Below, one piece after another: positions 1-64,000 of a DNA stretch of 64,000 bases. Every line of letters starts with the position of its first letter. The first letter of the stretch is position 1. A program made the translations under genes and the position numbers. Source of the DNA: Formosa algae (lineage in GTDB: Bacteria; Bacteroidota; Bacteroidia; Flavobacteriales; Flavobacteriaceae); assembly GCF_001439665.1 (NCBI RefSeq), contig NZ_LMAK01000011.1, positions 167,899 through 231,898 on the forward strand. Direction: 5' to 3'. The notes under the pieces were generated by a model, which was not told the DNA's origin, ran no database searches, and saw only the letters and a program-made list of their open reading frames with translations.

Positions 1-1410
1 TTCTTTAAGAGTCATGGCTAAATGTAAACGGTTACGTTCCCCTCCTGACAATAATTTCACTTTCTTATTTTGCTCACCTCCAGAGAAATTAAAACGACTT
101 AAATAGGCTCTAGAATTGACTTCTTTTCCGCCCATTAAAATCAATTCTTGCTCGTCACTAAAGTTTTGCCAGATTGTTTTTTCTGGATCAATGTTGGTAT
201 GACTCTGATCTACATAAGCGATTTTTGCAGTTTCTCCAACTTCAAAAGAACCTTTATCAGGATCTTGCTCTCCCATAATCATTCTAAAAATAGTTGTTTT
301 ACCAGCACCATTCGGACCAATAATTCCAACAATTCCAGCTTGTGGTAAATTAAAGTTTAAGTCTTCATATAATAATTTATCATCAAAACCTTTGCTTATG
401 CCTTTAGCTTCAATAACATTTGTACCTAAACGTGGACCATTAGGAATGTAGATTTCTAATTTTTCGTCAAGTTGTTTTTGATCTTGACTCATTAATTTAT
501 CGTAATTCTTTAAACGCGCCTTTTGTTTAGTCTGACGTCCTTTTGCACCTTGACGTACCCAATCTAATTCGCGTTCTAATGTTTTTTGACGTTTAGAAGC
601 TGTTTTGCTTTCTTGTGCCATACGTTTAGATTTTTGATCTAACCAAGACGAGTAGTTTCCTTTCCATGGAATACCCTCTCCTCTATCCAACTCTAAAATC
701 CAACCAGCAACATTATCTAAGAAATATCTATCGTGCGTTACAGCAATTACCGTTCCTTTATATTGTGCTAAATGATGCTCTAACCAATGTACCGATTCTG
801 CATCTAAGTGGTTGGTAGGCTCATCTAAAAGTAAAACATCTGGTTCTTGTAATAGCAAACGGCATAAAGCTACACGTCTGCGCTCCCCACCAGAAAGCAC
901 ACTAATTTTTTTATCGCCATCTGGAGTACGAAGCGCATCCATAGCAATTTCTAATTTTGTGTCAAGCTCCCAAGCATTAGAAGCATCAATCTGATCTTGA
1001 AGCTCTGCCTGGCGCGCCATTAATTTATCCATTTTATCTGCATCAGAATACACTTCTTCCAATCCAAACATGTCGTTAATTTTATTGTACTCATCAAGAA
1101 TCGCAACCGTTTCGGCCGCACCTTCACGTACAATTTCCATTACCGTTTTATCCTCGTCTAACTGTGGTTCTTGCTCTAAATACCCTACAGAATAATCTTG
1201 AAGAAACGTAACGTCTCCTTGATAATTCTTATCGGTACCTGCAATAATTTTCAATAAAGTAGATTTACCAGAACCATTAAGACCTAAAATCCCAATTTTT
1301 GCTCCGTAAAAAAAACTTAAATAAATGTTCTTTAAAACCGGTGTGTTAGCACCCGGAAATGTCTTGGTTAAACCAGACATTGAAAAAATTACTTTCTTAT
1401 CGTCACTCAT
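1..1410 (-). CDS. ettA: EttA-type ABC-F translational throttle ATPase (partial, 3' end outside window)
   Basis: This is the N-terminal 470 codons of an ABC-F protein, a soluble tandem ATPase that binds the ribosomal E site and couples translation to energy state. The first Walker A (GLNGSGKST) is at residues 43-51. It is followed by an LSGGERRR signature, a Walker B with DEPTNHLD, the lysine-rich inter-domain linker, a second Walker A (GPNGAGKTT) and a second LSGGE signature near the window edge. EttA proteins are usually about 560 residues, so about 95 C-terminal residues are missing. The ATG at 1410 is two bases from the stop of the small membrane gene upstream, so the two are probably cotranscribed. 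The ABC-F family is certain; the EttA subtype rests on motif order and linker. Confidence 0.93.
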
Positions 1411-1412
1411 AA

Positions 1413-1595
1413 TTACACTCTACCTTTTAATGCGTTAAATACCCAAGCAATAGCAAAAAAACCTATGCCAACAGCTGCGAATCCCCAACCAGCGACATCT
1501 TCATACCTAAAAGCTCCAAGAGCAATTAAAGCTAATCCTACTACAATCATTATGGTTGTTGCCCAAGCTAAAACCGTATTTTTATTCATTGCCAT
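1413..1595 (-). CDS. small two-TM membrane protein (CAL67264-like)
   Basis: A 60-residue protein with two hydrophobic helices (about residues 8-28 and 36-54) joined by a short polar loop around RYEDVAG. It resembles a small flavobacterial membrane family that I recall as CAL67264; no function is known to me. It lies directly upstream of ettA with a two-base gap, so it is probably the first gene of an ettA transcript. The start at 1595 could be one codon pair later, because the protein begins M-A-M. A real gene is likely given its composition, position and compact membrane topology. Confidence 0.75.
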
Positions 1596-1692
1596 AATTT
1601 GTAAATCTTTTTTTTAAGGGCGCATCAATTTTTAGAAAACACTAAAAACTGTCAGGCTATTCGTTACATCTTTTTTAATGGCTAGCATTAAA

Positions 1693-1715
1693 AAAGGATA
1701 CCACTTCTATCCTTT
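1693..1715 (-). terminator. terminator-like hairpin upstream of the small membrane gene
   Basis: AAAGGATA (1693-1700) and TATCCTTT (1708-1715) form an 8-bp stem with a 7-nt loop. On the minus strand it is followed by a T tract. No annotated gene ends here, so it is either a second terminator after the MFS gene or a leader attenuator. Confidence 0.45.
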
Positions 1716-1872
1716 GCGCAAATTCAAATACAAATATCGCATTTTTAGTACTAATTATAAATAATTCCAATAACTATATTATTATAAATATTAGGAAATT
1801 TAAGTCGAAAACCCTTAAAATATTATTTTACAAGGCATTTCCTTTCCAAACTGTTAGTAATCTTCATAAAAA

Positions 1873-1898
1873 AAGGAATGTCTTTAACAACATTCCTT
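1873..1898 (-). terminator. intrinsic terminator of the hexuronate-type MFS gene
   Basis: AAGGAATGT (1873-1881) pairs with ACATTCCTT (1890-1898) across an 8-nt loop. On the minus strand it is followed by a run of seven T. It lies 31 bp after the MFS stop codon. Confidence 0.8.
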
Positions 1899-1928
1899 CT
1901 TCAATAGATATTATAATTAATGACTACT

Positions 1929-3377
1929 TTATTCTAAATCTGTAATTGGTTCGTATTTTGGTACTAATGTTTTCATTACTATCCATCCAATTAAATAGGC
2001 AACAGCACAAAACGTGAACACAATAAAATATCCTGCTTCAATACCTTCGTATCCTAAGAAATTCATATTAGTTTTTGCCGAATAATCAAATAAAATCCCA
2101 GAGCCTTTATTAATAAAAGTAGATCCAATACCACCTGCTAAACCTCCAATACCTGTTACAGTTGCTATAGCCGATTTAGGAAACATATCTCCTACTGTAG
2201 TAAAAATATTAGCAGACCAAGCTTGGTGAGCTGCTCCTGCGATACCAATAATAATTACAGGGAACCAATAGGACACATGCCCCAAAGGTTGTGCTACAAC
2301 TGCTAATAAAGGAAAGAAAGCAAAAATAAGCATTGCTCGCATACGACCAGCGTAAGGATTCATCCCTTTCTTTTCCACAAAATATGTTGGTAACCATCCT
2401 CCAATTATTGATAATAAGGTAATAGAATATAAAACAAATAATGCAAATTGTGCAATAGGATCTGAAGATTCCATACCATACACAGAACTTAAATAAGCCG
2501 GTGTCCAGAATAAATAAAACCACCACACACCATCTGTCATAAACTTACCAAAAGCAAAAGCCCAAGTCTGTTTGTATTTAAAGAGTTGTTTAAAAGTTAC
2601 CTTTTTACCAATCTCATTATCTTTTTTAATAGGTTCTGAATCCTGATTAATATATGCTAGCTCTGCAGCATTAACTTTAGGGTGAACATGTGGTTTACTA
2701 TAACCAAATTGCCACCAACCCATCCAAACAAAACCTAGGGCACCAATAACAATAAATGCAGACTCCCATCCGTAATTTTTAGCTAATACTGGAATAACTA
2801 AAGGGGCTGCCAATGCTCCTACTGTCGCACCTGCATTAAATATACTGGTTGCGTAAGCTCTATCTTTCTTAGGGAAGAATTCTGCTGTTGTTTTAATCGC
2901 GGCAGGAAAGTTCCCTGCTTCTCCAATAGCCAAAACTAAACGTGCAAAAATGAATAATACAATACTCACGTTTAATACTCTAGAAACGTCTTCTACTTGA
3001 GCAATGTAATGACTGGCCTCTTCAAAACCAACAAACCAATGACCTGTTAAAATACCTGAAGCAGCAATACCACAAAAAGCATGTAAAACGGCTCCTAAAG
3101 ACCAAACACCAATAGCCCACATAAACCCTTTTTTGGTATCTAACCAATCTACTAAGCGTCCTGCAAAGAGTAAACTAATGGCATAAAAAAGTGAAAATAG
3201 TGCTGTTATTGTACCATAATCACTATCTGTCCAGTGAAATTCTGGAGCGATAAAGTCTTTCCAGGTTAGAGAAAGGACTTGTCTGTCTAAATAATTAACG
3301 GTGGTGGCCATAAACAGCATTGCTACAATCGTCCACCGGTACTTGGACTTTTTATCTGTAACGTCGGTTGTTTTCAT
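1929..3377 (-). CDS. MFS transporter, hexuronate/ExuT-like (ACS family)
   Basis: A 482-residue inner-membrane carrier with 12 predicted helices. The N terminus (RWTIVAMLFMATTVNYLDRQ) is typical of the anion:cation symporter family that includes ExuT and other hexuronate carriers. The GEAGNFPAA motif in TM4 and the long central loop around residues 225-250 also fit. The protein is slightly longer than E. coli ExuT because of an insertion near residues 105-135 between TM3 and TM4. In marine Flavobacteriaceae such carriers often serve alginate or pectin uronates; the substrate here is inferred. An 18-bp LacI-type palindrome lies about 86 bp upstream of the start, and a terminator follows the gene. 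Confidence 0.85.
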   Translation of the reverse strand: MKTTDVTDKKSKYRWTIVAMLFMATTVNYLDRQVLSLTWKDFIAPEFHWTDSDYGTITALFSLFYAISLLFAGRLVDWLDTKKGFMWAIGVWSLGAVLHAFCGIAASGILTGHWFVGFEEASHYIAQVEDVSRVLNVSIVLFIFARLVLAIGEAGNFPAAIKTTAEFFPKKDRAYATSIFNAGATVGALAAPLVIPVLAKNYGWESAFIVIGALGFVWMGWWQFGYSKPHVHPKVNAAELAYINQDSEPIKKDNEIGKKVTFKQLFKYKQTWAFAFGKFMTDGVWWFYLFWTPAYLSSVYGMESSDPIAQFALFVLYSITLLSIIGGWLPTYFVEKKGMNPYAGRMRAMLIFAFFPLLAVVAQPLGHVSYWFPVIIIGIAGAAHQAWSANIFTTVGDMFPKSAIATVTGIGGLAGGIGSTFINKGSGILFDYSAKTNMNFLGYEGIEAGYFIVFTFCAVAYLIGWIVMKTLVPKYEPITDLE

Positions 3378-3462
3378 AAAAAAGTTTTAAATATTTATTC
3401 TTAGTTTATTTGATTAGTAAAAATAACGTTGTTTACTGACAATAACTAATAGTTTGGTTAAA

Positions 3463-3480
3463 AATGTTATCGATTACATT
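3463..3480. promoter_or_regulatory. LacI-type operator candidate upstream of the hexuronate MFS gene
   Basis: AATGTTATCGATTACATT is an 18-bp palindrome with a central CG and only one mismatched pair. Even-length palindromes centred on CG are typical of LacI/GalR-family operators. It lies between the two divergent MFS genes, nearer the minus-strand uronate-type carrier. No LacI-family gene is in the window, so the cognate regulator is unknown. Confidence 0.55.
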
Positions 3481-3652
3481 ATAAATACCAAAATATATAG
3501 TCTTTTATAAAATTGAAGATGTTTCATGTTTACAATCTTATATTTGAGAAATATGTAGTTAAACCCCCAAAAAACAAACTTTTATTAGCTTTTTAAAAAA
3601 TTGTTTATGATATAATAACCGCCTTATGAATGTAGTATATACTTGAAAATTT

Positions 3653-3670
3653 TACGTAAACGTTTAAGTA
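3653..3670. promoter_or_regulatory. second LacI-type operator candidate upstream of the AraJ-like MFS gene
   Basis: TACGTAAACGTTTAAGTA is an 18-bp palindrome with a central CG and one mismatched pair, about 90 bp before the plus-strand MFS start. A third short palindrome, CGTTAACG, sits at 3742-3749 just before the start codon. The two 18-bp sites have different half-sites, so they may bind different regulators. Confidence 0.5.
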
Positions 3671-3759
3671 TAATTTAACTTAAATTTTATTAAAAAAAAT
3701 CTTCAGAATATAAAAGTCAACTTACATTTGCCTGATTATTACGTTAACGATTGTATGAT

Positions 3760-4932
3760 ATGAATAAAGGACTTTTAGCTTTAGCAATTGGCGGTTTTGG
3801 AATTGGATTAACTGAGTTTGTAATTATGGGAATATTACCAGAAGTTGCAACGGCATTCGATATATCGATACCTAAAGCAGGACATTTTATTTCTGCTTAT
3901 GCTTTAGGTGTTGTTGTTGGTGCTCCCATACTCACAACGATTGGGAATAAATGGGCTGCAAATCGCGTGTTATTGGCATTAATGTTATGGTTTACTGTAT
4001 TCAATACACTATCTGCTTTTGCTACCGGCTATAATTCTTTTATCGTTTTGCGTTTTTTATCTGGATTACCTCATGGAGCCTTTTTTGGAATTGGTGCTGT
4101 TGTTGCAGGCAAACTGTCTAAAGCTGGTAAATCTGCTCAAGGCATAGCGATTATGTTTAGCGGACTTACTTTTGCGAATTTACTTGGTGTACCTTTAGGG
4201 ACCTATTTAGGAAAACATTTTAGCTGGAATCTCTCCTTTTTATTAGTCGGTTTTGTGGGTATTTTAGTGGTATTAAGCATAAAATTTTGGATGCCTTTAT
4301 TAAAGCAATCTTCGGAAACACATATCCTTGACGATTTAAAAATTTTTAAGCGTTTAGAACTTTGGTTAATTATACTACTCACAACAATTGGAACGGGCGG
4401 ATTCTTTGCTTGGTATAGTTATATAGCCCCTTTAATAACAGATGTAGCAAAACATCCAGAAGAAATGGTTTCATTTGCCATGATTCTCGCAGGTTTGGGT
4501 ATGGTTATTGGAAATTTTTTAGGTGCAAAACTTGCCGAAAAACTCTCCCCTATTTATGCGGTAATCGTTATTTTATCTGCAATGGTGGTTTGCTTATCTT
4601 TAAATACCATATTCTCATCAGACAAAATTATGGTTTTAGTGATGACGTTTATAATAGGTGCTGTCACTTTTTGCCTATCAACCCCAATACAAGTTGCCAT
4701 TATAAATGCTTCAGAAGGTTCTGAAACTTTAGGGTCGTCACTTAATCAAAGCGCTTTTAATATTGGTAATGCTTCTGGTGCTTATTTTGCTGGTTTACCT
4801 ATTGCTATGGGATATGGGTATACTTCTGCAGATTGGGTTGGAGCTGCTATGGCTGCGAGTGGTGTATGTATTGCGTTTTTAATAATAATGTTGAGAAAAT
4901 ATCAACGTAAAAATTTAAAATACAACAATTAA
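3760..4932 (+). CDS. MFS transporter, AraJ-like (DHA1 family)
   Basis: A 390-residue inner-membrane carrier of the AraJ/arabinose-efflux type. Features are the N-terminal LTEFVIMGILPEVA segment, RFLSGLPHGAFFGIG in TM4 and a GTYLGKHFSWNLSFLLVG stretch in TM5-6. About 12 helices are expected. The ATG at 3760 is preferred over the in-frame TTG at 3751. A TACATTTG element, matching the Bacteroidota -7 consensus, lies at 3723-3730, though no clear -33 box is present. DHA1 members export drugs, sugars or amino acids; the substrate cannot be read from sequence. The gene is divergent from the uronate-type carrier and ends at a strong bidirectional terminator. Confidence 0.85.
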   Translation: MNKGLLALAIGGFGIGLTEFVIMGILPEVATAFDISIPKAGHFISAYALGVVVGAPILTTIGNKWAANRVLLALMLWFTVFNTLSAFATGYNSFIVLRFLSGLPHGAFFGIGAVVAGKLSKAGKSAQGIAIMFSGLTFANLLGVPLGTYLGKHFSWNLSFLLVGFVGILVVLSIKFWMPLLKQSSETHILDDLKIFKRLELWLIILLTTIGTGGFFAWYSYIAPLITDVAKHPEEMVSFAMILAGLGMVIGNFLGAKLAEKLSPIYAVIVILSAMVVCLSLNTIFSSDKIMVLVMTFIIGAVTFCLSTPIQVAIINASEGSETLGSSLNQSAFNIGNASGAYFAGLPIAMGYGYTSADWVGAAMAASGVCIAFLIIMLRKYQRKNLKYNN

Positions 4933-4946
4933 AAACATTTCAAAAT

Positions 4947-4979
4947 AAAAAAGCTGACTCATTACAAGTCAGCTTTTTT
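4947..4979. terminator. bidirectional terminator between MFS and OmpA genes
   Basis: A 13-bp perfect stem AAAAAAGCTGACT (4947-4959) / AGTCAGCTTTTTT (4967-4979) with a 7-nt loop is flanked by A and T tracts. It serves the plus-strand MFS gene and the convergent OmpA gene. Confidence 0.9.
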
Positions 4980-5003
4980 TTTGGATTAACACATATTTAT
5001 TAA

Positions 5004-6215
5004 TTAAAATTCTATAACATTAATTTCAGATCTTCTATTCTGTTTGTGCATGGCTTCTGTACATTTAGTACTATCATCACAATTATTAAGTAATTTAGAT
5101 TCTCCAAAAGCTTCACCTGTAATTCTATTACTGTCTATACCATTTTCAGATAAATAGTCTAATGTACTTTCTAATCGTTTCTCAGAGAGTGATTGATTAT
5201 ACTCCGTAGAACCTCTAGAATCTGTATGCGACGTAATTTCTAAAGTTAATTCTGGATATGTATTTAAGATGGCCAACAATTCATCAAGAATACCTTTAGA
5301 TGTAGATGTTAAGCGAGAAGAATCAAATGCAAAGTATATATTTTCTAATTCGTCTATTTCTGCCTGAATTTTATTCTTAGCTTCTAGTTTTTCTTGTTCT
5401 AATTTAGCTAAACGCTCTTTTTCTGCGGCCTCTGCTTGTTGTTTAGCTAACTGTTCTGCTAATAAAGCGGCCTCTGCATTGGCTTTATTTACATTTGCTA
5501 TAGAATCTTCAACTCTCGCTTGTTCTGCAAGTAATTCTTCTTGTAAATCTAATTTTTCTTGATCTTTTTTAGTCAATTCTTTATCAACATCAAATCTATA
5601 TACTACTCCAATAGCATGTTGTTTGTGGTTTCTGAAGTTCTGATTCATTCCCCATTTTCCTGTAGAATTCACATCCATACCAAATCGATCACTAAACCAA
5701 ATTCTGAATCCAACTATAGCATTATAGGTCCCTCGAGAATTGCTATTCGCATTTGTAAATCCTAAACCTACACCTGCATAAGGATCAAACCAACCAGTTT
5801 CTCCTACAATTTTATTAAGATCGTAACTTAATCTTGTATCGAAAGCGAAATAATCTACATCGTCTTCAAGAGGAAAATTATCTACAATCTTACCTTTCTT
5901 ATATTTATTATAAGTGAAGATTCCTTCTAAACCAAATCCGCTTTTAAAATATCTTCCAACACTTATACGCGACGGATAAGGTACAGCGTTCCAACCTTCA
6001 TCAGTATCAAAAACACCTTTAAATACATTTCCTGAATCGTCTACGGCATTAAATCCTAAACCAACAATCCAGAAGCTTACATTTGTAGAATCCAGTTCTT
6101 CAACATCTATCAGTTCAGATGTATCGCTTAATTCTGTTAATTCTGTTGTTTGTGAATATGTTGCAAAAGAAGTCGCAACTAAAAAAGTAAATAAAATAGT
6201 TTTAAGTAATTTCAT
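5004..6215 (-). CDS. OmpA-family outer-membrane protein with N-terminal beta-barrel
   Basis: A 403-residue envelope protein. It has a signal peptide (about residues 1-21, ending SFATYSQ), an outer-membrane barrel-type region (about 45-205) and a charged coiled coil (about 210-290, rich in E, A, K and Q). A C-terminal peptidoglycan-binding OmpA domain (about 293-403) carries the FDSSRLTS strand and the TSHTDSRGSTEYNQSLSEKR motif with the conserved Asp and Arg. A TNCTDS-like cysteine pair (NCDDSTKC) fits the insertion seen in many Bacteroidota OmpA domains. It tethers the outer membrane to peptidoglycan. A TAAATTTG -7 element lies at 6244-6237, close to the start. Confidence 0.93.
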   Translation of the reverse strand: MKLLKTILFTFLVATSFATYSQTTELTELSDTSELIDVEELDSTNVSFWIVGLGFNAVDDSGNVFKGVFDTDEGWNAVPYPSRISVGRYFKSGFGLEGIFTYNKYKKGKIVDNFPLEDDVDYFAFDTRLSYDLNKIVGETGWFDPYAGVGLGFTNANSNSRGTYNAIVGFRIWFSDRFGMDVNSTGKWGMNQNFRNHKQHAIGVVYRFDVDKELTKKDQEKLDLQEELLAEQARVEDSIANVNKANAEAALLAEQLAKQQAEAAEKERLAKLEQEKLEAKNKIQAEIDELENIYFAFDSSRLTSTSKGILDELLAILNTYPELTLEITSHTDSRGSTEYNQSLSEKRLESTLDYLSENGIDSNRITGEAFGESKLLNNCDDSTKCTEAMHKQNRRSEINVIEF

Positions 6216-6236
6216 AACATGGGGATATTAGTAGAT

Positions 6237-6244
6237 CAAATTTA
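6237..6244 (-). promoter_or_regulatory. Bacteroidota-type -7 element for the OmpA gene
   Basis: TAAATTTG on the minus strand matches the TAnnTTTG -7 consensus, 22 bp before the OmpA start codon, which implies a very short leader. I see no good TTG -33 box at the expected distance, so the call rests on the -7 element only. Confidence 0.45.
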
Positions 6245-6365
6245 TACAAAGACATAATCCCCTTAAAATTTAAACTTTGAAACGTCCAAATATTCGATAA
6301 TTAGATTAACGTATATATAAAGGAGATATACAACCACTAAAAACCAAGTTTTTACACCTCAAATA

Positions 6366-7088
6366 TTATATTTCCATGGGAACTTCGATGAATAATAGAC
6401 TCGTTTCACTTAAAGATGACATATAAAAGTGCTTAACATTACTAATTCCTATAGCATCTCGAGTATGTAATGTTAGTGTTTCTATTTTTAGTTCGCCCTG
6501 AATAACCATTACATATACACCATAATCTTTATGCTTTAAAGTGTATTGAAACGGTGTGTTTGCATCTAAATCTACTCTCGAGATAATGGCATCTTGATGA
6601 ATTTTTAACGTGCTCTCTATTCCATTAGTTATAGAAGATACTAAAGGCTGTAAAAAGTTTCTCCGTTTAGATGCCTCAAATGTTTTCTGATCGTAACGTG
6701 GTTCTACATTTTCTGCATTAGGAATAATCCAGATTTGAAACAAATTTAAATGCGATTCTTGCGATCCGTTAATTTCTGAATGTTCTACACCATGTCCAGC
6801 ACTCATAACTTGTACTTCTCCTGCCTGTACAGATTCCCATTGGTTGCCCATAGAGTCTCTATGTTTTAATTCACCACTTAAAGGAATGGTTATAATTTCC
6901 ATGTTTTTATGTGGATGTGTACCAAACCCCATTTTTGGAGCAATAACATCGTCATTTAATACACGTAAAGCTCCAAAATTCATGCGGTCTTTATCATACC
7001 AATTTGCAAAACTAAATGAATGATTAGCTTGTAACCAGCCATGATTTGCAAAACCGCGTGTATCTGCTCTATGTAATATCGTTTTCAT
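6366..7088 (-). CDS. pirin family protein (bicupin, YhaK-like)
   Basis: A 240-residue bicupin of the pirin family. The N-terminal cupin holds the metal-binding set THPHKNMEI (His58, His60) and a downstream HGVEHSE motif, together forming the usual His/His/His/Glu iron site. The C-terminal cupin (about 150-240) lacks obvious ligands, as in other pirins. Related proteins have quercetin 2,3-dioxygenase activity or act as redox-dependent regulators; which applies here is unknown. It is the last gene of a DoxX / FMN-reductase / MarR / pirin group on the minus strand, a combination commonly tied to quinone or electrophile stress. Confidence 0.9.
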   Translation of the reverse strand: MKTILHRADTRGFANHGWLQANHSFSFANWYDKDRMNFGALRVLNDDVIAPKMGFGTHPHKNMEIITIPLSGELKHRDSMGNQWESVQAGEVQVMSAGHGVEHSEINGSQESHLNLFQIWIIPNAENVEPRYDQKTFEASKRRNFLQPLVSSITNGIESTLKIHQDAIISRVDLDANTPFQYTLKHKDYGVYVMVIQGELKIETLTLHTRDAIGISNVKHFYMSSLSETSLLFIEVPMEI

Positions 7089-7123
7089 AAGACTATCTTT
7101 TCAAAATTATTAACATTAGTAAT

Positions 7124-7561
7124 TCAACGGATCTTGTCTAACAAATCACTCAGCTGAACGGCTTCTTCTTCTGTTAGGTTTTTAAATATATCGGCTCTAT
7201 TGGCTTTATTTACATTGTCTAATAATTGTAATCCATTGGTCGTAATTTTTATAAATACAACACGTCTATCTGTCGGACATGGAATACGATCTATTAAGCC
7301 TTTAGCATATAACTTATCCATTAAACGGGTTGCGTTAGGAGACCGTTCTACCATACGCTCTTTAATGGTTTGTACTTTTAATGGTGCTTTTGCTCCTTTT
7401 AATATTCTTAAGACATTATATTGTTGCGATGAAATATTAAAAGGTTTAAAAAATGTATTCTGCCGACTGCTAATCCAATTTGCTGTGTAAATCACATTCA
7501 GCATAGCTTTCACTTTATTATTTGGAAACGTAGAGTTTATATCTTTAGAAAAATCTCCCAT
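7124..7561 (-). CDS. MarR-family transcriptional regulator
   Basis: A 145-residue winged-helix repressor. The recognition region includes QQYNVLRILKGA, then LMDKLYAKGLIDR and the wing RVVFIKITTNGLQLL, all typical of MarR. It sits between the FMN reductase and pirin genes with short gaps, so it probably controls its own operon. MarR proteins usually sense phenolics, quinones or oxidants and bind palindromes. A candidate operator centred on CCTAGG lies upstream of the first gene of the operon at about 8518-8539. Confidence 0.92.
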   Translation of the reverse strand: MGDFSKDINSTFPNNKVKAMLNVIYTANWISSRQNTFFKPFNISSQQYNVLRILKGAKAPLKVQTIKERMVERSPNATRLMDKLYAKGLIDRIPCPTDRRVVFIKITTNGLQLLDNVNKANRADIFKNLTEEEAVQLSDLLDKIR

Positions 7562-7587
7562 AATTAATATTTAATATCCTATTGATT

Positions 7588-8118
7588 TTATAGAGCAGTT
7601 TTAAAAAGCTTTATGTCTTCTAATAATTGAGCCTCTAATTCTGGGTTGGATAGTTTTCCTTCAGAAAAATTTTCATAAAAAGAGGGTAAAGAAAATGTAG
7701 AAACAATCTGAGCATCATGACGCGGAAATCTATCCTTAGCCATATCTAACACAGAAAGACCACCCCTAGCCCCAGGCGATGTTGCCATTAAAAGCATGGG
7801 TTTGTTTTGAAATGTTTTAGGTTCTATTCTAGACATCCAATCAAACATATTTTTAAATACAGCTGTATATGCGCCGTTATGTTCTGCTAACGATATAATA
7901 AGTCCATCTGCTTTCTTAATCATTTCAACCAATCTTACGGCCTGATCTGGTAAACCATTTTCTAATTCCGCATCTACACTATAAAGAGGAACTTCAAAAT
8001 CATTTAAATCTAAAACAGTATATTCTGTGTCTAAAACTAAACCAGCAGCATAAGCTGCCAATTGTTTATTTATAGATTGTTTACTGTTACTTCCGGCAAA
8101 AGCAATAATATGTTTCAT
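7588..8118 (-). CDS. NADPH-dependent FMN reductase family protein
   Basis: A 176-residue flavodoxin-fold oxidoreductase. The N-terminal AFAGSNSKQSINKQLA loop binds the FMN phosphate. The central SLAEHNGAYTAVFKNMFDWMSR and TSPGARGG segments are characteristic of the NADPH-dependent FMN reductase/azoreductase-like family. It is likely cytosolic and reduces quinones or other electrophiles at the expense of NAD(P)H. Its start codon touches the DoxX stop codon, which supports translational coupling in the MarR-controlled operon. Confidence 0.9.
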   Translation of the reverse strand: MKHIIAFAGSNSKQSINKQLAAYAAGLVLDTEYTVLDLNDFEVPLYSVDAELENGLPDQAVRLVEMIKKADGLIISLAEHNGAYTAVFKNMFDWMSRIEPKTFQNKPMLLMATSPGARGGLSVLDMAKDRFPRHDAQIVSTFSLPSFYENFSEGKLSNPELEAQLLEDIKLFKTAL

Positions 8119-8475
8119 TTATAATTGTGTTTTTTTATTAAAAATATAAGATATACCTAGTAAAATTAAAGCTATTAAAGCCGTCATTTGTCCGCCATCA
8201 TTAATCATAACATGAGCAAAAAAAGCTAAGACAAATGCAAAGAAAAAACCAGCATATGCCCACTCTTTTAAGGTTTTAAAACCAGGATACCAGATCACAA
8301 ATAGCCCTATTAGTTTAGCTGTTGCATACGGATAAATAATATAGCTTGGATAACCAAAATTGGTAAACATTTTTGCAACATCGTCATGTTTAAATATATA
8401 CATGTTTACAGAAAACAAGAGTATTATGGTTAATAACCCTGTCGCAACGTAATAAATGGTTTTAAGTCTCTTCAT
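8119..8475 (-). CDS. DoxX-like integral membrane protein
   Basis: A 118-residue protein with four hydrophobic helices (roughly residues 5-24, 42-62, 68-88 and 92-112). The ATAKLIGLFVIWYPGFKTLKEWAY section fits the DoxX_2-like family. The start at 8475 (MKRLKTIYY) is chosen because the longer frame to 8508 adds a non-hydrophobic tail over the promoter region. It is first in the DoxX / FMN-reductase / MarR / pirin operon. DoxX proteins in such operons are linked to thiol or quinone redox homeostasis; the exact role is unknown. Confidence 0.83.
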   Translation of the reverse strand: MKRLKTIYYVATGLLTIILLFSVNMYIFKHDDVAKMFTNFGYPSYIIYPYATAKLIGLFVIWYPGFKTLKEWAYAGFFFAFVLAFFAHVMINDGGQMTALIALILLGISYIFNKKTQL

Positions 8476-8497
8476 CGTGTTAGATTTAAATTGAATA

Positions 8498-8505
8498 CAA
8501 ATATA
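8498..8505 (-). promoter_or_regulatory. -7 element for the DoxX/MarR operon
   Basis: TATATTTG on the minus strand matches TAnnTTTG, 22 bp before the DoxX start codon. A -33 box would fall within the CCTAGG-centred palindrome; I see no clear TTG. Confidence 0.5.
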
Positions 8506-8517
8506 CAATAAATTACA

Positions 8518-8539
8518 TATATTTTCCTAGGTATATATT
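8518..8539. promoter_or_regulatory. candidate MarR operator
   Basis: An AT-rich imperfect palindrome centred on CCTAGG (8526-8531), with five of eight flanking pairs matching on each side. It covers the expected -33 position of the DoxX operon promoter, a typical place for a MarR repressor site. Assignment to the MarR protein at 7124-7561 is inferred. Confidence 0.4.
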
Positions 8540-8620
8540 TCCATGTTATATAATAACGAAATAATTAATTTTAGCAGATAATTTTAAACTTTCGTACTTT
8601 AGCTGCAAATTGATTTTTAC

Positions 8621-10249
8621 ATGGATATCAACTTCAATAAAAACGAAGATCACAATAAACTTTTAGTATCAGAATTAAAAAGGCGCTTTGCCAAAGTCAG
8701 TCTTGGAGGCGGCTTAAAACGTATTGAAAAATTACATAGTAAAGGCAAACTTACAGCTAGAGAACGTATAGATTATTTATTAGATTCTAAATCTAAGAGT
8801 ATTGAAATCGGAAATTTTGCAGGAGAAGATATGTACGCAGAACATGGCGGATGTCCTTCTGGTGGTGTAGTTGTAAAAATAGGATACGTTAGCGGAAAAC
8901 AATGCATAGTTGTGGCTAATGATGCGACAGTTAAAGCCGGAGCTTGGTTTCCAATTACAGGGAAAAAGAACTTACGTGCTCAAGAGATTTCTATAGAAAA
9001 CAAATTACCTATTATATATTTAGTAGATAGCGCAGGAGTGTATTTACCACTTCAAGATGAAATATTTCCAGACAAAGAACACTTCGGACGTATTTTTAGA
9101 AATAACGCCATTATGAGTAGTATGGGTATTACTCAAATTTCAGCAGTTATGGGAAGTTGTGTTGCTGGAGGTGCTTACTTACCAATTATGAGTGATGAAG
9201 CCTTAATTGTAGATAAAACAGCAAGCATTTTTCTTGCAGGTAGTTATTTGGTCAAAGCTGCCATTGGAGAATCTATAGATAATGAAACCTTAGGAGGCGC
9301 TTCAACGCATTGCGAAATAAGTGGTGTAACCGATTATAAGGCTAAAGACGACAAAGATGCTTTAGATAAAATTAAGTTTATAATCGATAAAATTGGAGAT
9401 TACGACACAGCTGGTTTTAATCGTGCTGAAGCTTTAAAACCAAAAGACAATCCAAAAGATATATATGGCATTCTTCCAAAAAGCCGATCAGATCAATACG
9501 ACATGAAAGCGATCATTTCGCGTTTGGTAGACGATTCTGTTTTTGAAGAATATAAAGAAGGCTACGGAAAAACCATTATAACAGCCTATGCCAGAATTGA
9601 TGGTTGGGCCGTTGGTATCGTTGCAAATCAAAGGCAATTAGTGAAAACAAAACAAGGCGAAATGCAATTTGGCGGTGTTATTTATAACGACAGCGCAGAT
9701 AAAGCTACGCGTTTTATAGCCAATTGTAATCAGAAAAAAATACCACTTGTATTCTTACAAGATGTTACCGGATTTATGGTAGGTTCTAAATCTGAACATG
9801 GTGGCATTATAAAAGACGGTGCAAAAATGGTAAATGCAGTAAGTAATTCTGTGGTGCCTAAATTTACCATTATAATTGGAAACAGTTATGGCGCAGGAAA
9901 TTATGCCATGTGTGGTAAGGCATACGACCCGAGATTAATTGTCTCTTGGCCAAGTGCAGAACTTGCTGTAATGAGTGGGAATTCTGCCGCTAAAGTACTA
10001 CTACAAATAGAAACAGCATCTTTAAAAGCTAAAGGAGAAACCATAACCCCTGAAAAGGAAGCGGAATTATTTAATCAAATAAAATCGAGATACGACAATC
10101 AGGTATCTCCGTATTATGCAGCTTCTAGACTGTGGACAGATGGTATTATTGATCCGTTAGATACAAGAACTTGGATTTCTATGGGAATTGAAGCAGCCAA
10201 CCATGCACCTATAGAAAAGCCTTTTAATTTAGGTGTCATTCAGGTTTAA
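8621..10249 (+). CDS. acyl-CoA carboxylase carboxyltransferase (beta) subunit
   Basis: A 542-residue biotin-dependent carboxyltransferase of the propionyl/methylcrotonyl-CoA carboxylase beta type. It has two crotonase-fold halves. The first contains the acyl-CoA site with GGCPSGGVVVKIG and MGSCVAGGAYLPIMSDE. The second contains FLQDVTGFMVGSKSEHGGIIKDGAKM and GNSYGAGNYAMCGKAYDP. It should transfer carboxyl from carboxybiotin to an acyl-CoA in branched-chain or odd-chain metabolism. The biotin carboxylase/BCCP partner is not in the window. The region GGSKSEHGG resembles methylcrotonyl-CoA carboxylase, so substrate is uncertain. Confidence 0.92.
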   Translation: MDINFNKNEDHNKLLVSELKRRFAKVSLGGGLKRIEKLHSKGKLTARERIDYLLDSKSKSIEIGNFAGEDMYAEHGGCPSGGVVVKIGYVSGKQCIVVANDATVKAGAWFPITGKKNLRAQEISIENKLPIIYLVDSAGVYLPLQDEIFPDKEHFGRIFRNNAIMSSMGITQISAVMGSCVAGGAYLPIMSDEALIVDKTASIFLAGSYLVKAAIGESIDNETLGGASTHCEISGVTDYKAKDDKDALDKIKFIIDKIGDYDTAGFNRAEALKPKDNPKDIYGILPKSRSDQYDMKAIISRLVDDSVFEEYKEGYGKTIITAYARIDGWAVGIVANQRQLVKTKQGEMQFGGVIYNDSADKATRFIANCNQKKIPLVFLQDVTGFMVGSKSEHGGIIKDGAKMVNAVSNSVVPKFTIIIGNSYGAGNYAMCGKAYDPRLIVSWPSAELAVMSGNSAAKVLLQIETASLKAKGETITPEKEAELFNQIKSRYDNQVSPYYAASRLWTDGIIDPLDTRTWISMGIEAANHAPIEKPFNLGVIQV

Positions 10250-10306
10250 ACTAATATACAACATCAAAACCTACACGAATTCAACAACAACTATTATAAA
10301 TTTATT

Positions 10307-11527
10307 ATGAAAAAAACTACGAACTTATTGCTTGCGGTTCTAATGATTTTTGCTTTTACAGAAACAAGTCACGCCCAATTATGGAAAAAACTGAAACAAA
10401 AAGCAGAAGATGCTATTGTAAAAGAGGTTGATAAAACAATTAATGGTGATACACCTTCTGAGGATGAAGATGATGGAAACGTAGAACAAAGTGACACTGA
10501 ACAAGAAACTACAGTTGAAAATGATAGTAATGAAAACACGAGTATGGATAGCCCTGAAGTTTGGAGAAACTTTCGCTATGTCCCTGGTGAAGATGTAATA
10601 TTTTACGACGACTTAAGCTCTGAGCAAATTGGTGAATTTCCATCGCGTTGGGACTTAGTTAAAGGTGGTGCCGAAGTGGTAAAAATTAATGGTGAAAAGG
10701 CCATAATATTAGTTGCCGAAAATTCTAATATCATTACACCACTATTTAACTCTGAAGAGTATTTGGGTGAAGAATTCACTATTGAATACGATATTATGAT
10801 CCCAAATCTTGAAGAAGAACAAATTTGGTACATGAGACATGATTTACATTTTACTGATAATTTTAGGGTACATGATGCCGAAATTGAAATAAAAAAAGCA
10901 GCAAGAATAGAAGGTTGGGCAGCTAGTACCAATTTTAAAATGGAAAGTATTTCTATAGGGACTCAAAGTGCGTGGCACCACATTTCGATATCTTATTATA
11001 AAGGAAAATTTAAAATGTATTACGATTCTAAGCGTGTATCTAATATTCCTAAATTTGATCTTAAACCTAGCATACTTGCTATTGGTTTAATGTGTTACTC
11101 TAAGAACAAAACCCAACACCCTTATTTAGCCGTAAAAAACATTAGAATTGCACATGGTGGCGGAGAAATGTACAATAGAATTGTTGCAGATGGAGAATAT
11201 GTAACAAATGGAATTATTTTTGATAGTGGTAAATCTACAATAAAAGGGAGCTCTCAAGGAATTATCAATCAAATAGTGAATATTTTACAAGAAAATACAG
11301 ATTGGGAATTTGATATTATTGGACATACAGATAGCGATGGTACAGATGCCAGTAACTTAACCTTATCTAAAAACAGAGCCAATGCGGTTAAAGAAGCAAT
11401 TGTAAGTCAAGGTATCGCTGCAGATAGATTAAATGTTATTGGTAAAGGAGAATCTCAGCCTTTAAATACTAATAGAACTCCAGAAGAAAAAGCTAATAAT
11501 AGACGTGTAGCTTTTGTCAAAAAATAA
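10307..11527 (+). CDS. secreted OmpA-family protein
   Basis: A 406-residue exported protein. The signal peptide (about 1-24) ends at SHAQ. An acidic, low-complexity linker (about 47-85, rich in D, E, T and S) follows. A beta-rich middle (about 95-285) looks like a concanavalin/LamG-type sandwich. The C-terminal OmpA domain (about 300-406) contains IIFDSGKSTI, GHTDSDGTDASNLTLSKNRA and NNRRV. It probably anchors to peptidoglycan and presents the middle domain in the periplasm or at the cell surface. It ends at a strong bidirectional terminator. Confidence 0.88.
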   Translation: MKKTTNLLLAVLMIFAFTETSHAQLWKKLKQKAEDAIVKEVDKTINGDTPSEDEDDGNVEQSDTEQETTVENDSNENTSMDSPEVWRNFRYVPGEDVIFYDDLSSEQIGEFPSRWDLVKGGAEVVKINGEKAIILVAENSNIITPLFNSEEYLGEEFTIEYDIMIPNLEEEQIWYMRHDLHFTDNFRVHDAEIEIKKAARIEGWAASTNFKMESISIGTQSAWHHISISYYKGKFKMYYDSKRVSNIPKFDLKPSILAIGLMCYSKNKTQHPYLAVKNIRIAHGGGEMYNRIVADGEYVTNGIIFDSGKSTIKGSSQGIINQIVNILQENTDWEFDIIGHTDSDGTDASNLTLSKNRANAVKEAIVSQGIAADRLNVIGKGESQPLNTNRTPEEKANNRRVAFVKK

Positions 11528-11548
11528 GCAGAACAACAACGCATTAAA

Positions 11549-11591
11549 AAAGCCGCTAATTCACACATAACGTTTGTGAATTAGCGGCTTT
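11549..11591. terminator. bidirectional terminator with a 17-bp stem
   Basis: AAAGCCGCTAATTCACA (11549-11565) pairs perfectly with 11575-11591 across a 9-nt loop. A and T tracts flank it. It serves both the OmpA gene and the convergent menE. Confidence 0.9.
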
Positions 11592-11611
11592 AACTTTTAT
11601 AAAATAATAGC

Positions 11612-12691
11612 TTATTTAAGTAATTCTAATGTTTTTTTACGTTGTATTTTTCTGTTAGGAGTTTCAATAAATTTCTTTACAAAAAGAATGTCTTTAGGAA
11701 TTTCGTTCTTTTTAAGATCTTTAAATATAATTGGATCAATGGTTTTCTCTTCACCTTCAATCACTAAAACTAAGCGTTCTCCAAGCTTTTCATCTGCTTG
11801 TCCAGCCACAAAGAAGCGTTCAGAGATTCCGCCTGTTAAATGCTTTTCAATTTGTTCAGCAAATAACTTTAAACCTCCAGAGTTAATCACATTATCAATT
11901 CTACCAATTAATTTAAATTCATTTTCAGAATGCATCACTGCAACATCATTAGTTTCTAAAGCACCATCAAATAAATAATCGGCTTCTAGCACTAAACAAT
12001 CTTGTGCATTAGTAGAGACCTTTACATTAGGCATGGCTTTATAAAAATCTGATTTATTAGGACCATTTAAAGCTCTATAAGCAATATGGCTTACCGTTTC
12101 TGTCATTCCATATGTTGAGTAACATTGGGTGTCTATATCTTGAATATCTTCCAATAATTGATGAGGCGATGCTGCTCCACCAATAATTAAAGCCTTAAAA
12201 TGTTGTAGTTTTGAAAGTGAATTCTGGGCTTGCAACGGAATCATCGCAGCGAAATCATACGTTTTATCTAAATCAAAAACCGGAGTTATTTTGGGCGGCA
12301 CAACATCTAATTCTAAACCTAAAATCATAGCACGAACCAACATCATTCGTCCTGCAATAAAATTAAATGGTAAACAATGTAACAAACTATCTCCTGGACG
12401 TAAATTAAACGCATTACCTGTCGCGATAGCAGAATTTACCATGGCTTGTTTCTTTATCTTAATCTTTTTAGGTATACCAATAGATCCTGAAGTTTGCACT
12501 TCTACATAATCATTATTATCTAACCAAGCCTGTAAAAAATCGCCTAACGTCTTTTGGTGAGGTTCCCCTTCTTTAATGAAACAATAAGCAACTTCCCCTA
12601 AAGATTCAGAATCGTAATAACGTCCGTTTAGTTTAAATTTTAGATGAATTTTATCATATGTTGGTATCTTGGTCTTTACTTCTGTTATCAT
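11612..12691 (-). CDS. menE: o-succinylbenzoate--CoA ligase
   Basis: A 359-residue AMP-forming acyl-CoA ligase that activates o-succinylbenzoate in menaquinone synthesis. The P-loop VQTSGSIGIPKKIKIKK and the STYGMTETVSH adenylate motif are clear. The C-terminal domain has LIGRIDNVINSGG and a final TPNRKIQRKK segment with the catalytic lysine. It is shorter than the 450-490 residues of most MenE proteins, as is usual in Bacteroidota. It is the last gene of the menC-CPBP-menE run on the minus strand. Confidence 0.9.
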   Translation of the reverse strand: MITEVKTKIPTYDKIHLKFKLNGRYYDSESLGEVAYCFIKEGEPHQKTLGDFLQAWLDNNDYVEVQTSGSIGIPKKIKIKKQAMVNSAIATGNAFNLRPGDSLLHCLPFNFIAGRMMLVRAMILGLELDVVPPKITPVFDLDKTYDFAAMIPLQAQNSLSKLQHFKALIIGGAASPHQLLEDIQDIDTQCYSTYGMTETVSHIAYRALNGPNKSDFYKAMPNVKVSTNAQDCLVLEADYLFDGALETNDVAVMHSENEFKLIGRIDNVINSGGLKLFAEQIEKHLTGGISERFFVAGQADEKLGERLVLVIEGEEKTIDPIIFKDLKKNEIPKDILFVKKFIETPNRKIQRKKTLELLK

Positions 12692-12734
12692 GATAAATAG
12701 TATTATATAGTAAATTAATTATTGTTTTTAAATT

Positions 12735-13712
12735 TTATTTTTGGTCTTCTTTAAAGACACCTTCAAGAACAGGTTCTGGAATGGGCATATTAACTTGTCC
12801 TGTTAATTTCGCTTTCCAATCTGTCCATTTGTATTTCTTTGAAAAGATAAAAAGTAAAATTGGAAAAACGACAAACACGGGAAGAAAAATTTCTATAAAA
12901 CTTGCTTTTCCGGGTTCTGAAATATCTTTAAAAACCGAATAGGTTTGAAGCGCACTCCAATCTGATGTCACCAATAAAGCGGTGAAGAAATTATTAGCGG
13001 CATGAAACCCTAAAGATAATTCCATCCCATCGTCCATTAAAGTCAGTATCCCTAAAAACAGACCTGTTCCAATATAATATACCATTATGGTATAGCCCAA
13101 CTGTTCTACCTCAGGATTTGCTATGTGCAAACCTCCAAAAATTAAAGATGTAAGTATTAAAGGTAATAATCTCGTTTTAGAAATAACTCCTATCCCCTGC
13201 ATTAAATAACCTCTAAACATATATTCTTCAAAACTAGTTTGAATAGGAATTAATATGATGGCAATGACTAAAAGAATTAGGAAATTATTCAATTGAAAAT
13301 TAATAATATAATTTTCTGGAGACATGTTGTAATCGATAATAATGAATAGAGAGGAAATACATCCCCAAAGTAAAAACGAAAACCCAACACGCTTCCAATC
13401 TATTGATTTTCGTGTAGTTGTAAAAGTAATTAATGGTAATTTATGAATGAGTTTTACCGCTAGAAACAAACACAATAGACCGCCTAAAAATGGCAACATG
13501 ATAAATATTAAATTCAAATTAGAATCGAATAAGCCCATGACATAATTGGTGTCTTGCATTCTTGTTAAATCAACAGCTCCTTGCAGTGTTTTTAGGCTAA
13601 TAGCAATAATGTGTGGCAAAGAAAACACCATAACCCCCACCAAGGCTAGTATAACTCCAATTATATATCTCCACCAATCTGTTAATCCTTTATATGCTTG
13701 ACTTATATACAT
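12735..13712 (-). CDS. CPBP family intramembrane metalloprotease
   Basis: A 325-residue membrane protein with about eight helices and the three Abi/CAAX-protease motifs. These are EEYMFRGYLMQG (EExxxR), FGGLHIANPE (FxxxH) and GFHAANNFFTA (HxxxN). It is probably an intramembrane protease or prenyl-protein processing-like enzyme, with unknown substrate. It lies 8 bp after menC and 43 bp before menE, a position it shares with men clusters of related genomes as far as I recall. That suggests cotranscription but not a role in menaquinone synthesis. Confidence 0.88.
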   Translation of the reverse strand: MYISQAYKGLTDWWRYIIGVILALVGVMVFSLPHIIAISLKTLQGAVDLTRMQDTNYVMGLFDSNLNLIFIMLPFLGGLLCLFLAVKLIHKLPLITFTTTRKSIDWKRVGFSFLLWGCISSLFIIIDYNMSPENYIINFQLNNFLILLVIAIILIPIQTSFEEYMFRGYLMQGIGVISKTRLLPLILTSLIFGGLHIANPEVEQLGYTIMVYYIGTGLFLGILTLMDDGMELSLGFHAANNFFTALLVTSDWSALQTYSVFKDISEPGKASFIEIFLPVFVVFPILLFIFSKKYKWTDWKAKLTGQVNMPIPEPVLEGVFKEDQK

Positions 13713-13719
13713 GTTTTAT

Positions 13720-14757
13720 TTATAAATTATAATTCCAATTGGTGTTAATATCATATTGTAAAATTCCATTTTTCACTTCTAAAGGCGAATCAAAATTGTT
13801 AGTAAAAAGCCCTCCAGTACCTAATCCTTGCGGCAATGTGCTTTGTAATGTATATGTATACTGGGCAATAGCATTTAAACCTATATTACTTTCTAAAGCA
13901 CTCGTTATCCACCAGCCAATATTTTGATGTGTTGCTAATGAAATCCAAGAATCACTGCCTTGAAATCCACCTACTAAACTGGGTTTTAATATGATGTATT
14001 GCGGATTAATTTGTTCTAAAAGTGCTTTTTTATCTTCGTCTTTAAAAACACCTATTAACTCTTCGTCTAAAGCTATTGGTAAAGGCGTAACCTCGCATAA
14101 ACCCGACATTGCTTCTATTTGACCAGCTTTAATAGGTTGTTCTATAGAATGTAAATCGAAATCTGATAATACTTTTAATTTTTCTAAAGCTTCATCTGGA
14201 TGAAATGCACCATTGGCATCGACACGTAATTCTATTTCTGAAGCAGAGAATTCATTCCTAATCGATTTTAATAAGTCTACTTCTGTCTGAAAATCTATAG
14301 CTCCAATTTTCATTTTAATACAATTAAAACCGCCTTTAAGCTTATCTTTTATTTGAGCTTTCATGAAGCTTTCACTTCCCATCCAAATCAATCCATTTAT
14401 AGGAATGGCTTCTTCTCCTGAAGTAAATTTTGAGGGAAATAAAGTAAATGGTGTTACTCCTGCCAAGGATTTAAATGCCATTTCTAATCCGAATTGGATA
14501 CTAGGAAATGCAATCAATTCTTTTAATAACACCTCTAAGCCCAAGTTTATATTATGGCAAGCCCATTGTAGTTTCTCTTCGTAATCTGGTCTATCATCTA
14601 TAGACAAGCCTCTGAACACGCCTGTTTCTCCAATGCCTTTCTTTCCATCTACTTCTAAATGAATAAACCAAGTTTCTTTGGTAGTAAGTACTCCTCTAGA
14701 GGTTCCGCTAGGGTTTTTAAATTCTAAAATGTACTTGTGATAAGTTGCTACAATCAT
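13720..14757 (-). CDS. menC: o-succinylbenzoate synthase
   Basis: A 345-residue member of the enolase superfamily, dehydrating SHCHC to o-succinylbenzoate. The KMKIGAIDF lysine motif and the metal ligands in LRVDANGAF, SIEQPI and IALDEEL are in the proper order. A C-terminal ILKPSLVGGF carries the second catalytic lysine. The start is set at the ATG at 14757 (MIVATYHKY), because the longer frame to 14775 begins at TTG. It is first in the menC-CPBP-menE run. Confidence 0.9.
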   Translation of the reverse strand: MIVATYHKYILEFKNPSGTSRGVLTTKETWFIHLEVDGKKGIGETGVFRGLSIDDRPDYEEKLQWACHNINLGLEVLLKELIAFPSIQFGLEMAFKSLAGVTPFTLFPSKFTSGEEAIPINGLIWMGSESFMKAQIKDKLKGGFNCIKMKIGAIDFQTEVDLLKSIRNEFSASEIELRVDANGAFHPDEALEKLKVLSDFDLHSIEQPIKAGQIEAMSGLCEVTPLPIALDEELIGVFKDEDKKALLEQINPQYIILKPSLVGGFQGSDSWISLATHQNIGWWITSALESNIGLNAIAQYTYTLQSTLPQGLGTGGLFTNNFDSPLEVKNGILQYDINTNWNYNL

Positions 14758-14821
14758 AAGATCAAAAATACTCAATTATTTTTTCAAATCGGGTAACCAA
14801 AGCGTGTGAAAAACTCATAAA

Positions 14822-14861
14822 AAAGCCTTAAAATATACTTAACTATATAATTTAAGGCTTT
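14822..14861 (-). terminator. terminator of the MBL-fold hydrolase gene
   Basis: AAAGCCTTAAA (14822-14832) pairs with TTTAAGGCTTT (14851-14861), an 11-bp stem with an 18-nt loop. On the minus strand it is followed by a T tract, just after the stop at 14881. Confidence 0.75.
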
Positions 14862-14880
14862 ACGGTATATGGTTTAAAAC

Positions 14881-15558
14881 TTAAAGTTCTATACTTTCTC
14901 CTATATCAAGTAGCATGAGATCTTTGTCTTTATCGAAAAACTTGCGTTTTGCTTCTTCATGATCTATTTCAATATATCCAAACGTATCGAAATGATAACC
15001 CATAACTTTATCGCAACCTACAAAATCGCTAGCAATAATAGCATCGTCTACATTCATTGTAAAATTATCTCCAATAGGAAAAATGGCTAAATCTAATTTG
15101 GTTTGCATCGGAATTAACTTCATATCAAAAGTTAAAGCAGTATCTCCGGCTATATAAATATTTTTACGTTCGCCTTCTATAACAAAACCACCAGGATTAC
15201 CTCCATAAGAACCATCTGCAAAACTTGACGAATGAATTGCATTGACGTATTTAACGGTACCAAATTCAAAATCCCATTTTCCACCGTGATTCATCGGGTG
15301 ACCTTCAAAACCTTTGTTTGCGTAGTAGGTAACAATTTCTGCATTCGATACAATTACAGCGTTAGTACGCTTGGCAATGGCCTCTACATCTGCAACGTGA
15401 TCTTCATGTGCATGTGTTAATAAAATATAATCTGCATTAAGTGTTTCAATGTTAATGTGAGATGCTTTTTCGTTAGGCGAAATAAACGGATCTACCAAAA
15501 TTGATATATCATTTACTTCTATTCCTAAACTTGCATGTCCGTAAAATGTAATTTTCAT
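14881..15558 (-). CDS. UPF0173-type metal-dependent hydrolase (MBL fold)
   Basis: A 225-residue metallo-beta-lactamase-fold protein. The N-terminal ITFYGHASLGIEV strand, the zinc motif LLTHAHEDHVAD and the later YIAGDTALTFDMKLI and MGYHFDTFGYIE match the UPF0173 family of YtkL/UlaG-like hydrolases. The substrate is unknown. It sits between menA and menC with terminators on both sides, so it is probably its own transcription unit even though it lies inside the men cluster. Confidence 0.88.
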   Translation of the reverse strand: MKITFYGHASLGIEVNDISILVDPFISPNEKASHINIETLNADYILLTHAHEDHVADVEAIAKRTNAVIVSNAEIVTYYANKGFEGHPMNHGGKWDFEFGTVKYVNAIHSSSFADGSYGGNPGGFVIEGERKNIYIAGDTALTFDMKLIPMQTKLDLAIFPIGDNFTMNVDDAIIASDFVGCDKVMGYHFDTFGYIEIDHEEAKRKFFDKDKDLMLLDIGESIEL

Positions 15559-15590
15559 ATGTCAATAATTTCTAAATTAATTTACAAAAA

Positions 15591-15624
15591 AAACTCAGAC
15601 AGATTAAATAATATGTCTGAGTTT
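15591..15624 (-). terminator. terminator after menA
   Basis: AAACTCAGACA (15591-15601) pairs with TGTCTGAGTTT (15614-15624), an 11-bp perfect stem followed on the minus strand by a run of T. It ends the menB-menA transcript. Confidence 0.8.
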
Positions 15625-15763
15625 CTCAGTCCCCAAAAATAAAGCTAATTTAAGCTTACTATTGATAAAATATCAACTTATATAAAGATACAAAATATTA
15701 TAATGCACATATCTTATAAGTTTTCAACTTAACTATATTTAACAGTATATGGAGGTGTTTTTT

Positions 15764-16666
15764 TTATATAATAAAACCTAATCCTAACAATACCGAAAGA
15801 AAAAAAGTACTCAGTGCTAGTTTCTTTAATTCTGGATCTAAATCTCTTGGCACATCATTTTTGTACACTGTTATTAGATGTTTTATTAGCGGAATATATA
15901 CGATTACAAAAATTAAATTTTTAGGTGATGTATAATATATTATAGCAAAAATTGCTGTAATTAACATAGCGCCTCCAACCAAAGCATAATGATAATGTTT
16001 AGCTTTTTCTGCGCCTAGTTTTACAACAAGTGTATTTTTATTAGATTTAGCATCCGATAAAATATCCCGCATATTATTTAAGTTCAAGACTCCAGAACTT
16101 AACATTCCAATAGCGATTGCTGGTAAAAATGTAATATAATCTATTTGCTTGACAAACAACACATAAGACCCTATAACACTGACTAATCCAAAAAACAAAA
16201 ATACAAATATATCACCTAAACCTCTATAACCATAGGCAGAATTTCCAACGGTATATTTTATCGCTGCGACTACACAAGCCACTCCCAAAACAAGGAAAAA
16301 AATAGACATTAAAAAATTTTCTGCTCCGAAAGACACCCCAATTAAAGAAATCGCAAACACCAGAGTAATTAGAACATTTATCTTAATTGCCAAAAGCATT
16401 TGTGAGGCAGTAATATCACCACTTTGTAAAGCTCGCATAGGCCCAATACGATCTGCGTTATCGGTTCCTTTTACACCATCTCCATAATCGTTTGCCAGAT
16501 TAGATAGAATTTGTAAACTCAGTGTAGTCAGGATTGCCAAAGCAAAAATTAGCCCATTAAAAAATCCATCGTAAGCAGCTAAACATCCACCCACAATAAT
16601 ACCTGAAATAGATAACGGCAAGGTTCTTAAACGCATGGCCGAAATCCATTTTGAAAAATTACTCAT
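15764..16666 (-). CDS. menA: 1,4-dihydroxy-2-naphthoate polyprenyltransferase
   Basis: A 300-residue UbiA-superfamily membrane prenyltransferase that attaches the isoprenoid tail to DHNA. Eight or nine helices are expected. The first aspartate motif is in NLANDYGDGVKGTDNADRIG, and the second in LNLNNMRDILSDAKSNKNT. The RTLPLSISGIIVGG start is typical of MenA. It follows menB by 9 bp or so on the same strand, and a terminator comes after it. Confidence 0.94.
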   Translation of the reverse strand: MSNFSKWISAMRLRTLPLSISGIIVGGCLAAYDGFFNGLIFALAILTTLSLQILSNLANDYGDGVKGTDNADRIGPMRALQSGDITASQMLLAIKINVLITLVFAISLIGVSFGAENFLMSIFFLVLGVACVVAAIKYTVGNSAYGYRGLGDIFVFLFFGLVSVIGSYVLFVKQIDYITFLPAIAIGMLSSGVLNLNNMRDILSDAKSNKNTLVVKLGAEKAKHYHYALVGGAMLITAIFAIIYYTSPKNLIFVIVYIPLIKHLITVYKNDVPRDLDPELKKLALSTFFLSVLLGLGFII

Positions 16667-16675
16667 ATGTATCTA

Positions 16676-17515
16676 TTATGGAATCCATTTTTTCTCGAAG
16701 TTAGGCGCACGTTTTTCTAAAAATGCATTTCTACCTTCTTTAGCCTCATCTGTCATATAAGCTAAACGCGTCACTTCACCCGCAAATACTTGTTGTCCAA
16801 CCATACCATCATCTGTTAAATTCATAGCGAATTTCAACATTTTGATAGATGTAGGCGACTTTGCTAAAATTTCTTGTGCCCATTCGTAAGCCGTTGCTTC
16901 TAATTCTGCATGTGGAATAACAGCGTTTACCATACCCATTTCGTAAGCTTCTTGAGCGTTATAATTACGTCCTAAAAAGAAAATTTCTCTTGCTTTTTTC
17001 TGTCCCACCATTTTAGCTAAATAGGCAGAACCATAACCAGCATCAAAACTGGTAACATCGGCATCGGTTTGTTTAAAAATAGCGTGTTCTTTACTCGCTA
17101 ACGTTAAATCACAAATCACGTGTAACGAATGTCCGCCACCAACAGCCCAACCAGGAACCACAGCAATAACCACTTTAGGCATAAAGCGAATTAATCGTTG
17201 TACTTCTAATATATTTAAACGGTGATAACCATCTTCTCCAACATAGCCTTGTTTTCCTCTAGCGTTCTGATCGCCACCACTGCAAAACGAATAGACACCA
17301 TCTTTAGACGATGGGCCTTCTGCCGATAATAATACGACTCCAATGTTTACATCTTCATTAGCATCGTAGAATGCTTCATATAATTCACTCGTCGTTTTTG
17401 GTCTAAACGCATTTCTAATATCTGGTCTGTTAAATGCTATACGAGCAACACCATTACATTTTTTATAAGTAATGTCTTCGTATTCTTTGACAGTTACCCA
17501 ATTTGCTTGTTCCAT
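16676..17515 (-). CDS. menB: 1,4-dihydroxy-2-naphthoyl-CoA synthase
   Basis: A 279-residue crotonase-family enzyme that closes the naphthoate ring from o-succinylbenzoyl-CoA. Diagnostic MenB segments are ARIAFNRPDIRNAFRPKT, FCSGGDQNARG, GWAVGGGHSLHVICDLT and the C-terminal FLEKRAPNFEKKWIP. The ATG at 17515 (MEQANW) is preferred, since the longer frame begins at a TTG at 17533. It forms a pair with menA and is divergent from the C1 peptidase gene. Confidence 0.95.
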   Translation of the reverse strand: MEQANWVTVKEYEDITYKKCNGVARIAFNRPDIRNAFRPKTTSELYEAFYDANEDVNIGVVLLSAEGPSSKDGVYSFCSGGDQNARGKQGYVGEDGYHRLNILEVQRLIRFMPKVVIAVVPGWAVGGGHSLHVICDLTLASKEHAIFKQTDADVTSFDAGYGSAYLAKMVGQKKAREIFFLGRNYNAQEAYEMGMVNAVIPHAELEATAYEWAQEILAKSPTSIKMLKFAMNLTDDGMVGQQVFAGEVTRLAYMTDEAKEGRNAFLEKRAPNFEKKWIP

Positions 17516-17567
17516 TTTTCTTATTTTAGCCAAAAATAAATCATTTTAAATAAACCCATACTTCATA

Positions 17568-18683
17568 ATGAAAAAATATAGTATTTTCTTATTACTCGTT
17601 GCATTTACGTCTGTATCGTTTGCTCAGGCTTACAAATTTGAAACCAAAATAGATTTAGGTGCTTTAGATGTTTTAAGTCAAGGTAATACCGGAACTTGTT
17701 GGAGTTTCTCAACCTCTTCATTTTTAGAAAGTGAAATTTTAAGAACAACAAGTAAGCATATAGATTTGTCTGAAATGTATAATGTAAGACAAACCTACCC
17801 TTTAAAATCGTGGAACTATGTGATGCGTCAAGGTAAAGCACAATTTAGTGAAGGTGGATTAGCACATGACGTTATAAACAGTATGGAAGCTTACGGATTA
17901 GTCCCAAATGAAGCTTATACAGGTTTATTAAAACGCGAAACTAAACATGATCACTCTGAAATTGTAGACGAATTAAAAACCATTTTAGATGCTTATATTA
18001 AAAATCCGAAAACATATGATGGTGATTGGAAAGCTGACGTTTCTAAAGTATTAGACAAAGAATTAGGAGAGGTAAAAACAAACTTTACTTACGAAGGCGT
18101 GTCGTATACACCACAATCTTTTCTTGCCATGACAGGATTAAAAGCGAGCAATTATGTAACCATTACATCTTTTACACACCAACCTTACAATACATCCTTT
18201 ATTTTAGACATTCCTGATAATTTTTCTAATGGACGTTTTTATAATGTTGAATTAGATGATTTAGTAGATATTACGAATGATGCACTAAAAAAAGGATTTA
18301 CTGTTGAATTAGATTGCGATGTTAGTGAAAAAACATTCTCTTCTAAATACGGGGTTGCTGTAATGCCAAAAGATGAAAAAGATTACGATGCTGCTTTAAA
18401 ATCAATTGAAAAAGAATTAAAAGTAACTCCAGAATACCGCCAAAAAGAATTTGAAAACTTTGACACTACAGACGATCACTTAATGCATATTGTAGGTTTG
18501 GTTGAAGACCAAAAAGGAAATTCTTATTATAAAGTAAAAAACTCTTGGGGAGGAAATTCAGACAAAGTATCTAACGATGGATATATCTACATGAGTGAAG
18601 CCTATTTTAAGCTTAAAACCATTTCTATCATGGTGCACAAAGATGCCTTATCTAGATCTATAAAAAAGGATTTGAGTCTATAA
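17568..18683 (+). CDS. secreted C1-family (papain-like) cysteine peptidase
   Basis: A 371-residue exported peptidase. After a signal peptide (about 1-20, ending SFAQ) the active site is QGNTGTCWSFSTSS with Cys44, DDHLMHIVGL with His307 and KVKNSWGG with Asn325. The order Gln/Cys/His/Asn and the long spacing fit bleomycin hydrolase/aminopeptidase C-like C1 enzymes. The signal peptide suggests periplasmic or secreted action, unlike cytosolic PepC. It lies alone on the plus strand within the men cluster, divergent from menB, and ends at a strong terminator. Confidence 0.9.
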   Translation: MKKYSIFLLLVAFTSVSFAQAYKFETKIDLGALDVLSQGNTGTCWSFSTSSFLESEILRTTSKHIDLSEMYNVRQTYPLKSWNYVMRQGKAQFSEGGLAHDVINSMEAYGLVPNEAYTGLLKRETKHDHSEIVDELKTILDAYIKNPKTYDGDWKADVSKVLDKELGEVKTNFTYEGVSYTPQSFLAMTGLKASNYVTITSFTHQPYNTSFILDIPDNFSNGRFYNVELDDLVDITNDALKKGFTVELDCDVSEKTFSSKYGVAVMPKDEKDYDAALKSIEKELKVTPEYRQKEFENFDTTDDHLMHIVGLVEDQKGNSYYKVKNSWGGNSDKVSNDGYIYMSEAYFKLKTISIMVHKDALSRSIKKDLSL

Positions 18684-18701
18684 TTTAAGACTTAAATCCA
18701 T

Positions 18702-18737
18702 AAAAAAGCCTCAAACTATATAGTTTGAGGCTTTTTT
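18702..18737. terminator. bidirectional terminator after the C1 peptidase
   Basis: A 17-bp perfect palindrome AAAAAAGCCTCAAACTA (18702-18718) and its complement are separated by two bases. In practice it forms a shorter stem with a small AT loop. It serves the peptidase gene and the convergent S1-domain gene. Confidence 0.88.
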
Positions 18738-18756
18738 ATTTTATGTATTGTAATAT

Positions 18757-19587
18757 CTAAACAAGATAAATACCATCGTCTTTAATTTCGATTAAGCGCT
18801 TTTTATAAAGTGTTCCAACAGCTTTTTTAAAGTTCTTCTTACTCATTTGTAACGTCTCTTTAATAGCTTCAGGAGCAGATTTATCGGTTAAATTAAGGTA
18901 ACCACTATTATCTTCTAATTCTTTCATAATTAAATCGGCATTAGGCTCAATACTTCTATACCCAATTTTCCCCAACATAATATCTAACTTATTATCTGGG
19001 CGCACTTTTTTAACTATACCTTTAAGTCTATCGCCAACACTTAAATCTTGGAAAATATCGTCTTTAAAAATAAGTCCTGTGTGTACTTTATTAACGATAA
19101 CATTCATTCCAATGTCTGAAGGATGTGACACAATTAAGTCAACTTCATCAAAAGGAGCAACAGTTAATTCTTTATTGCTTAAGAAATGATTGGTTTTACT
19201 TGATGCCACCAAACGATTACTGACCTCATCCTCGTAACAATACACTAAATACCAGCCACCTTTTTTCATTTTAAAAGCTTGTTCTTTAAACGGGCAAAAT
19301 AATTCTTTTACTAATCCCCAGTCTAAGAAAGCTCCATAATCGTTAGTTTGATTACATCGTAATAAGGCAAAATCACCTTTTTTAATATAAGGTTTATCGG
19401 TAGTCGCAATAATGCGTTCTTCATTATCTAAATACACAAAAACTTCAATATCGTCCCCTATCTCAAAAGATTCAGGAACATAACGGTTTGGTAATAAAAC
19501 GTCGTTATTCTCGTCGTCTCCTAAAAACAATCCCGGTTCGGTATCGCGTAAAATGGTTAATGTGTTGTATTCTCCTAATTGTATCAT
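18757..19587 (-). CDS. CvfB-like S1 RNA-binding protein
   Basis: A 276-residue protein with three S1-like OB domains (about 1-65, 66-140 and 145-210) followed by a winged helix (about 220-276). Recognisable segments are LFLGDDENNDVLLPNRYVP, YGAFLDWGLVKELFCPFKEQ and the final ISLM-like GTLYKKRLIEIKDDG. This matches CvfB/YitL, an RNA-binding regulator family. It is downstream of menD by about 60 bp on the same strand and may be cotranscribed with it. No link to menaquinone is known to me. Confidence 0.88.
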   Translation of the reverse strand: MIQLGEYNTLTILRDTEPGLFLGDDENNDVLLPNRYVPESFEIGDDIEVFVYLDNEERIIATTDKPYIKKGDFALLRCNQTNDYGAFLDWGLVKELFCPFKEQAFKMKKGGWYLVYCYEDEVSNRLVASSKTNHFLSNKELTVAPFDEVDLIVSHPSDIGMNVIVNKVHTGLIFKDDIFQDLSVGDRLKGIVKKVRPDNKLDIMLGKIGYRSIEPNADLIMKELEDNSGYLNLTDKSAPEAIKETLQMSKKNFKKAVGTLYKKRLIEIKDDGIYLV

Positions 19588-19647
19588 GCCGCAAAGGTAA
19601 TAATATTAGTTGTTGTATTTACTAAAAGTTAAAGTTGCCGATTGCAA

Positions 19648-21396
19648 TTATTTTAAAGCCTTAAAATAATCAATTAAAACAGTATCATTTATCGTTGAAG
19701 GCGTAAAAATCTCCAATACTTTAGGTGATGTAGAGTTTTCATAAAACGCACTTAATTCTGATATTAATTCATTTTCATTTGATGCTGATTGATATTTAAA
19801 CCCATACATTTCAGATAATTGCTTAGCTGTTAAAAGGTGTTTTGTTTCAAAATAATAATCAAAATTTTCAGTGTTTTTATGTCCAGGTAAAATTCTAAAA
19901 ATACCACCACCTTCGTTATTTATAACAATAATTCTAAAACTTGATGGAATATAATTATTCCACAACGCATTACTATCATAGAAGAAACTTAAATCTCCAG
20001 AAATAAGTGTTGTAGGTTTGCTATTTGCCACTGCACAACCAATAGCTGTAGATGTACTTCCGTCAATACCGCTAGTCCCACGATTGCAAAACACCTCAAC
20101 ATCATTTGGTAAATGAAACAACTGAGCATAGCGAATTGTAGAACTGTTTCCTAATTGTAAAACGGAGTCTTTTCGTAATGTTTTCAGCAAGATATCGAAA
20201 ACTTTAAAATCACTATACACACTATCTTTAACATAAGCTTCGTGTCTTACATTTCGTAATAACTGTATTTTATCCCAATAGGCATTATAACCACTATCTA
20301 TAACTGTAGTGCGATTTAATAATTGTCTAAAAAACTGATTTGGAGTTATTTTAATCGCTTTACTTAAACTAAAAAAGGTGTTGTTTGCTTTTTGTAAACC
20401 TACATGCCAATGCTGTTTTGGTTTGTATTGTCTTAAAAAAGCTTTTATGCGTTTAGATACAATAAGGCCACCAAAGGTTAATAAAATATCTGGCTGCAAT
20501 GCTTTAAATTCATCTGCTGTTAAAGGCGTAATCATTTTATCTATGCCTGGAAAAAAACGCTCATGATGTAAATTAGATGTTGTTTCTGTAAATACCACCA
20601 CACTATCATCTTCAGCTAAAACATCTAAAAATTTTTGTTCAATGTCATTGGGTCCGTTTACCCCAACAAGAATCAATTTGCGTTCTGCAATGTCCCAATC
20701 GTTTGCACAAAATTCAATAGTTTCAAAATCTAATTCTAAAGTTTTCTCTTCAGGTTCAATAACCTTTGGTGAGACTGTTAAAGTCTCTACGCGGTCGTAT
20801 AAGGGTTCGTTAAACGGAATATTAATATGTACAGGCCCCGATTCAGTCAAGGCTATATTTAAAGCTGTATTTATTTCTGTTTCATTAATTTGCTGAACAT
20901 CTTTCTGAAGATGCAACATATCTTCTAACTTATGTTCTATGGTTTTTAACACACCCGCTAACACACGATCTTCTTTAATCGTTTTATCTAATTTTAAATT
21001 AGCCGAATACAGAATATGGTTTTTAAATACATTGGGCTGATTGATGGTTTGCCCATCTCCTATGCCAATCATATGCTCTGGACGATCTGCAGATAAAACC
21101 ACTAACGGAATATTACTGTAAAAGGCTTCAGAAATGGCTGGATAATAATTTAATACTGCACTACCAGAGGTACAAGCCACAGCTACAGGCGCTTGTATTT
21201 GCTGGGCAATTCCTAAAGCAAAGAATGCAGCACAACGCTCGTCTACAACACTATAGCATTTAAAAAACGGATCGTGTGTAAATCCAATAGTTAATGGCGC
21301 ATTTCTACTCCCTGGAGAAAGCACTATATGTTTTATATTTTTGGCTTTGCACAGCTGAATCACTGTTTGGGCAAGCGGAATCTTAGGGTATATCAT
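19648..21396 (-). CDS. menD: SEPHCHC synthase
   Basis: A 582-residue thiamine-diphosphate enzyme joining isochorismate and 2-oxoglutarate. The N-terminal IKHIVLSPGSRNAPLTIGF holds the MenD arginine and the catalytic glutamate is in the VVDERCAAFFALG segment. The cofactor-binding motif is GDLSFFYDSNALWNN. Length is typical of MenD. It sits between the isochorismate synthase and the CvfB-like gene, all on the minus strand. Confidence 0.95.
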   Translation of the reverse strand: MIYPKIPLAQTVIQLCKAKNIKHIVLSPGSRNAPLTIGFTHDPFFKCYSVVDERCAAFFALGIAQQIQAPVAVACTSGSAVLNYYPAISEAFYSNIPLVVLSADRPEHMIGIGDGQTINQPNVFKNHILYSANLKLDKTIKEDRVLAGVLKTIEHKLEDMLHLQKDVQQINETEINTALNIALTESGPVHINIPFNEPLYDRVETLTVSPKVIEPEEKTLELDFETIEFCANDWDIAERKLILVGVNGPNDIEQKFLDVLAEDDSVVVFTETTSNLHHERFFPGIDKMITPLTADEFKALQPDILLTFGGLIVSKRIKAFLRQYKPKQHWHVGLQKANNTFFSLSKAIKITPNQFFRQLLNRTTVIDSGYNAYWDKIQLLRNVRHEAYVKDSVYSDFKVFDILLKTLRKDSVLQLGNSSTIRYAQLFHLPNDVEVFCNRGTSGIDGSTSTAIGCAVANSKPTTLISGDLSFFYDSNALWNNYIPSSFRIIVINNEGGGIFRILPGHKNTENFDYYFETKHLLTAKQLSEMYGFKYQSASNENELISELSAFYENSTSPKVLEIFTPSTINDTVLIDYFKALK

Positions 21397-21448
21397 TCTA
21401 AAAACTTAGCACTTCAAAAATACGAAAAGCCGAACTCAAATAAAATGA

Positions 21449-22567
21449 TTAGAGTATGTTTTTCATGGTTGATGTTTTACTAACTGTTTCCTCCCATTCT
21501 GCTTCGGGATTAGAATCTTTTGTAATGCCACCACCAACATACAACGCCACTTTATTTGGTAACACTTGCATACAACGCAAATTCACGTATAAATTGGTAA
21601 CCGATTTTACCGTTGCATAGACGTTATTTTCAACATTTCTTCGATTTGTATTTCGTGTCTGTCGCTTTTTAAAATGCAACTCACCCATAAATCCGGAATA
21701 AAACTCACGGTTATACGTTTCATGATTCAAAATAAATGCTTTCGCTTCTGCTTTTGGTAAACCGCAAACCGCAGGGGTTGGATGTAATGCCCGTACAATT
21801 TTTAATAAGCCTGAATGCTCCTTCCCTAAGCGTGCCGAAATTTGAGTTTGCAAATGCAATAAACCCCCAGCTCTTACCGTCCGTCGTTCAGAAGTAGAAA
21901 TTTGTTCTACCTCAGCTTCTAAATTAGACACAATATAATCGGTTACAAATTGCTGTTCCTGTTCTTCTTTGGTTCCCCAACTTACATCTGTGGTTCCCTT
22001 ATAGACTTGCGTTCCTGCCAATGCCATGGTCGACAAGCGTTGTCCTTCAATTTTCAAAAGGGTTTCAGGTGTTGCCCCTAACCAAAGTCCGATTTTAGGA
22101 TGATACCAACAATACACAAAAGCGGTTTTATAGGTAGATAGTAAGCGTTTAAACACCTCGAAAACCTGAAAATTTTCATTCGTCATATAATCTGGTCTGG
22201 ATAGCACCACTTTTTTTAAATCAGAATCTTTTATCGTAGCTATCGCTTGTTCTATCGTATTTATATATTCTACTTTCTGATCTGAAGAAGATGAAAATTT
22301 AGAAGTATCTGTTAATAGCTCTTCTCCTTCAAAATGATCACAATATCCAACCTCTGCCTGATCTAAAGGCATTAAAATCATTTTTGAAGAATCATCGAAA
22401 GGCGCAAAAACAAATCCTGCTTCAGACAAATCTTTTGTTTCATATAACACATCGTCATTTTGAAACACTGCATTTACACGATCTTCATTAGGTTTCCTAT
22501 ACGCGACAAAAGGTAAAGCGTCTTGAAACTGAGCGTTTAGACTTTCAAAAAAATCATCTTGATGCAT
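21449..22567 (-). CDS. menF: isochorismate synthase (chorismate-binding enzyme)
   Basis: A 372-residue chorismate-utilising enzyme of the MenF/EntC group. The C-terminal ADC/isochorismate synthase core has GATPETLLKIEGQRLSTMALAGT, then EEQQFVTDYIV, LHPTPAVCGLPKAEA and FYSGFMGE, with the conserved catalytic Lys and Glu residues. The context immediately before menD fixes its role as the first committed step to menaquinone. It starts 3 bp after the thioesterase stop codon, so the pair is translationally coupled. Confidence 0.93.
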   Translation of the reverse strand: MHQDDFFESLNAQFQDALPFVAYRKPNEDRVNAVFQNDDVLYETKDLSEAGFVFAPFDDSSKMILMPLDQAEVGYCDHFEGEELLTDTSKFSSSSDQKVEYINTIEQAIATIKDSDLKKVVLSRPDYMTNENFQVFEVFKRLLSTYKTAFVYCWYHPKIGLWLGATPETLLKIEGQRLSTMALAGTQVYKGTTDVSWGTKEEQEQQFVTDYIVSNLEAEVEQISTSERRTVRAGGLLHLQTQISARLGKEHSGLLKIVRALHPTPAVCGLPKAEAKAFILNHETYNREFYSGFMGELHFKKRQTRNTNRRNVENNVYATVKSVTNLYVNLRCMQVLPNKVALYVGGGITKDSNPEAEWEETVSKTSTMKNIL

Positions 22568-22570
22568 GGA

Positions 22571-22993
22571 CTACTTTTTAGGTAAGGTAATAGTTGATAA
22601 TTTACAAAGTGAAATTAAATTATCATCGTCGTCTGTTACTCGAATATCAATAAGCTGTGTGGTTCTGCCTTTATGGATAAATGAAGCTTTAGCATAGACA
22701 TATCCGGACGTCACACTTTTTAAATGATTGGCCGTAATTTCAATACCACGGACAAAAAATGCATTCGTATCTAAAAATATATGAGATGCAAAACTACCAA
22801 CACTTTCTGCTAAAGCAGCCGTTGCACCACCATGTAACACACCATCTGGCTGATATACTCTGGAATTTACTGGCATCTTAGCGACCAATGTGTCCTCTGT
22901 ATAATCAACAATTTCAATTTGCAACGTTTCCATTAGTGTGTTTTTACAAGCGGCATTGGCTCGTTTTAGCACATCTTCTTTTGTTGGTTTCAT
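22571..22993 (-). CDS. PaaI-type hotdog thioesterase, probable DHNA-CoA hydrolase
   Basis: A 140-residue hotdog thioesterase. The HGGATAALAESVGS helix, starting with the His-Gly-Gly motif and the catalytic Glu, is typical of the PaaI/YdiI family. The start at 22993 (MKPTKEDVLKRA) is chosen over the longer frame. Because it is directly upstream of the isochorismate synthase and menD, hydrolysis of 1,4-dihydroxy-2-naphthoyl-CoA (MenI role) is the best guess. The sequence alone would also allow other aryl-CoA substrates. Confidence 0.85.
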   Translation of the reverse strand: MKPTKEDVLKRANAACKNTLMETLQIEIVDYTEDTLVAKMPVNSRVYQPDGVLHGGATAALAESVGSFASHIFLDTNAFFVRGIEITANHLKSVTSGYVYAKASFIHKGRTTQLIDIRVTDDDDNLISLCKLSTITLPKK

Positions 22994-23055
22994 ATAAAAC
23001 GTATATTTAGAACTACAAAAGTACAAAACGTGTTGCAGATAAATTCATCCCGCTT

Positions 23056-23637
23056 ATGAACATTCAACAATTAGAAGATAGTCGTGTAAAACTCACCCTT
23101 TTAGGATTAAGTAATTATAAGTATGTTACCGACATTGCAAGTCAGAAAGATTTGGTTCAATATTCGCCTTCTCATATATCTAATCCAGAAGCATTAAGAG
23201 CTTATGTACAAACTGCTGTCGATGGCTATTACCATAAAACCTGTATTCCTTTTCTGGTATTCGACAAATCTAAAAATGCATATGCCGGTTGTACGCGTTT
23301 TATGAATATAGATAGTAAAAATAAAGTATTAGATATTGGCGCAACATGGATTGGATACGAATTCCAAGGCACTGGACTAAATAAACACATGAAATATTTG
23401 ATGCTGAAGTATGCTTTTGAAAATTTAAAGTTCGAAAAAGTAGAATTTAAAGCAGATGAACGCAATATACGGTCTAGAAAAGCCATTGAGTATGTTGGTG
23501 GTTCTTTAGAAGGTATTCTAAGACAGAATATCTATTTACTAAACGGATACAAACGAAACACATGCATTTATGGTATTTTAAACACAGAATGGGATGCTTT
23601 GAAAGCTACCGTTTTTAAAGATTTTGAAGCTGAATAA
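23056..23637 (+). CDS. GNAT N-acetyltransferase, RimJ/RimL-like
   Basis: A 193-residue GNAT acetyltransferase. The acetyl-CoA-binding region is around IGATWIGYEFQGTGLNKHMKYLML, followed by VEFKADERNIRSRKAIEYVGG, as in the RimJ/RimL ribosomal protein acetyltransferase branch. The substrate is unknown. It is transcribed away from the menaquinone cluster and ends two bases from the convergent nitronate monooxygenase gene. Confidence 0.87.
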   Translation: MNIQQLEDSRVKLTLLGLSNYKYVTDIASQKDLVQYSPSHISNPEALRAYVQTAVDGYYHKTCIPFLVFDKSKNAYAGCTRFMNIDSKNKVLDIGATWIGYEFQGTGLNKHMKYLMLKYAFENLKFEKVEFKADERNIRSRKAIEYVGGSLEGILRQNIYLLNGYKRNTCIYGILNTEWDALKATVFKDFEAE

Positions 23638-23638
23638 A

Positions 23639-24586
23639 CTAATGTACGAGTTTAGAAACAATATCTTTTACTGGTAGCACCGACGTTGTATACTCTATAC
23701 TTGGTCCAGCTACCCAAACCGTTTTATACGTTACTTCTTTGGCCGCTTTTTCTGTCGCTTTCATACCTATAGCAAACCGCATCATCTTCACCCATTTTTT
23801 TAGGCTTTTGTTTTTGTTTAGAAGCTTTTCGTACCAAGGCTGACTCGTTCCTGTTTTCTGAACGTATGGTGTATTAATTACCGTACATGGTGTTCCTGAA
23901 ATACGTTCCGTCATTACGATATCTTTGGCACCGTAATCTACACAAGCTTGTTTATATTCGTCTGTGACACCTGCTTCTATAGAGGCGATAAACGGACTCC
24001 CTACAGATACGCCTTCGGCACCTAATTGAAGCATACGATCTACATCTGCTTTTCGTCCCACACCTCCTGCCGAAATTACTGGAATATTACAATGCTTAGT
24101 TAACTCTGCTAGTAAGGTTTCTGGCGATAACCCACCGCGATGTCCACCAGCTTGATTGTTAACCGCAATTATGGCATCTGCACCAAGATCTTCCACTTTA
24201 TTAGCAAACTTTAAATCGGTTACATCACAGAATACTTTAATACCTACGTCGTGCGCTTTTTTAATGGTTTCCTCTGGACTTCCTAAAGAGGTAATTATAA
24301 AATCGCAACCGGCTTCACAAAGCACGTTTAACTGATCTTTATATTTGATGTTCGATTTATTGACTATCAAATTAAAACCGAAGGCACCACCCTTAACTTT
24401 AGCTACTTTTAACTCTTGTATGGCTTGTTTTAATTCATCTAAAGTTCTGTAGTTTAATGCCGGAATACAACCTGCGACACCACTTTCCATGCCTGCTTTA
24501 ACCATGGCCACATTTGAAACTAAAAACATGGGTGCCTGAATTATAGGATGTGTAATCTGAAGTAACTCTGTTAGTTTTGTTTGCAT
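23639..24586 (-). CDS. nitronate monooxygenase family flavoprotein
   Basis: A 315-residue TIM-barrel FMN enzyme of the 2-nitropropane dioxygenase/nitronate monooxygenase group. The N-terminal HPIIQAPMFLVSN, NNQAGGHRGG with the catalytic-site His, and SAGGVGRKADVDRMLQLGAEGVSVGSPF phosphate-binding segments are clear. It likely oxidises nitronates such as propionate 3-nitronate, or acts as a related flavin reductase. It is a single gene on the minus strand. Confidence 0.88.
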   Translation of the reverse strand: MQTKLTELLQITHPIIQAPMFLVSNVAMVKAGMESGVAGCIPALNYRTLDELKQAIQELKVAKVKGGAFGFNLIVNKSNIKYKDQLNVLCEAGCDFIITSLGSPEETIKKAHDVGIKVFCDVTDLKFANKVEDLGADAIIAVNNQAGGHRGGLSPETLLAELTKHCNIPVISAGGVGRKADVDRMLQLGAEGVSVGSPFIASIEAGVTDEYKQACVDYGAKDIVMTERISGTPCTVINTPYVQKTGTSQPWYEKLLNKNKSLKKWVKMMRFAIGMKATEKAAKEVTYKTVWVAGPSIEYTTSVLPVKDIVSKLVH

Positions 24587-24722
24587 AATATTAGAACATC
24601 GGTTCTAACAAATATAATTGAATTTTATTATGCATGCATAATTTTATTATAGATTTATGATGCTTATAACTCCAAATCTGACTTTTAAGAGATCGTTTTT
24701 GATACTTGGTTTAAAAGAAAAA

Positions 24723-24749
24723 ACGCTCCAAAAAGAGATTCTGGAGCGT
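24723..24749 (-). terminator. terminator of the heavy-metal operon
   Basis: ACGCTCCA (24723-24730) pairs with TGGAGCGT (24742-24749) over an 11-nt loop. On the minus strand it is followed by TTTTTT. It lies 26 bp after the P-type ATPase stop. Confidence 0.8.
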
Positions 24750-24774
24750 ATAATGATTTATATGATGAAAATAA

Positions 24775-26706
24775 TTAATCCCAATGCATATGTTGCAACC
24801 TTACCGCATTTAAAATAGCGAGTAAAGCCACTCCAACATCTGCAAATACCGCTTCCCACATGGTTGCTAATCCGCCTGCGCCAAGAATCAATACAACGAT
24901 TTTAATACCAAAAGCTAAAACTATATTTTGCCAAACGATGGCTCGCGTAGAACGTCCTATTTTTATCGCTTGTGCAATTTTTGAAGGCTGATCAGTTTGA
25001 ATAATCACATCAGCAGTTTCTATAGCCACATCACTTCCCAATCCGCCCATCGCAATCCCAACATCACTAGTCGCTAAAACAGGAGCATCATTAATCCCAT
25101 CTCCCACAAAAGCCACTTTATATTTGGGATTCTGCTTCATATTTTCGACTTCATTTAGTTTGTCCTCTGGTAATAAACCACCTTTAGCGGTTTTAATATT
25201 TAATTCTGATGCCACCTGTTGTGTGATACTTTCTTTATCTCCCGACAGCATTACAATATCCCGAATACCAGCCTCATGTAATTTAGTTATGGCATCTTTT
25301 GCATCTTCTTTTAAAGCATCAGCAATCACAATATACCCTGAAAACTGTGCATTAATAGCTACAAACACCACCGTTTCAACAATAACTTGCGTTTCTGATG
25401 GAATTTGAATATTATGAGCTTGCATCAATTTAGCATTTCCTACCAAAACAGGTGTTCCATGAACAGTACCGCTTAAACCTTGTCCTGCAATTTCTTTAAC
25501 ATCTACAGCCTCCTGAACCTGTTCAATTTTATAATCTAAAATGGCTTTTGCTATGGGATGCGTCGATTTGGTTTCTATTGCCATCACATAGCTCATAAAT
25601 TCATGTTCTTCTATTTGAAACGTTTTAATGGTTTTAATTTGAAAAACGCCTTGAGTTAATGTTCCCGTTTTATCCATAACCACAGCATTCACCTTACTAA
25701 TCGTATCGAGAAATGAAGCACCTTTAAATAAAATCCCGTGTTTAGACGCGGCTCCTAGCCCGCCAAAATACCCTAGTGGAATAGAAATCACCAACGCACA
25801 CGGACAAGAAATTACCAAGAAAATTAACGCACGATAGAGCCAATCGCCAAACACATAATCCGATACAAAGAAGTATGGCAATACCGTAATTCCTATCGCC
25901 AAGTACACCACGATTGGCGTATACACTTTAGCAAATTTCCGGATGAATAATTCCGTTTTAGACTTTCTAGCCGTTGCATTCTGAACCAATTCTAGAATTC
26001 TAGCAATAGAACTGTCTTTGAAAATTTTAGTCACCTCAACTTCAATAACGCCTTCTAAATTAATGCTACCTGCATAAACATGATCACCTTTAGCCATGCG
26101 ATCTGGTTTACTTTCTCCCGTTAGTGCGGCTGTATTTAAGGATGCATTATTAGAAAGCAAGATACCATCCAAAGGGATTTTTTCGCCTACGCGGACTTGT
26201 ATCCTTTCTCCTATGCCAACTTGTTCAGGATTAGCTGAAATATACTTTGAGTCCCGATATACAAACGCTTCTTTAGGACGCACATCTAACAAGGCTTTAA
26301 TATTCCCTCTGGCTTTAGTCACCGCGACATCCTGAAATAATTCACCAATAGTGTAAAACAACATCACAGTGACACCTTCTGGATACTCACCCAAAGCAAA
26401 TGCACCTAATGTGGCAATACTCATTAAAAAGAATTCAGTGAAAAATTCGCCCGCTCTTATACTGCTCCAGCTCGCCTTCAATACAGGTAAACCAACTGGA
26501 ATATACGCTCCTAAAAACCAAATTAATCGAATATAGTCCTTAAAAAATGGAAGCTCGTAATAATCCAGCGCAAGCCCGATAATTAATAAAGCAAAACTAA
26601 TTATAGCGGGCAAGTATATATTATTTGAAGAAGACTCTTCTTGGGTATGACAGTGTGCGCTACCACAACAATGTCCTTGTTCTGTTTCTGTATGTACGTC
26701 ACTCAT
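24775..26706 (-). CDS. heavy-metal translocating P1B-type ATPase (Zn/Cd/Pb type)
   Basis: A 643-residue inner-membrane metal exporter. The transport-site motif is ISCPCALVISIP in TM6. The phosphorylation motif is MDKTGTLT with Asp345, and KSTHPIAKAI is the P1B-specific His-Pro element. The usual N-terminal ferredoxin-like metal-binding domain is replaced by a short Cys/His-rich tail (HCCGSAHCHTQ, about residues 11-22). CPC together with a conserved Lys/Asp in the last helices favours zinc or cadmium. It is the last gene of the DUF6660-like / RND / adaptor / Fur / ATPase operon. Confidence 0.93.
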   Translation of the reverse strand: MSDVHTETEQGHCCGSAHCHTQEESSSNNIYLPAIISFALLIIGLALDYYELPFFKDYIRLIWFLGAYIPVGLPVLKASWSSIRAGEFFTEFFLMSIATLGAFALGEYPEGVTVMLFYTIGELFQDVAVTKARGNIKALLDVRPKEAFVYRDSKYISANPEQVGIGERIQVRVGEKIPLDGILLSNNASLNTAALTGESKPDRMAKGDHVYAGSINLEGVIEVEVTKIFKDSSIARILELVQNATARKSKTELFIRKFAKVYTPIVVYLAIGITVLPYFFVSDYVFGDWLYRALIFLVISCPCALVISIPLGYFGGLGAASKHGILFKGASFLDTISKVNAVVMDKTGTLTQGVFQIKTIKTFQIEEHEFMSYVMAIETKSTHPIAKAILDYKIEQVQEAVDVKEIAGQGLSGTVHGTPVLVGNAKLMQAHNIQIPSETQVIVETVVFVAINAQFSGYIVIADALKEDAKDAITKLHEAGIRDIVMLSGDKESITQQVASELNIKTAKGGLLPEDKLNEVENMKQNPKYKVAFVGDGINDAPVLATSDVGIAMGGLGSDVAIETADVIIQTDQPSKIAQAIKIGRSTRAIVWQNIVLAFGIKIVVLILGAGGLATMWEAVFADVGVALLAILNAVRLQHMHWD

Positions 26707-26776
26707 CTTTAAATTGTTTTAATATGAACTAATAATACTTCAAAGGTGACCATTATATCCATGCAATGGAAGTGCA

Positions 26777-27193
26777 TTAATCGCAATTACATTTATCACA
26801 AGTTCCTTTAACCACTAAATTAACATGTTCGGCAACAAATCCCTTTGGGACTTTAATTTTCGGAATTTTATGATCGGTTAAACAAATTGTAGCACCACAT
26901 TCGGTACAATGAAAATGAAGATGTAAATCGGTTTCTAAATCGCAATGGCAGTTGGGTTCGCATAAGGCATATTTAGTGACTCCTGTTCCATCGTCTATTT
27001 GATGGACAATCTCTTTATCTTCAAACGTCTTTATGGTGCGATAAAGCGTTGTTCTGTCTGCTTTATCGAATGCATTCTCGATATCACTCAGGGTAACAGC
27101 AACGTCTTTATCTGATAAAAAATTATAAATAAGTATGCGCATCGCGGTGACACGAATACTTTTAGATTCTAAAAATGTTTCTACTCCTTGCAT
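26777..27193 (-). CDS. Fur-family transcriptional regulator
   Basis: A 138-residue metalloregulator with an N-terminal winged helix (AMRILIYNFLSDKDVAVTLSDIE, then ADRTTLYRTIKTFEDKEIV) and a C-terminal metal-binding dimer domain. Cysteine pairs are CTECGATIC and CDKCNCD, which form the structural zinc site. A His-rich stretch HLHFHCTECG gives sensor ligands. Its position between the RND adaptor and the P-ATPase suggests it senses zinc or a related metal and controls this operon. The exact metal cannot be read from sequence. Confidence 0.92.
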   Translation of the reverse strand: MQGVETFLESKSIRVTAMRILIYNFLSDKDVAVTLSDIENAFDKADRTTLYRTIKTFEDKEIVHQIDDGTGVTKYALCEPNCHCDLETDLHLHFHCTECGATICLTDHKIPKIKVPKGFVAEHVNLVVKGTCDKCNCD

Positions 27194-27196
27194 ATG

Positions 27197-28399
27197 TTAA
27201 TGATGATGTCCTGCACTCGCTTTCTTTAATTCTGCACTTAAATAATAAGCATTATTAAAAGCAAATTGTACGGTTTGATTCTGCGTTTCTAAAAAGGTAA
27301 TGGCTTGCCAATCGCCATCTTTAGCTCCAGGAATAACTTCTAAAGGTTCAAATGTCCATTCTTCTGCTTCTTGTGTGGCTCTAAACACATAAAAGCGATC
27401 ACCTTCCTTATAAATAGCTTGTTCTGGAATCGCTAAAGATTCTGTTTCATCTATCTGAATTTTACCTTTAATGTACATTCCTGGAATTAAATGCCCTTTT
27501 TCATTCTTAATTTCGGCGTGTATATGAACGGCTTTCGGATTGGATTCAAAGGTTTTACTTACGGAATAAATTTCGGCAATTAATTCGTCTTCAGGAAATG
27601 ATTGTACCGTAAATCTTACTTGTTGCCCCGTTTTAACCTGATGCACATCTTTTTCAAAAACCATTAAATCGGCATGCACATGATGTGTATTTACAATTTC
27701 GAAAACTTCTGTTTCTGGAGCTACATATTGTCCTGTTTTCACATTCACTTTCTGAACGAAACCAGCGATTGGTGTCCGTAAGCCCACACGTTGAAAAATG
27801 GTACCATTCTGAATGCTCTTCGGATTTAAATGTAATAATTGTAACTGTGCACCTAAGCCGTTTACCAAGGCTTTAGACGCTTCGTATTCAGCTTCAGCTT
27901 TTTGAAAATTAGCTCCAGATCCAACGCCTGCATCGTATAATTTTTGTTGACGTTCAAAATCCTTTTTCAAATAGTTACTGTTACTAAACGCATTTAAATA
28001 ATCGGTTTGCATTTTGATAATATTGGGATGTGTTAAATAAGCAACTACTTGTCCTTTGCTTACCTCGTCTCCTTCTATAACTTCAATAGTTGCAATATTC
28101 GCGCCAACAATAGTTGTAATTGAAGCTTCGTTTTGTGGTGGCACATCTAAAGTTCCGTTCGCTTCCACATAACCACTCATTAACCGATGCGACAACGTAT
28201 CGACTTTCATCTGTAGGGCTTTAAATTGTGATGCTTTTAAATGCACACCTTCTTCCTCTTCATGTTCCCCATGATCGTCGTGTTGGGTTTCTGAAGCCTC
28301 GTGAGTATCTTGTGTATTGGATGTATTAGAATCTTTAGATCCGCAACTTAACAGACTGGTAAAAAGTGTAATGACACTGATATATATAATTTTTTTCAT
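27197..28399 (-). CDS. RND efflux periplasmic adaptor (CusB/CzcB type lipoprotein)
   Basis: A 400-residue membrane-fusion protein. The start at 28399 gives a lipoprotein signal with the lipobox LLSCG (Cys19). An Asp/His/Glu-rich stretch follows (HDDHGEHEEEEG, about residues 41-52) that could bind metal. Barrel-sandwich and alpha-hairpin regions then cover about 70-230, and beta-barrel and membrane-proximal domains the rest. It ends in HHH. It is one base from the pump gene's stop codon, so the pair is translationally coupled. It links the inner-membrane pump to the outer-membrane factor. Confidence 0.92.
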   Translation of the reverse strand: MKKIIYISVITLFTSLLSCGSKDSNTSNTQDTHEASETQHDDHGEHEEEEGVHLKASQFKALQMKVDTLSHRLMSGYVEANGTLDVPPQNEASITTIVGANIATIEVIEGDEVSKGQVVAYLTHPNIIKMQTDYLNAFSNSNYLKKDFERQQKLYDAGVGSGANFQKAEAEYEASKALVNGLGAQLQLLHLNPKSIQNGTIFQRVGLRTPIAGFVQKVNVKTGQYVAPETEVFEIVNTHHVHADLMVFEKDVHQVKTGQQVRFTVQSFPEDELIAEIYSVSKTFESNPKAVHIHAEIKNEKGHLIPGMYIKGKIQIDETESLAIPEQAIYKEGDRFYVFRATQEAEEWTFEPLEVIPGAKDGDWQAITFLETQNQTVQFAFNNAYYLSAELKKASAGHHH

Positions 28400-28400
28400 C

Positions 28401-31400
28401 TTAATTCTGATTAAAATATTGTAATTCAAATAAACTATTGAAGTAATTTAAAAGCGCCTCTTGGGCATCTAATTCCGATTGAATCGCTTCTTTTATGAGT
28501 TGAGAAAATCCACTATAATCTACAGCGCCTTCTTTATAAGCTAATAATGCACCTTGACGTTGTTGTTTGGCCAAAGGCAACACTTTAGACTTGTAAAACA
28601 GCCACGATTTGGACCATTGCTGATACTGTTCTAACGCTTGAGCATATTCAGATTTCACTTGCGCTTGTCTTAATAACACATTAGATTCTGCAATGTCCTT
28701 ATCTATTTTAGCTGTTTTAATATCGGCGCGATTGCTACCGGATAAAAAGGGAATCGATATTCCTCCTTGAAAACTGTAAAACCCCGAGTTTCCATCAACC
28801 GTTTGCAAACCACCTTGCAGATTAAATTTTGGTAAACTATTGGCTTTCGCGGCCTTTAATTGCGCTTCAGACTCTTTAACATATAATTCTGCAACTTGAT
28901 ATGCTGGATGATTTTCAATATCTAATTCCGACAGTAAATCGTTTGGCCTATCAAATGTATCGGGAACTGTATAAAACACATCCGATGCGAACCATATATT
29001 CAATTGTTGTAATGCAATACGATAAGCACTTAATGCTTTTGCTTTATGATTCTGAATCTGGTAAAACTGATTTTTAGCCGCGGCATATTCTAATCTAGAA
29101 ATCGCTTCTACTTCATAATTTAAAGCAACGGCTTGTTCAAACTTGGTATAAATAGAATCTAATTCTGAATACAAATTAAGTTCCATTTTAGTCTGATACG
29201 CTTTAGCCCACGCTTTCTTGACCTCTAGAGTCAGCTGTAGTTCTGACAATTGATAGGCACTTTCGGCTAACAATATTCGCTGTTGTTGTAACTGCTTTTT
29301 AGGTCCGATACCAAATACATCAATTTCATTCTGAGACATATTAATTGTGGTGTACACACCTTCTCCATTCCGAAGCTCTTCTCCTCCCGTATAAAGTTTT
29401 GTGGTTCCTAAATCGAAAGCCGATTGCTTAATTGCCTCTTCTTTATCTATAGCTAAGGCCTTTTGCTTTAATAACGGATATTGTGTTTTAGACAAGTGTA
29501 CAGCATCTTCTAATGAAATCTCTTGCCCTTGATGTGGTAACTGTTGTGAAAATCCGAATTGCGGTATCCCGAAACACAACACAAAAAATGCAATTGAAGG
29601 TCCCATGGCGCGCTTTAACGTAATTTTATCCTGACGTGTTTCTACCCAATGATATAGAATTGGCAATATGAATAACGTTAATAAAGTTGAAGTCAATAAA
29701 CCACCAATAACTACGGTTGCTAAGGGACGCTGTACTTCTGCTCCAGCAGATGAAGAAATGGCCATAGGTAAAAACCCTAGAACATCTGTAAAAGCAGTAA
29801 GCATGATTGGACGGATTCTTCGTTTTGTCCCCTCAAAAATCCGGTCTTTAAGATTGACAACGCCTTCGTCTTTCAGCTCGTTTAAGCCACTAATCATGAC
29901 CAATCCGTTTAAAACGGCGACACCAAAGAGTACTATAAATCCGACACCAGCCGAAATACTAAATGGGATATCTCGTATCCAAAGCGCAAATACGCCTCCA
30001 ATAGTTGCCATGGGAATGGCGATGTAAATCATGAGCGTTTGCGGAAATGATTTTAATGCAAAATATATGAGCACAAAAATCAATAATAATGCGATTGGAA
30101 CTACAGTTTGTAATCGGGAACTGGCACGTTCTAAATTCTCGAACGCTCCACCATAACGAATAAAATATCCTGGTGGTAATTTTAAATCGGCATCCAACTT
30201 CGCCTGAATTTCTGTCACCAAAGATTTTACATCACGTCCGCGGACATTGACACCAACATACGTTCTACGATTGGTATTATCTCGACTAATTTGCATTGGT
30301 CCCGATTTATACGATACCTCTGCCACTTCCTTTAACGGTATTTGTGAACCATCGGGTAATTTGATAAACAGATTCTGAACATCTGTAATATCTGTTCGGT
30401 TTTGTTCTTGTAAACGCACCACAACATCAAAGCGCTTTTCACCTTCAAAAATCACTCCAGCTTTACCACCTGCAAAGGCCGATTGCACCATCTGATTCAG
30501 GTTATTTATTTGTAATCCGTATTGTGCCAATTTTTGTCGGTTATAGGTAATCGTCATTTGTGGTAAACCGGTTGTAGCTTCAGCTTTCATATCACCAATA
30601 CCTTCAATCCCTTTTATGAGCTGAGTAACTTCTTCAGCTTTTTCGGCAAGCACATAAATGTCTTCTCCGTATAACTTAATGGCGATATCTTCGCGAACAC
30701 CTTCTAACAATTCATTAAAACGCATTTCCATAGGTTGCGTAAATTCATAATTTACACCGGGAAGTATTTGCACTGCTTCCTTCATTTTTTCTATCAATTC
30801 GTCTTTAGAACTTGCCGAAACCCATTCGCTTTTAGGTTTAAGAATAACAATAACATCGGCCAAGTCCATTGGCATCGGATCCGTAGGAATTTCGGCCACA
30901 CCAATACGACTCACTACTTTATCGACTTCCGGAAATTTTGCTTTTACAATTTGTTCAATTTTAGTGGTGGTTTCTACAGTTTCTGTTAATGAACTTCCTG
31001 GTTTTAAAATGGCATGAAAGGCAATATCGCCTTCATCTAACTGCGGAATAAATTCACCTCCCATTTTGGTAAACATAAACACCGTGACAGCAAAAAGTAA
31101 CACACTTACACCTACTATCCATTTACCTTTTCGCAAGGCTGAATCTAATAGCGGTTGGTATTTACGTTCTACCCAATGCACAAATTTATCGCCATAAGAT
31201 AATTTATCATATTTTGGTGCACGAAGCACTAAAGCCGACATCATAGGCACATAGGTTAAACACAAAATCATGGCACCGATCATGGCAAAAATGAACGTCA
31301 ACGCCATAGGTTTAAACATCTTCCCTTCAATGCCTTCTAAAGCAAGAATGGGTAGAAATACAATAAGAATAATAAGCTGACCGAAGAACGCCGCATTCAT

Positions 31401-32735
31401 CATTTTCTTAGAGGCTTTAGAAGCAATCTGATTTCGATTTTCCTGCGTGTCTTTTCCTTTCTTTAGTACTTGAGAGGCAAATATAAATACAGCGGCTTCT
31501 ACAATAATCACCGCTCCATCAACTATAATTCCGAAGTCTATTGCGCCTAAACTCATAAGATTTGCCCAAACATCGAAGACATACATAAGTATAAAAGCAA
31601 ATAATAATGATAACGGAATGGTGGACGCCACTATAATGCCGCCTCTCCAGTTTCCTAATAAGAAAATCAGTACAAAAATGACAATTAACGCACCTTCAAC
31701 TAAATTAAAACTCACAGTAGATGTTGTTTTCTCTATCAATACACTACGGTCTAATAGTGGTTGGATTTCGACGCCTTCAGGAAGCGATTTCTGAATGAGT
31801 TGCATACGGGCTTTAACGTCTCGAATGACTTCATTAGAACTTGCTCCTTTTAACATCATTACTAATCCGCCAACCACTTCGCCTTCGCCATCTTGCGTAA
31901 GTGCACCGTAACGAATGGCTGAACCAAATTTTACTTCAGCTATAGAACCAATAGTGACCGGCATCCCTTGTTCATGAGACACCACAATATTTTTAATATC
32001 ATCTAAACTGCGGATTAAACCTTCACCTCTAATAAAATTAGCTTGATGATTTTTCTCGATATATGCACCACCTGTATTCTGATTATTGGCTTCTAAAGCT
32101 TCAAAAATATCGGTAATAGATAATCCAATGGCATTTAATTCTGACGGATTTACAGCCACTTCATACTGTTTAATTTTTCCGCCAATGGCATTTACTTCTA
32201 CAACGCCGGGTACCATAGCCATTTGACGTTGAACAATCCAATCTTGCATGGTTCGCAAATCGGAAATAGAATATTGATCTTTAAAATCTGGTTTTACCTT
32301 TAAGGTATATTGATAGATTTCACCGAGACCAGTAGTAATTGGTCCCATGGTTGGTGTGCCAAAACCTTCGGGAATATCGTCTTTAACTTCAGAGAGTTTT
32401 TCAGAGACTAGTTGTCTTGGTAAATACGTGCCCATATCATCGTCGAAAACAATAGTCACGACCGATAAACCAAAACGTGATACGGATCGAATTTCATGAA
32501 CATTAGGCAAGTTACTCATGGCAACTTCTACGGGATAGGTTACAAATTGTTCAATGTCTTCTGTCCCTAAATTGGGCGCTTGCGTAATGACTTGAACTTG
32601 ATTATTTGTAATATCGGGAACGGCATCTATGGGCACTTTTGTCAAGCTCCAAATCCCTGCTCCAATTATGGTAAGCGTGAGCAAACCAATAATAAATTTA
32701 TTATGGATTGAGAAATCAATGATTTTATTAATCAT
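28401..32735 (-). CDS. CusA/CzcA-type heavy-metal RND pump fused to a TolC-type outer-membrane factor
   Basis: A 1444-residue fusion. Residues 1 to about 1040 are a complete 12-helix heavy-metal RND pump, with NQVQVITQAPN, the TM4 segment LGAIDFGIIVDGAVIIVE with its proton-relay Asp residues, and GGEFIPQLDEGD. Residues about 1044-1065 (starting MGPSIAFF and ending GFSQQ) look like a retained signal peptide. Residues about 1070-1444 form an outer-membrane efflux protein with two repeats (ISLEDAVHLSKTQYPLLKQKA and related coiled coils). Separate pump and OMF genes are the usual arrangement elsewhere. Such fusions occur in Bacteroidota as far as I recall. The pump should export Zn, Co, Cd or Cu. 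Confidence 0.93.
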   Translation of the reverse strand: MINKIIDFSIHNKFIIGLLTLTIIGAGIWSLTKVPIDAVPDITNNQVQVITQAPNLGTEDIEQFVTYPVEVAMSNLPNVHEIRSVSRFGLSVVTIVFDDDMGTYLPRQLVSEKLSEVKDDIPEGFGTPTMGPITTGLGEIYQYTLKVKPDFKDQYSISDLRTMQDWIVQRQMAMVPGVVEVNAIGGKIKQYEVAVNPSELNAIGLSITDIFEALEANNQNTGGAYIEKNHQANFIRGEGLIRSLDDIKNIVVSHEQGMPVTIGSIAEVKFGSAIRYGALTQDGEGEVVGGLVMMLKGASSNEVIRDVKARMQLIQKSLPEGVEIQPLLDRSVLIEKTTSTVSFNLVEGALIVIFVLIFLLGNWRGGIIVASTIPLSLLFAFILMYVFDVWANLMSLGAIDFGIIVDGAVIIVEAAVFIFASQVLKKGKDTQENRNQIASKASKKMMNAAFFGQLIILIVFLPILALEGIEGKMFKPMALTFIFAMIGAMILCLTYVPMMSALVLRAPKYDKLSYGDKFVHWVERKYQPLLDSALRKGKWIVGVSVLLFAVTVFMFTKMGGEFIPQLDEGDIAFHAILKPGSSLTETVETTTKIEQIVKAKFPEVDKVVSRIGVAEIPTDPMPMDLADVIVILKPKSEWVSASSKDELIEKMKEAVQILPGVNYEFTQPMEMRFNELLEGVREDIAIKLYGEDIYVLAEKAEEVTQLIKGIEGIGDMKAEATTGLPQMTITYNRQKLAQYGLQINNLNQMVQSAFAGGKAGVIFEGEKRFDVVVRLQEQNRTDITDVQNLFIKLPDGSQIPLKEVAEVSYKSGPMQISRDNTNRRTYVGVNVRGRDVKSLVTEIQAKLDADLKLPPGYFIRYGGAFENLERASSRLQTVVPIALLLIFVLIYFALKSFPQTLMIYIAIPMATIGGVFALWIRDIPFSISAGVGFIVLFGVAVLNGLVMISGLNELKDEGVVNLKDRIFEGTKRRIRPIMLTAFTDVLGFLPMAISSSAGAEVQRPLATVVIGGLLTSTLLTLFILPILYHWVETRQDKITLKRAMGPSIAFFVLCFGIPQFGFSQQLPHQGQEISLEDAVHLSKTQYPLLKQKALAIDKEEAIKQSAFDLGTTKLYTGGEELRNGEGVYTTINMSQNEIDVFGIGPKKQLQQQRILLAESAYQLSELQLTLEVKKAWAKAYQTKMELNLYSELDSIYTKFEQAVALNYEVEAISRLEYAAAKNQFYQIQNHKAKALSAYRIALQQLNIWFASDVFYTVPDTFDRPNDLLSELDIENHPAYQVAELYVKESEAQLKAAKANSLPKFNLQGGLQTVDGNSGFYSFQGGISIPFLSGSNRADIKTAKIDKDIAESNVLLRQAQVKSEYAQALEQYQQWSKSWLFYKSKVLPLAKQQRQGALLAYKEGAVDYSGFSQLIKEAIQSELDAQEALLNYFNSLFELQYFNQN

Positions 32736-32772
32736 AGAAAATGGGTTATAATGTGATTATAAATTAAAACGT

Positions 32773-32794
32773 ATTCTTAAAATTATTTAAGAAT
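32773..32794. promoter_or_regulatory. palindrome upstream of the heavy-metal RND gene (operator candidate)
   Basis: ATTCTTAA and TTAAGAAT form perfect 8-bp arms around AATTAT, 38 bp upstream of the pump start codon. A TACGTTTT sequence on the minus strand nearby resembles a -7 element with one mismatch. Fur-family or other metal regulators bind AT-rich palindromes like this. The link to the Fur gene is inferred. Confidence 0.4.
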
Positions 32795-32955
32795 TATGTA
32801 CTAATACCATTTCTTATTGAAAAGAACCAGAATAAAAAGAAACCGTAACTAAGGCTATGTTTTTTTTCTTCTTCATTTATAGAAAAAAATCATTATTTTA
32901 TTTTATAGTAATTTCAAATGAGAATTGGTGTTATACCCTGTAAAAACAGGACACA

Positions 32956-33267
32956 TTATGCCCGAGGCGGTTGTAAAATGGTTTGATTAACGTCTTGACC
33001 TAGACTATCGAAATGAAGAAACAATTCTGTAGAAATATCAGGTACTAAAAAACTAATCTCTACAGGTGTAAACTGAGTTACGTGAATATGGCAACAGTGA
33101 CATTGACAAAATGGCGAACAATCGTCTGAAGTGCCATGATTGTGATCTGAATCTGAATGTTGTGAAATTTCGGTTGTATCATTATCGCACACAGAAGCAT
33201 CATCTTCGCAAGGCGCAAAGTTTAATGCTAAAAAGTAAACAGATAATATGACGGCTAAATATTTCAT
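32956..33267 (-). CDS. small exported Cys/His-rich protein (DUF6660-like)
   Basis: A 103-residue protein that starts with a signal peptide or membrane anchor (about 1-19, start chosen at 33267). A His/Asp stretch follows (HSDSDHNHGTSDDC), then a cysteine cluster CSPFCQCHCCHIHV. The pattern matches a flavobacterial family that I recall as DUF6660, found near metal efflux genes. It could bind Cu, Zn or a similar metal in the periplasm. It lies upstream of the RND fusion on the same strand, 220 bp away, so it may be a separate unit or the first gene of the operon. Confidence 0.72.
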   Translation of the reverse strand: MKYLAVILSVYFLALNFAPCEDDASVCDNDTTEISQHSDSDHNHGTSDDCSPFCQCHCCHIHVTQFTPVEISFLVPDISTELFLHFDSLGQDVNQTILQPPRA

Positions 33268-33333
33268 TGATTCAAATATACAAATTATTGTATGCAATAG
33301 GATTGCAAAATGCAACGTCTAAACTTTAAAGAA

Positions 33334-35529
33334 CTACAATACCAATAAACCATGTTCTTTTAATGTATTTATGGGTTTTGAAAACCAAAACAATTCAAAA
33401 TTTTCAAATTGAGATTCAAAATCTTTTTTCAGCATATTAAACGATTTTATAGATGCGCTTCTAGGAGACAGTTTTTCTAAAGTTTGCAATAGCCACTCAC
33501 CTTCTTCTAAAGGTGTTGTAATTTGGAACGCAGCTGTTTTATCGTAAAATGTCATTTTTAAACTGGTATACGTAGTTCCTTTTTTAGTTTTATAGACTTC
33601 TTCTACAAATGGTGTTTTTCCTAACCAAACAATTTTTGCCGTAGGTTTTACACTAAAATTCGGTTCGATTTGTAACGCATTATAAATACATTCTGAATCT
33701 ATCGTCGTATCGGGAACCTTAAAATCGAACCAATCCTGAAGCGGTAAATCAAAACCAATACCGTGCATATAATTGAATAATGAGGTTTTTAGTCCGTTAC
33801 TAAATTTGGAATGATCGATGCCTGTTACATCCGAAAACGCGACATCGTTATTGGCAAAGGTAATGTCGTTATAATGTGGTGTAACTCCAAACTCTGCGGG
33901 ATTTAATCCAATTGGACTATGCGCTGTTAATGCAAACTGATGCCAAAATCCTGACTGTAACACGCCTACTTCGAATAACTGACGAACCATCTCTAAACTA
34001 TCTACTGTTTCCTGCTCGGTTTGTGTCGGATACCCATACATTAAATATGAATGCACCATAATGTTACTTTCGGTAAGATTACGAGTCACTTGTGCCACCT
34101 GTTCCACAGTTACGCCTTTATCGATAAGTTTCAATAACCGATCTGAAGCCACTTCTAATCCGCCAGACACTGCAATACACCCCGATGCTTTTAAAAGCAC
34201 ACATAAATCTTGAGTAAAGTTTTTTTCGAACCTAATATTTGCCCACCATGTTAGGGTTAAATCTCGTTTTAATATTTCTAAAGCTAAGGCTTTCATTAAT
34301 GAAGGCGGTGCGGCTTCATCTACAAAATGAAATCCGGTGTCGCCGGTTTGTTCAATAAGTTCCTCCATGCGATCGACTAAAGTCTTAGCTGCAATGGGTT
34401 CGTAAATTTTTATATAATCTAAAGAAATATCGCAAAACGTGCATTTTCCCCAATAGCATCCATGTGCCATGGTGAGTTTGTTCCAACGTCCATCACTCCA
34501 TAAACTATGCATGGGATTTGCTATTTCAATCACTGAAATATAATCACTCAACAGTAAATCTGAATAATCTGGTGTTCCCACTGCACTCTGTTTGTAATCT
34601 GAAAGCGGACTATCATTCTTATACACGACTGCATCGTGTTCTAACAACAGCGTACGTTTAAATTTGAAGGTTTCTATATCTTTATTATTGACCACTAAAT
34701 CGTGCAATAATTCTACAGGTAATTCGCCATCGTCTAAGGTTATAAAATCAAAAAACTCAAACACACGAACATCTTTTAACGAACGTAATTCTGTGTTTGG
34801 GAATCCGCCTCCCATTTCCACAACAATATCTGGATAATTACGCTTGATAAACTGTGCACAACGAAACGCACTATATAAATTCCCTGGAAATGGCACAGAT
34901 AGACACACAATTTTTGGTTGCACGTCTTCTAACTTGTTTTCTAGAATTTGTAAGCTAATATCGTCTATAAACGTGAGGTCTTGTTGCAGGTTTTCATACA
35001 ATTCATCAAACGAATTGGCACTCATCCCTAAACGTTCTGCATAGCGACTAAATCCAAAATTATCGTCGATACATTCAATAATAAAATCAGATAAATCTTC
35101 AAGAAACAAAGTTGCCAAATGTTTGGCTTTGTCTTGCATGCCCATATTTCCGAACGCCCAATTTAAATCTTCTAAATTATCGAATCTGGAAGCTCGTGGT
35201 AGAAAATTATCGGTACAAATTTGTCGCGCTAATGTTGTGTTTTTTCCTTGTAAAAAACGGACTACAGGTTCTAATACCTTTATATAATCGTCTTTTAGGG
35301 CATATATACGCTGACCGTTTTCACTCTGAATGGTGTCATTCTCGTAAGCGAAATCGAATAACATGGTAAATGCATTTTTTGAAAATAATTCTATAATCAC
35401 TTCAATCCCCAAGTCCATTTGATATGAAGAAATGGCTTTTGTATTTAGAAATCCTTTTAAATATGCCGTTGCTGGATATGGTGTATTTAATTGGGTAAAT
35501 GGTGGAGTTATCAGTAATATATCTTTCAA
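33334..35529 (-). CDS. B12-binding-domain radical SAM protein
   Basis: A 731-residue enzyme. An N-terminal cobalamin-binding Rossmann-like region (about 190-260, with KIVCLSVPFPGNLYSAFRCA and EMGGGFPN) precedes the radical SAM core. The cluster ligands are Cys358, Cys363 and Cys366 in GCYWGKCTFC. The first spacing is four residues instead of the usual three. A GLEVASDRLLKLIDKG motif and a C-terminal extension (about 570-731) follow. No RiPP precursor or clear pathway partner lies beside it, so the substrate is unknown. It appears to be a single gene. Confidence 0.88.
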   Translation of the reverse strand: MKDILLITPPFTQLNTPYPATAYLKGFLNTKAISSYQMDLGIEVIIELFSKNAFTMLFDFAYENDTIQSENGQRIYALKDDYIKVLEPVVRFLQGKNTTLARQICTDNFLPRASRFDNLEDLNWAFGNMGMQDKAKHLATLFLEDLSDFIIECIDDNFGFSRYAERLGMSANSFDELYENLQQDLTFIDDISLQILENKLEDVQPKIVCLSVPFPGNLYSAFRCAQFIKRNYPDIVVEMGGGFPNTELRSLKDVRVFEFFDFITLDDGELPVELLHDLVVNNKDIETFKFKRTLLLEHDAVVYKNDSPLSDYKQSAVGTPDYSDLLLSDYISVIEIANPMHSLWSDGRWNKLTMAHGCYWGKCTFCDISLDYIKIYEPIAAKTLVDRMEELIEQTGDTGFHFVDEAAPPSLMKALALEILKRDLTLTWWANIRFEKNFTQDLCVLLKASGCIAVSGGLEVASDRLLKLIDKGVTVEQVAQVTRNLTESNIMVHSYLMYGYPTQTEQETVDSLEMVRQLFEVGVLQSGFWHQFALTAHSPIGLNPAEFGVTPHYNDITFANNDVAFSDVTGIDHSKFSNGLKTSLFNYMHGIGFDLPLQDWFDFKVPDTTIDSECIYNALQIEPNFSVKPTAKIVWLGKTPFVEEVYKTKKGTTYTSLKMTFYDKTAAFQITTPLEEGEWLLQTLEKLSPRSASIKSFNMLKKDFESQFENFELFWFSKPINTLKEHGLLVL

Positions 35530-35696
35530 AATAGTGCAAAAATTTCAGCAAAGATAATGTATTTGTCTCCCGAAGTTTAATTGAAGGATTTAAATCTGAA
35601 ATTTCAAAATAAAGCATTCATTCTCATTCAAATAAACTGCAGTTAAAAAATTATATGTATTTTGTTCATGCTATCAATTAGATACACAACCTGACT

Positions 35697-36497
35697 ATGA
35701 ATTCTGAACACGATTATAAAGCTGTAAACAAAGCCACCTGGAATGCCAAAACGGAAGCACATTTAACTTCAGATTTCTACGATGTTGAAAGCTTTGTAAA
35801 CGGAAACTCCTCTTTAAATGCTATAGAGTTGGATTTATTAGGCGATGTTAAAGGCAAAAAGATATTGCATTTACAATGTCATTTTGGACAAGATTCCCTG
35901 TCTTTAGCACGTTTAGGAGCACAAGTCACTGGAGTTGACATATCTGATGTCGCGATTAAAAACGCCAACCAATTAGCGGAGCAACTTCAATTAGATGCTT
36001 CATTTTTGTGTTGCGATTTGTACGATTTACCCAATCATTTAGATGATACTTTTGATATCGTATATACCAGTTACGGTACCATTGGTTGGTTACCCGATTT
36101 AGAGCAATGGGCACAATTGATTTCTAAATATTTAAAACCAAAGGGCGAGTTTGTATTTGTTGAATTTCATCCTGTGGTTTGGATGTTCGATGACGATTTT
36201 AACAACATAATCTACCGCTATTTCAAGTCGGATGCTATTGTTGAAACAGAAGCTGGCACCTATGCAGATAGAACGGCCAATATCACAAATCAGTCAATTA
36301 CTTGGAACCATAGTTTAGGAGAAGTTCTTGGTTCACTACTTAGGAATAATTTACAATTGCGTGCGTTTGAAGAATTTGATTACTCGCCTTACGATTGTTT
36401 TAATCATACTGTTGAGGTGAGTCCGAAACAATACAGAATACAACATTTAGAAGCTAACATCCCTATGCTTTATGCCTTAAAAGCCATAAAACCATAA
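35697..36497 (+). CDS. class I SAM-dependent methyltransferase
   Basis: A 266-residue Rossmann-fold methyltransferase. SAM-binding motif I is KILHLQCHFGQDSLSLARLGAQ, followed by VTGVDISDVAI and the acidic FDIVYTSYGTIGWLPDL motif. The FHPVVWMFDDDF stretch near residue 160 is typical of a bacterial small-molecule methyltransferase family. The substrate is unknown. It converges on the MFS gene, with only five bases between stop codons. Confidence 0.88.
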   Translation: MNSEHDYKAVNKATWNAKTEAHLTSDFYDVESFVNGNSSLNAIELDLLGDVKGKKILHLQCHFGQDSLSLARLGAQVTGVDISDVAIKNANQLAEQLQLDASFLCCDLYDLPNHLDDTFDIVYTSYGTIGWLPDLEQWAQLISKYLKPKGEFVFVEFHPVVWMFDDDFNNIIYRYFKSDAIVETEAGTYADRTANITNQSITWNHSLGEVLGSLLRNNLQLRAFEEFDYSPYDCFNHTVEVSPKQYRIQHLEANIPMLYALKAIKP

Positions 36498-36502
36498 TTA
36501 TA

Positions 36503-37774
36503 TTATTTCACACCATAACCTTGTTCCGGTTGTTGTTCTAAAATGGCTAAAGCTTTCTTTTTCAGTTTTACTTTTTTCAGATATCTGCCATAGAATAAAG
36601 TAATAATTATAGCTAAAACACCTTGTATTAGCACTGTAGATTGTACACCTATATAATGCGATATACTACCAATAGCTAAACTCCCTATTGGTAACAATCC
36701 GGTTAATGACATAATGTAAATACTAATAACACGACCTCTAAAATGATTGGGTACATTAACTTGAATAATGGTATTGGTTATGGTACGTATAGACATCATT
36801 CCAAAGGCACCAATGGCAGCAAATATTAAGGCTAAATAATACACATTTGTTTCAGCAAACAACACTAATCCTACTCCGAAAATTAGAGAATTAATGGCTA
36901 ATATTTTACTTAAATCTGTTCCCGTTTTTAATGATGCTAAGAAAATGGCTCCAATGAAAGCTCCGAAACCAATAACTCCATCAATCACACCTAAAGTAGA
37001 CGCCGAGCCATTAAAAACATCTTTTGCAAAAGCGGGTGTTAAAGTGGTGTACGATAAGACAAACAAACTCATTAATCCTGTAAAAATAAGAATGGAATGA
37101 ATTTCTGGTGTTTTTAAGATATAAGAAAAAGCATCTTTAAACTCCGATTTGATATTCCGATCTGCATTAGGTGTAATTTCACTTTTTGGCAATTTCATTA
37201 ATAATAACGATCCAATTACAGGTATAAAACTCACAGCATTTAAACCAAAACACACATCGTCTCCAAAAGATTCTAAGATAAATCCGGCTAATGCTGGCCC
37301 TATTAATTTTGATAAATTCACCATAGACGAATTTAAGGCCAATGCATTGGGAAGGTCGTCTTTATTATCTACCATTTCCCGAACTAGAGATTGTCGTGCT
37401 GGCACATCAAAACCATTAATCACACCTAAAACAGCGCTCAAAATAATGATAGTCCAAACCGCATGATCTTTAAAGAAAATAATTGAAACCGTTAATAGCA
37501 CAGCTTGGATTAAAGATACCACTTGAGTGATTAATAACACTTTGTGTCTGTTATAACGATCTGCAACCACGCCGCCATAAAGAGACACTAATGCCGTAGG
37601 AAATAGCGTAGCAAAAACAGCAACACCTAACATAAATTTTGACTGCGTTAAACTATAAATTACCCAACTCACAGCCGTTTTTTGCATCCAAGTCCCTAAG
37701 AGTGATACCGATTGCCCCATAAAGAACAATCTAAAATTTCTACTTTTAAAGGAATTGAAAGTGGTAAAATTCAT
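36503..37774 (-). CDS. MFS exporter (MFS_3/EntS-like)
   Basis: A 423-residue membrane carrier with 12 predicted helices. It starts with FRLFFMGQSVSLLGTWMQKTAVSWVIYSLT, the hallmark of the MFS_3 group that includes the enterobactin exporter EntS. The GVVADRYNRHKVLL motif A follows TM2. Substrates are unknown; export of a siderophore or other small metabolite is plausible for the family. No siderophore genes are nearby. Confidence 0.87.
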   Translation of the reverse strand: MNFTTFNSFKSRNFRLFFMGQSVSLLGTWMQKTAVSWVIYSLTQSKFMLGVAVFATLFPTALVSLYGGVVADRYNRHKVLLITQVVSLIQAVLLTVSIIFFKDHAVWTIIILSAVLGVINGFDVPARQSLVREMVDNKDDLPNALALNSSMVNLSKLIGPALAGFILESFGDDVCFGLNAVSFIPVIGSLLLMKLPKSEITPNADRNIKSEFKDAFSYILKTPEIHSILIFTGLMSLFVLSYTTLTPAFAKDVFNGSASTLGVIDGVIGFGAFIGAIFLASLKTGTDLSKILAINSLIFGVGLVLFAETNVYYLALIFAAIGAFGMMSIRTITNTIIQVNVPNHFRGRVISIYIMSLTGLLPIGSLAIGSISHYIGVQSTVLIQGVLAIIITLFYGRYLKKVKLKKKALAILEQQPEQGYGVK

Positions 37775-38027
37775 ATAAAAATGTTACTATTACTAAAACC
37801 ACAAAATTAAACTATTCCCCTTAGAAAAGGGTTTTAAACTAATAGGCTTAATCTATCGTATATCAATAATTATTATATTCTGAATTATACAGCAAAATAA
37901 TAGCAATCTGATGCTTTTTGAGTTGATTCGCTTAACTAAAAACGTAATCGTTATTTAAGACAGTAACTCTATCAAACCATTTTATATAATATAATGTTAA
38001 AGCCATTTTTCATCTAGGTGAAAAAAG

Positions 38028-38035
38028 TACATTTG
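38028..38035 (+). promoter_or_regulatory. -7 element before the 123-residue hypothetical gene
   Basis: TACATTTG matches TAnnTTTG and ends five bases before the GTG start at 38040. If used, the mRNA would be almost leaderless. No clear -33 box was seen. Confidence 0.35.
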
Positions 38036-38039
38036 TCTT

Positions 38040-38411
38040 GTGAAAAAATTAGTTACATATTCTAGCGGTATATTATTAACGCTTATATATTGTATTGCAC
38101 TTTACGGTGTAGCACAACCGCTGCCTAAAACTTTCACACCGCTAACAGATCCTTCTGAAAAACATCAGGATATATCTTCGGTAACCAAATCCCTATTCAG
38201 TTTAACATCAGAACCTGAAAATATTGGTATCTCATTTGGACCTCCTGCTGCAGAGTTCTCTAAAACTCCTGTATTTAATCACGGTTGGTTTCCAAAATTA
38301 AACGAACGCCTTGTAAGTGCACAAATATCGCAATACACAGCGTATCAAACCAATACTTTGGTTAATTATCGTAAGCACGATTCTATTTTTCCGTTTCATT
38401 ATTTCTGGTAA
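38040..38411 (+). CDS. hypothetical exported or membrane-anchored protein
   Basis: A 123-residue protein that I do not recognise. It starts at GTG with a hydrophobic segment (about residues 6-26) that could be a signal anchor. A polar, Pro/Ser-rich region follows. It ends in aromatic residues (FPFHYFW). The TACATTTG element directly before the GTG supports the start only if the transcript is nearly leaderless. Nothing in the neighbouring genes suggests a function. Moderately confident that it is real, because the frame has good codon use for its whole length. Confidence 0.5.
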   Translation: MKKLVTYSSGILLTLIYCIALYGVAQPLPKTFTPLTDPSEKHQDISSVTKSLFSLTSEPENIGISFGPPAAEFSKTPVFNHGWFPKLNERLVSAQISQYTAYQTNTLVNYRKHDSIFPFHYFW

Positions 38412-38460
38412 TATCATGTTTTAATTTCGTGTGACTTCACGCGTCCGATTAACAACACTA

Positions 38461-38484
38461 AGATTATGTTTAAGTACATAATCT
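38461..38484. repeat. inverted repeat upstream of the 161-residue hypothetical gene
   Basis: AGATTATGT (38461-38469) and ACATAATCT (38476-38484) form a perfect 9-bp inverted repeat with a 6-nt spacer. It lies 34 bp before the start at 38518. There is no T tract, so an operator or leader hairpin is more likely than a terminator. Confidence 0.45.
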
Positions 38485-38517
38485 ACATTTATTATGATAT
38501 AATTTAAATACAATACA

Positions 38518-39003
38518 ATGAATACCGGAACACTAATTCTTAGCGTAGTTTTTATAATTATCTGCGCTTCACCATTTATAATTACAACTCAAAATAGTAG
38601 AAAGAAAAAGAACGCAATGTTAAAGGCTTTAAAAACTATAGCTGAAACACATAATGCTACAATTACTAAACACGAAGTTGGAGCCGATTTTATTATTGGT
38701 TTAGACGAGACCAAAAACATGGTGCTATTCTATAAAAAAACAAATGATAAGATTACAGAAAACTGTTTAGACTTATCGGATTATAAAGCTTGTAGAATTT
38801 TAAAATTTTGTAAAAACACTAATGCTAAAAGTAATTCACAAATTATTGAAACATTAAAGTTAGAGTTTATCCCAAAGGATAAAACAACAACAGAATCTCA
38901 ATTCGAATTCTATGATGAGGATACTAATATTCAATTAAGTGGAGAGCTAGAACTCATAAACACATGGCAACCGCTACTTCAACAGCGTATTGCAGCATTA
39001 TAA
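38518..39003 (+). CDS. hypothetical protein with N-terminal membrane anchor
   Basis: A 161-residue protein that I do not recognise. An N-terminal helix (about 5-23) is followed by a basic stop-transfer segment (SRKKKNAM), which predicts a cytosolic C-terminal domain (about 30-161). The rest alternates beta-type segments such as ADFIIGLDETKNMVLFYKK. It ends close to an intrinsic terminator, so it is a separate transcript. Function unknown. Confidence 0.7.
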   Translation: MNTGTLILSVVFIIICASPFIITTQNSRKKKNAMLKALKTIAETHNATITKHEVGADFIIGLDETKNMVLFYKKTNDKITENCLDLSDYKACRILKFCKNTNAKSNSQIIETLKLEFIPKDKTTTESQFEFYDEDTNIQLSGELELINTWQPLLQQRIAAL

Positions 39004-39394
39004 TATATAAATAAACCCTAAGCTTAGACCTTGGGGTTTGTTTTTTTAGTCAAACTCTTACAATAAGTATAATTTAAAGACTAATACGACCAAAATTCTA
39101 GTAAAAAATAAACCTCAATATAGAGATATCGAGGCTTGGCTAAATTTTTAGTTGTTTGTTTGTAAGAGCTTATTATCTAAGTATTTACAAAGTTAAGATT
39201 AATTTTTAGTTTATTAATGTTTTTTTTGATAAAATTTTAACTATTTATTAAAATAAAACCCTAAATATTAGGTTATCGTAATTTAGAAGGCTTAATTATA
39301 ATAAAAAACAAAATTACTATGCTATTGTAAAGGTTTTAATACAAATTTTAAAACTCATTTATGTACATTAGTATTTGTATAATTTTAGACAGTA
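39004..39394. other. 391-bp convergent intergenic region with hairpins
   Basis: This AT-rich gap holds a terminator at 39013-39039. A long-range inverted repeat pairs CTCTTACAA (39055-39063) with TTGTAAGAG (39160-39168). Between those arms is a hairpin CCTCAATAT / ATATCGAGG (39113-39134) with one mismatch. The remainder shows no ORF or tRNA. I found no obvious focA terminator. Confidence 0.5.
39013..39039 (+). terminator. terminator after the 161-residue hypothetical gene
   Basis: AAACCCTAAG (39013-39022) pairs with CTTGGGGTTT (39030-39039), with one wobble pair, followed by G and a run of seven T. Confidence 0.75.
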
Positions 39395-40177
39395 TTAACC
39401 TTCTGTTTTACCAAACAAATATCCGTATGGTAAACCAACAAATAAAGCACCACCAACAATGTTTCCCAATGTTGCAGGAATTAGATTTTTAAATATAAAT
39501 GTGCTCCAAGTAATATCTGCGCCTTCAAAAATAGACAATGGTATAAAATACATATTTGCAATACTGTGCTCAAATCCCATAGTAACAAAAGCCATAACAG
39601 GTAACCAAATAGCAACAATTTTTCCAATAGTATTCTTAGCTGCAATACCTTGCCAAAGCGCTAAGCAAACTAACCAGTTGGCTCCTATTCCTTTTATAAA
39701 AGTAACTAAGAAAGTATGACTGGTCTTACCATTGGCAATACTATGCACCATATTAATATAAGGTTCGCTATGTACAAGATGTGTTAAATGAGTAATTACA
39801 TACGCTATAAAAATAGCGCCTATAAAATTACCAATATACACCAAGCCCCAGTTTTTAAACATGGCATATGCTTTCTGCCTTTTTGTTAAAATGTTTGGTA
39901 TAAAATAGGCATTATTACCAGTAAACAACTCCGCCCCTACTAAAACCACTAAAATAAGTCCTAGTGGAAATGCAGCACCAAATAAAAATCGGGCTAAACC
40001 CGGATTATGAGCTGCTAAACCTGGAGAACCTCCAGAGATTATAATGGCTAATAATCCGCCAAAAGCAACATAAGCACCGGCTAAAAAAGCGAGTATTAAT
40101 GTTTTACTAACTTTATACCCTTCTTTATTAAGAGCAATTTCATTTACTATTTTTATACCTTCTTTAGGTGAATTCAT
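39395..40177 (-). CDS. focA: formate/nitrite channel family protein (FocA-like)
   Basis: A 260-residue pentameric-channel subunit of the FNT family with six helices. The AGAYVAFGGLLAIIISGG first helix and the ELFTGNNAYF loop are family hallmarks. The gating helix region is MGFEHSIANMYFIPLSIFEG, with the conserved central His of FNT channels. It lies 32 bp after pflA and downstream of pflB, so formate export or import during mixed-acid fermentation is the clear role. Confidence 0.92.
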   Translation of the reverse strand: MNSPKEGIKIVNEIALNKEGYKVSKTLILAFLAGAYVAFGGLLAIIISGGSPGLAAHNPGLARFLFGAAFPLGLILVVLVGAELFTGNNAYFIPNILTKRQKAYAMFKNWGLVYIGNFIGAIFIAYVITHLTHLVHSEPYINMVHSIANGKTSHTFLVTFIKGIGANWLVCLALWQGIAAKNTIGKIVAIWLPVMAFVTMGFEHSIANMYFIPLSIFEGADITWSTFIFKNLIPATLGNIVGGALFVGLPYGYLFGKTEG

Positions 40178-40209
40178 AATACTTGGGAAATCTGAATTAA
40201 AAACGAGGT

Positions 40210-40959
40210 TTAATTCGCTTTTACGTCTTTAAAATATTGATTTAAAATGGCTACTGCAGCATCAATTTCTTCTTGGGTATTTTCTCGAGCATCTTTTAAC
40301 TCATAGTCCCAACCTAACGCTTCCCATTTATGGATGCCTAATTTATGGTAAGGTTGAAGTTCTATTTTTTCGATAGTTTTGTAATCTTTAAAATAGTTTC
40401 CCAATTGATGAAGTAACTCAGGGGTATTGGTTATTTCTGGTATTAGTACATAACGTAGCCACATTTTTTTTCCAGAATCTTCTCTGTATTTCGCAAAGTT
40501 AAATGTGGTTTCTTTATTTTTTGCTCCAGCCAATTTCTGGAACCCTTCTTCATTCATGTGCTTAATATCTAGCATTACTAAATCGGCATACTTATCTAAT
40601 AATTCTGTTGTAGGATGATTCAATAATCGTCCGTTGGTATCAATATTAGTATGTATACCTTCTTCTTTTAAGCGTTTAAAAAAAGGAATTAAGCTCTTCG
40701 CTTGCAAAAGGGGTTCGCCGCCAGAAACAGTTACACCGCCTTTATCTCCAAAATAAGATTTCATTCTAAGAGCGCGTTGTACTAAATCTTCAATATTATA
40801 CTCTGTACCACCTTGAGTATCTATAGTATCTGGATTATGGCAATACTGACATCTTAATTTACAGCCTTGTAAAAACACAACCATACGGATGCCTGGACCA
40901 TCATGTGTCCCAAAAGATTCTATAGAATGTACGTTTAATATGTTGTCTGTTGTTTTAAT
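40210..40959 (-). CDS. pflA: pyruvate formate-lyase activating enzyme (probable ATT start)
   Basis: A radical SAM enzyme that installs the glycyl radical on PflB. The cluster motif CKLRCQYC and the GGVTVSGGEPLLQ motif are present. The first ATG in frame (40884) would begin at MVVFLQGC and lose a conserved N-terminal block. In the same open frame upstream, the codons read NVHSIESFGTHDGPGIR, the normal PflA start. No ATG, GTG or TTG occurs between that block and the upstream TGA at 40968. The best start is the ATT at 40957-40959, giving 249 residues beginning (M)KTTDNILNVHS. It lies between pflB and focA. Confidence 0.88.
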   Translation of the reverse strand: MKTTDNILNVHSIESFGTHDGPGIRMVVFLQGCKLRCQYCHNPDTIDTQGGTEYNIEDLVQRALRMKSYFGDKGGVTVSGGEPLLQAKSLIPFFKRLKEEGIHTNIDTNGRLLNHPTTELLDKYADLVMLDIKHMNEEGFQKLAGAKNKETTFNFAKYREDSGKKMWLRYVLIPEITNTPELLHQLGNYFKDYKTIEKIELQPYHKLGIHKWEALGWDYELKDARENTQEEIDAAVAILNQYFKDVKAN

Positions 40960-40987
40960 AATTATTCAATTTTTAATTAAAAAAATA

Positions 40988-41080
40988 AGAGGCATTCAAA
41001 AATAAAAGTAACACTAAATAAATAAGGAGATTACGATATGGAAATAGTAAAAACTAGTGTGTTATATTTTGAATACCTCT
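40988..41080. repeat. long inverted repeat between pflB and pflA
   Basis: AGAGGCATTCAAAA (40988-41001) and TTTTGAATACCTCT (41067-41080) form 14-bp arms with one mismatch. They enclose 65 nt with further partial pairing inside. It could be an attenuator, a processing site or a stabilising hairpin for the pflB transcript. There is no long T tract. Confidence 0.55.
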
Positions 41081-41104
41081 TCAAGTTAAATAAACAGAGT
41101 TCTA

Positions 41105-43360
41105 TTACATAGATTCGTGGAACGAACGAGAAATAACTTCTAATTGTTGTTCTCTTGTTAATCTTATAAAGTTAACAGCGTATCCAGAAACACGTATTGT
41201 TAATTGTGGGTGATTTTCTGGGTGTTCCATAGCATCTAATAAAGTGTCTTTATCTAAAACATTTACATTTAAATGTTGTGCACCATGTTGAAAATATCCT
41301 GTTAAAGTAGCCACTAAGTTATCTATACGTTCTTCGTTTGTTGCACCAAGAGATTTAGGTACGATAGAGAAGGTATTAGATACACCATCTTGTGAATCTT
41401 TATAGTCTATTTTAGCAACAGAATTTAATGAAGCTATTGCCCCGTTAGTATCACGTCCGTGCATTGGATTTGCTCCTGGTGCAAATGGTACACCTTTAGC
41501 TCTTCCGTCTGGAGTTGCTCCAGTCTTTTTACCATATACTACGTTAGACGTAATGGTTAACACAGACATTGTTGGTTCTGCATTTTTGTAAACTGCTAAT
41601 TTTTTTAATTCATTGTTAAAGTCTTCAACAGCATTGTGAGCAAAAATATCTACACGATCATCATCGTTTCCATATTTAGGGAATTCACCTTCAATTTCGA
41701 AACTTACAGTTAATCCTTCTTCATTTCTAATTGGTTTAACTTTAGCATATTTAATTGCTGATAATGAATCTGCTACGATAGATAAACCTGCAATACCATA
41801 AGCGATATTAATAGCTGGATTAGTATCTATTAAAGCCATCTGACCTTTTTCGTAGTAATATTTATCGTGCATGTAGTGAATAATATTCATAGAGTCGTTA
41901 TACACTCGTGCAACTTCTGTCATTGCCAATTTAAAATTAGCCATCACTTTATCGAAGTCTAAATACTCATCGTTATCTGCTTCAATACCTTTTACCATTT
42001 GTTTACCAGTAATTTCGCAACGCCCAGCATTTACAGCTAAAAGTAATGTTTTTGCTAAGTTAGTACGTGCACCGAAGAATTGGATTTGTTTTCCGATTTC
42101 TTGGTAAGATACACAACAAGCGATTCCGTAATCGTCAGATCCTCTTAACTCACGCATTAAATCATCGTTTTCGAATTGAATTGAAGATGTATCAATAGCA
42201 ACTTTAGCACAATATTTTCTGAAATTTTCTGGTAATGAAGGTGACCATAATACAGTAATATTTGGTTCTGGTGATGGTCCTAGGTTGTACAACGTATGTA
42301 AGAAACGGAAAGCCGTTTTAGTTACTTTAGTACGTCCGTCTTTAAACATACCACCAATTGCTTCTGTAACCCATGTTGGATCTCCTGCAAAAATTTCGTC
42401 GTAAGCAGACATTCTTAAGTGACGTACCATACGTAATTTCATTACGAATTGGTCGATATATTCTTGAGCTTCAATTTCTCCAATAACTTCATTGTCTAGA
42501 TCTCTTTGAATAAAAATATCTAAGAATGTAGACACATTACCTAAAGACATTGCAGCACCATCTTGTTCTTTTACTGCAGCTAAGTAAGCCATGTATGTCC
42601 ATTGTACTGCTTCTTGTGCATTTTGTGCTGGGCGGCTTAAGTCAAGACCATAAGCATTACCCATAGCAATCATATCTTTTAAAGCTTTAAGTTGCTCAGA
42701 CACTTCTTCTCTTAAGCGAATAACAGCATCTGTCATTGGGCCTTTAATGTGTGCTAAATCTTGTTTTTTAGCATCAATTAAACTGTTAATACCATACAAT
42801 GCAATTCTTCTGTAATCTCCTATAATTCTTCCACGTGCATAGTTGTCTGGTAACCCTGTTAAAAACCCTAAAGATCTAAATTTTCTAATTTCTGCGTTAT
42901 ACGCATCAAACACACCATCGTTATGTGTTTTTACATATTTAGAGAATAATTCGTTTACGGCATTAGCTGGTTTTAAACCTATTTCTTCTAATGCTTTTTG
43001 AACTACTTTATATCCTCCAAAAGGTTTCATTGCACGTTTTAACAAACCATCTGTTTGTAACCCTACAATAGTTTCGTTTTCTTTATCTATATATCCTGCT
43101 TCAAAGTTTGCAATACCAGAAACAATATCCGTATCTACAGAATGTACACCGTTGTTAGCGCGTTCTATTTTTGTTGCATCTTTACATACATCCCAAAGTT
43201 TTTTAGTACGTTCGCTTGGTCCAATAAGGAACTCGTGCGTACCATGGTATGGTGTAATATTTTTGTACACAAAATCACGTACATTTATTGATGTATTCCA
43301 ATCTCCATTTTGAAATCCTTCTGCTTGAAGGTCTGTGTTTTTTAACTCTGCTACTTTCAT
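41105..43360 (-). CDS. pflB: formate C-acetyltransferase (pyruvate formate-lyase)
   Basis: A 751-residue glycyl-radical enzyme converting pyruvate and CoA to acetyl-CoA and formate. The adjacent catalytic cysteines are Cys415-Cys416 in YGIACCVSY. The radical glycine is Gly726 in RVSGYAVNF. The [18 protein letters not shown] and [14 protein letters not shown] segments are diagnostic of PflB. It leads the pflB-pflA-focA group, implying anaerobic or microaerobic fermentation. An 18-bp perfect palindrome about 240 bp upstream may be a regulatory site. Confidence 0.96.
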
Positions 43361-43854
43361 ACTGAATTAATTTATTTATGTATATAATTTATTCTATATC
43401 CCAAAGTTCACCACAAAGCAAGAGTTAAAACATGACAATTGCTAGGTTTTAATCGAATTCAAAACAATCTAATAAAAAGCATTAAACCGTTGTTAATACA
43501 TATTAAAAAGGTAGTTTTCGTGAATTTTCGTTAATAAAAAAGACCTTTTAGTACTAAACTCATAATTGATTGTTTAACAAGAACTTATACGGTCTATTTT
43601 TCAAACGTTTGAAAATTTTTAGTCATTTTAGAAAAACGCAGAAATGTCAATTTTCTTTACACAATTATCACTTATTTTAAGTTTCATTATCACGATTATT
43701 AAAAAAAATGTCTTCTATCATTTTTTACTAAGAATATCATATTTACACATCTTCTAAATGTATTGGTTGCCAAATTCAGTAAAATTACTACTGAAATATT
43801 TTTGCTTACATTTAAATTCTGAACCATTAATTCTATTCGTCACACTTATTTTAT
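43361..43854. other. 494-bp divergent intergenic region between pflB and serine hydrolase
   Basis: This AT-rich region holds both promoters. It contains a perfect 18-bp palindrome at 43598-43615 and a shorter TTGTTTAACAA palindrome at 43570-43580. No ORF, tRNA or canonical FNR box (TTGAT-N4-ATCAA) was found. Confidence 0.55.
43598..43615. promoter_or_regulatory. perfect 18-bp palindrome (operator candidate)
   Basis: TTTTCAAACGTTTGAAAA is fully palindromic with a central CG, about 240 bp from both divergent starts (pflB at 43360 and the hydrolase at 43855). Even symmetry with central CG is LacI-like, but the protein that binds it is unknown. Confidence 0.5.
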
Positions 43855-45423
43855 ATGATACAATTTAAACACATTTATATTTTTGTTCTTGTATTACTAA
43901 TTCAGGTTTCTGGATTTTCACAAGACGTAAGTTCTGCAGAAATCGACGCTCTAGTTGCAAAAACTATGGGATTAAATAACTCTGTAGGGATGGCTATTGC
44001 CATTGTTAAAGACGGAAAGGTGATCCATTCTAAAGGTTATGGTTTAAAATCTATTAATTCTAAAGACAAAGTAGATGAGAATACTTTATTTTCTATTGCG
44101 TCGAACTCTAAAGCATTTACAAGTGCTGCATTGGCTATTTTAGTCGATGAAGGTAAATTATCCTGGGATGACAAAGTTGTTGATTATATTCCGGAGTTTA
44201 AAATGTACGATGATTATGTAACTGCTAATTTTACTATTACCGATTTACTAACACACCGTAGCGGATTGGGATTAGGCGCTGGCGATTTAATGATTTTTCC
44301 AGATGGAGGCGATTTTACTATAGACGATGTTTTAAAAAGCTTTCAACACCAAACTCCAACATCTGCATTCCGTACACATTACGATTACGACAACCTTTTG
44401 TATATCGTTGCTGGGGAAGTTATTTACAGAATAAGTGGCTCGACTTGGGCCGACTTTATTCAGACACGAATTTTCGATCCTTTAGGTATGAAAACGGCTA
44501 AACCACTTATTAACCGTATTCCTGCACATGGAAATGTTGCCCTACCACATAGTTCTTATAATAACAAAATTGTAGAAGTTCCTGCTTATGATGGTGGCAA
44601 TTTAGTTGGTGCTGCTGGCGGAATTAATGCAGGTGTTAACGATTTAAGTAAATGGATGCTACTACAACTTTATAAAGGAAAATATGGCGATAGTTTATCT
44701 AAAACTTTATTTTCTGAAAAGGTGCAAAAGCAAATGTGGTCGCCACTAACCATAACCGGTTATAATTTATATGCAGACGAACGTACAGGAAATCATTTTT
44801 CAGCATATGGTTTAGGTTGGGAAATCTCTGATGTAAAAGGTAAAATTATTGTGCAGCATACAGGCGGTTTAACAGGTATGTTATCACGCACCATATTAGT
44901 GCCGGAACTTAATTTAGGTATTGTGGTATTAACCAATACAGATCCTGGAGGTTATGCGTTTTATGCCGTTCCAGAAACCATTCTAGATATGTATTTAGAC
45001 ATCGATAAAAAAGATTGGGTAACAGAACTTACAGCCTATAGTAAAAGTCAGGAAAAAGATGGAGATGCAGTTACTAAAGCGGTTTGGGACACTGTAGAAG
45101 CCAATAAAAAGACCAAAATTGATTTCAAAAATTACATCGGCACCTACAACGATCCTTGGTTTGGAGATATAAGCATAACTGAAAAGGATGGAGCACTTTG
45201 GTTTACCTGTAAACGTTCGCCTAAATTGAACGGACAAATGTATTTTTATAAAGCCACTACTTTTGCTGTGAAATGGGAATTTACGGGAATGCCTTGCGAT
45301 GCTTTCGCGACGTTTAACTTAAATGAAGAAGGTAAAGCCATGCAAATAAAAATGAAAGGCATCTCGCCTAATATCGATTTTAGTTTCGATTTTCACGATT
45401 TAAACCTTACACGTATAGATTAA
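43855..45423 (+). CDS. exported serine hydrolase (class C beta-lactamase/esterase family)
   Basis: A 522-residue penicillin-binding-fold hydrolase. After a signal peptide (about 1-22, ending SGFSQ) the SxxK motif is Ser83-Asn-Ser-Lys86. The YxN-type motif lies in HYDYDNLLY, and HTGG occurs in VQHTGGLTG. The C-terminal third (about 400-522) resembles the beta-barrel DUF3471 extension found in such esterases. It may act on D-amino-acid peptides or esters rather than antibiotics. It is divergent from pflB, and a GNAT gene follows four bases after its stop. Confidence 0.9.
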   Translation: MIQFKHIYIFVLVLLIQVSGFSQDVSSAEIDALVAKTMGLNNSVGMAIAIVKDGKVIHSKGYGLKSINSKDKVDENTLFSIASNSKAFTSAALAILVDEGKLSWDDKVVDYIPEFKMYDDYVTANFTITDLLTHRSGLGLGAGDLMIFPDGGDFTIDDVLKSFQHQTPTSAFRTHYDYDNLLYIVAGEVIYRISGSTWADFIQTRIFDPLGMKTAKPLINRIPAHGNVALPHSSYNNKIVEVPAYDGGNLVGAAGGINAGVNDLSKWMLLQLYKGKYGDSLSKTLFSEKVQKQMWSPLTITGYNLYADERTGNHFSAYGLGWEISDVKGKIIVQHTGGLTGMLSRTILVPELNLGIVVLTNTDPGGYAFYAVPETILDMYLDIDKKDWVTELTAYSKSQEKDGDAVTKAVWDTVEANKKTKIDFKNYIGTYNDPWFGDISITEKDGALWFTCKRSPKLNGQMYFYKATTFAVKWEFTGMPCDAFATFNLNEEGKAMQIKMKGISPNIDFSFDFHDLNLTRID

Positions 45424-45427
45424 TCGC

Positions 45428-45988
45428 ATGTATACGAGACCTGCTACTTTATCTGATACTAAAGCCATCGCTTCACTTCTATTATTAGCTATGGAAGACT
45501 TTATTTTTGAATGTATAGGAGTCACTGATTCGGTTCAAGCTTTGGCGTTTTTAGAACACTTTACAGCTTTAGAAGATAATCAATACTCCTATCAGAACTG
45601 TATGGTAATAGAAGATCAGAATCAAATAGTTGCCGCTATAAATTGTTATGATGGATCACTATTACACACGTATCGTTTACCTATTCAAAACTATATACTT
45701 ACGCATTATAATAAAAAATTTAATCCTGAGGATGAGACTAATGCAGGAGAACTATATATTGATTCTTTTGCCGTATTAGAGAGTCATCGCGGACAAGGTA
45801 TTGGCATTAAGCTTTTAAAACACATTATAGAGATTTTTGCACATGATGAACATAAAACGTTAGGCCTATTGGTTGAAACGCACAATCTTAAAGCTGAGCG
45901 CTTGTATTTAAACCTCAGTTTTAAATGTGTTGGTATAAAAACGTTGGTTGGAAAAACACTAAAGCATCTTCAATATACAGCACAATAG
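45428..45988 (+). CDS. GNAT N-acetyltransferase
   Basis: A 186-residue GNAT protein. The acetyl-CoA-binding motif A is VLESHRGQGIGIKLLKHIIE, with the preceding strand ELYIDSFAV, followed by GLLVETHNLKAERLYLNLSF. The substrate is unknown. Starting four bases after the serine hydrolase stop, it is probably cotranscribed with it. It converges on the LLM oxidoreductase gene with a 19-bp gap. Confidence 0.88.
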   Translation: MYTRPATLSDTKAIASLLLLAMEDFIFECIGVTDSVQALAFLEHFTALEDNQYSYQNCMVIEDQNQIVAAINCYDGSLLHTYRLPIQNYILTHYNKKFNPEDETNAGELYIDSFAVLESHRGQGIGIKLLKHIIEIFAHDEHKTLGLLVETHNLKAERLYLNLSFKCVGIKTLVGKTLKHLQYTAQ

Positions 45989-46007
45989 AACATGCCGTAT
46001 TATAAAA

Positions 46008-47015
46008 TTAGGACTTAAACACGTCACTTAATATTTCATAAGATTTTTTACGCGCTTCATGATCATAGATATGAGACACCACAATGAGTTCTTGCACTTG
46101 TGTTTTTGCAACAAATTCAGAAATTTCTTTTTCAATAGTCGCCTTAGATCCTATAAAAGTATAATGTAACATATTCATGATCATGGCTTGTTGTTGCTCA
46201 TTCCATACACCGTTCATAGATTTTACTGGCGGTTGTAAAGGTCGGCGTACGTTGGTTATAATTCCTAAAGCTAACTGAAACAAACTTGTTGCTAACTCTT
46301 GGGCGTCGTCATCGGTTTCTGCAGCAATCACATTAATACAAGCCATACTATAAGGTTTGCTATTAGTTGTTGAAGGCTGAAACGTATTATTATAAATATG
46401 AAGTGCATCAAACAATTGAGCCGGTGCAAAATGACTGGCAAAAGCATAAGGTAATCCTTTTTTAGCTGCCAAATCTGCACTAAACGTACTAGAACCTAGT
46501 AAATATATTGGTATTTCTAAACCTTCTCCAGGAATAGCTCTAACAGGCTCACCCAAATCCTCATTGGTAAAATACGCTTGTAATTCTTGTATATTATTCG
46601 GGAAATCCTGAACACTCTCTTGTCTATCACGTCTTAATGCCATAGCTGTACGCTGATCTGTACCTGGTGCGCGCCCTAATCCTAAATCTATACGACCTGG
46701 ATATAATGTGTCCAACGTACCAAATTGTTCTGCGACCACTAAAGGAGCGTGATTAGGAAGCATAATTCCACCTGAGCCAACACGTATGCTTGAAGTTCCC
46801 TGAGCTACATAACCCAATAAAATAACAGTTGCAGAACTCACTAAACTATCCATGTTATGGTGTTCAGATATCCAATACCGTGTATACCCTAAAGCTTCAA
46901 CATGTTGTGCTAAATTTAAAGCATTCTGCATCGCTTTTTGTTGGGTATGACCTTGTGTAATCGGCACTAAATCTAATACCGAAAATTTTATTGTTTTTAA
47001 ATCTACATTACTCAT
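46008..47015 (-). CDS. LLM-class (luciferase-like) flavin-dependent oxidoreductase
   Basis: A 335-residue TIM-barrel flavin monooxygenase. [23 protein letters not shown] and [45 protein letters not shown] segments place it in the LuxA-like group 1 family (MsnO8-like). ATG at 47015 is preferred to a GTG at 47024. The substrate is unknown. A single gene. Confidence 0.9.
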
Positions 47016-47066
47016 TATCTGCACAGTGTATTTTAAAAGTTATGTCTGAAAATTGCATTGAGATTT

Positions 47067-47094
47067 AACTCATATAAGTTTAAAATTATGAGTT
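47067..47094. repeat. inverted repeat upstream of the LLM gene
   Basis: AACTCATA (47067-47074) and TATGAGTT (47087-47094) are perfect 8-bp arms spaced by 12 bp. They lie about 52 bp upstream of the LLM start, and 155 bp upstream of the GH1 start. Possible operator. Confidence 0.4.
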
Positions 47095-47248
47095 AGATTA
47101 TTCAAATTTATGAATATAATACCGAAGACCAATAGTGTAAAACTTAATCTATTCTTAAAGTTTAAGGTGTGTAGATCGACACATTAAAGTCTATTTTTAA
47201 ACATAAAAATTTGCCATCTCATAGTTTAATAAAAGGACTCTATAACTC

Positions 47249-48577
47249 GTGAAATCAAAACAATTTCCTAAGCATTTTAAATGGGGCGTTACCATATCTT
47301 CTTACCAGAATGAAGGCGCCTATAATACCCACGGTAAAGGGCCTTCAATTTGGGACACGTTTACTAACAGACCAGCATTTAAAAAAGGAACAGGGAATAC
47401 AGCCACAGACTTTTACACCAATTACAAAGCAGATATTGACCAAGTCAAAGCATTGCATTTAGATTGCTTTCGGTTCTCTTTATCTTGGTCTCGCATTTTT
47501 CCACAAGGTACCGGAGAGATAAATCCTGAAGGTGTTGCTTTTTATCACGATGTTATAAATTATGCTTTAGACGTAGGAATAGAACCTTGGGTGACTTTAT
47601 ACCATTGGGATTTACCACAGGCATTACAAGATCTAGGCGGATGGACAAATCGAGACATCTTAACATGGTTTGAGACTTATGTTGACTTTTGTACAAAAAC
47701 ATACGGTCTAAAAGTTAAAACATGGATTATTTTAAACGAACCCATGAGTTTTATTGGTCTTGGCTATTTTATGGGCATGCATGCGCCAAGAAAAAAAGGT
47801 TTGAAAAACTTTTTACCAGCAGCTCATAACGCAGCTTTATGCCAGTCATTAGGAGGCCGAATAGTAAGACAAAATGTAGAACACGCTAATATTGGCACTA
47901 CTTTTTCGTGCTCGTATGTGCGCCCCTTAAACCGTCGGGTGATGCATAAAAATGCCGCCCAAAGAATAGACGCCTTATTAAATCGTTTTTTTATAGAACC
48001 CAGTTTAGGCTTAGGTTATCCTACAGCTGCAATTCCGGGTTTAAATCGTATTGAAAAATATTATCAGCCTGGCGATGAAGATTTACTAGCATTCGATTTC
48101 GATTTTATTGGCGTACAATATTATTTTAAAATTGTAGCAAAATTCAGCTTGCTCCCTCCTATTCTTTTCGCCGCCGAAGTTCCTGCCGAAAAACGAGATG
48201 TTAAGACAAATGCTATGAATTTGGAAATATATCCGAAAGGGTTATATAAGATGTTAGAGCAATTCAATCAATATTCAGGCGTAAAAGATATATATATCAC
48301 CGAGTCTGGTCAGTGCTTTGAAGATGAATTAATCGATGGAAAAATTCAAGATAAAGCACGTATAAATTATTTTAAAAAGACCTTTAAATATACACTTAAA
48401 GCTATAGAAAATAAAATGCCTATAAAAGGTTATTTTATTTGGACGCTTATCGATAATTTTGAATGGGCAGAAGGCACAAAGCCTAGATTTGGAATTATTT
48501 ATAACGATTTTAAAACTCAAAAGCGCACCCTTAAAAAGTCTGGATTATGGCTTAAATCCTTTTTAAGAAAACGATAA
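47249..48577 (+). CDS. glycoside hydrolase family 1 (beta-glucosidase-like)
   Basis: A 442-residue GH1 enzyme. The N terminus FPKHFKWGVTISSYQNEGAY is typical. The acid/base is Glu164 in ILNEP and the nucleophile is Glu352 in YITESGQ, where Ser replaces the usual Asn of TENG. There is no signal peptide, so it is cytosolic. It starts at GTG; no ATG is available before the conserved N-terminal motif. Substrate is probably a beta-glucoside, beta-galactoside or related disaccharide. A single gene. Confidence 0.92.
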   Translation: MKSKQFPKHFKWGVTISSYQNEGAYNTHGKGPSIWDTFTNRPAFKKGTGNTATDFYTNYKADIDQVKALHLDCFRFSLSWSRIFPQGTGEINPEGVAFYHDVINYALDVGIEPWVTLYHWDLPQALQDLGGWTNRDILTWFETYVDFCTKTYGLKVKTWIILNEPMSFIGLGYFMGMHAPRKKGLKNFLPAAHNAALCQSLGGRIVRQNVEHANIGTTFSCSYVRPLNRRVMHKNAAQRIDALLNRFFIEPSLGLGYPTAAIPGLNRIEKYYQPGDEDLLAFDFDFIGVQYYFKIVAKFSLLPPILFAAEVPAEKRDVKTNAMNLEIYPKGLYKMLEQFNQYSGVKDIYITESGQCFEDELIDGKIQDKARINYFKKTFKYTLKAIENKMPIKGYFIWTLIDNFEWAEGTKPRFGIIYNDFKTQKRTLKKSGLWLKSFLRKR

Positions 48578-48661
48578 TAAATAGCCTTCAACATGAAGTC
48601 TGAATGTGTGATTTTCAGTTTGGTATATAATTTGTTATATTCATCTAAAATCTTATAGATC

Positions 48662-49192
48662 ATGAAAAAGCATGTTATATTATTAATAGTTTTAGTTTTC
48701 AGTATTAATTTAACATTCTCTCAAACTAAAGCTGAAAAGAAAGCTCTAAAAAAAGAAAAACAAGAACAAGAGTTTATTGCCATAAAGAAACTACTAGAAT
48801 CTTCTAAATTCACTTTTGATGCCGATTGGGCTACAACACAAGGTGGTAAACGTATTAGTTTAATTGGAAATCCTAACTTTTTAAAAGTGAACGATTCTAT
48901 TACAGAAGCAGACATGCCATACTTTGGTGTTGCTCAGATGGCTTCTTATGGTGGCGATGGTGGTATAACATTTAACGGACCTTATAAAGAATATTCTTTA
49001 ACCTACAACGAAAAAAAACACAGAGGCATTGTAAAATATGCGATTACAAATGATTCTGAAAATTTTAAAATTACACTAACCGTTTATAGTCCAGATTCAG
49101 CATCTTTAGTGGTGTATAGTAGTAACAGAAATAGCATTACCTTTGATGGGAAAGTTGAACCTTTAAAAATTAAAGATAAAGGTGACCATTAA
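48662..49192 (+). CDS. DUF4251 domain exported protein
   Basis: A 176-residue exported protein with a signal peptide (about 1-20, ending TFSQ). A short lysine/glutamate-rich helix (AEKKALKKEKQEQE) follows. The DUF4251 body (about 35-176) has characteristic ADMPYFGVAQMASYGGDGGI and FNGPYKEYSLTYNEKKHRG segments. This family is common in Bacteroidota. Its function is unknown. It precedes the RlpA-like gene by 30 bp on the same strand and may be cotranscribed. Confidence 0.85.
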   Translation: MKKHVILLIVLVFSINLTFSQTKAEKKALKKEKQEQEFIAIKKLLESSKFTFDADWATTQGGKRISLIGNPNFLKVNDSITEADMPYFGVAQMASYGGDGGITFNGPYKEYSLTYNEKKHRGIVKYAITNDSENFKITLTVYSPDSASLVVYSSNRNSITFDGKVEPLKIKDKGDH

Positions 49193-49222
49193 TTATCGAG
49201 ATGCACATAAAACTCTAAACCT

Positions 49223-49597
49223 ATGAATGCGTTTTCCAATATACTTACTATATTTTGTATTGTAGTTGTTAGCCATATAAGCATGGCGCAAACTACCAGT
49301 ACAGGGAAAGCCTCTTATTATAGTGATTCATTACAAGGTGCACCTACAGCAAGTGGCTCTCTTTATAATAAAGAAGCATTAACAGCAGCCCATCTTACCC
49401 TTCCTTTTAACACCTTAGTTAGAGTCACTAATCTGAGTAACGACAAGTCTGTAGTTGTTGTAATTAATGATCGCGGACCATATACTAAACGTAGAATTAT
49501 AGATTTATCTCGTGCCGCAGCAGAAGAAATAGATTTAATAGATCAAGGCGTATCTAAGGTTAAATTAGAAGTCATAGAAAATTATTTTTCTAGATAA
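49223..49597 (+). CDS. RlpA-like septal ring protein (double-psi beta-barrel)
   Basis: A 124-residue exported protein. The signal peptide (about 1-22, ending SMAQ) is followed by an RlpA double-psi beta-barrel with GKASYYSDSLQGAPTASG, AAHLTLPFNTLVRV and VVINDRGPYTKRRIIDLSRAAA. RlpA proteins bind or cleave denuded peptidoglycan at the septum. The SPOR domain found in E. coli RlpA is absent, as is usual in short Bacteroidota forms. Confidence 0.9.
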   Translation: MNAFSNILTIFCIVVVSHISMAQTTSTGKASYYSDSLQGAPTASGSLYNKEALTAAHLTLPFNTLVRVTNLSNDKSVVVVINDRGPYTKRRIIDLSRAAAEEIDLIDQGVSKVKLEVIENYFSR

Positions 49598-49618
49598 AAC
49601 ACATCAATTAATAACATA

Positions 49619-50074
49619 ATGATAAAACAACTAGATTGTAAACAATTAGAAGAATCTATAAAAATACATATCCTTTTTCAATTGTCGTATACCGTGGAAG
49701 CCGAGCGCATAGGCTGTAAAGATTTTCCACCATTAAAACGCACCATTGATGACTATAATAATAGTTCCTCTCTTTTTTATGGTTTTTTTGAAAATAATGC
49801 TTTGGCTGGAATTATAGAAATTCAAGTTTCTGAAGAACTTACAGACATACATAGTTTAGTGGTTAATCCAAAATACTTTAGATGCGGTATTGCTAAGCAA
49901 TTAGTAAACCATGTACTAGAGACACATCCATCTGCTTGTACAATTGTAGAAACTGCCCTATTAAATACACCAGCGACGCACTTATATAAATCTTTAGGTT
50001 TTATGGAGGAAAAACAATTTAATTCAGCAGAAGGCATTCAAAAAATACAATTTAAACGCTGCAATAAAGCTTAG
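49619..50074 (+). CDS. GNAT N-acetyltransferase
   Basis: A 151-residue GNAT protein. The core is FYGFFENNALAGIIEIQV, then IHSLVVNPKYFRCGIAKQLVNHVLE, then IVETALLNTPATHLYKSLGFME, all in the proper order for acetyl-CoA binding. Substrate unknown. It lies 22 bp after rlpA on the same strand, so it may share its transcript. Confidence 0.85.
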   Translation: MIKQLDCKQLEESIKIHILFQLSYTVEAERIGCKDFPPLKRTIDDYNNSSSLFYGFFENNALAGIIEIQVSEELTDIHSLVVNPKYFRCGIAKQLVNHVLETHPSACTIVETALLNTPATHLYKSLGFMEEKQFNSAEGIQKIQFKRCNKA

Positions 50075-50175
50075 AACACATTACGTTTTACATTTAAAAC
50101 TTAACTACATTTAAGCCCAATACGTATCCCTTCTTAATAACGAAAAGACATCTAAAAAATTAGTGCAACTGACAT

Positions 50176-50469
50176 ATGAATTATATAAAACAAGCGTCTA
50201 AAATTCTATGTATAGTATTGTTTATATTATTAATTATTTCACTGATTATGGGTGGATTAATGATACTTTTCAGTTTCATTTTTGGGATTTTAATGGGCTA
50301 TTATGGTCTTATCTTTTTAGCTACTAAATTAATTGGTACTAAAAGCAATCAAGCCTATACATTTGGATTAGCTCTACTCTTTTTTATACCTCTCATATGG
50401 TCTGTTATAGATCCAGAGAGCATTTTTAATTTTATGACACAAGGTTTTCATATAGATATGAGACATTAA
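50176..50469 (+). CDS. small membrane protein, unknown
   Basis: A 97-residue protein with three hydrophobic segments (about residues 10-35, 36-51 and 62-80). I do not recognise the family. It lies about 100 bp after the GNAT gene and converges on the acyltransferase gene. The strong hydrophobicity and intact length make a real gene likely, but the function is unknown. Confidence 0.55.
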   Translation: MNYIKQASKILCIVLFILLIISLIMGGLMILFSFIFGILMGYYGLIFLATKLIGTKSNQAYTFGLALLFFIPLIWSVIDPESIFNFMTQGFHIDMRH

Positions 50470-50524
50470 TGTAAAGACAAGTTTACAGCTGAAACTAATG
50501 CTATAAATGTTTATTAGTCTTGCA

Positions 50525-51580
50525 CTATTTCATACCATGTCTATAACTCGGAAAGTAATTTTCTCCGCTATCTGCAGTACCTAACAGCACATTTAATTTT
50601 TGATAAATCTGATGATTTGTAATTTTTCTACCGGTAAAATACATCTCATCTGGATCTTTAGGAAAGAATGTTTTTTTATAATGATATAAATCATCACCGT
50701 CTTTACGTCCTCCTCCTAAAATGTAATATTTATACTCGTGAGCTCTGGCCCATTGTATTACGGCAATTTTCAAGAAATCGTTAGGTCTTAAATTAAAATA
50801 TTCTGACAAAGTACCGCCTAAATATGAAAAAAGTGTATCACCCGAAATTAATATTAATTCTGCAGAAATAGCCACATCATCTTTATACACAATTGCTAAT
50901 AAGAAATCGTTTTTACTGAGTTCAATGATGTTTTGAAAATAACTTAACGCGTAATGGTATTCTATACTCGCGTTAATACGTTGCATGGTACGGATATAAA
51001 TATTGTGAAAAACTGCAATACTTTCTTGATCGGAAGCGTCTTGAACAAACACTATATTTAAGTTTTCTGAGACTCCTTTTCTGTAGTTGTTTCTTACTTT
51101 AGACTTAAAATTATTCCATTGTAAATCTTCAGAAACAATCTCGCCTTTAACATTGGTTAATGTTGGAATTAAATGTCCAGAATAGCATTTATAATTTCCG
51201 TTTAAACTGAATCTCAAAAATTCAGACACCACATGATGTTCTTTATACCAAGCGTCAACTAAAGTCCAAAAACTAATAAATACATCATCTGTAACATCGT
51301 CATTAAAAATAGGTCCGCTATAACCATAAGGCGATTTTACATCATAATACGTTACACCATCCACTACACTTGGAATTTTAATAAATAGAAACGGCATCAC
51401 CATTAGTGTTTTATTATGCTCATCTTTTAGAGTAAAGTAAAATAATCTTTCGTCTATAACGTCATCAATATTACCCGCCCAAATTCTATAAAACGGATTT
51501 ACAAAATCGAAGCTATTTACTATTTTTAAATATTCATCGAAATCAAAATCATTTTTAATTTCAGAAGCCGTTAGTTTCAT
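50525..51580 (-). CDS. FemAB/BioF2-like GNAT acyltransferase
   Basis: A 351-residue protein of the Acetyltransf_6 (BioF2-like/FemAB-related) family. The core SKVRNNYRKGVSENLNIV, then VFHNIYIRTMQRI, then YYILGGGRKDGDDLYHYKK is typical of enzymes that transfer acyl or aminoacyl groups to cell-wall or polysaccharide precursors. It lies downstream of SGNH and MBOAT genes on the same strand. It is therefore probably part of a surface glycan modification route; the acceptor is unknown. Confidence 0.82.
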   Translation of the reverse strand: MKLTASEIKNDFDFDEYLKIVNSFDFVNPFYRIWAGNIDDVIDERLFYFTLKDEHNKTLMVMPFLFIKIPSVVDGVTYYDVKSPYGYSGPIFNDDVTDDVFISFWTLVDAWYKEHHVVSEFLRFSLNGNYKCYSGHLIPTLTNVKGEIVSEDLQWNNFKSKVRNNYRKGVSENLNIVFVQDASDQESIAVFHNIYIRTMQRINASIEYHYALSYFQNIIELSKNDFLLAIVYKDDVAISAELILISGDTLFSYLGGTLSEYFNLRPNDFLKIAVIQWARAHEYKYYILGGGRKDGDDLYHYKKTFFPKDPDEMYFTGRKITNHQIYQKLNVLLGTADSGENYFPSYRHGMK

Positions 51581-51691
51581 ATTTGTATTATTTAAACCTG
51601 TAGTTATGCTCTAAATTCATTCACAAATAAACATTTTAAAGTGTTTGTTTTTAGCGACTAAACATAATAAATTAATTGATATGTACTTTTT

Positions 51692-52639
51692 TTATTTTTC
51701 TATATTTTCAGCGACAAAATCTGCTACCAACTCAGCAATTAACGTTCTCCCATGATTGTTCCAATGCATATCATAAATTAAGTTTGTTGGGGTTTTAGAA
51801 GCTTGTAATGGTTCAGAAAAATCTAAATATCTAAATCCATTATCTTCTAAATATTTAAGAAAAATTGGTGGTGTTTGTGCTGCATCTAACAATAGAGTAA
51901 AGCGTTGTTTATCGTACCCATAAGTATGGACTAACCTTTTAAAATTTATAATATATTGATCTTGTAATTCTGTTTCTGAACTACGTTTTGAAATAGCCTT
52001 ATTATTATTGTTTACAGACGTAATTTTAGACAGTAAACTTTTAGCCGCATCAAAAGTACCAACGTTTTGCAAATACACCAACAACTTACTTTGTCGCAAG
52101 GTTTTATACAAGGGTGTCTCTAATTTCATTCTGTCTTGAACAACGGTATATGAGCTTCTAGTTAAATCGTTTTCAAATTTTAAACCTAAAACCACATAGT
52201 CTACTAAATCGAATGTCTCTTTGTAGGTATTAATCATATGCAATTGGTCTGCAAAATCGTAACCTGCATAGCCATATTCGTACACTTCGACATCTTTTAA
52301 ACGCTGTTCTATTTTCTTTCCTATTGAATTTGTATACTGCTGATGAAAGCCTTCAATAAAAGAATCTCCAACCAATGCTATTTCTACTTGATCTGGAGTT
52401 GGATGAAATTCACGATACGAATTGTAGCCTGAATTATTAATATGATATTCAGAAAAATGCTGTCGTCTTATTCCTGTCACCGCAAAACCACGCTGATTAG
52501 GCACCCATTTTTCTACGCCAAATTCATCGACATAGCGCACAGGATAATCTTTAGTTAAATGCAACAACCTAATCACAACTTCTAAGCACAATGCAATTAG
52601 GACGGCGTAAAGCAACATATTTATAAATAACTTTTTCAT
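51692..52639 (-). CDS. SGNH-hydrolase-like membrane-anchored protein (AlgX/AlgJ-like role)
   Basis: A 315-residue protein with an N-terminal membrane anchor (about 7-24) and a periplasmic SGNH domain. The block I GDS motif is VALVGDSFIEGF (about residues 90-100). The C-terminal Asp/His pair lies in YDMHWNNHG. Partners of MBOAT proteins often use this fold to pass acetyl groups to polysaccharides. Its start lies four bases after the MBOAT stop codon, implying a coupled acetylation pair. Confidence 0.83.
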   Translation of the reverse strand: MKKLFINMLLYAVLIALCLEVVIRLLHLTKDYPVRYVDEFGVEKWVPNQRGFAVTGIRRQHFSEYHINNSGYNSYREFHPTPDQVEIALVGDSFIEGFHQQYTNSIGKKIEQRLKDVEVYEYGYAGYDFADQLHMINTYKETFDLVDYVVLGLKFENDLTRSSYTVVQDRMKLETPLYKTLRQSKLLVYLQNVGTFDAAKSLLSKITSVNNNNKAISKRSSETELQDQYIINFKRLVHTYGYDKQRFTLLLDAAQTPPIFLKYLEDNGFRYLDFSEPLQASKTPTNLIYDMHWNNHGRTLIAELVADFVAENIEK

Positions 52640-52643
52640 TGTC

Positions 52644-54095
52644 TTAAAATTGAAAATAAATAAAGGATCTATCTACATTACTATCGTAAAACAATAGCAT
52701 CGCCAAAACAACAATCGTATACATAATAAAGCGTACCACTTTAGATGTAAACAAGAACGGAGACCGCTCGTCTTTTCTAATAATATACTCGTAAACCACA
52801 AATAATATGATGAGAATATAGTAATCCATCATTCTATATCCCAAAGGATGCAAATAGGTTTCGTAGGTGAAATTAGTGCATAATCTATGTATAAAACCAA
52901 AGGCTTCGGTAATGGATGCTGATCTAAAAAATATTCTAGAAAACGTGACTATAACAAATGTTAATAGCACCTGCCCCAGTTCAGTAAATGATGGGAATAT
53001 GCTATTCTGTGCAATTACAGTGTCTTTATATACTGCGTTTCGCCCTAATAAAAACACCGGAATAAATGCCAAGGCATGAAAACCGCCCCAAAAAATAAAC
53101 GTCCAATTAGCACCATGCCAAAATCCACTGACTAGAAAGATGATGCAGATATTTCTTATCGATTTAAGTGTACTGCCTCTAGAACCTCCTAACGGAATAT
53201 ATATATAATGTCTAAACCAAGTGGAAAGTGAAATGTGCCAACGTTGCCAATATTCGGCTACATTTCTAGAAAAATTCGGGAATTTAAAATTCGACATTAG
53301 TTCAATACCGAAAAGCTTTGAAGTACCTATCGCAATATCTGAATAGCCACTAAAATCACCATACACTTGGAAACTAAACAAGGTAACACCTAAGATTAAC
53401 GTTGATGCAGAATGTGAATTATAATTAGCAAAAATATCATCGACAATGGGTCCGATTGCATCTGCGATTACAATCTTTTTAAACAAGCCCCAAAGTATTA
53501 ACTTTAACCCTGAAACCATTTGATTGTAGTTAAAGGTTCTCTTATTAAAAATTTGAGACATTAAATTTGAAGCCCGTTCTATAGGTCCTGCTACTAACTG
53601 CGGAAAAAAGCTTACAAAAGCTGCAAAGGACAAAAAATCTGAAGTCGGTTTTAATTTTTTATAATACACGTCAAACGAATACGACATGGTCTGAAACGTG
53701 TAAAAAGAAATACCAACAGGTAACACAACATGTAACATCCAGGTACTTTTTAATTCGTACCCGAATACGCTAAACATATCGATCCAGGAGTCTACAAAAA
53801 AGTTGTAATATTTAAAACATCCTAAAAGACCAATATTAAAAATAACACTTACCCATAACCAGCGTTTACGTTGCTTTGCTACAGTGGTCGCATCTATTTT
53901 TAATCCAACACCATAATCTACACAAGTACTTAATAGAATTAACGACAAAAACCTCCAATCCCACATACCATAAAACACGTAGCTAGCGATTAAAAGAAGT
54001 ACATTCTGTGCTTTTAAATGGTTTTTAAACACAAACCAATACAAGATAAAAACCACAGGTAAAAAAATAAAAAACTCTAATGAATTAAAGACCAT
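52644..54095 (-). CDS. MBOAT O-acyltransferase (AlgI-like)
   Basis: A 483-residue membrane-bound O-acyltransferase with about 11 helices. The catalytic His327 is in GFWHGANWTFIFWGG. The upstream PQLVAGPIERA, SGYSDIAIG and FPNFSRNVAEYWQRWHISLSTWFRHYIYIPLGG segments are diagnostic of the AlgI/DltB group. It moves acyl groups, usually acetyl, across the inner membrane. It is coupled to the SGNH gene and lies near the formyltransferase and FemAB-like genes. Confidence 0.94.
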   Translation of the reverse strand: MVFNSLEFFIFLPVVFILYWFVFKNHLKAQNVLLLIASYVFYGMWDWRFLSLILLSTCVDYGVGLKIDATTVAKQRKRWLWVSVIFNIGLLGCFKYYNFFVDSWIDMFSVFGYELKSTWMLHVVLPVGISFYTFQTMSYSFDVYYKKLKPTSDFLSFAAFVSFFPQLVAGPIERASNLMSQIFNKRTFNYNQMVSGLKLILWGLFKKIVIADAIGPIVDDIFANYNSHSASTLILGVTLFSFQVYGDFSGYSDIAIGTSKLFGIELMSNFKFPNFSRNVAEYWQRWHISLSTWFRHYIYIPLGGSRGSTLKSIRNICIIFLVSGFWHGANWTFIFWGGFHALAFIPVFLLGRNAVYKDTVIAQNSIFPSFTELGQVLLTFVIVTFSRIFFRSASITEAFGFIHRLCTNFTYETYLHPLGYRMMDYYILIILFVVYEYIIRKDERSPFLFTSKVVRFIMYTIVVLAMLLFYDSNVDRSFIYFQF

Positions 54096-54171
54096 ATCGT
54101 TAATTATAAAAAGGATAATAATACCTTGTGAGTGACTTGGATTCTTCTAAAATATGTAGACTATAGATTAG

Positions 54172-54190
54172 ACACCAAAAGTTTTGGTGT
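54172..54190. repeat. 19-bp palindrome between formyltransferase and MBOAT genes
   Basis: ACACCAAAA, one G, then TTTTGGTGT: perfect arms but no T tract on the minus strand, so not a standard intrinsic terminator for the formyltransferase gene. It may weaken transcription into the MBOAT gene or bind a regulator. Confidence 0.4.
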
Positions 54191-54195
54191 TTCAT

Positions 54196-54795
54196 TTAGT
54201 TTTTAAAGTGTTTGTTTTCAATTGTTTTAATCGTTTTTAAAATTATTTTCTGTCCTGCTTTAGCGAATTTTGGGTATAACGAATCAAAAGTATCATTTGC
54301 TTTTACTTTAATTGGGTGTTGTCTTAATATGGTACCTTCATCTATCTTTTCATCGATAATATGAGTGGTTATCCCTGTCACTTTTACACCATAATCTAAA
54401 GCGTCTTGAATCGCTGTTTTAGTGCCTAAAAAACTAGGAAATAAAGACGGATGTATATTTAGTATCCTGTTTGGAAACGCTTTAAGCATCTCATCTTTTA
54501 TAATGTATTTATAATTAAGCATAAAGATATAATCGATATCTCGTTTCTTAATTTCTTGGATTACAAAAGCCTGATATGCTACTATATTTTTAAAATCTGA
54601 TTTAAGAATTTTAATCGTTTCAATTTGGTAAGATTCTGCAAGGTCTTTTGCGCCACAAGGTTCTTCCTCGTACACAACTAAACTAATGTTAGATTGCTTT
54701 AATTTATTGTTCTTAAAAGCTTCAATAGTATCTTTGGCATTACGTCCCCAACCGGTGACTAATATGGCCCAATTTAATTTTTTTTCTACAGTCAT
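54196..54795 (-). CDS. formyltransferase family protein (PurN-like fold)
   Basis: A 199-residue formyltransferase. The catalytic Asn-x-His is in ILNIHPSLFPSFLG, and the later Asp lies in TGITTHIIDEKIDEGTIL. These match the glycinamide ribonucleotide/sugar formyltransferase fold that uses 10-formyl-THF. ATG at 54795 is preferred to the GTG at 54801. The sequence differs from typical PurN at its N terminus (WAILVTGWGRNAKDTIEA). Its place before MBOAT, SGNH and FemAB-like genes suggests it formylates an amino sugar or similar surface precursor. That is inference. Confidence 0.8.
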   Translation of the reverse strand: MTVEKKLNWAILVTGWGRNAKDTIEAFKNNKLKQSNISLVVYEEEPCGAKDLAESYQIETIKILKSDFKNIVAYQAFVIQEIKKRDIDYIFMLNYKYIIKDEMLKAFPNRILNIHPSLFPSFLGTKTAIQDALDYGVKVTGITTHIIDEKIDEGTILRQHPIKVKANDTFDSLYPKFAKAGQKIILKTIKTIENKHFKN

Positions 54796-54997
54796 TAACA
54801 CTTACAATTTTACGTTTATCTTACTCAAACAGAATCTGTTCCTTAAAATAAAAGTAGCGAATTAAAAATTCATATCAATCAAAAAAAAAAATATAAAACC
54901 GTATTTTATTATTTATTTTTTACGTAAAATCAAAGCGAATAAAATAAAGAAAATTATAACTGGTTTTTAAAGATGAATTTAACTACGGTTTACAAAC

Positions 54998-55408
54998 TTA
55001 ACCTTTGGAATATAGCATATAACCACCTCCAATAATTAATAAGGGTACAGCAATACACATTAGAATAATGGTCCATCTGTATAAGCCCCAAAACGAGACT
55101 ATTTTTCTCTCGTCCCCATGTTTTTCGTAGATTATCATTACAGATTCTCCCACCTTATAGGCTGGCGGACTAGAACTTACACTGCTATTAAACCGAACGA
55201 CAGCATTATTACGGTTAGTGTATTCGAAAACCGGTTTATAAGTATAGCTATCATCGCCTCGTATTTCTATTAAATCGACTACGGTTGCTTTAGTTCGAAC
55301 ACCATCTAATTGTAAAGTTTTGGTAGCGTTATAATGTTTAAAAGCAAAAAACAATAGCAGTGTTGCAACGCACAACATTCCGATATATAGATACTCAATC
55401 ATTTTCAT
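54998..55408 (-). CDS. DUF3592 family membrane protein
   Basis: A 136-residue protein with helices at both ends (about 5-22 and 110-131) and an extracytoplasmic beta domain between, which fits DUF3592. The segment TKATVVDLIEIRGDDSYTYKPVFEYTN is typical. Function unknown. The start could equally be the ATG two codons on. It is alone on the minus strand, upstream of the surface-modification group by about 200 bp. Confidence 0.75.
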   Translation of the reverse strand: MKMIEYLYIGMLCVATLLLFFAFKHYNATKTLQLDGVRTKATVVDLIEIRGDDSYTYKPVFEYTNRNNAVVRFNSSVSSSPPAYKVGESVMIIYEKHGDERKIVSFWGLYRWTIILMCIAVPLLIIGGGYMLYSKG

Positions 55409-55442
55409 CTTATTTACATTAAAACCTAATGTCTAAAAATAG

Positions 55443-55479
55443 AAAAAGAACAGCATGCTTTTACCATACTGTTCTTTTT
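55443..55479 (-). terminator. terminator after the HAD hydrolase
   Basis: AAAAAGAACAG (55443-55453) pairs with CTGTTCTTTTT (55469-55479), with extra partial pairing inside. On the minus strand it is followed by a T-rich tract. Confidence 0.75.
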
Positions 55480-55516
55480 TTATATAAATTTATTTAAACT
55501 AATTATTATACCGTCC

Positions 55517-56185
55517 TTAATTAGCCTGAATTAACTGCTGTATAAGATCTTTTAAATCGGAACTTATAAGATCGGGTTGTAAGTAATACGGATTATAAAT
55601 TTCTGTCTTTCTTTTGATATAAGCCGTGCTTAATCCTGCTTTTTTAGCGCCGAATAAATCCCAATCGTGCGTGGCAACCATAGCAATTTCATGAACCTGA
55701 AGCCCTTCTTGTTGAGCAACATAATGATAAATATCTTTAAAAGGCTTATATTTTTTAACCGCATCTACAGAATAATACGAATCAAAATAATCTATAATTT
55801 CTGCATTCGTTAACTGCTCTTTAATCATCTCTAAAGAAGAATTAGAAACAGCAATGACCCGAATATCATGTGCTTTTAAGAGTTCTACTGCCGGAATTAC
55901 ATCATTATAAGCAGGTAGCTTTTTAAAAGCACCTAAAATCTGAGCTTTAGTTTCTGACGTTAAAGGTTTATCGTTTTCAAAAAACAGATTCTCTAAACCT
56001 GCATCGGCCAATTCACCGAAATTTTTATATGTATCCATAGTGCCCATCACTGTAGAACTATGCAATAATTTTGTAAACCAATATTTAACCACATAAGCAT
56101 CATCAAAATATTTATCAAACTCAGACTTCAATAAGCTAAGGTTTAATAAGGTTTCATTCATATCGAAAAATACTGCTTTTTTCAT
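55517..56185 (-). CDS. HAD-superfamily hydrolase (haloacid dehalogenase type II-like)
   Basis: A 222-residue HAD enzyme. Motif I is FFDMNETLLN with nucleophile Asp8, motif II is IAVSNSS, a Lys lies in KKYKPFKDIYH, and motif IV is MVATHDWDLFGAKKAG. The cap and the motif IV form resemble type II haloacid dehalogenases and their Bacteroidota homologues. Dehalogenase activity is not proven; it may be a phosphatase. It lies 42 bp downstream of the lipoprotein gene. Confidence 0.87.
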   Translation of the reverse strand: MKKAVFFDMNETLLNLSLLKSEFDKYFDDAYVVKYWFTKLLHSSTVMGTMDTYKNFGELADAGLENLFFENDKPLTSETKAQILGAFKKLPAYNDVIPAVELLKAHDIRVIAVSNSSLEMIKEQLTNAEIIDYFDSYYSVDAVKKYKPFKDIYHYVAQQEGLQVHEIAMVATHDWDLFGAKKAGLSTAYIKRKTEIYNPYYLQPDLISSDLKDLIQQLIQAN

Positions 56186-56227
56186 ATCATTCTGGTTTTA
56201 ATAAGGAAGTGAATTAAAATTAAGATT

Positions 56228-57073
56228 TTATTTAACGAAGTCTGCTTTTTCTAAACCATTATTAAACTTTATGTCCGTCCAAGTCACATTAATCCATGGT
56301 TTATCTGTCACTTCTGCATCCCAATTAGACGCTTTATATCTTCTTTTTGTTGGAATTAATAATCCGTCAATTTCTTCATATTCTAACTCCATTAACAACG
56401 GATCTGACTTTCCAAAATCCATTACTGTAAACAAAAACTGGTCGACTAATTTTGTATCTGTATTGATGTATAATTGATAAATATCTTTAGGTTTCCCATC
56501 TTCAGAATCGAAAGTTACTTTTACCACATCATAGTTTGCATCACCTACTGTTTGTGCTTTAATATAATCGTAGTTTAATCCCGGATCCATTAATTTCTGC
56601 ATCATTGTAAACCAATAAAAATTTGTTGGTCTGTTAAACGCCACACGTTTTAAAGCTGCAGAATCGTTTACCACTTTACTCTCATGTTTTAACCAATATT
56701 CGGTCCCGTCGTATCCTTGTTCTAACGTACCTTCCATATCTGCCAACGATCTTTCATGCTTGGTATACATCCCGTAAGATAACTCGCCATTAAACATATA
56801 TTTTTCTGTTGTAATATCTGTTTTTCCATCGGGAGTTTGATAGGTATATGTATACACCACATCTTTTTTACGCATGAGTTCACCATAATCTCCAACTTTC
56901 TGAGTCATGTTATACACCAACTCATGAGCTTTGTTTTTAAATTCTGGTGTTTTTTCCGGAACTATTTGCTCTGAGGTCTCTTGTTTTACTGCTGAAGACA
57001 CCGTTTTCTTTTCGTCTTTACAAGATATCAAAGTGGAAATTGAAATTAAACTTACTGCTAAAATTTTTCTCAT
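56228..57073 (-). CDS. lipoprotein, DUF6503-like
   Basis: A 281-residue predicted lipoprotein. The lipobox is TLISC (Cys18) after a short signal. The rest is soluble and beta-rich, resembling LolA/outer-membrane lipoprotein-sorting-like folds, with AHELVYNMTQKVGDYGEL and YDGTEYWLKHESKVV segments. I recall a DUF6503 family of this type in flavobacteria. Function unknown. It is upstream of the HAD gene on the same strand and may be cotranscribed. Confidence 0.75.
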   Translation of the reverse strand: MRKILAVSLISISTLISCKDEKKTVSSAVKQETSEQIVPEKTPEFKNKAHELVYNMTQKVGDYGELMRKKDVVYTYTYQTPDGKTDITTEKYMFNGELSYGMYTKHERSLADMEGTLEQGYDGTEYWLKHESKVVNDSAALKRVAFNRPTNFYWFTMMQKLMDPGLNYDYIKAQTVGDANYDVVKVTFDSEDGKPKDIYQLYINTDTKLVDQFLFTVMDFGKSDPLLMELEYEEIDGLLIPTKRRYKASNWDAEVTDKPWINVTWTDIKFNNGLEKADFVK

Positions 57074-57286
57074 TGTTGTTTTTATTTGGAAGTGAAATTA
57101 AATGGAATAGTAGAATTTATAAAGAAAACCTTACAAATTATTTGAGAAAACTTACTAAACTGAGATGATTTATCCGCTGTTGAAAATATCTATAAACGAA
57201 ATCCCCATCTAATAATTCAATTCTACGTCTTATGCTTAACCACATAAACTTTCCTTTTTTCGTTATAGTAAACCCATAATAAAAGT

Positions 57287-57294
57287 TAAGTTTG
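57287..57294 (+). promoter_or_regulatory. -7 element for the LRR kinase gene
   Basis: TAAGTTTG matches TAnnTTTG, 18 bp upstream of the ATG at 57313. No clear -33 TTG was found. Confidence 0.45.
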
Positions 57295-57312
57295 CAGCTT
57301 AATATTTTTAAC

Positions 57313-58614
57313 ATGACGCATACTTTAGAAGATTTAAAATCGGGAGCCTTAATAGGAAGTAAACGCCTAAAATTAGCTTGTGGATTAACAACTTTTCCTG
57401 AAGAAATATTAGCATTAGCAGATACTTTAGAGGTTTTAGATTTATCAGACAATCAACTATCGTCTTTACCAGAAAGTATTGCGCAACTTAAACAGTTAAA
57501 AATTATATTTTTTGCACGTAATGCATTTACCGAATATCCTACCGTTTTAGGACACTGTCCAAATTTAAACATGATTGGGTTTAAATCTAATCAGATTCAT
57601 ACCGTTGCAGAACACAACTTTCCACCAAAATTAAATTGGCTGATTTTAACCGATAATAAAATTAATACTTTACCAAAAAGTTTAGGGCAATGTAACTTAC
57701 TACAAAAATGTGCTTTAGCAGGAAACCATATTGAAGCTTTGCCCGTCGAGATGTCTAATTGCAAAAACTTAGAACTTTTAAGAATTTCTGCAAATCGCTT
57801 CACGTCTATTCCTGACTGGTTATTTGAATTACCAAAATTATCTTGGGTGGCTTTTGGCGGAAATCCATGTTCGCATCAGGCAAACATAAACACCGATATA
57901 GAATCGTATACTTGGAACGATTTTAATATAAATGAGCTCTTAGGCGAAGGGGCTTCTGGACTAATTTATAAAGCGAATTGGAAACTAAAACAAACCGATA
58001 TCGCACTTAAAATTTTTAAAGGCGATGTAACTAGTGATGGATTACCAGACGATGAAATGGCTGTTTCTATAGCTGCTGGAGCTCACGATAGTTTAATTCC
58101 TGTGTTAGGAAAAATTAAAAATCATCCGGAATCTAAAAGCGGATTAATAATGAAGCTTATAGATCCGTCTTTTATTAATTTAGGAAACCCGCCAAGCATG
58201 CAATCTTGTACGCGAGATGTATTTAACGAAGGCGTGACTTTTAGTACTGCAAACTTACTAAATATAGCCAAACAAATGGCCTCTGTAAGTGCGCAATTAC
58301 ATAGTAAAGGCATTAATCATGGCGATTTATATGCACATAATATTCTGATTAATAATACTGCACAATGTCTATTAGGAGATTTTGGAGCGGCTACCTTTTA
58401 TAACAAACAATCCCATAAAACACATAATATTGAACTTATAGAAGTGCGTGCTTTTGGATGTTTGTTAGAAGACATTTTAAATCTTGTTCCTGAAAACAGC
58501 ATAGATAAGAGGTTGAAAGAAACATGGGAAAGTTTAATCTCAGATTGTTTCTATCCTCAGGTAAACGCTCGTCCTTTATTTTCTGAACTTATAAACACCT
58601 TAAATACGTTTTAA
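57313..58614 (+). CDS. leucine-rich-repeat protein kinase
   Basis: A 433-residue protein. Leucine-rich repeats (about residues 15-200, with LEVLDLSDNQLSSLPESIA and later LRISANRFTSIPDWL) are fused to a protein kinase domain (about 205-433). Kinase features are the glycine loop GEGASGLIYKA, Lys233 in IALKIFKG, catalytic Asp338 in HGDLYAHN and the magnesium Asp356 in LGDFGAA. All essential residues are present. The TTG upstream at 57292 lies within a TAAGTTTG -7 element, so the ATG at 57313 is chosen. No transmembrane helix is seen. Such LRR kinases are rare in bacteria and the target is unknown. Confidence 0.9.
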   Translation: MTHTLEDLKSGALIGSKRLKLACGLTTFPEEILALADTLEVLDLSDNQLSSLPESIAQLKQLKIIFFARNAFTEYPTVLGHCPNLNMIGFKSNQIHTVAEHNFPPKLNWLILTDNKINTLPKSLGQCNLLQKCALAGNHIEALPVEMSNCKNLELLRISANRFTSIPDWLFELPKLSWVAFGGNPCSHQANINTDIESYTWNDFNINELLGEGASGLIYKANWKLKQTDIALKIFKGDVTSDGLPDDEMAVSIAAGAHDSLIPVLGKIKNHPESKSGLIMKLIDPSFINLGNPPSMQSCTRDVFNEGVTFSTANLLNIAKQMASVSAQLHSKGINHGDLYAHNILINNTAQCLLGDFGAATFYNKQSHKTHNIELIEVRAFGCLLEDILNLVPENSIDKRLKETWESLISDCFYPQVNARPLFSELINTLNTF

Positions 58615-58693
58615 AATCTATAATAATCTAGCAAATTGCTGTTTTCTGATATAACTAAATTTGTGTTTTAGACCTTTCAAAATAAAACTGTAG

Positions 58694-59152
58694 TATTTAA
58701 ATTTTTGGTCGCAATTAGAGTTTAAAACAGGTTATAGTCATTTAGATGTATATCGAGAAATTGATGGCAAAAAAGACGTTTTACCCTTTAATCCGAAACA
58801 TAAAATTGTGAGTAATTTAGGCTATAAACCGCTTTCTAACTTGTTTAGATTAGACCTTAGTTTTCATTGGTATGGCGAGCAACGCTTACCAGATACTCAA
58901 AGTAATCCAGTAGCTTATCAGCGACCAGATTATTCTAAAGATTATGCCATTGTAAACACTCAATTTACCTACAATTTAAAATCTGTTGAATTGTATACGG
59001 GTTGCGAAAACATATTTAATTTTAGACAAGATCAGCCAATTATAAGTTAGGAAGATTCCTTCGGACCTTATTTTGATACCAGTTCGGATTGGGGGCCAAC
59101 ACGAGGGCGAGAATTCTATTTTGGAGTCCGCTATAAAATTCCGAGTATCTAA
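58694..59152 (+). pseudogene. C-terminal remnant of a TonB-dependent receptor
   Basis: The open frame from 58694 encodes about 150 residues of an outer-membrane receptor's last barrel strands, including FWSQLEFKTGYSHLDVYREI, LFRLDLSFHWYGEQRLPDT and YTGCENIFNFRQDQPIIS. An in-frame TAG at 59048-59050 is followed, in the same frame, by EDSFGPYFDTSSDWGPTRG and REFYFGVRYKI, the usual receptor terminus. The remaining roughly 600 N-terminal residues, plug and signal are absent. It is thus a truncated and stop-interrupted decay product. It lies just after the LRR kinase gene. Confidence 0.85.
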
Positions 59153-59263
59153 AAGAAACTTCACGTTAAAAAACCTTTTGTGTCAAATTCAAGTTAAAGC
59201 TATACTTAAATGTCTAAAAATTTAGTAATTTTCATATCTATAATAATTTAATTTAGACACAGT

Positions 59264-59305
59264 AAAGCACAGTGTATGTAAACGACAAGACATATACTGT
59301 GCTTT
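59264..59305 (+). terminator. terminator-like hairpin just upstream of the SRPBCC gene
   Basis: A 16-bp stem with one wobble pair (59264-59279 with 59290-59305; core AAAGCACAGT / ACTGTGCTTT) and a 10-nt loop is followed by T residues. It ends about 16 bases before the SRPBCC start codon. It either ends transcription from the kinase region or is a leader attenuator. Confidence 0.75.
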
Positions 59306-59321
59306 TTTAAACAATTTATAC

Positions 59322-59783
59322 ATGGGAGTATATCAATTTAAACGAGAACAATCTTTTAATCAACCTATAGAAACCCTTTGGGATTTTATTTCCAATCCGA
59401 AAAATCTTAAAACCATAACTCCTGATTATATGGGTTTTGATATTGTGTCTGAAGATTTACCCGATGCCATGTATGAAGGTATGATTATTCACTACAAAGT
59501 CTCCCCTGTTTTGGGTATAAAAACCACTTGGGTTACAGAGATTACACATGTTAAAGACCGACATTATTTTGTAGATGAGCAACGTGTTGGTCCGTATAAT
59601 ATTTGGCATCACCAGCATTTTTTAGAAGCGACACCAAACGGAACGTTAATGAAAGATATTGTGACATACCAACCACCTTTTGGCATTCTTGGAAATATTG
59701 CAAACGGTATAATGATTGAAAAGAAATTAGAAGAAATATTTGAATATCGACATGTTGTTTTAACCGAATTATTTGGTAAATAA
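59322..59783 (+). CDS. SRPBCC family protein
   Basis: A 153-residue START-like ligand-binding protein. The N-terminal FKREQSFNQPIETLWDFISNPKNLKTITPDYMGF and later DEQRVGPYNIWHHQHFLE with MKDIVTYQPPFGILG are typical of the SRPBCC cell-division-inhibitor-like group. Ligand unknown. A strong hairpin lies in its immediate upstream region. The YheT-like gene follows 58 bp later on the same strand. Confidence 0.87.
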   Translation: MGVYQFKREQSFNQPIETLWDFISNPKNLKTITPDYMGFDIVSEDLPDAMYEGMIIHYKVSPVLGIKTTWVTEITHVKDRHYFVDEQRVGPYNIWHHQHFLEATPNGTLMKDIVTYQPPFGILGNIANGIMIEKKLEEIFEYRHVVLTELFGK

Positions 59784-59841
59784 GCAGTATCATTACAACC
59801 TATTTGATTAAAATTAGAATAATTTGCCCAGAGCGTAACAC

Positions 59842-60816
59842 ATGCCTTTAATACCAAAATCCAAATATCAAGCCCCGAGTTTAATCCATAAAAACCCACA
59901 TTTTTCTACCATTTATGCAGCAAAAATCAAGCATGTATCGCCGCCCGATTATCTTTCAGAGAATTTAGAATTAAGTGATGGCGATTTCTTAAATGTAGAT
60001 TATATCTTGAAAGACAGAAAAAAAGGCGTGATTTTATGTCATGGTTTAGAAGGCGATTCCAGACGCACCTACAACAATAGTTGTGCTAATTATTTTACGG
60101 AACGTCATTTTTCTGTGTTTGCTTGGAATAATAGAACCTGCGGCGGACACATGAATCGTTTACCAAAAATGTATCATCATGCCTCTATAGACGACTTAGA
60201 TGCGGTGATTCAATTCGCCTTTACACAAGGCATAGAAACCCTATATCTTATTGGCTATTCTATGGGTGGCGCACAGGTTTTAAATTATTTAGGAAAACTT
60301 ACACCGGATCCGCGTATTAAAGCAGCTGTAGCCGTATCTGCTCCTACACATATAAAAACATGTTCTAATGCTTTAAATGTAGGATTTAACAAAATCTATT
60401 TAAATAATTTTAAAAAAGAGATTGTAAATAAGTTGAAACAAAAAGTAGTTCAGTTTCCAGAACTCGCCAATACCGATAAAATAAACGTGCTCTATAGTTT
60501 TGATGAAATAGACGATTATTTTACAGCGCCAATGCATGGTTTTTTAGATAAAGAAGACTATTATAAGCGCGTATCTCCAGAATTCAGCTTAAAACATATA
60601 ACCACTCCTGTTTTAATACTTAATGCTTTAAACGATCCGTTTTTAGGCGAACGTTGTTATCCTATTTCTCGATCTAAACACAGCAAATATGTATATTTAG
60701 AAACTCCTGAATATGGCGGACACTGTGCTTTTCCGTTAAAAGATTCTAAACATTCTTATGCAGAAGTTCGGGCTTTTGAGTTTTTTACTACAAAAGATAA
60801 AGCATCATTCTATTAA
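59842..60816 (+). CDS. YheT-like alpha/beta hydrolase
   Basis: A 324-residue alpha/beta hydrolase. The oxyanion region is VILCHGLEGDSRRTYNN, and the nucleophile elbow is LIGYSMGGAQVLNYLG. The Asp lies in LNALNDPFL and the His in YGGHCAFP. The N-terminal HFSTIYAAKI and AWNNRTCGGHMNRLP place it in the YheT/ABHD-type esterase family. It likely acts on lipid esters; the substrate is unproven. It is the last ordinary gene before the integron-like element. Confidence 0.9.
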   Translation: MPLIPKSKYQAPSLIHKNPHFSTIYAAKIKHVSPPDYLSENLELSDGDFLNVDYILKDRKKGVILCHGLEGDSRRTYNNSCANYFTERHFSVFAWNNRTCGGHMNRLPKMYHHASIDDLDAVIQFAFTQGIETLYLIGYSMGGAQVLNYLGKLTPDPRIKAAVAVSAPTHIKTCSNALNVGFNKIYLNNFKKEIVNKLKQKVVQFPELANTDKINVLYSFDEIDDYFTAPMHGFLDKEDYYKRVSPEFSLKHITTPVLILNALNDPFLGERCYPISRSKHSKYVYLETPEYGGHCAFPLKDSKHSYAEVRAFEFFTTKDKASFY

Positions 60817-60942
60817 TTCGGATTTTCATATTCATCTAAAATAGGGCTTCATAAATCACTCTAAACCCCACTTCTATTTTGATGGTGATGTAGTTATCTA
60901 AGCTTTATTTAATTTACAACTTTACTTTCCATTTTATTTTAA

Positions 60943-60970
60943 TTGACAAAATAAAACATTAATTTACAAT
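60943..60970 (+). promoter_or_regulatory. sigma70-like promoter for the recombinase gene
   Basis: TTGACA (60943-60948), 16 bp, then TACAAT (60965-60970) is close to the E. coli -35/-10 consensus and unlike the Bacteroidota TTTG/TAnnTTTG form. If real, it overlaps the ATG at 60969 and favours the ATG at 60999 as start. Confidence 0.4.
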
Positions 60971-60998
60971 GTTTTACCAATTATTAAATCATATTAGA

Positions 60999-62171
60999 AT
61001 GGCACTACCTAAAGTTATAATCTCGACAAAATTCTATAAAAATGCACATCGATTACTCATTAGATTCGGATATAATGACGTGCTAATACAGCGCGTAAAA
61101 TTATTACCAAAAACACGTTGGAGTGTCTCGCTAAGATGCTGGTACATGGACTATGATAGCGATGCTTTAACATTAATTCATGACACTTTAGATGGTTATG
61201 CTATAATTAATGATAGTGCAGTAGATTTTAGTATTGTACACAGAACAAAACACATAAAACGCGTACGCCATATTTGTGAAGCCCACCGTACAATTTTAAA
61301 AGATTACAGGAATTACTTAAGGGGCAAACGGTATAGTGAAAGCACAGTTAATAGTTATCTCATTTTACTTGCCGATGTAATAGAATTTCATGATGGCAAA
61401 CCTATAGAAGAATTAAATAATCGGGTTATAGAGCTATTTATAGAACAAGTTATGGCTCCTAAAAATTATGCTATAAGTACCCATAGGCAATTGGTAAGCG
61501 GCATTAAACATTTTAAGAATTTCTATCCTAATTGCCAGATTAATGAATTGAATTTATTTAGCCCTAAAAAAGACCGGTTATTACCTAATGTATTATCTCA
61601 ATCTCAGATATTAGATCTAATAAGATGTACTGAGAACTTAAAACACCGAACTATAATAGCGCTTATTTATTCCTGTGGATTACGTATAGGCGAGCTTATA
61701 AATTTACAACGAAATGCAATAGATATTGATCGCAGACAATTAGTAGTTAAACAAGGAAAAGGTAGAAAAGACAGGTATATTATTTTAGCAGAATCTTGTG
61801 TGCCGTTATTACTTAACTATATATTTACTTACCAGCCTAAACAATACCTCTTTGAAGGCCAGAATTTACCACAATACAGAGCTGAAAGTATAAGAGCGTT
61901 TTTAAAACGCAGCTGTGCTAAAGCAAAAATCACAAAACGCGTAACACCACATACGTTACGCCACAGTTATGCCACACATTTGTTAGAACAAGGTATAGAT
62001 ATAAGATACATACAAGAATTGTTAGGCCACAGCCGACCAGAAACCACCATGATTTACACTCATGTCACTAAAAAGGATTTATTACATATAAAAAGCCCTT
62101 TGGATATTGCATTAAAGCAGATTACTACAAGCCACACAAACTCTAACGGATTATTAAGTCAGAATTTTTAA
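60999..62171 (+). CDS. tyrosine site-specific recombinase of an integron-like element
   Basis: A 390-residue tyrosine recombinase. Catalytic residues, numbered from the ATG at 60999, are Arg229 (SCGLRIGELINL), Lys254 (KQGKGRKDR), His318 and Arg321 (TPHTLRHSYATH), His344 (ELLGHSRPETT) and Tyr353 (MIYTHVT). A core-binding SAM-like domain covers about 90-180. An extra N-terminal domain (about 1-90, with RWSVSLRCWYMD) precedes it, as in many Bacteroidota recombinases. The IntI-specific insertion before patch III is not visible. An ATG at 60969 would add 10 residues but overlaps a sigma70-like promoter. It is followed by attI-like and cassette sequences. Confidence 0.92.
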   Translation: MALPKVIISTKFYKNAHRLLIRFGYNDVLIQRVKLLPKTRWSVSLRCWYMDYDSDALTLIHDTLDGYAIINDSAVDFSIVHRTKHIKRVRHICEAHRTILKDYRNYLRGKRYSESTVNSYLILLADVIEFHDGKPIEELNNRVIELFIEQVMAPKNYAISTHRQLVSGIKHFKNFYPNCQINELNLFSPKKDRLLPNVLSQSQILDLIRCTENLKHRTIIALIYSCGLRIGELINLQRNAIDIDRRQLVVKQGKGRKDRYIILAESCVPLLLNYIFTYQPKQYLFEGQNLPQYRAESIRAFLKRSCAKAKITKRVTPHTLRHSYATHLLEQGIDIRYIQELLGHSRPETTMIYTHVTKKDLLHIKSPLDIALKQITTSHTNSNGLLSQNF

Positions 62172-62220
62172 ATAAAAACGGTCTCATTAATTTATAATCT
62201 GTAAATTTATAAAGACAATA

Positions 62221-62283
62221 CAAACATTGGTTTATCCCGTGTATTTATATGATATACGTAACCATTGTTTAGTATATAACTAG
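62221..62283 (+). other. attI-like primary recombination site
   Basis: Between the recombinase and the first cassette lies an imperfect inverted repeat with arms CATTGGTT (62225-62232) and AACCATTG (62260-62267). Inside it, GTGTAT (62239-62244) and ATATAC (62252-62257) also pair roughly. The CCGTGTAT core is shared with the left arm of both attC-like repeats. GTAAC (62258-62262) and GTTAC (62283-62287) form a second inverted pair around the junction. The proposed crossover is G62283|T62284. I saw no TAnnTTTG cassette promoter here. Confidence 0.65.
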
Positions 62284-62305
62284 TTACCTGCAAGCTAAAC
62301 AAACT

Positions 62306-62752
62306 ATGTTCCAAGATTCAACAACACTGAAAAACCGACATCTAAAATTCATAAAAACTGTATCCGAAACGGAATTAGTTTACGGTTTGAAAAGTGAAAA
62401 TGGATTCGCCACATCTAATTCAACTCAAATTGAGGACAACGATGGAAATCCAATTGGAATGATATGCTTTTGGGCAGAAAAGGTAAGAGCTAAATCTTGT
62501 GCTAAAGACGAATGGAAAAAATATAAAGTGACTGAAATTTCACTTTCTGAATTTATGGAGAACTGGTGTATTGGAATGGCAAATGACGGACTATTAATCG
62601 GAACGCAGTTTGACCAGAACCTGTTTGGTTTTGAAACTGAACCATTGGAATTAATCATAGAATTGACAGCCGAATTAAAATCACTAGGAAAGGATTTGAA
62701 TTTTAGAAAGTTTAATGGAATTGAAGACTTAAAAAACAAGTCAAAGAAGTAA
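62306..62752 (+). CDS. cassette gene: DUF2750-like protein
   Basis: A 148-residue cytosolic protein. ICFWAEKVRAKSCAKDEWKKYKVTEISLSEFMENW followed by GMANDGLLIGTQFDQNLFGFETEPLEL-type order fits the DUF2750 family, which is often found in immunity-like or stand-alone roles. Function unknown. The start lies 22 bases inside cassette 1. Codon use (many GGA, AAC and GAC codons) looks unlike the core genes to the left. It is followed four bases later by a second ORF, so they may form a functional pair. Confidence 0.72.
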   Translation: MFQDSTTLKNRHLKFIKTVSETELVYGLKSENGFATSNSTQIEDNDGNPIGMICFWAEKVRAKSCAKDEWKKYKVTEISLSEFMENWCIGMANDGLLIGTQFDQNLFGFETEPLELIIELTAELKSLGKDLNFRKFNGIEDLKNKSKK

Positions 62753-62756
62753 CTGA

Positions 62757-63137
62757 ATGAAAAAAGTGGAACAAAAAATAGAAACACCTTTTAATGAAAA
62801 ATTCTGTACTAAATTAGAATTCAGAGTTTGTAACGAATTGGAAAAATCAACTGACCCAGAATTAAAAGGATTTTGGTGTGATGGAATTTCGTGGCTTACA
62901 ACTGAAAATCAGCTGACTAAAAAACACGTGAATGACAAACGAAAGATAGAAACTAAAGCGTGGATTGGAAAAACTGGACAAACAGAATTTAAGGCAATAA
63001 TTAATTTCGGACAAAAAGCATTGAGCAAATATGCCAAAGAAATGGATTTGACAGAGTGCATTCCTGATTTGGAATCTCAAGCTGAATGGATTGAAATTGA
63101 TATTGAGAATAAAACAATAAAAATAGAACTGAATTAA
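62757..63137 (+). CDS. cassette gene: hypothetical protein
   Basis: A 126-residue soluble protein that I do not recognise. It has a charged N-terminal half (FNEKFCTKLEFRVCNELEKS), a WCDGISWL segment and a C terminus ending WIEIDIENKTIKIELN, suggesting a small alpha/beta fold. It begins four bases after the DUF2750-like stop codon and ends six bases before the attC-like repeat. A toxin/immunity or similar pair is possible but not shown. Confidence 0.65.
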   Translation: MKKVEQKIETPFNEKFCTKLEFRVCNELEKSTDPELKGFWCDGISWLTTENQLTKKHVNDKRKIETKAWIGKTGQTEFKAIINFGQKALSKYAKEMDLTECIPDLESQAEWIEIDIENKTIKIELN

Positions 63138-63143
63138 AAGCCA

Positions 63144-63280
63144 GCAGGTAACACCGTGTATAATTAATTGCTAGGTTCTCGCCTACTTACGAACATTCCT
63201 GCGGAATATTCTATCTGTGATTTATTTGCTAAATTAGTTGCTTAACCACGCAACTAACCATACACAATCACGTTGTACAC
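63144..63280 (+). repeat. attC-like recombination site A (between cassettes 1 and 2)
   Basis: Order of boxes: R'' GCAGGTAAC (63144-63152), three bases, L'' GTGTATAATTAATTGC (63156-63171), central part, L' GCAACTAACCATACAC (63250-63265), six bases, R' G|TTGTACAC (63272-63280). L'' and L' pair at 13 of 16 positions. The centre contains GAACATTCC-TGC-GGAATATTC (63191-63211). A further hairpin TTAGTTGC / GCAACTAA (63234-63241 / 63250-63257) overlaps L'. R'' and the adjacent R' share only AAC/GTT, as expected when R' belongs to the next cassette. Confidence 0.82.
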
Positions 63281-63286
63281 AACCTA

Positions 63287-63880
63287 ATGAAAATCGATAA
63301 GAAACAAAAAGACGAATTAGATTTAGCATTCAACGAATCTAAAATAAACTATGTCGGAATTGAATCTGATATAGTGGAAGTCTTGTTGAACTGTATTTCG
63401 ATGAACTCAAATAATGAATTTCTTGATGATAACCGATTTAGAATACTTTTTGAGAAGTATGGACGAATTGCAGTAAGTTATCGAAAAGGAAGTTGGGATG
63501 ATGAAAGTGCCGAAATTGAAAAAATAAAACCGAACGAGCTGAAATCAAAATTTCACGGACTTATTCTCGACTCAATGTATGGTTGGGAATTTATAAACCT
63601 TGACGAAAAGCAATTTAAAGATTGGTCGGACAAAATAAGTCTTGACGTAATTCAGAAATCTAATTGGTCAAGTATGAATACAATTGACCTTTTTGCCGAA
63701 CAAATTGGTAAAGATGAAGTTACGATTGACATAAGAATTTGGTTTACCGATTTCAAAATTTTTGATTTTAAGAACAGAGAATTAACGAAAACAGAATTTG
63801 CGGAAAACGGACAAAGAGGATGGAATCAAATGTATAAAACAGGAATATCAACAACTGATAATAAAACGACAAAACTCTGA
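63287..63880 (+). CDS. cassette gene: hypothetical protein
   Basis: A 197-residue soluble protein that I do not recognise. The N-terminal helix (KIDKKQKDELDLAFNESKI) is followed by a mixed alpha/beta body with SMYGWEFINLDEKQFKDW and IDIRIWFTDFKIFDFKN. The order and composition recall small immunity- or DUF-type proteins, but I cannot assign a family. Its start lies 14 bases inside cassette 2 and its stop is 9 bases before attC-like repeat B. Confidence 0.68.
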   Translation: MKIDKKQKDELDLAFNESKINYVGIESDIVEVLLNCISMNSNNEFLDDNRFRILFEKYGRIAVSYRKGSWDDESAEIEKIKPNELKSKFHGLILDSMYGWEFINLDEKQFKDWSDKISLDVIQKSNWSSMNTIDLFAEQIGKDEVTIDIRIWFTDFKIFDFKNRELTKTEFAENGQRGWNQMYKTGISTTDNKTTKL

Positions 63881-63889
63881 AAAAGGCAA

Positions 63890-64000
63890 TGTACAACACC
63901 GTGTATAATTAATTGCTGTATTTCTGCCTACTTGCGAATATTCCTGCGGAATATTCACGGGTTCGTAAAAGTTTGCTAACTTAGTTGCTAAACCACGCAA
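63890..64000 (+). repeat. attC-like recombination site B (cut by window end)
   Basis: R'' TGTACAAC (63890-63897), three bases, L'' GTGTATAATTAATTGC (63901-63916, identical to site A), and a perfect central hairpin GAATATTCC-TGC-GGAATATTC (63936-63956). TTAGTTGC then leads to the first bases of L' (GCAA, 63997-64000). The L'' to L' distance is about two bases longer than in site A and the centre is roughly 70 percent alike. Confidence 0.8.

Follow-up and report, generated by a model that had tools for sequence, protein, structure and literature searches.

A tyrosine recombinase gene followed by small genes that are closed by related palindromic repeats raises the question of whether a flavobacterial chromosome carries a cassette-capture system of the integron type and, if so, how that system relates to known integrons. 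We examined such a locus at the end of a 64,000-nucleotide stretch of Formosa algae DNA (the window). Published work ties integron cassette capture to IntI and its additional domain, one paper treating the domain as defining for integron enzymes (PMC9668308) and another using it as a selection criterion (PMC2426708).

Organisation of the locus

The window contains all the parts named in a preliminary description: the recombinase gene, the attI-like region and serial units, two in number, that each end in a related repeat (Table 1). The serial arrangement of units and repeats stood, but unit 1 carries two open reading frames (ORFs) instead of one. A gap of ~110 bp separates the end of the recombinase gene from the first GTT core, and a lead promoter may lie within the attI-like site. 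The start tag of cassette 1 (ACCTGCA) is complementary to its end tag at 6 of 7 positions, and the first five bases past the GTT in cassette 2 (GTACA) are complementary to the end of that cassette. Repeat 2 is cut at position 64000, the end of contig C11; what lies at 60969-64000 is the first part of a cassette array, truncated by the contig end.

Table 1. Positions of the features in the window.
Feature	Position	Strand	Description
Conserved chromosomal genes upstream of the recombinase	55517..60816	.	HAD-type (only partly within the compared G003 stretch), lipoprotein, LRR-kinase, SRPBCC, alpha/beta hydrolase, named by eye; same order in congener G003
Tyrosine recombinase gene	60969..62171	+	400 aa, or 390 aa when counted from ATG 60999, which is the length of its closest homologues; contains core-binding and catalytic domains and a ~100-aa N-terminal extra domain; IntI-specific insert absent
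attI-like site	62186..62285	+	Core TATATAACTA|GTT, GTT at 62283-62285
Cassette 1	62284..63272	+	Limits assume G|TT crossover
Cassette 1, first ORF	62306-62752		DUF2750
Cassette 1, second ORF	62757-63137
attC-like site 1 with 9-nt tags	63141..63283	+	AAC 63150-63152, left arm 63156-63171, right arm 63250-63265, GTT 63272-63274
Cassette 2	63273..64000	+	Ends at contig end
Cassette 2, ORF	63287-63880		197 aa, no family match
attC-like site 2, truncated	63886..64000	+	AAC 63895-63897

Structure of the repeats

Judged by their sequence, the repeats behave like integron attC sites. In 28 sites of the F. algae genome 92.8% of the hairpin-arm positions are paired, and none of 500 shuffles did as well. 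For the genus (best 150 of 196 sites) the value is 98.7% in an alignment fitted to the model, with compensatory changes in 11 of 19 pairs. The bottom-strand duplex is stronger than the top-strand duplex in 36 of 37 sites (0 of 10,000 arm permutations), and the covariation supports an attC-like fold of a single strand in which the bottom strand would be favoured. RNAalifold predicted no structure from the top-strand alignment; the hairpin was obtained after re-alignment of the bottom strand with the stem stated by hand.

In integron attC sites, extrahelical bases set the strand, and the core consensus is RYYYAAC / GTTRRRY. Unlike these, the 16-bp stem of the repeats has no conserved bulge and carries conserved G.T wobbles instead, and the consensus is rare, with GTTRRRY at only 5 of 124 right ends and RYYYAAC at 5 of 124 left ends; GTTR is present at 121 of the 124 right ends. 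Plasmid R388 and 12 canonical IntI loci, searched for cross-reaction of canonical attC sites, gave no match at E ≤ 1, and the five matches returned by an Rfam scan of 60800-64000 (E ≤ 10) all fall far under the gathering scores.

The two complementary ends of a cassette lie in two different repeats. In the arrays of the closed congeners G002-G004, 122 of 124 pairs of neighbouring sites less than 1,200 bp apart agree at 6 or more of 9 tag positions; the share is 11.9% when both tags come from a single site and 7.3% when every pairing is counted (0 of 10,000 permutations); 185 of 196 site matches entered this test, leaving out ten in L079-L083 and one in L069 that is weak, overlapping and on the opposite strand. 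Among the best 80 of 542 recombinase loci found, the tags agree in 78 of 92 cases in 26 named loci, 25 of them outside Formosa (0 of 5,000 permutations), and disagree in 14. Only 12 of 23 neighbouring pairs in the F. algae genome pass. Undetected sites or decay may explain such failures, as well as the missing attI tags described below.

Distribution of the repeats

The F. algae genome contains 31 matches to the repeat, including itself, by BLAST (E ≤ 0.001) and 59 on 13 contigs by covariance model, a frequency far beyond chance; one closed congener has 58 and 49 in two arrays. Matches were found in 55 of 59 genomes of the family (five or more in 46) and in 10 of 39 genomes from other families of the order. 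Only 5 of 491 sites in the profile search lie on the opposite strand. Among the 30 family genomes listed from an evenly drawn sample of the phylum, 13 lack a match; all 13 belong to genus g79, which largely lacks the repeats, so the family is unevenly covered.

Some genomes have repeats and no close relative of the recombinase; G023, for example, has 31 repeat matches, yet no recombinase at E ≤ 1e-30.

The integron-like layout proposed at the outset is supported on the three points on which it was to stand or fall: further repeats exist, the link between recombinase and repeats is kept in other genomes (see below), and content differs among relatives. In G003 the recombinase occupies the same chromosomal position behind the conserved upstream genes, but over the 20 kb of G003 compared nothing matches the cassette proteins of the window. 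Only 2 of 36 F. algae cassettes match any other compared array (blastn).

Relationships of the recombinase

The remark that the recombinase does not look like IntI proved right in a precise sense, in that the IntI additional domain is missing. The region that holds the IntI-specific insert spans 58-59 residues in these recombinases vs 100 in IntI; it spans 64-66 in two Xer proteins. The insert is absent from the 20 recombinases compared (L045, with no open frame, was left out) and present in IntI1 and 12 Bacteroidota IntIs (spacing unreadable in 4 of the 13). All six catalytic residues are kept in 20 of 20 recombinases. None of 59 relatives reaches the NCBIfam integron integrase cut-off. The window recombinase scores 212.4 bits against the XerA model (NF040815; cut-off 220) and 184 and 175 bits against the XerC and XerD models (cut-offs 335 and 330), in each case under the cut-off.

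Compared with XerA, XerC and XerD (5hxy, 4a8e, 1a0p), the recombinase likewise lacks the insert, and XerA and an XerC-like protein are its best-scoring solved relatives; it differs in its link to a cassette array and its ~100-aa N-terminal extension, and the genome's own two Xer-like genes lie elsewhere. A HARP-like identity was considered for the N-terminal domain (2 of 23 members in Pfam, best E 0.014; SMARCAL1 chain, E 0.99), but an alignment of that domain alone did not recover it, and we keep it as a lead.

The locus could be a diverged canonical integron whose recombinase descends from IntI and has lost the additional domain. Such a descent would fit the common logic of attI, sites and cassettes, the rank of IntI4 as third-best solved relative and the 189 bits scored against the NCBIfam integron integrase model. 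We nevertheless regard it as rather improbable, given the distribution of the insert described above, the higher score of archaeal XerA than of IntI4 among solved relatives, and the XerA model scoring above the integron model. In a tree, moreover, 8 IntIs (5 of 13 were left out as near-copies or for a fused frame) group together (100/99), and the 20 recombinases (88/66) lie outside that group; the tree has only two Xer rows, both on long branches, so that any rooting is provisional. The preliminary description also named Proteobacteria and a few other phyla as the groups from which integrons are best known. This needs an addition for the window's phylum, in which 93 of 345 sampled genomes have a canonical IntI at or above the NCBIfam cut-off, although none of the genomes placed in the window's own order does.

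Searches of plasmids gave 159 records matching the recombinase at E ≤ 1e-30, 5 of them with a place covering at least 80% of the protein; 53 phage records match at E ≤ 1e-20, none with such a place.

Linkage of recombinase, attI and arrays

Among the best 80 of 542 recombinase loci found, a repeat lies downstream of the recombinase in 44 of the 46 named loci whose downstream sequence is 1,500 bp or longer; the named loci hold 225 sites on one strand, 223 of them downstream. Next to the recombinase gene, on its 3' side, lies an attI core, ATATAACNA|GTT. In 31 of the 44 loci with a site, from the same best 80, a GTT is accompanied by the first cassette's tag (at least 6 of 7 positions), where about 0.0013 matches are expected per GTT, with 5-19 GTTs per locus; the tag match is absent in the other 13. 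These matches argue for an attI site adjoining the recombinase gene.

The attI appears in further copies. In G003, an attI-like copy leads array b, which has no adjacent recombinase, and on contig C35 of the F. algae genome another, likewise without an adjacent recombinase, leads the single cassette that lies before the contig end. In G002, a further attI-like stretch has no site in the 3 kb examined. Clusters of attC sites lacking integron integrases are called CALINs. The second arrays resemble these in having no adjacent recombinase gene and differ in keeping their own attI; the term is that of IntegronFinder (PMC9024848).

Arrays such as that of G023, and the two Xer-like genes elsewhere in the F. 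algae genome, would be compatible with sites worked by housekeeping XerC/XerD or another recombinase, the adjacent gene being a passenger. We find this very unlikely: in the best 80 of 542 loci the recombinase immediately precedes the array across many genera, a conserved attI starts right behind it, its catalytic residues are intact, and shorter relatives adjoin arrays in G006 and G033. The same sites also accompany a shorter recombinase that is divergently oriented in two genomes, which indicates that the system can do without the N-terminal domain and without the co-directional layout.

Probable mobility and cargo of the cassettes

Among full-length cassettes, 55 pairs at distinct places are at least 98% identical, forming 16 clusters (11 in G003, 5 in G004) with 47 copies; 14 of the 16 clusters were evaluated in a follow-up. 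In 44 of the 55 pairs one limit of the identity lies 1-3 bases left of GTT, and in 50 the identity ends 3-5 bases from the G of GTT. These limits point to cassettes that are mobile and exchanged at the CGTT core. A core variant considered for two cases in which identity ends after GT was rejected, an insertion sequence sitting there in one partner; for that reason these cases were not used to place the cut. None of the 55 pairs is common to two genomes, all being found within the two genomes named; between genomes, the best match that covers a cassette in full has 94% identity over 534 bp.

Passive REP-like repeats or transposon ends, with duplications by homologous recombination between them, can be set aside as barely credible: the repeats are similar enough to recombine among themselves, and contigs end within 2 kb downstream of the recombinase in 40 of 80 loci and upstream in 2 (best 80 of 542), but homologous exchange would place its breaks at any point of the ~140 bp, most of the observed breaks are at CGTT, and the complementary ends and aligned ORFs would be left unexplained.

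The 137 cassettes contain 111 ORFs on the array strand and none on the opposite strand; 26 have no ORF of about 60 aa. A family scan of 107 of the 111 proteins (four crossing stretch borders were omitted) gave immunity-like, toxin and defence-like families.

Discussion

The locus is very probably a chromosomal integron-type cassette array, in which an Xer-like tyrosine recombinase is predicted to insert, excise and reshuffle circular cassettes. The evidence, all of it from sequence, comprises the site architecture, the covarying hairpin arms, the complementarity of cassette ends, the CGTT-bounded duplications, the uniform strand and the position downstream of the recombinase. From these we infer the circles, the strand, the cut position and the recombination steps. 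The recombinase would insert circular gene cassettes at attI, the favoured place of insertion, where the right half of the site would come from the first cassette, and would excise and reshuffle cassettes at the ~140-nt sites, likely folded from the bottom strand. A cassette would leave as a circle, in which pairing of the end tags would lengthen the hairpin by seven variable base pairs, then a G.T wobble, then three more pairs. The recombinase would bind the folded bottom strand and cut within CGTT, most likely at G|TT as in integrons. The choice of strand is likely set by the conserved G.T wobbles, which are A.C mismatches in the top strand, and not by extrahelical bases. A single recombinase would act in trans on several attI-led arrays.

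As in integrons, the recombinase adjoins attI, tens of cassettes share one orientation, imperfect-palindrome sites have AAC...GTT ends, cassette ends are complementary, duplications are bounded at CGTT, and content varies at a fixed locus. Unlike in integrons, the recombinase has no IntI-specific domain; it carries an extra N-terminal domain in the long form and, in the main form, is oriented in the direction of the array. Since the system appears to work like an integron but gave negative results in two tests that define IntI/attC integrons, we read it as a separate integron lineage, widespread in Flavobacteriaceae. We lean towards its being a class of this family's own, with an Xer-type recombinase without the IntI domain, wobble-marked hairpins, 7-bp tags that zip only in the circle and service in trans.

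Searches of an open-licence full-text library gave no description of integron-type arrays in Flavobacteriaceae. Such arrays would likely escape any screen in which IntI or the attC consensus is required, and cassette arrays likely explain why many assemblies end just behind the recombinase gene. The system provides a naturally occurring case for testing which features an enzyme needs to recombine single-strand hairpins. A gene-capture system has likely been overlooked in much of Flavobacteriaceae, and its arrays constitute a pool of unstudied accessory genes.

Array head and surroundings

In the last 3 kb of the window, a tyrosine recombinase gene is followed by a gap of ~110 bp and then by two gene units that each end in a repeat; the two repeats are related (see table). 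The window covers positions 167899-231898 of contig C11, which is 231,898 bases long, so contig and window stop at one point. Among named relatives, Formosa sp. L2A11 (80%) and Formosa sediminum (78%) carry the proteins closest to the recombinase. Each repeat (hereafter site) is an attC-like element of ~140 nt with AAC and GTT ends. The first cassette starts with GTTACCTGC and ends with GCAGGTAAC; the second starts with GTTGTACA and ends with TGTACAAC. In the congener G003, the recombinase stands at the same chromosomal spot and the upstream gene order is as in the window: HAD (partial), lipoprotein, LRR-kinase, SRPBCC and hydrolase. The window's cassette proteins had no match in the 20-kb G003 stretch around the recombinase.

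Features of the window and of the arrays in related genomes (G, genome; L, fetched stretch)
Feature	Location	Remarks
Tyrosine recombinase gene	window 60969-62171	
N-terminal recombinase domain	window 60999-61300	~100 aa
attI-like site	window 62186-62285	
Gene unit 1		DUF2750 protein and one protein without known identity
Gene unit 2		one protein without known identity
ORF upstream	window 57292-58614	leucine-rich repeats, then protein-kinase-like domain (by eye)
Insertion sequence at core, G004	L074:1571, L074:6028, L075:8645	
Insertion sequence at core, G003 array b	near L070:9419	
Most duplicated unit, G003 arrays		560 bp, 7 copies
Most duplicated unit, G004 arrays	e.g. L073:7624	641 bp, 8 copies
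Sites not downstream of recombinase	L108:5283, L125:5700	
Short recombinase relatives	L217:10555-11373, L218:4762-5595	divergent from arrays
Reverse-transcriptase-like ORF	L217:8047-9084	inside G006 array, array strand; retron-type by eye

Number and distribution of sites

An iterated profile search of the fetched contigs gave 55 repeat copies, and a covariance model built from 28 bottom-strand copies (R1) gave 59 matches in the own genome at E ≤ 0.05. The closed genome G003 carries 58 and 49 sites in two arrays ~0.5 Mb apart, G004 carries 46 and 20 in two stretches, and G002 carries 12. The sites used in each stretch of these three congeners all lie on one strand, with one weak overlapping opposite-strand match (L069, E 0.006) left out; a profile search without structure assigned 5 of its 491 sites to the minority strand. 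R1 matched 65 of 98 relatives, comprising 55 of 59 in the family (five or more matches in 46) and 10 of 39 in other families of the order (1–5 apiece). In a sample spread evenly over the phylum, matches occurred in 63 of 296 genomes; among the 30 family genomes listed there, 17 had matches and the 13 without all belong to genus g79. R388 and 12 canonical IntI loci gave no R1 match at E ≤ 1. One relative, G023, has 31 repeat matches yet no recombinase of the window's family at E ≤ 1e-30; its array may be worked by another recombinase or may have been left behind.

Folding of the sites

The two arms of one repeat pair better than arms across repeats (reached by 0 of 10,000 permutations). In 36 of 37 repeats, the duplex formed by the bottom strand is stronger than that of the top. 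The stem consists of AAC/GTT plus 16 bp; across 28 sites of the own genome, 92.8% of its cells are paired (0 of 500 shuffles). Among 196 genus sites, the best 150 show the same stem with 98.7% pairing, in an alignment fitted to the model and so biased towards the stem. Compensatory changes occur at 11 of 19 stem pairs in these 150 sites, and 149 of them contain two G·T wobbles whose top-strand equivalents are A·C mismatches. We infer bottom-strand cleavage of the sites by the recombinase and a role for the wobbles.

Cassette ends are complementary

If a cassette is excised as a circle cut within GTT, the right end of one site must match the left end of the next. We compared the tags, the bases beside AAC and GTT at the two cassette ends, in 124 neighbouring site pairs <1,200 bp apart in G002–G004, taking 6 of 9 tag positions as a pass. 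The test was passed by 122 pairs, compared with rates of 11.9% when both ends came from a single site and 7.3% across all pairings; the maximum over 10,000 permutations was 472, against 939 observed. Agreement was 0.85–0.99 at positions 1–7, 0.00 at position 8 and 0.87–0.97 at positions 9–11. All 124 pairs have A at position 8 of the start, and 112 of 124 have G there at the end (reverse complement reading), a combination that forms a further G·T wobble on the bottom strand. Pairs from named loci (26 loci, 25 outside Formosa) passed in 78 of 92 cases, and those from seven more genomes (G001, G011, G014, G028, G029, G036 and G044) in 32 of 38. Agreement is lower in the own genome, where 12 of 23 pairs pass; its 31 pairs at any spacing average 4.84 of 9 positions, still beyond 10,000 permutations. 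The cassettes probably leave as circles.

Duplicated cassettes and cassette content

From 372 cassettes cut from the fetched arrays we obtained 55 duplicate pairs (full-length, at least 98% identical, in distinct places), 31 inside one array, 24 between arrays of the same genome and none between genomes. The pairs are not independent: the 47 copies involved group into 16 clusters, 11 of them in G003 and 5 in G004. Identity ends on the left 1 base from GTT in 30 pairs, 2 in 12, 3 in 2 and more in 11; on the right it ends 3 bases from G in 27 pairs, 4 in 16, 5 in 7, 6–7 in 3 and 2 in 2, and both of the last have one partner with an insertion sequence at the core. Nine of the 14 clusters evaluated are delimited to ≤2 bases on the left and ≤4 on the right. 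Such limits of identity near the core are not expected from homologous recombination. For cassettes leaving as circles, the exact cut would lie inside CGTT. The best fully covered cross-genome match links G004 and G044, which belong to different genera, at 94% over 534 bp.

A ~1.67-kb insertion sequence with a transposase ORF interrupts several different sites precisely at their core, between CCGT and T, with CCGT on either flank; it seems to target the recombination core.

In G002–G004, 137 cassettes measure 1,500 bp or less; the longest ORF (about 60 aa or more) lies on the array strand in 111, on the opposite strand in none, and is absent in 26. The proteins of 107 of these 111 ORFs matched 56 Pfam families at E ≤ 0.001, including immunity proteins (WapI-like, Imm33 and NTF2-type), GNAT, ParE and AbiU2-HEPN; among the 25 of 56 families listed, most occur in a single member. 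Eight PADLOC models match one or two cassette proteins apiece. In the most duplicated cassettes, the array strand holds no ATG-started ORF >26 aa; these cassettes may carry promoters or small RNAs.

Sites follow the recombinase gene

The best 80 of 542 named recombinase loci of relatives contain 225 R1 sites, on a single strand, and 223 lie downstream of the recombinase, despite this side making up only one third of the flanking DNA. Of the 46 loci that have 1,500 bp or more of downstream sequence, 44 contain a site there. A contig end falls within 2 kb of the recombinase downstream in 40 of the 80 loci and upstream in 2. Behind the gene, a GTT with the first cassette's tag (at least 6 of 7) occurs in 31 of the 44 loci having a site, with no match in the other 13. 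The attI consensus in the tag-matching loci is ATATAACNA followed by GTT, at a median of 34 bp from the recombinase stop.

Array b of G003 opens with a 100-bp copy of attI (one mismatch), its first cassette passes the tag test, and no recombinase was found in the 6.5 kb ahead of it. On the own contig C35, an attI-like stretch (74% over 80 bp) heads one cassette with the tag GGCGGTA at both ends; the site closing this cassette is truncated where the contig stops. Three recombinases were found in the own genome, all on contigs other than C35. Another attI-like stretch lies in G002, where the 3 kb examined contained no site. Since array b and C35 are attI-led without an adjacent recombinase, one enzyme probably serves several arrays, in trans.

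A second architecture

G006 and G033 encode shorter recombinase relatives (272 and 277 aa), without the N-terminal domain, divergent from arrays carrying the same sites as the long form. An integrase divergent from its cassettes is the usual layout of class 1 integrons, and intI1 of R388 is likewise opposite to its cassettes. A G038 relative that aligns from query residue 119 on stands before a co-directional array. Shorter relatives beside arrays show that recombinase and array can be associated without the long N-terminal domain. In the window's protein this domain showed a weak likeness to HARP, a DNA-fork-binding domain; the likeness was not confirmed on re-check.

Relation to IntI and Xer

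The six catalytic residues are intact in 20 of 20 flavobacterial recombinases. The spacing from the K to the H-x-x-R box is 58–59 residues in these proteins, in contrast to 64–66 in two Xer proteins and 100 in IntI (9 of 13 readable). The aligned block of the IntI-specific additional domain is missing from the 20 and found in IntI1 and 12 Bacteroidota IntIs. The window recombinase scores under the cut-offs of the integron integrase, XerC, XerD and XerA models. Canonical IntI reaches its cut-off in 93 of the 345 genomes sampled from the phylum, and none of the 93 is placed in the window's order. In Bacteroidetes proper, IntegronFinder 2.0 reported a single complete integron, that of Salinibacter ruber (PMC9024848). 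In a tree that does not place the root, IntI and the flavobacterial recombinases separate. The GTTRRRY core of IntI/attC integrons occurs in only 5 of 124 site right ends. As judged from sequence comparison, therefore, the system works like an integron, but we do not place it in the IntI class.
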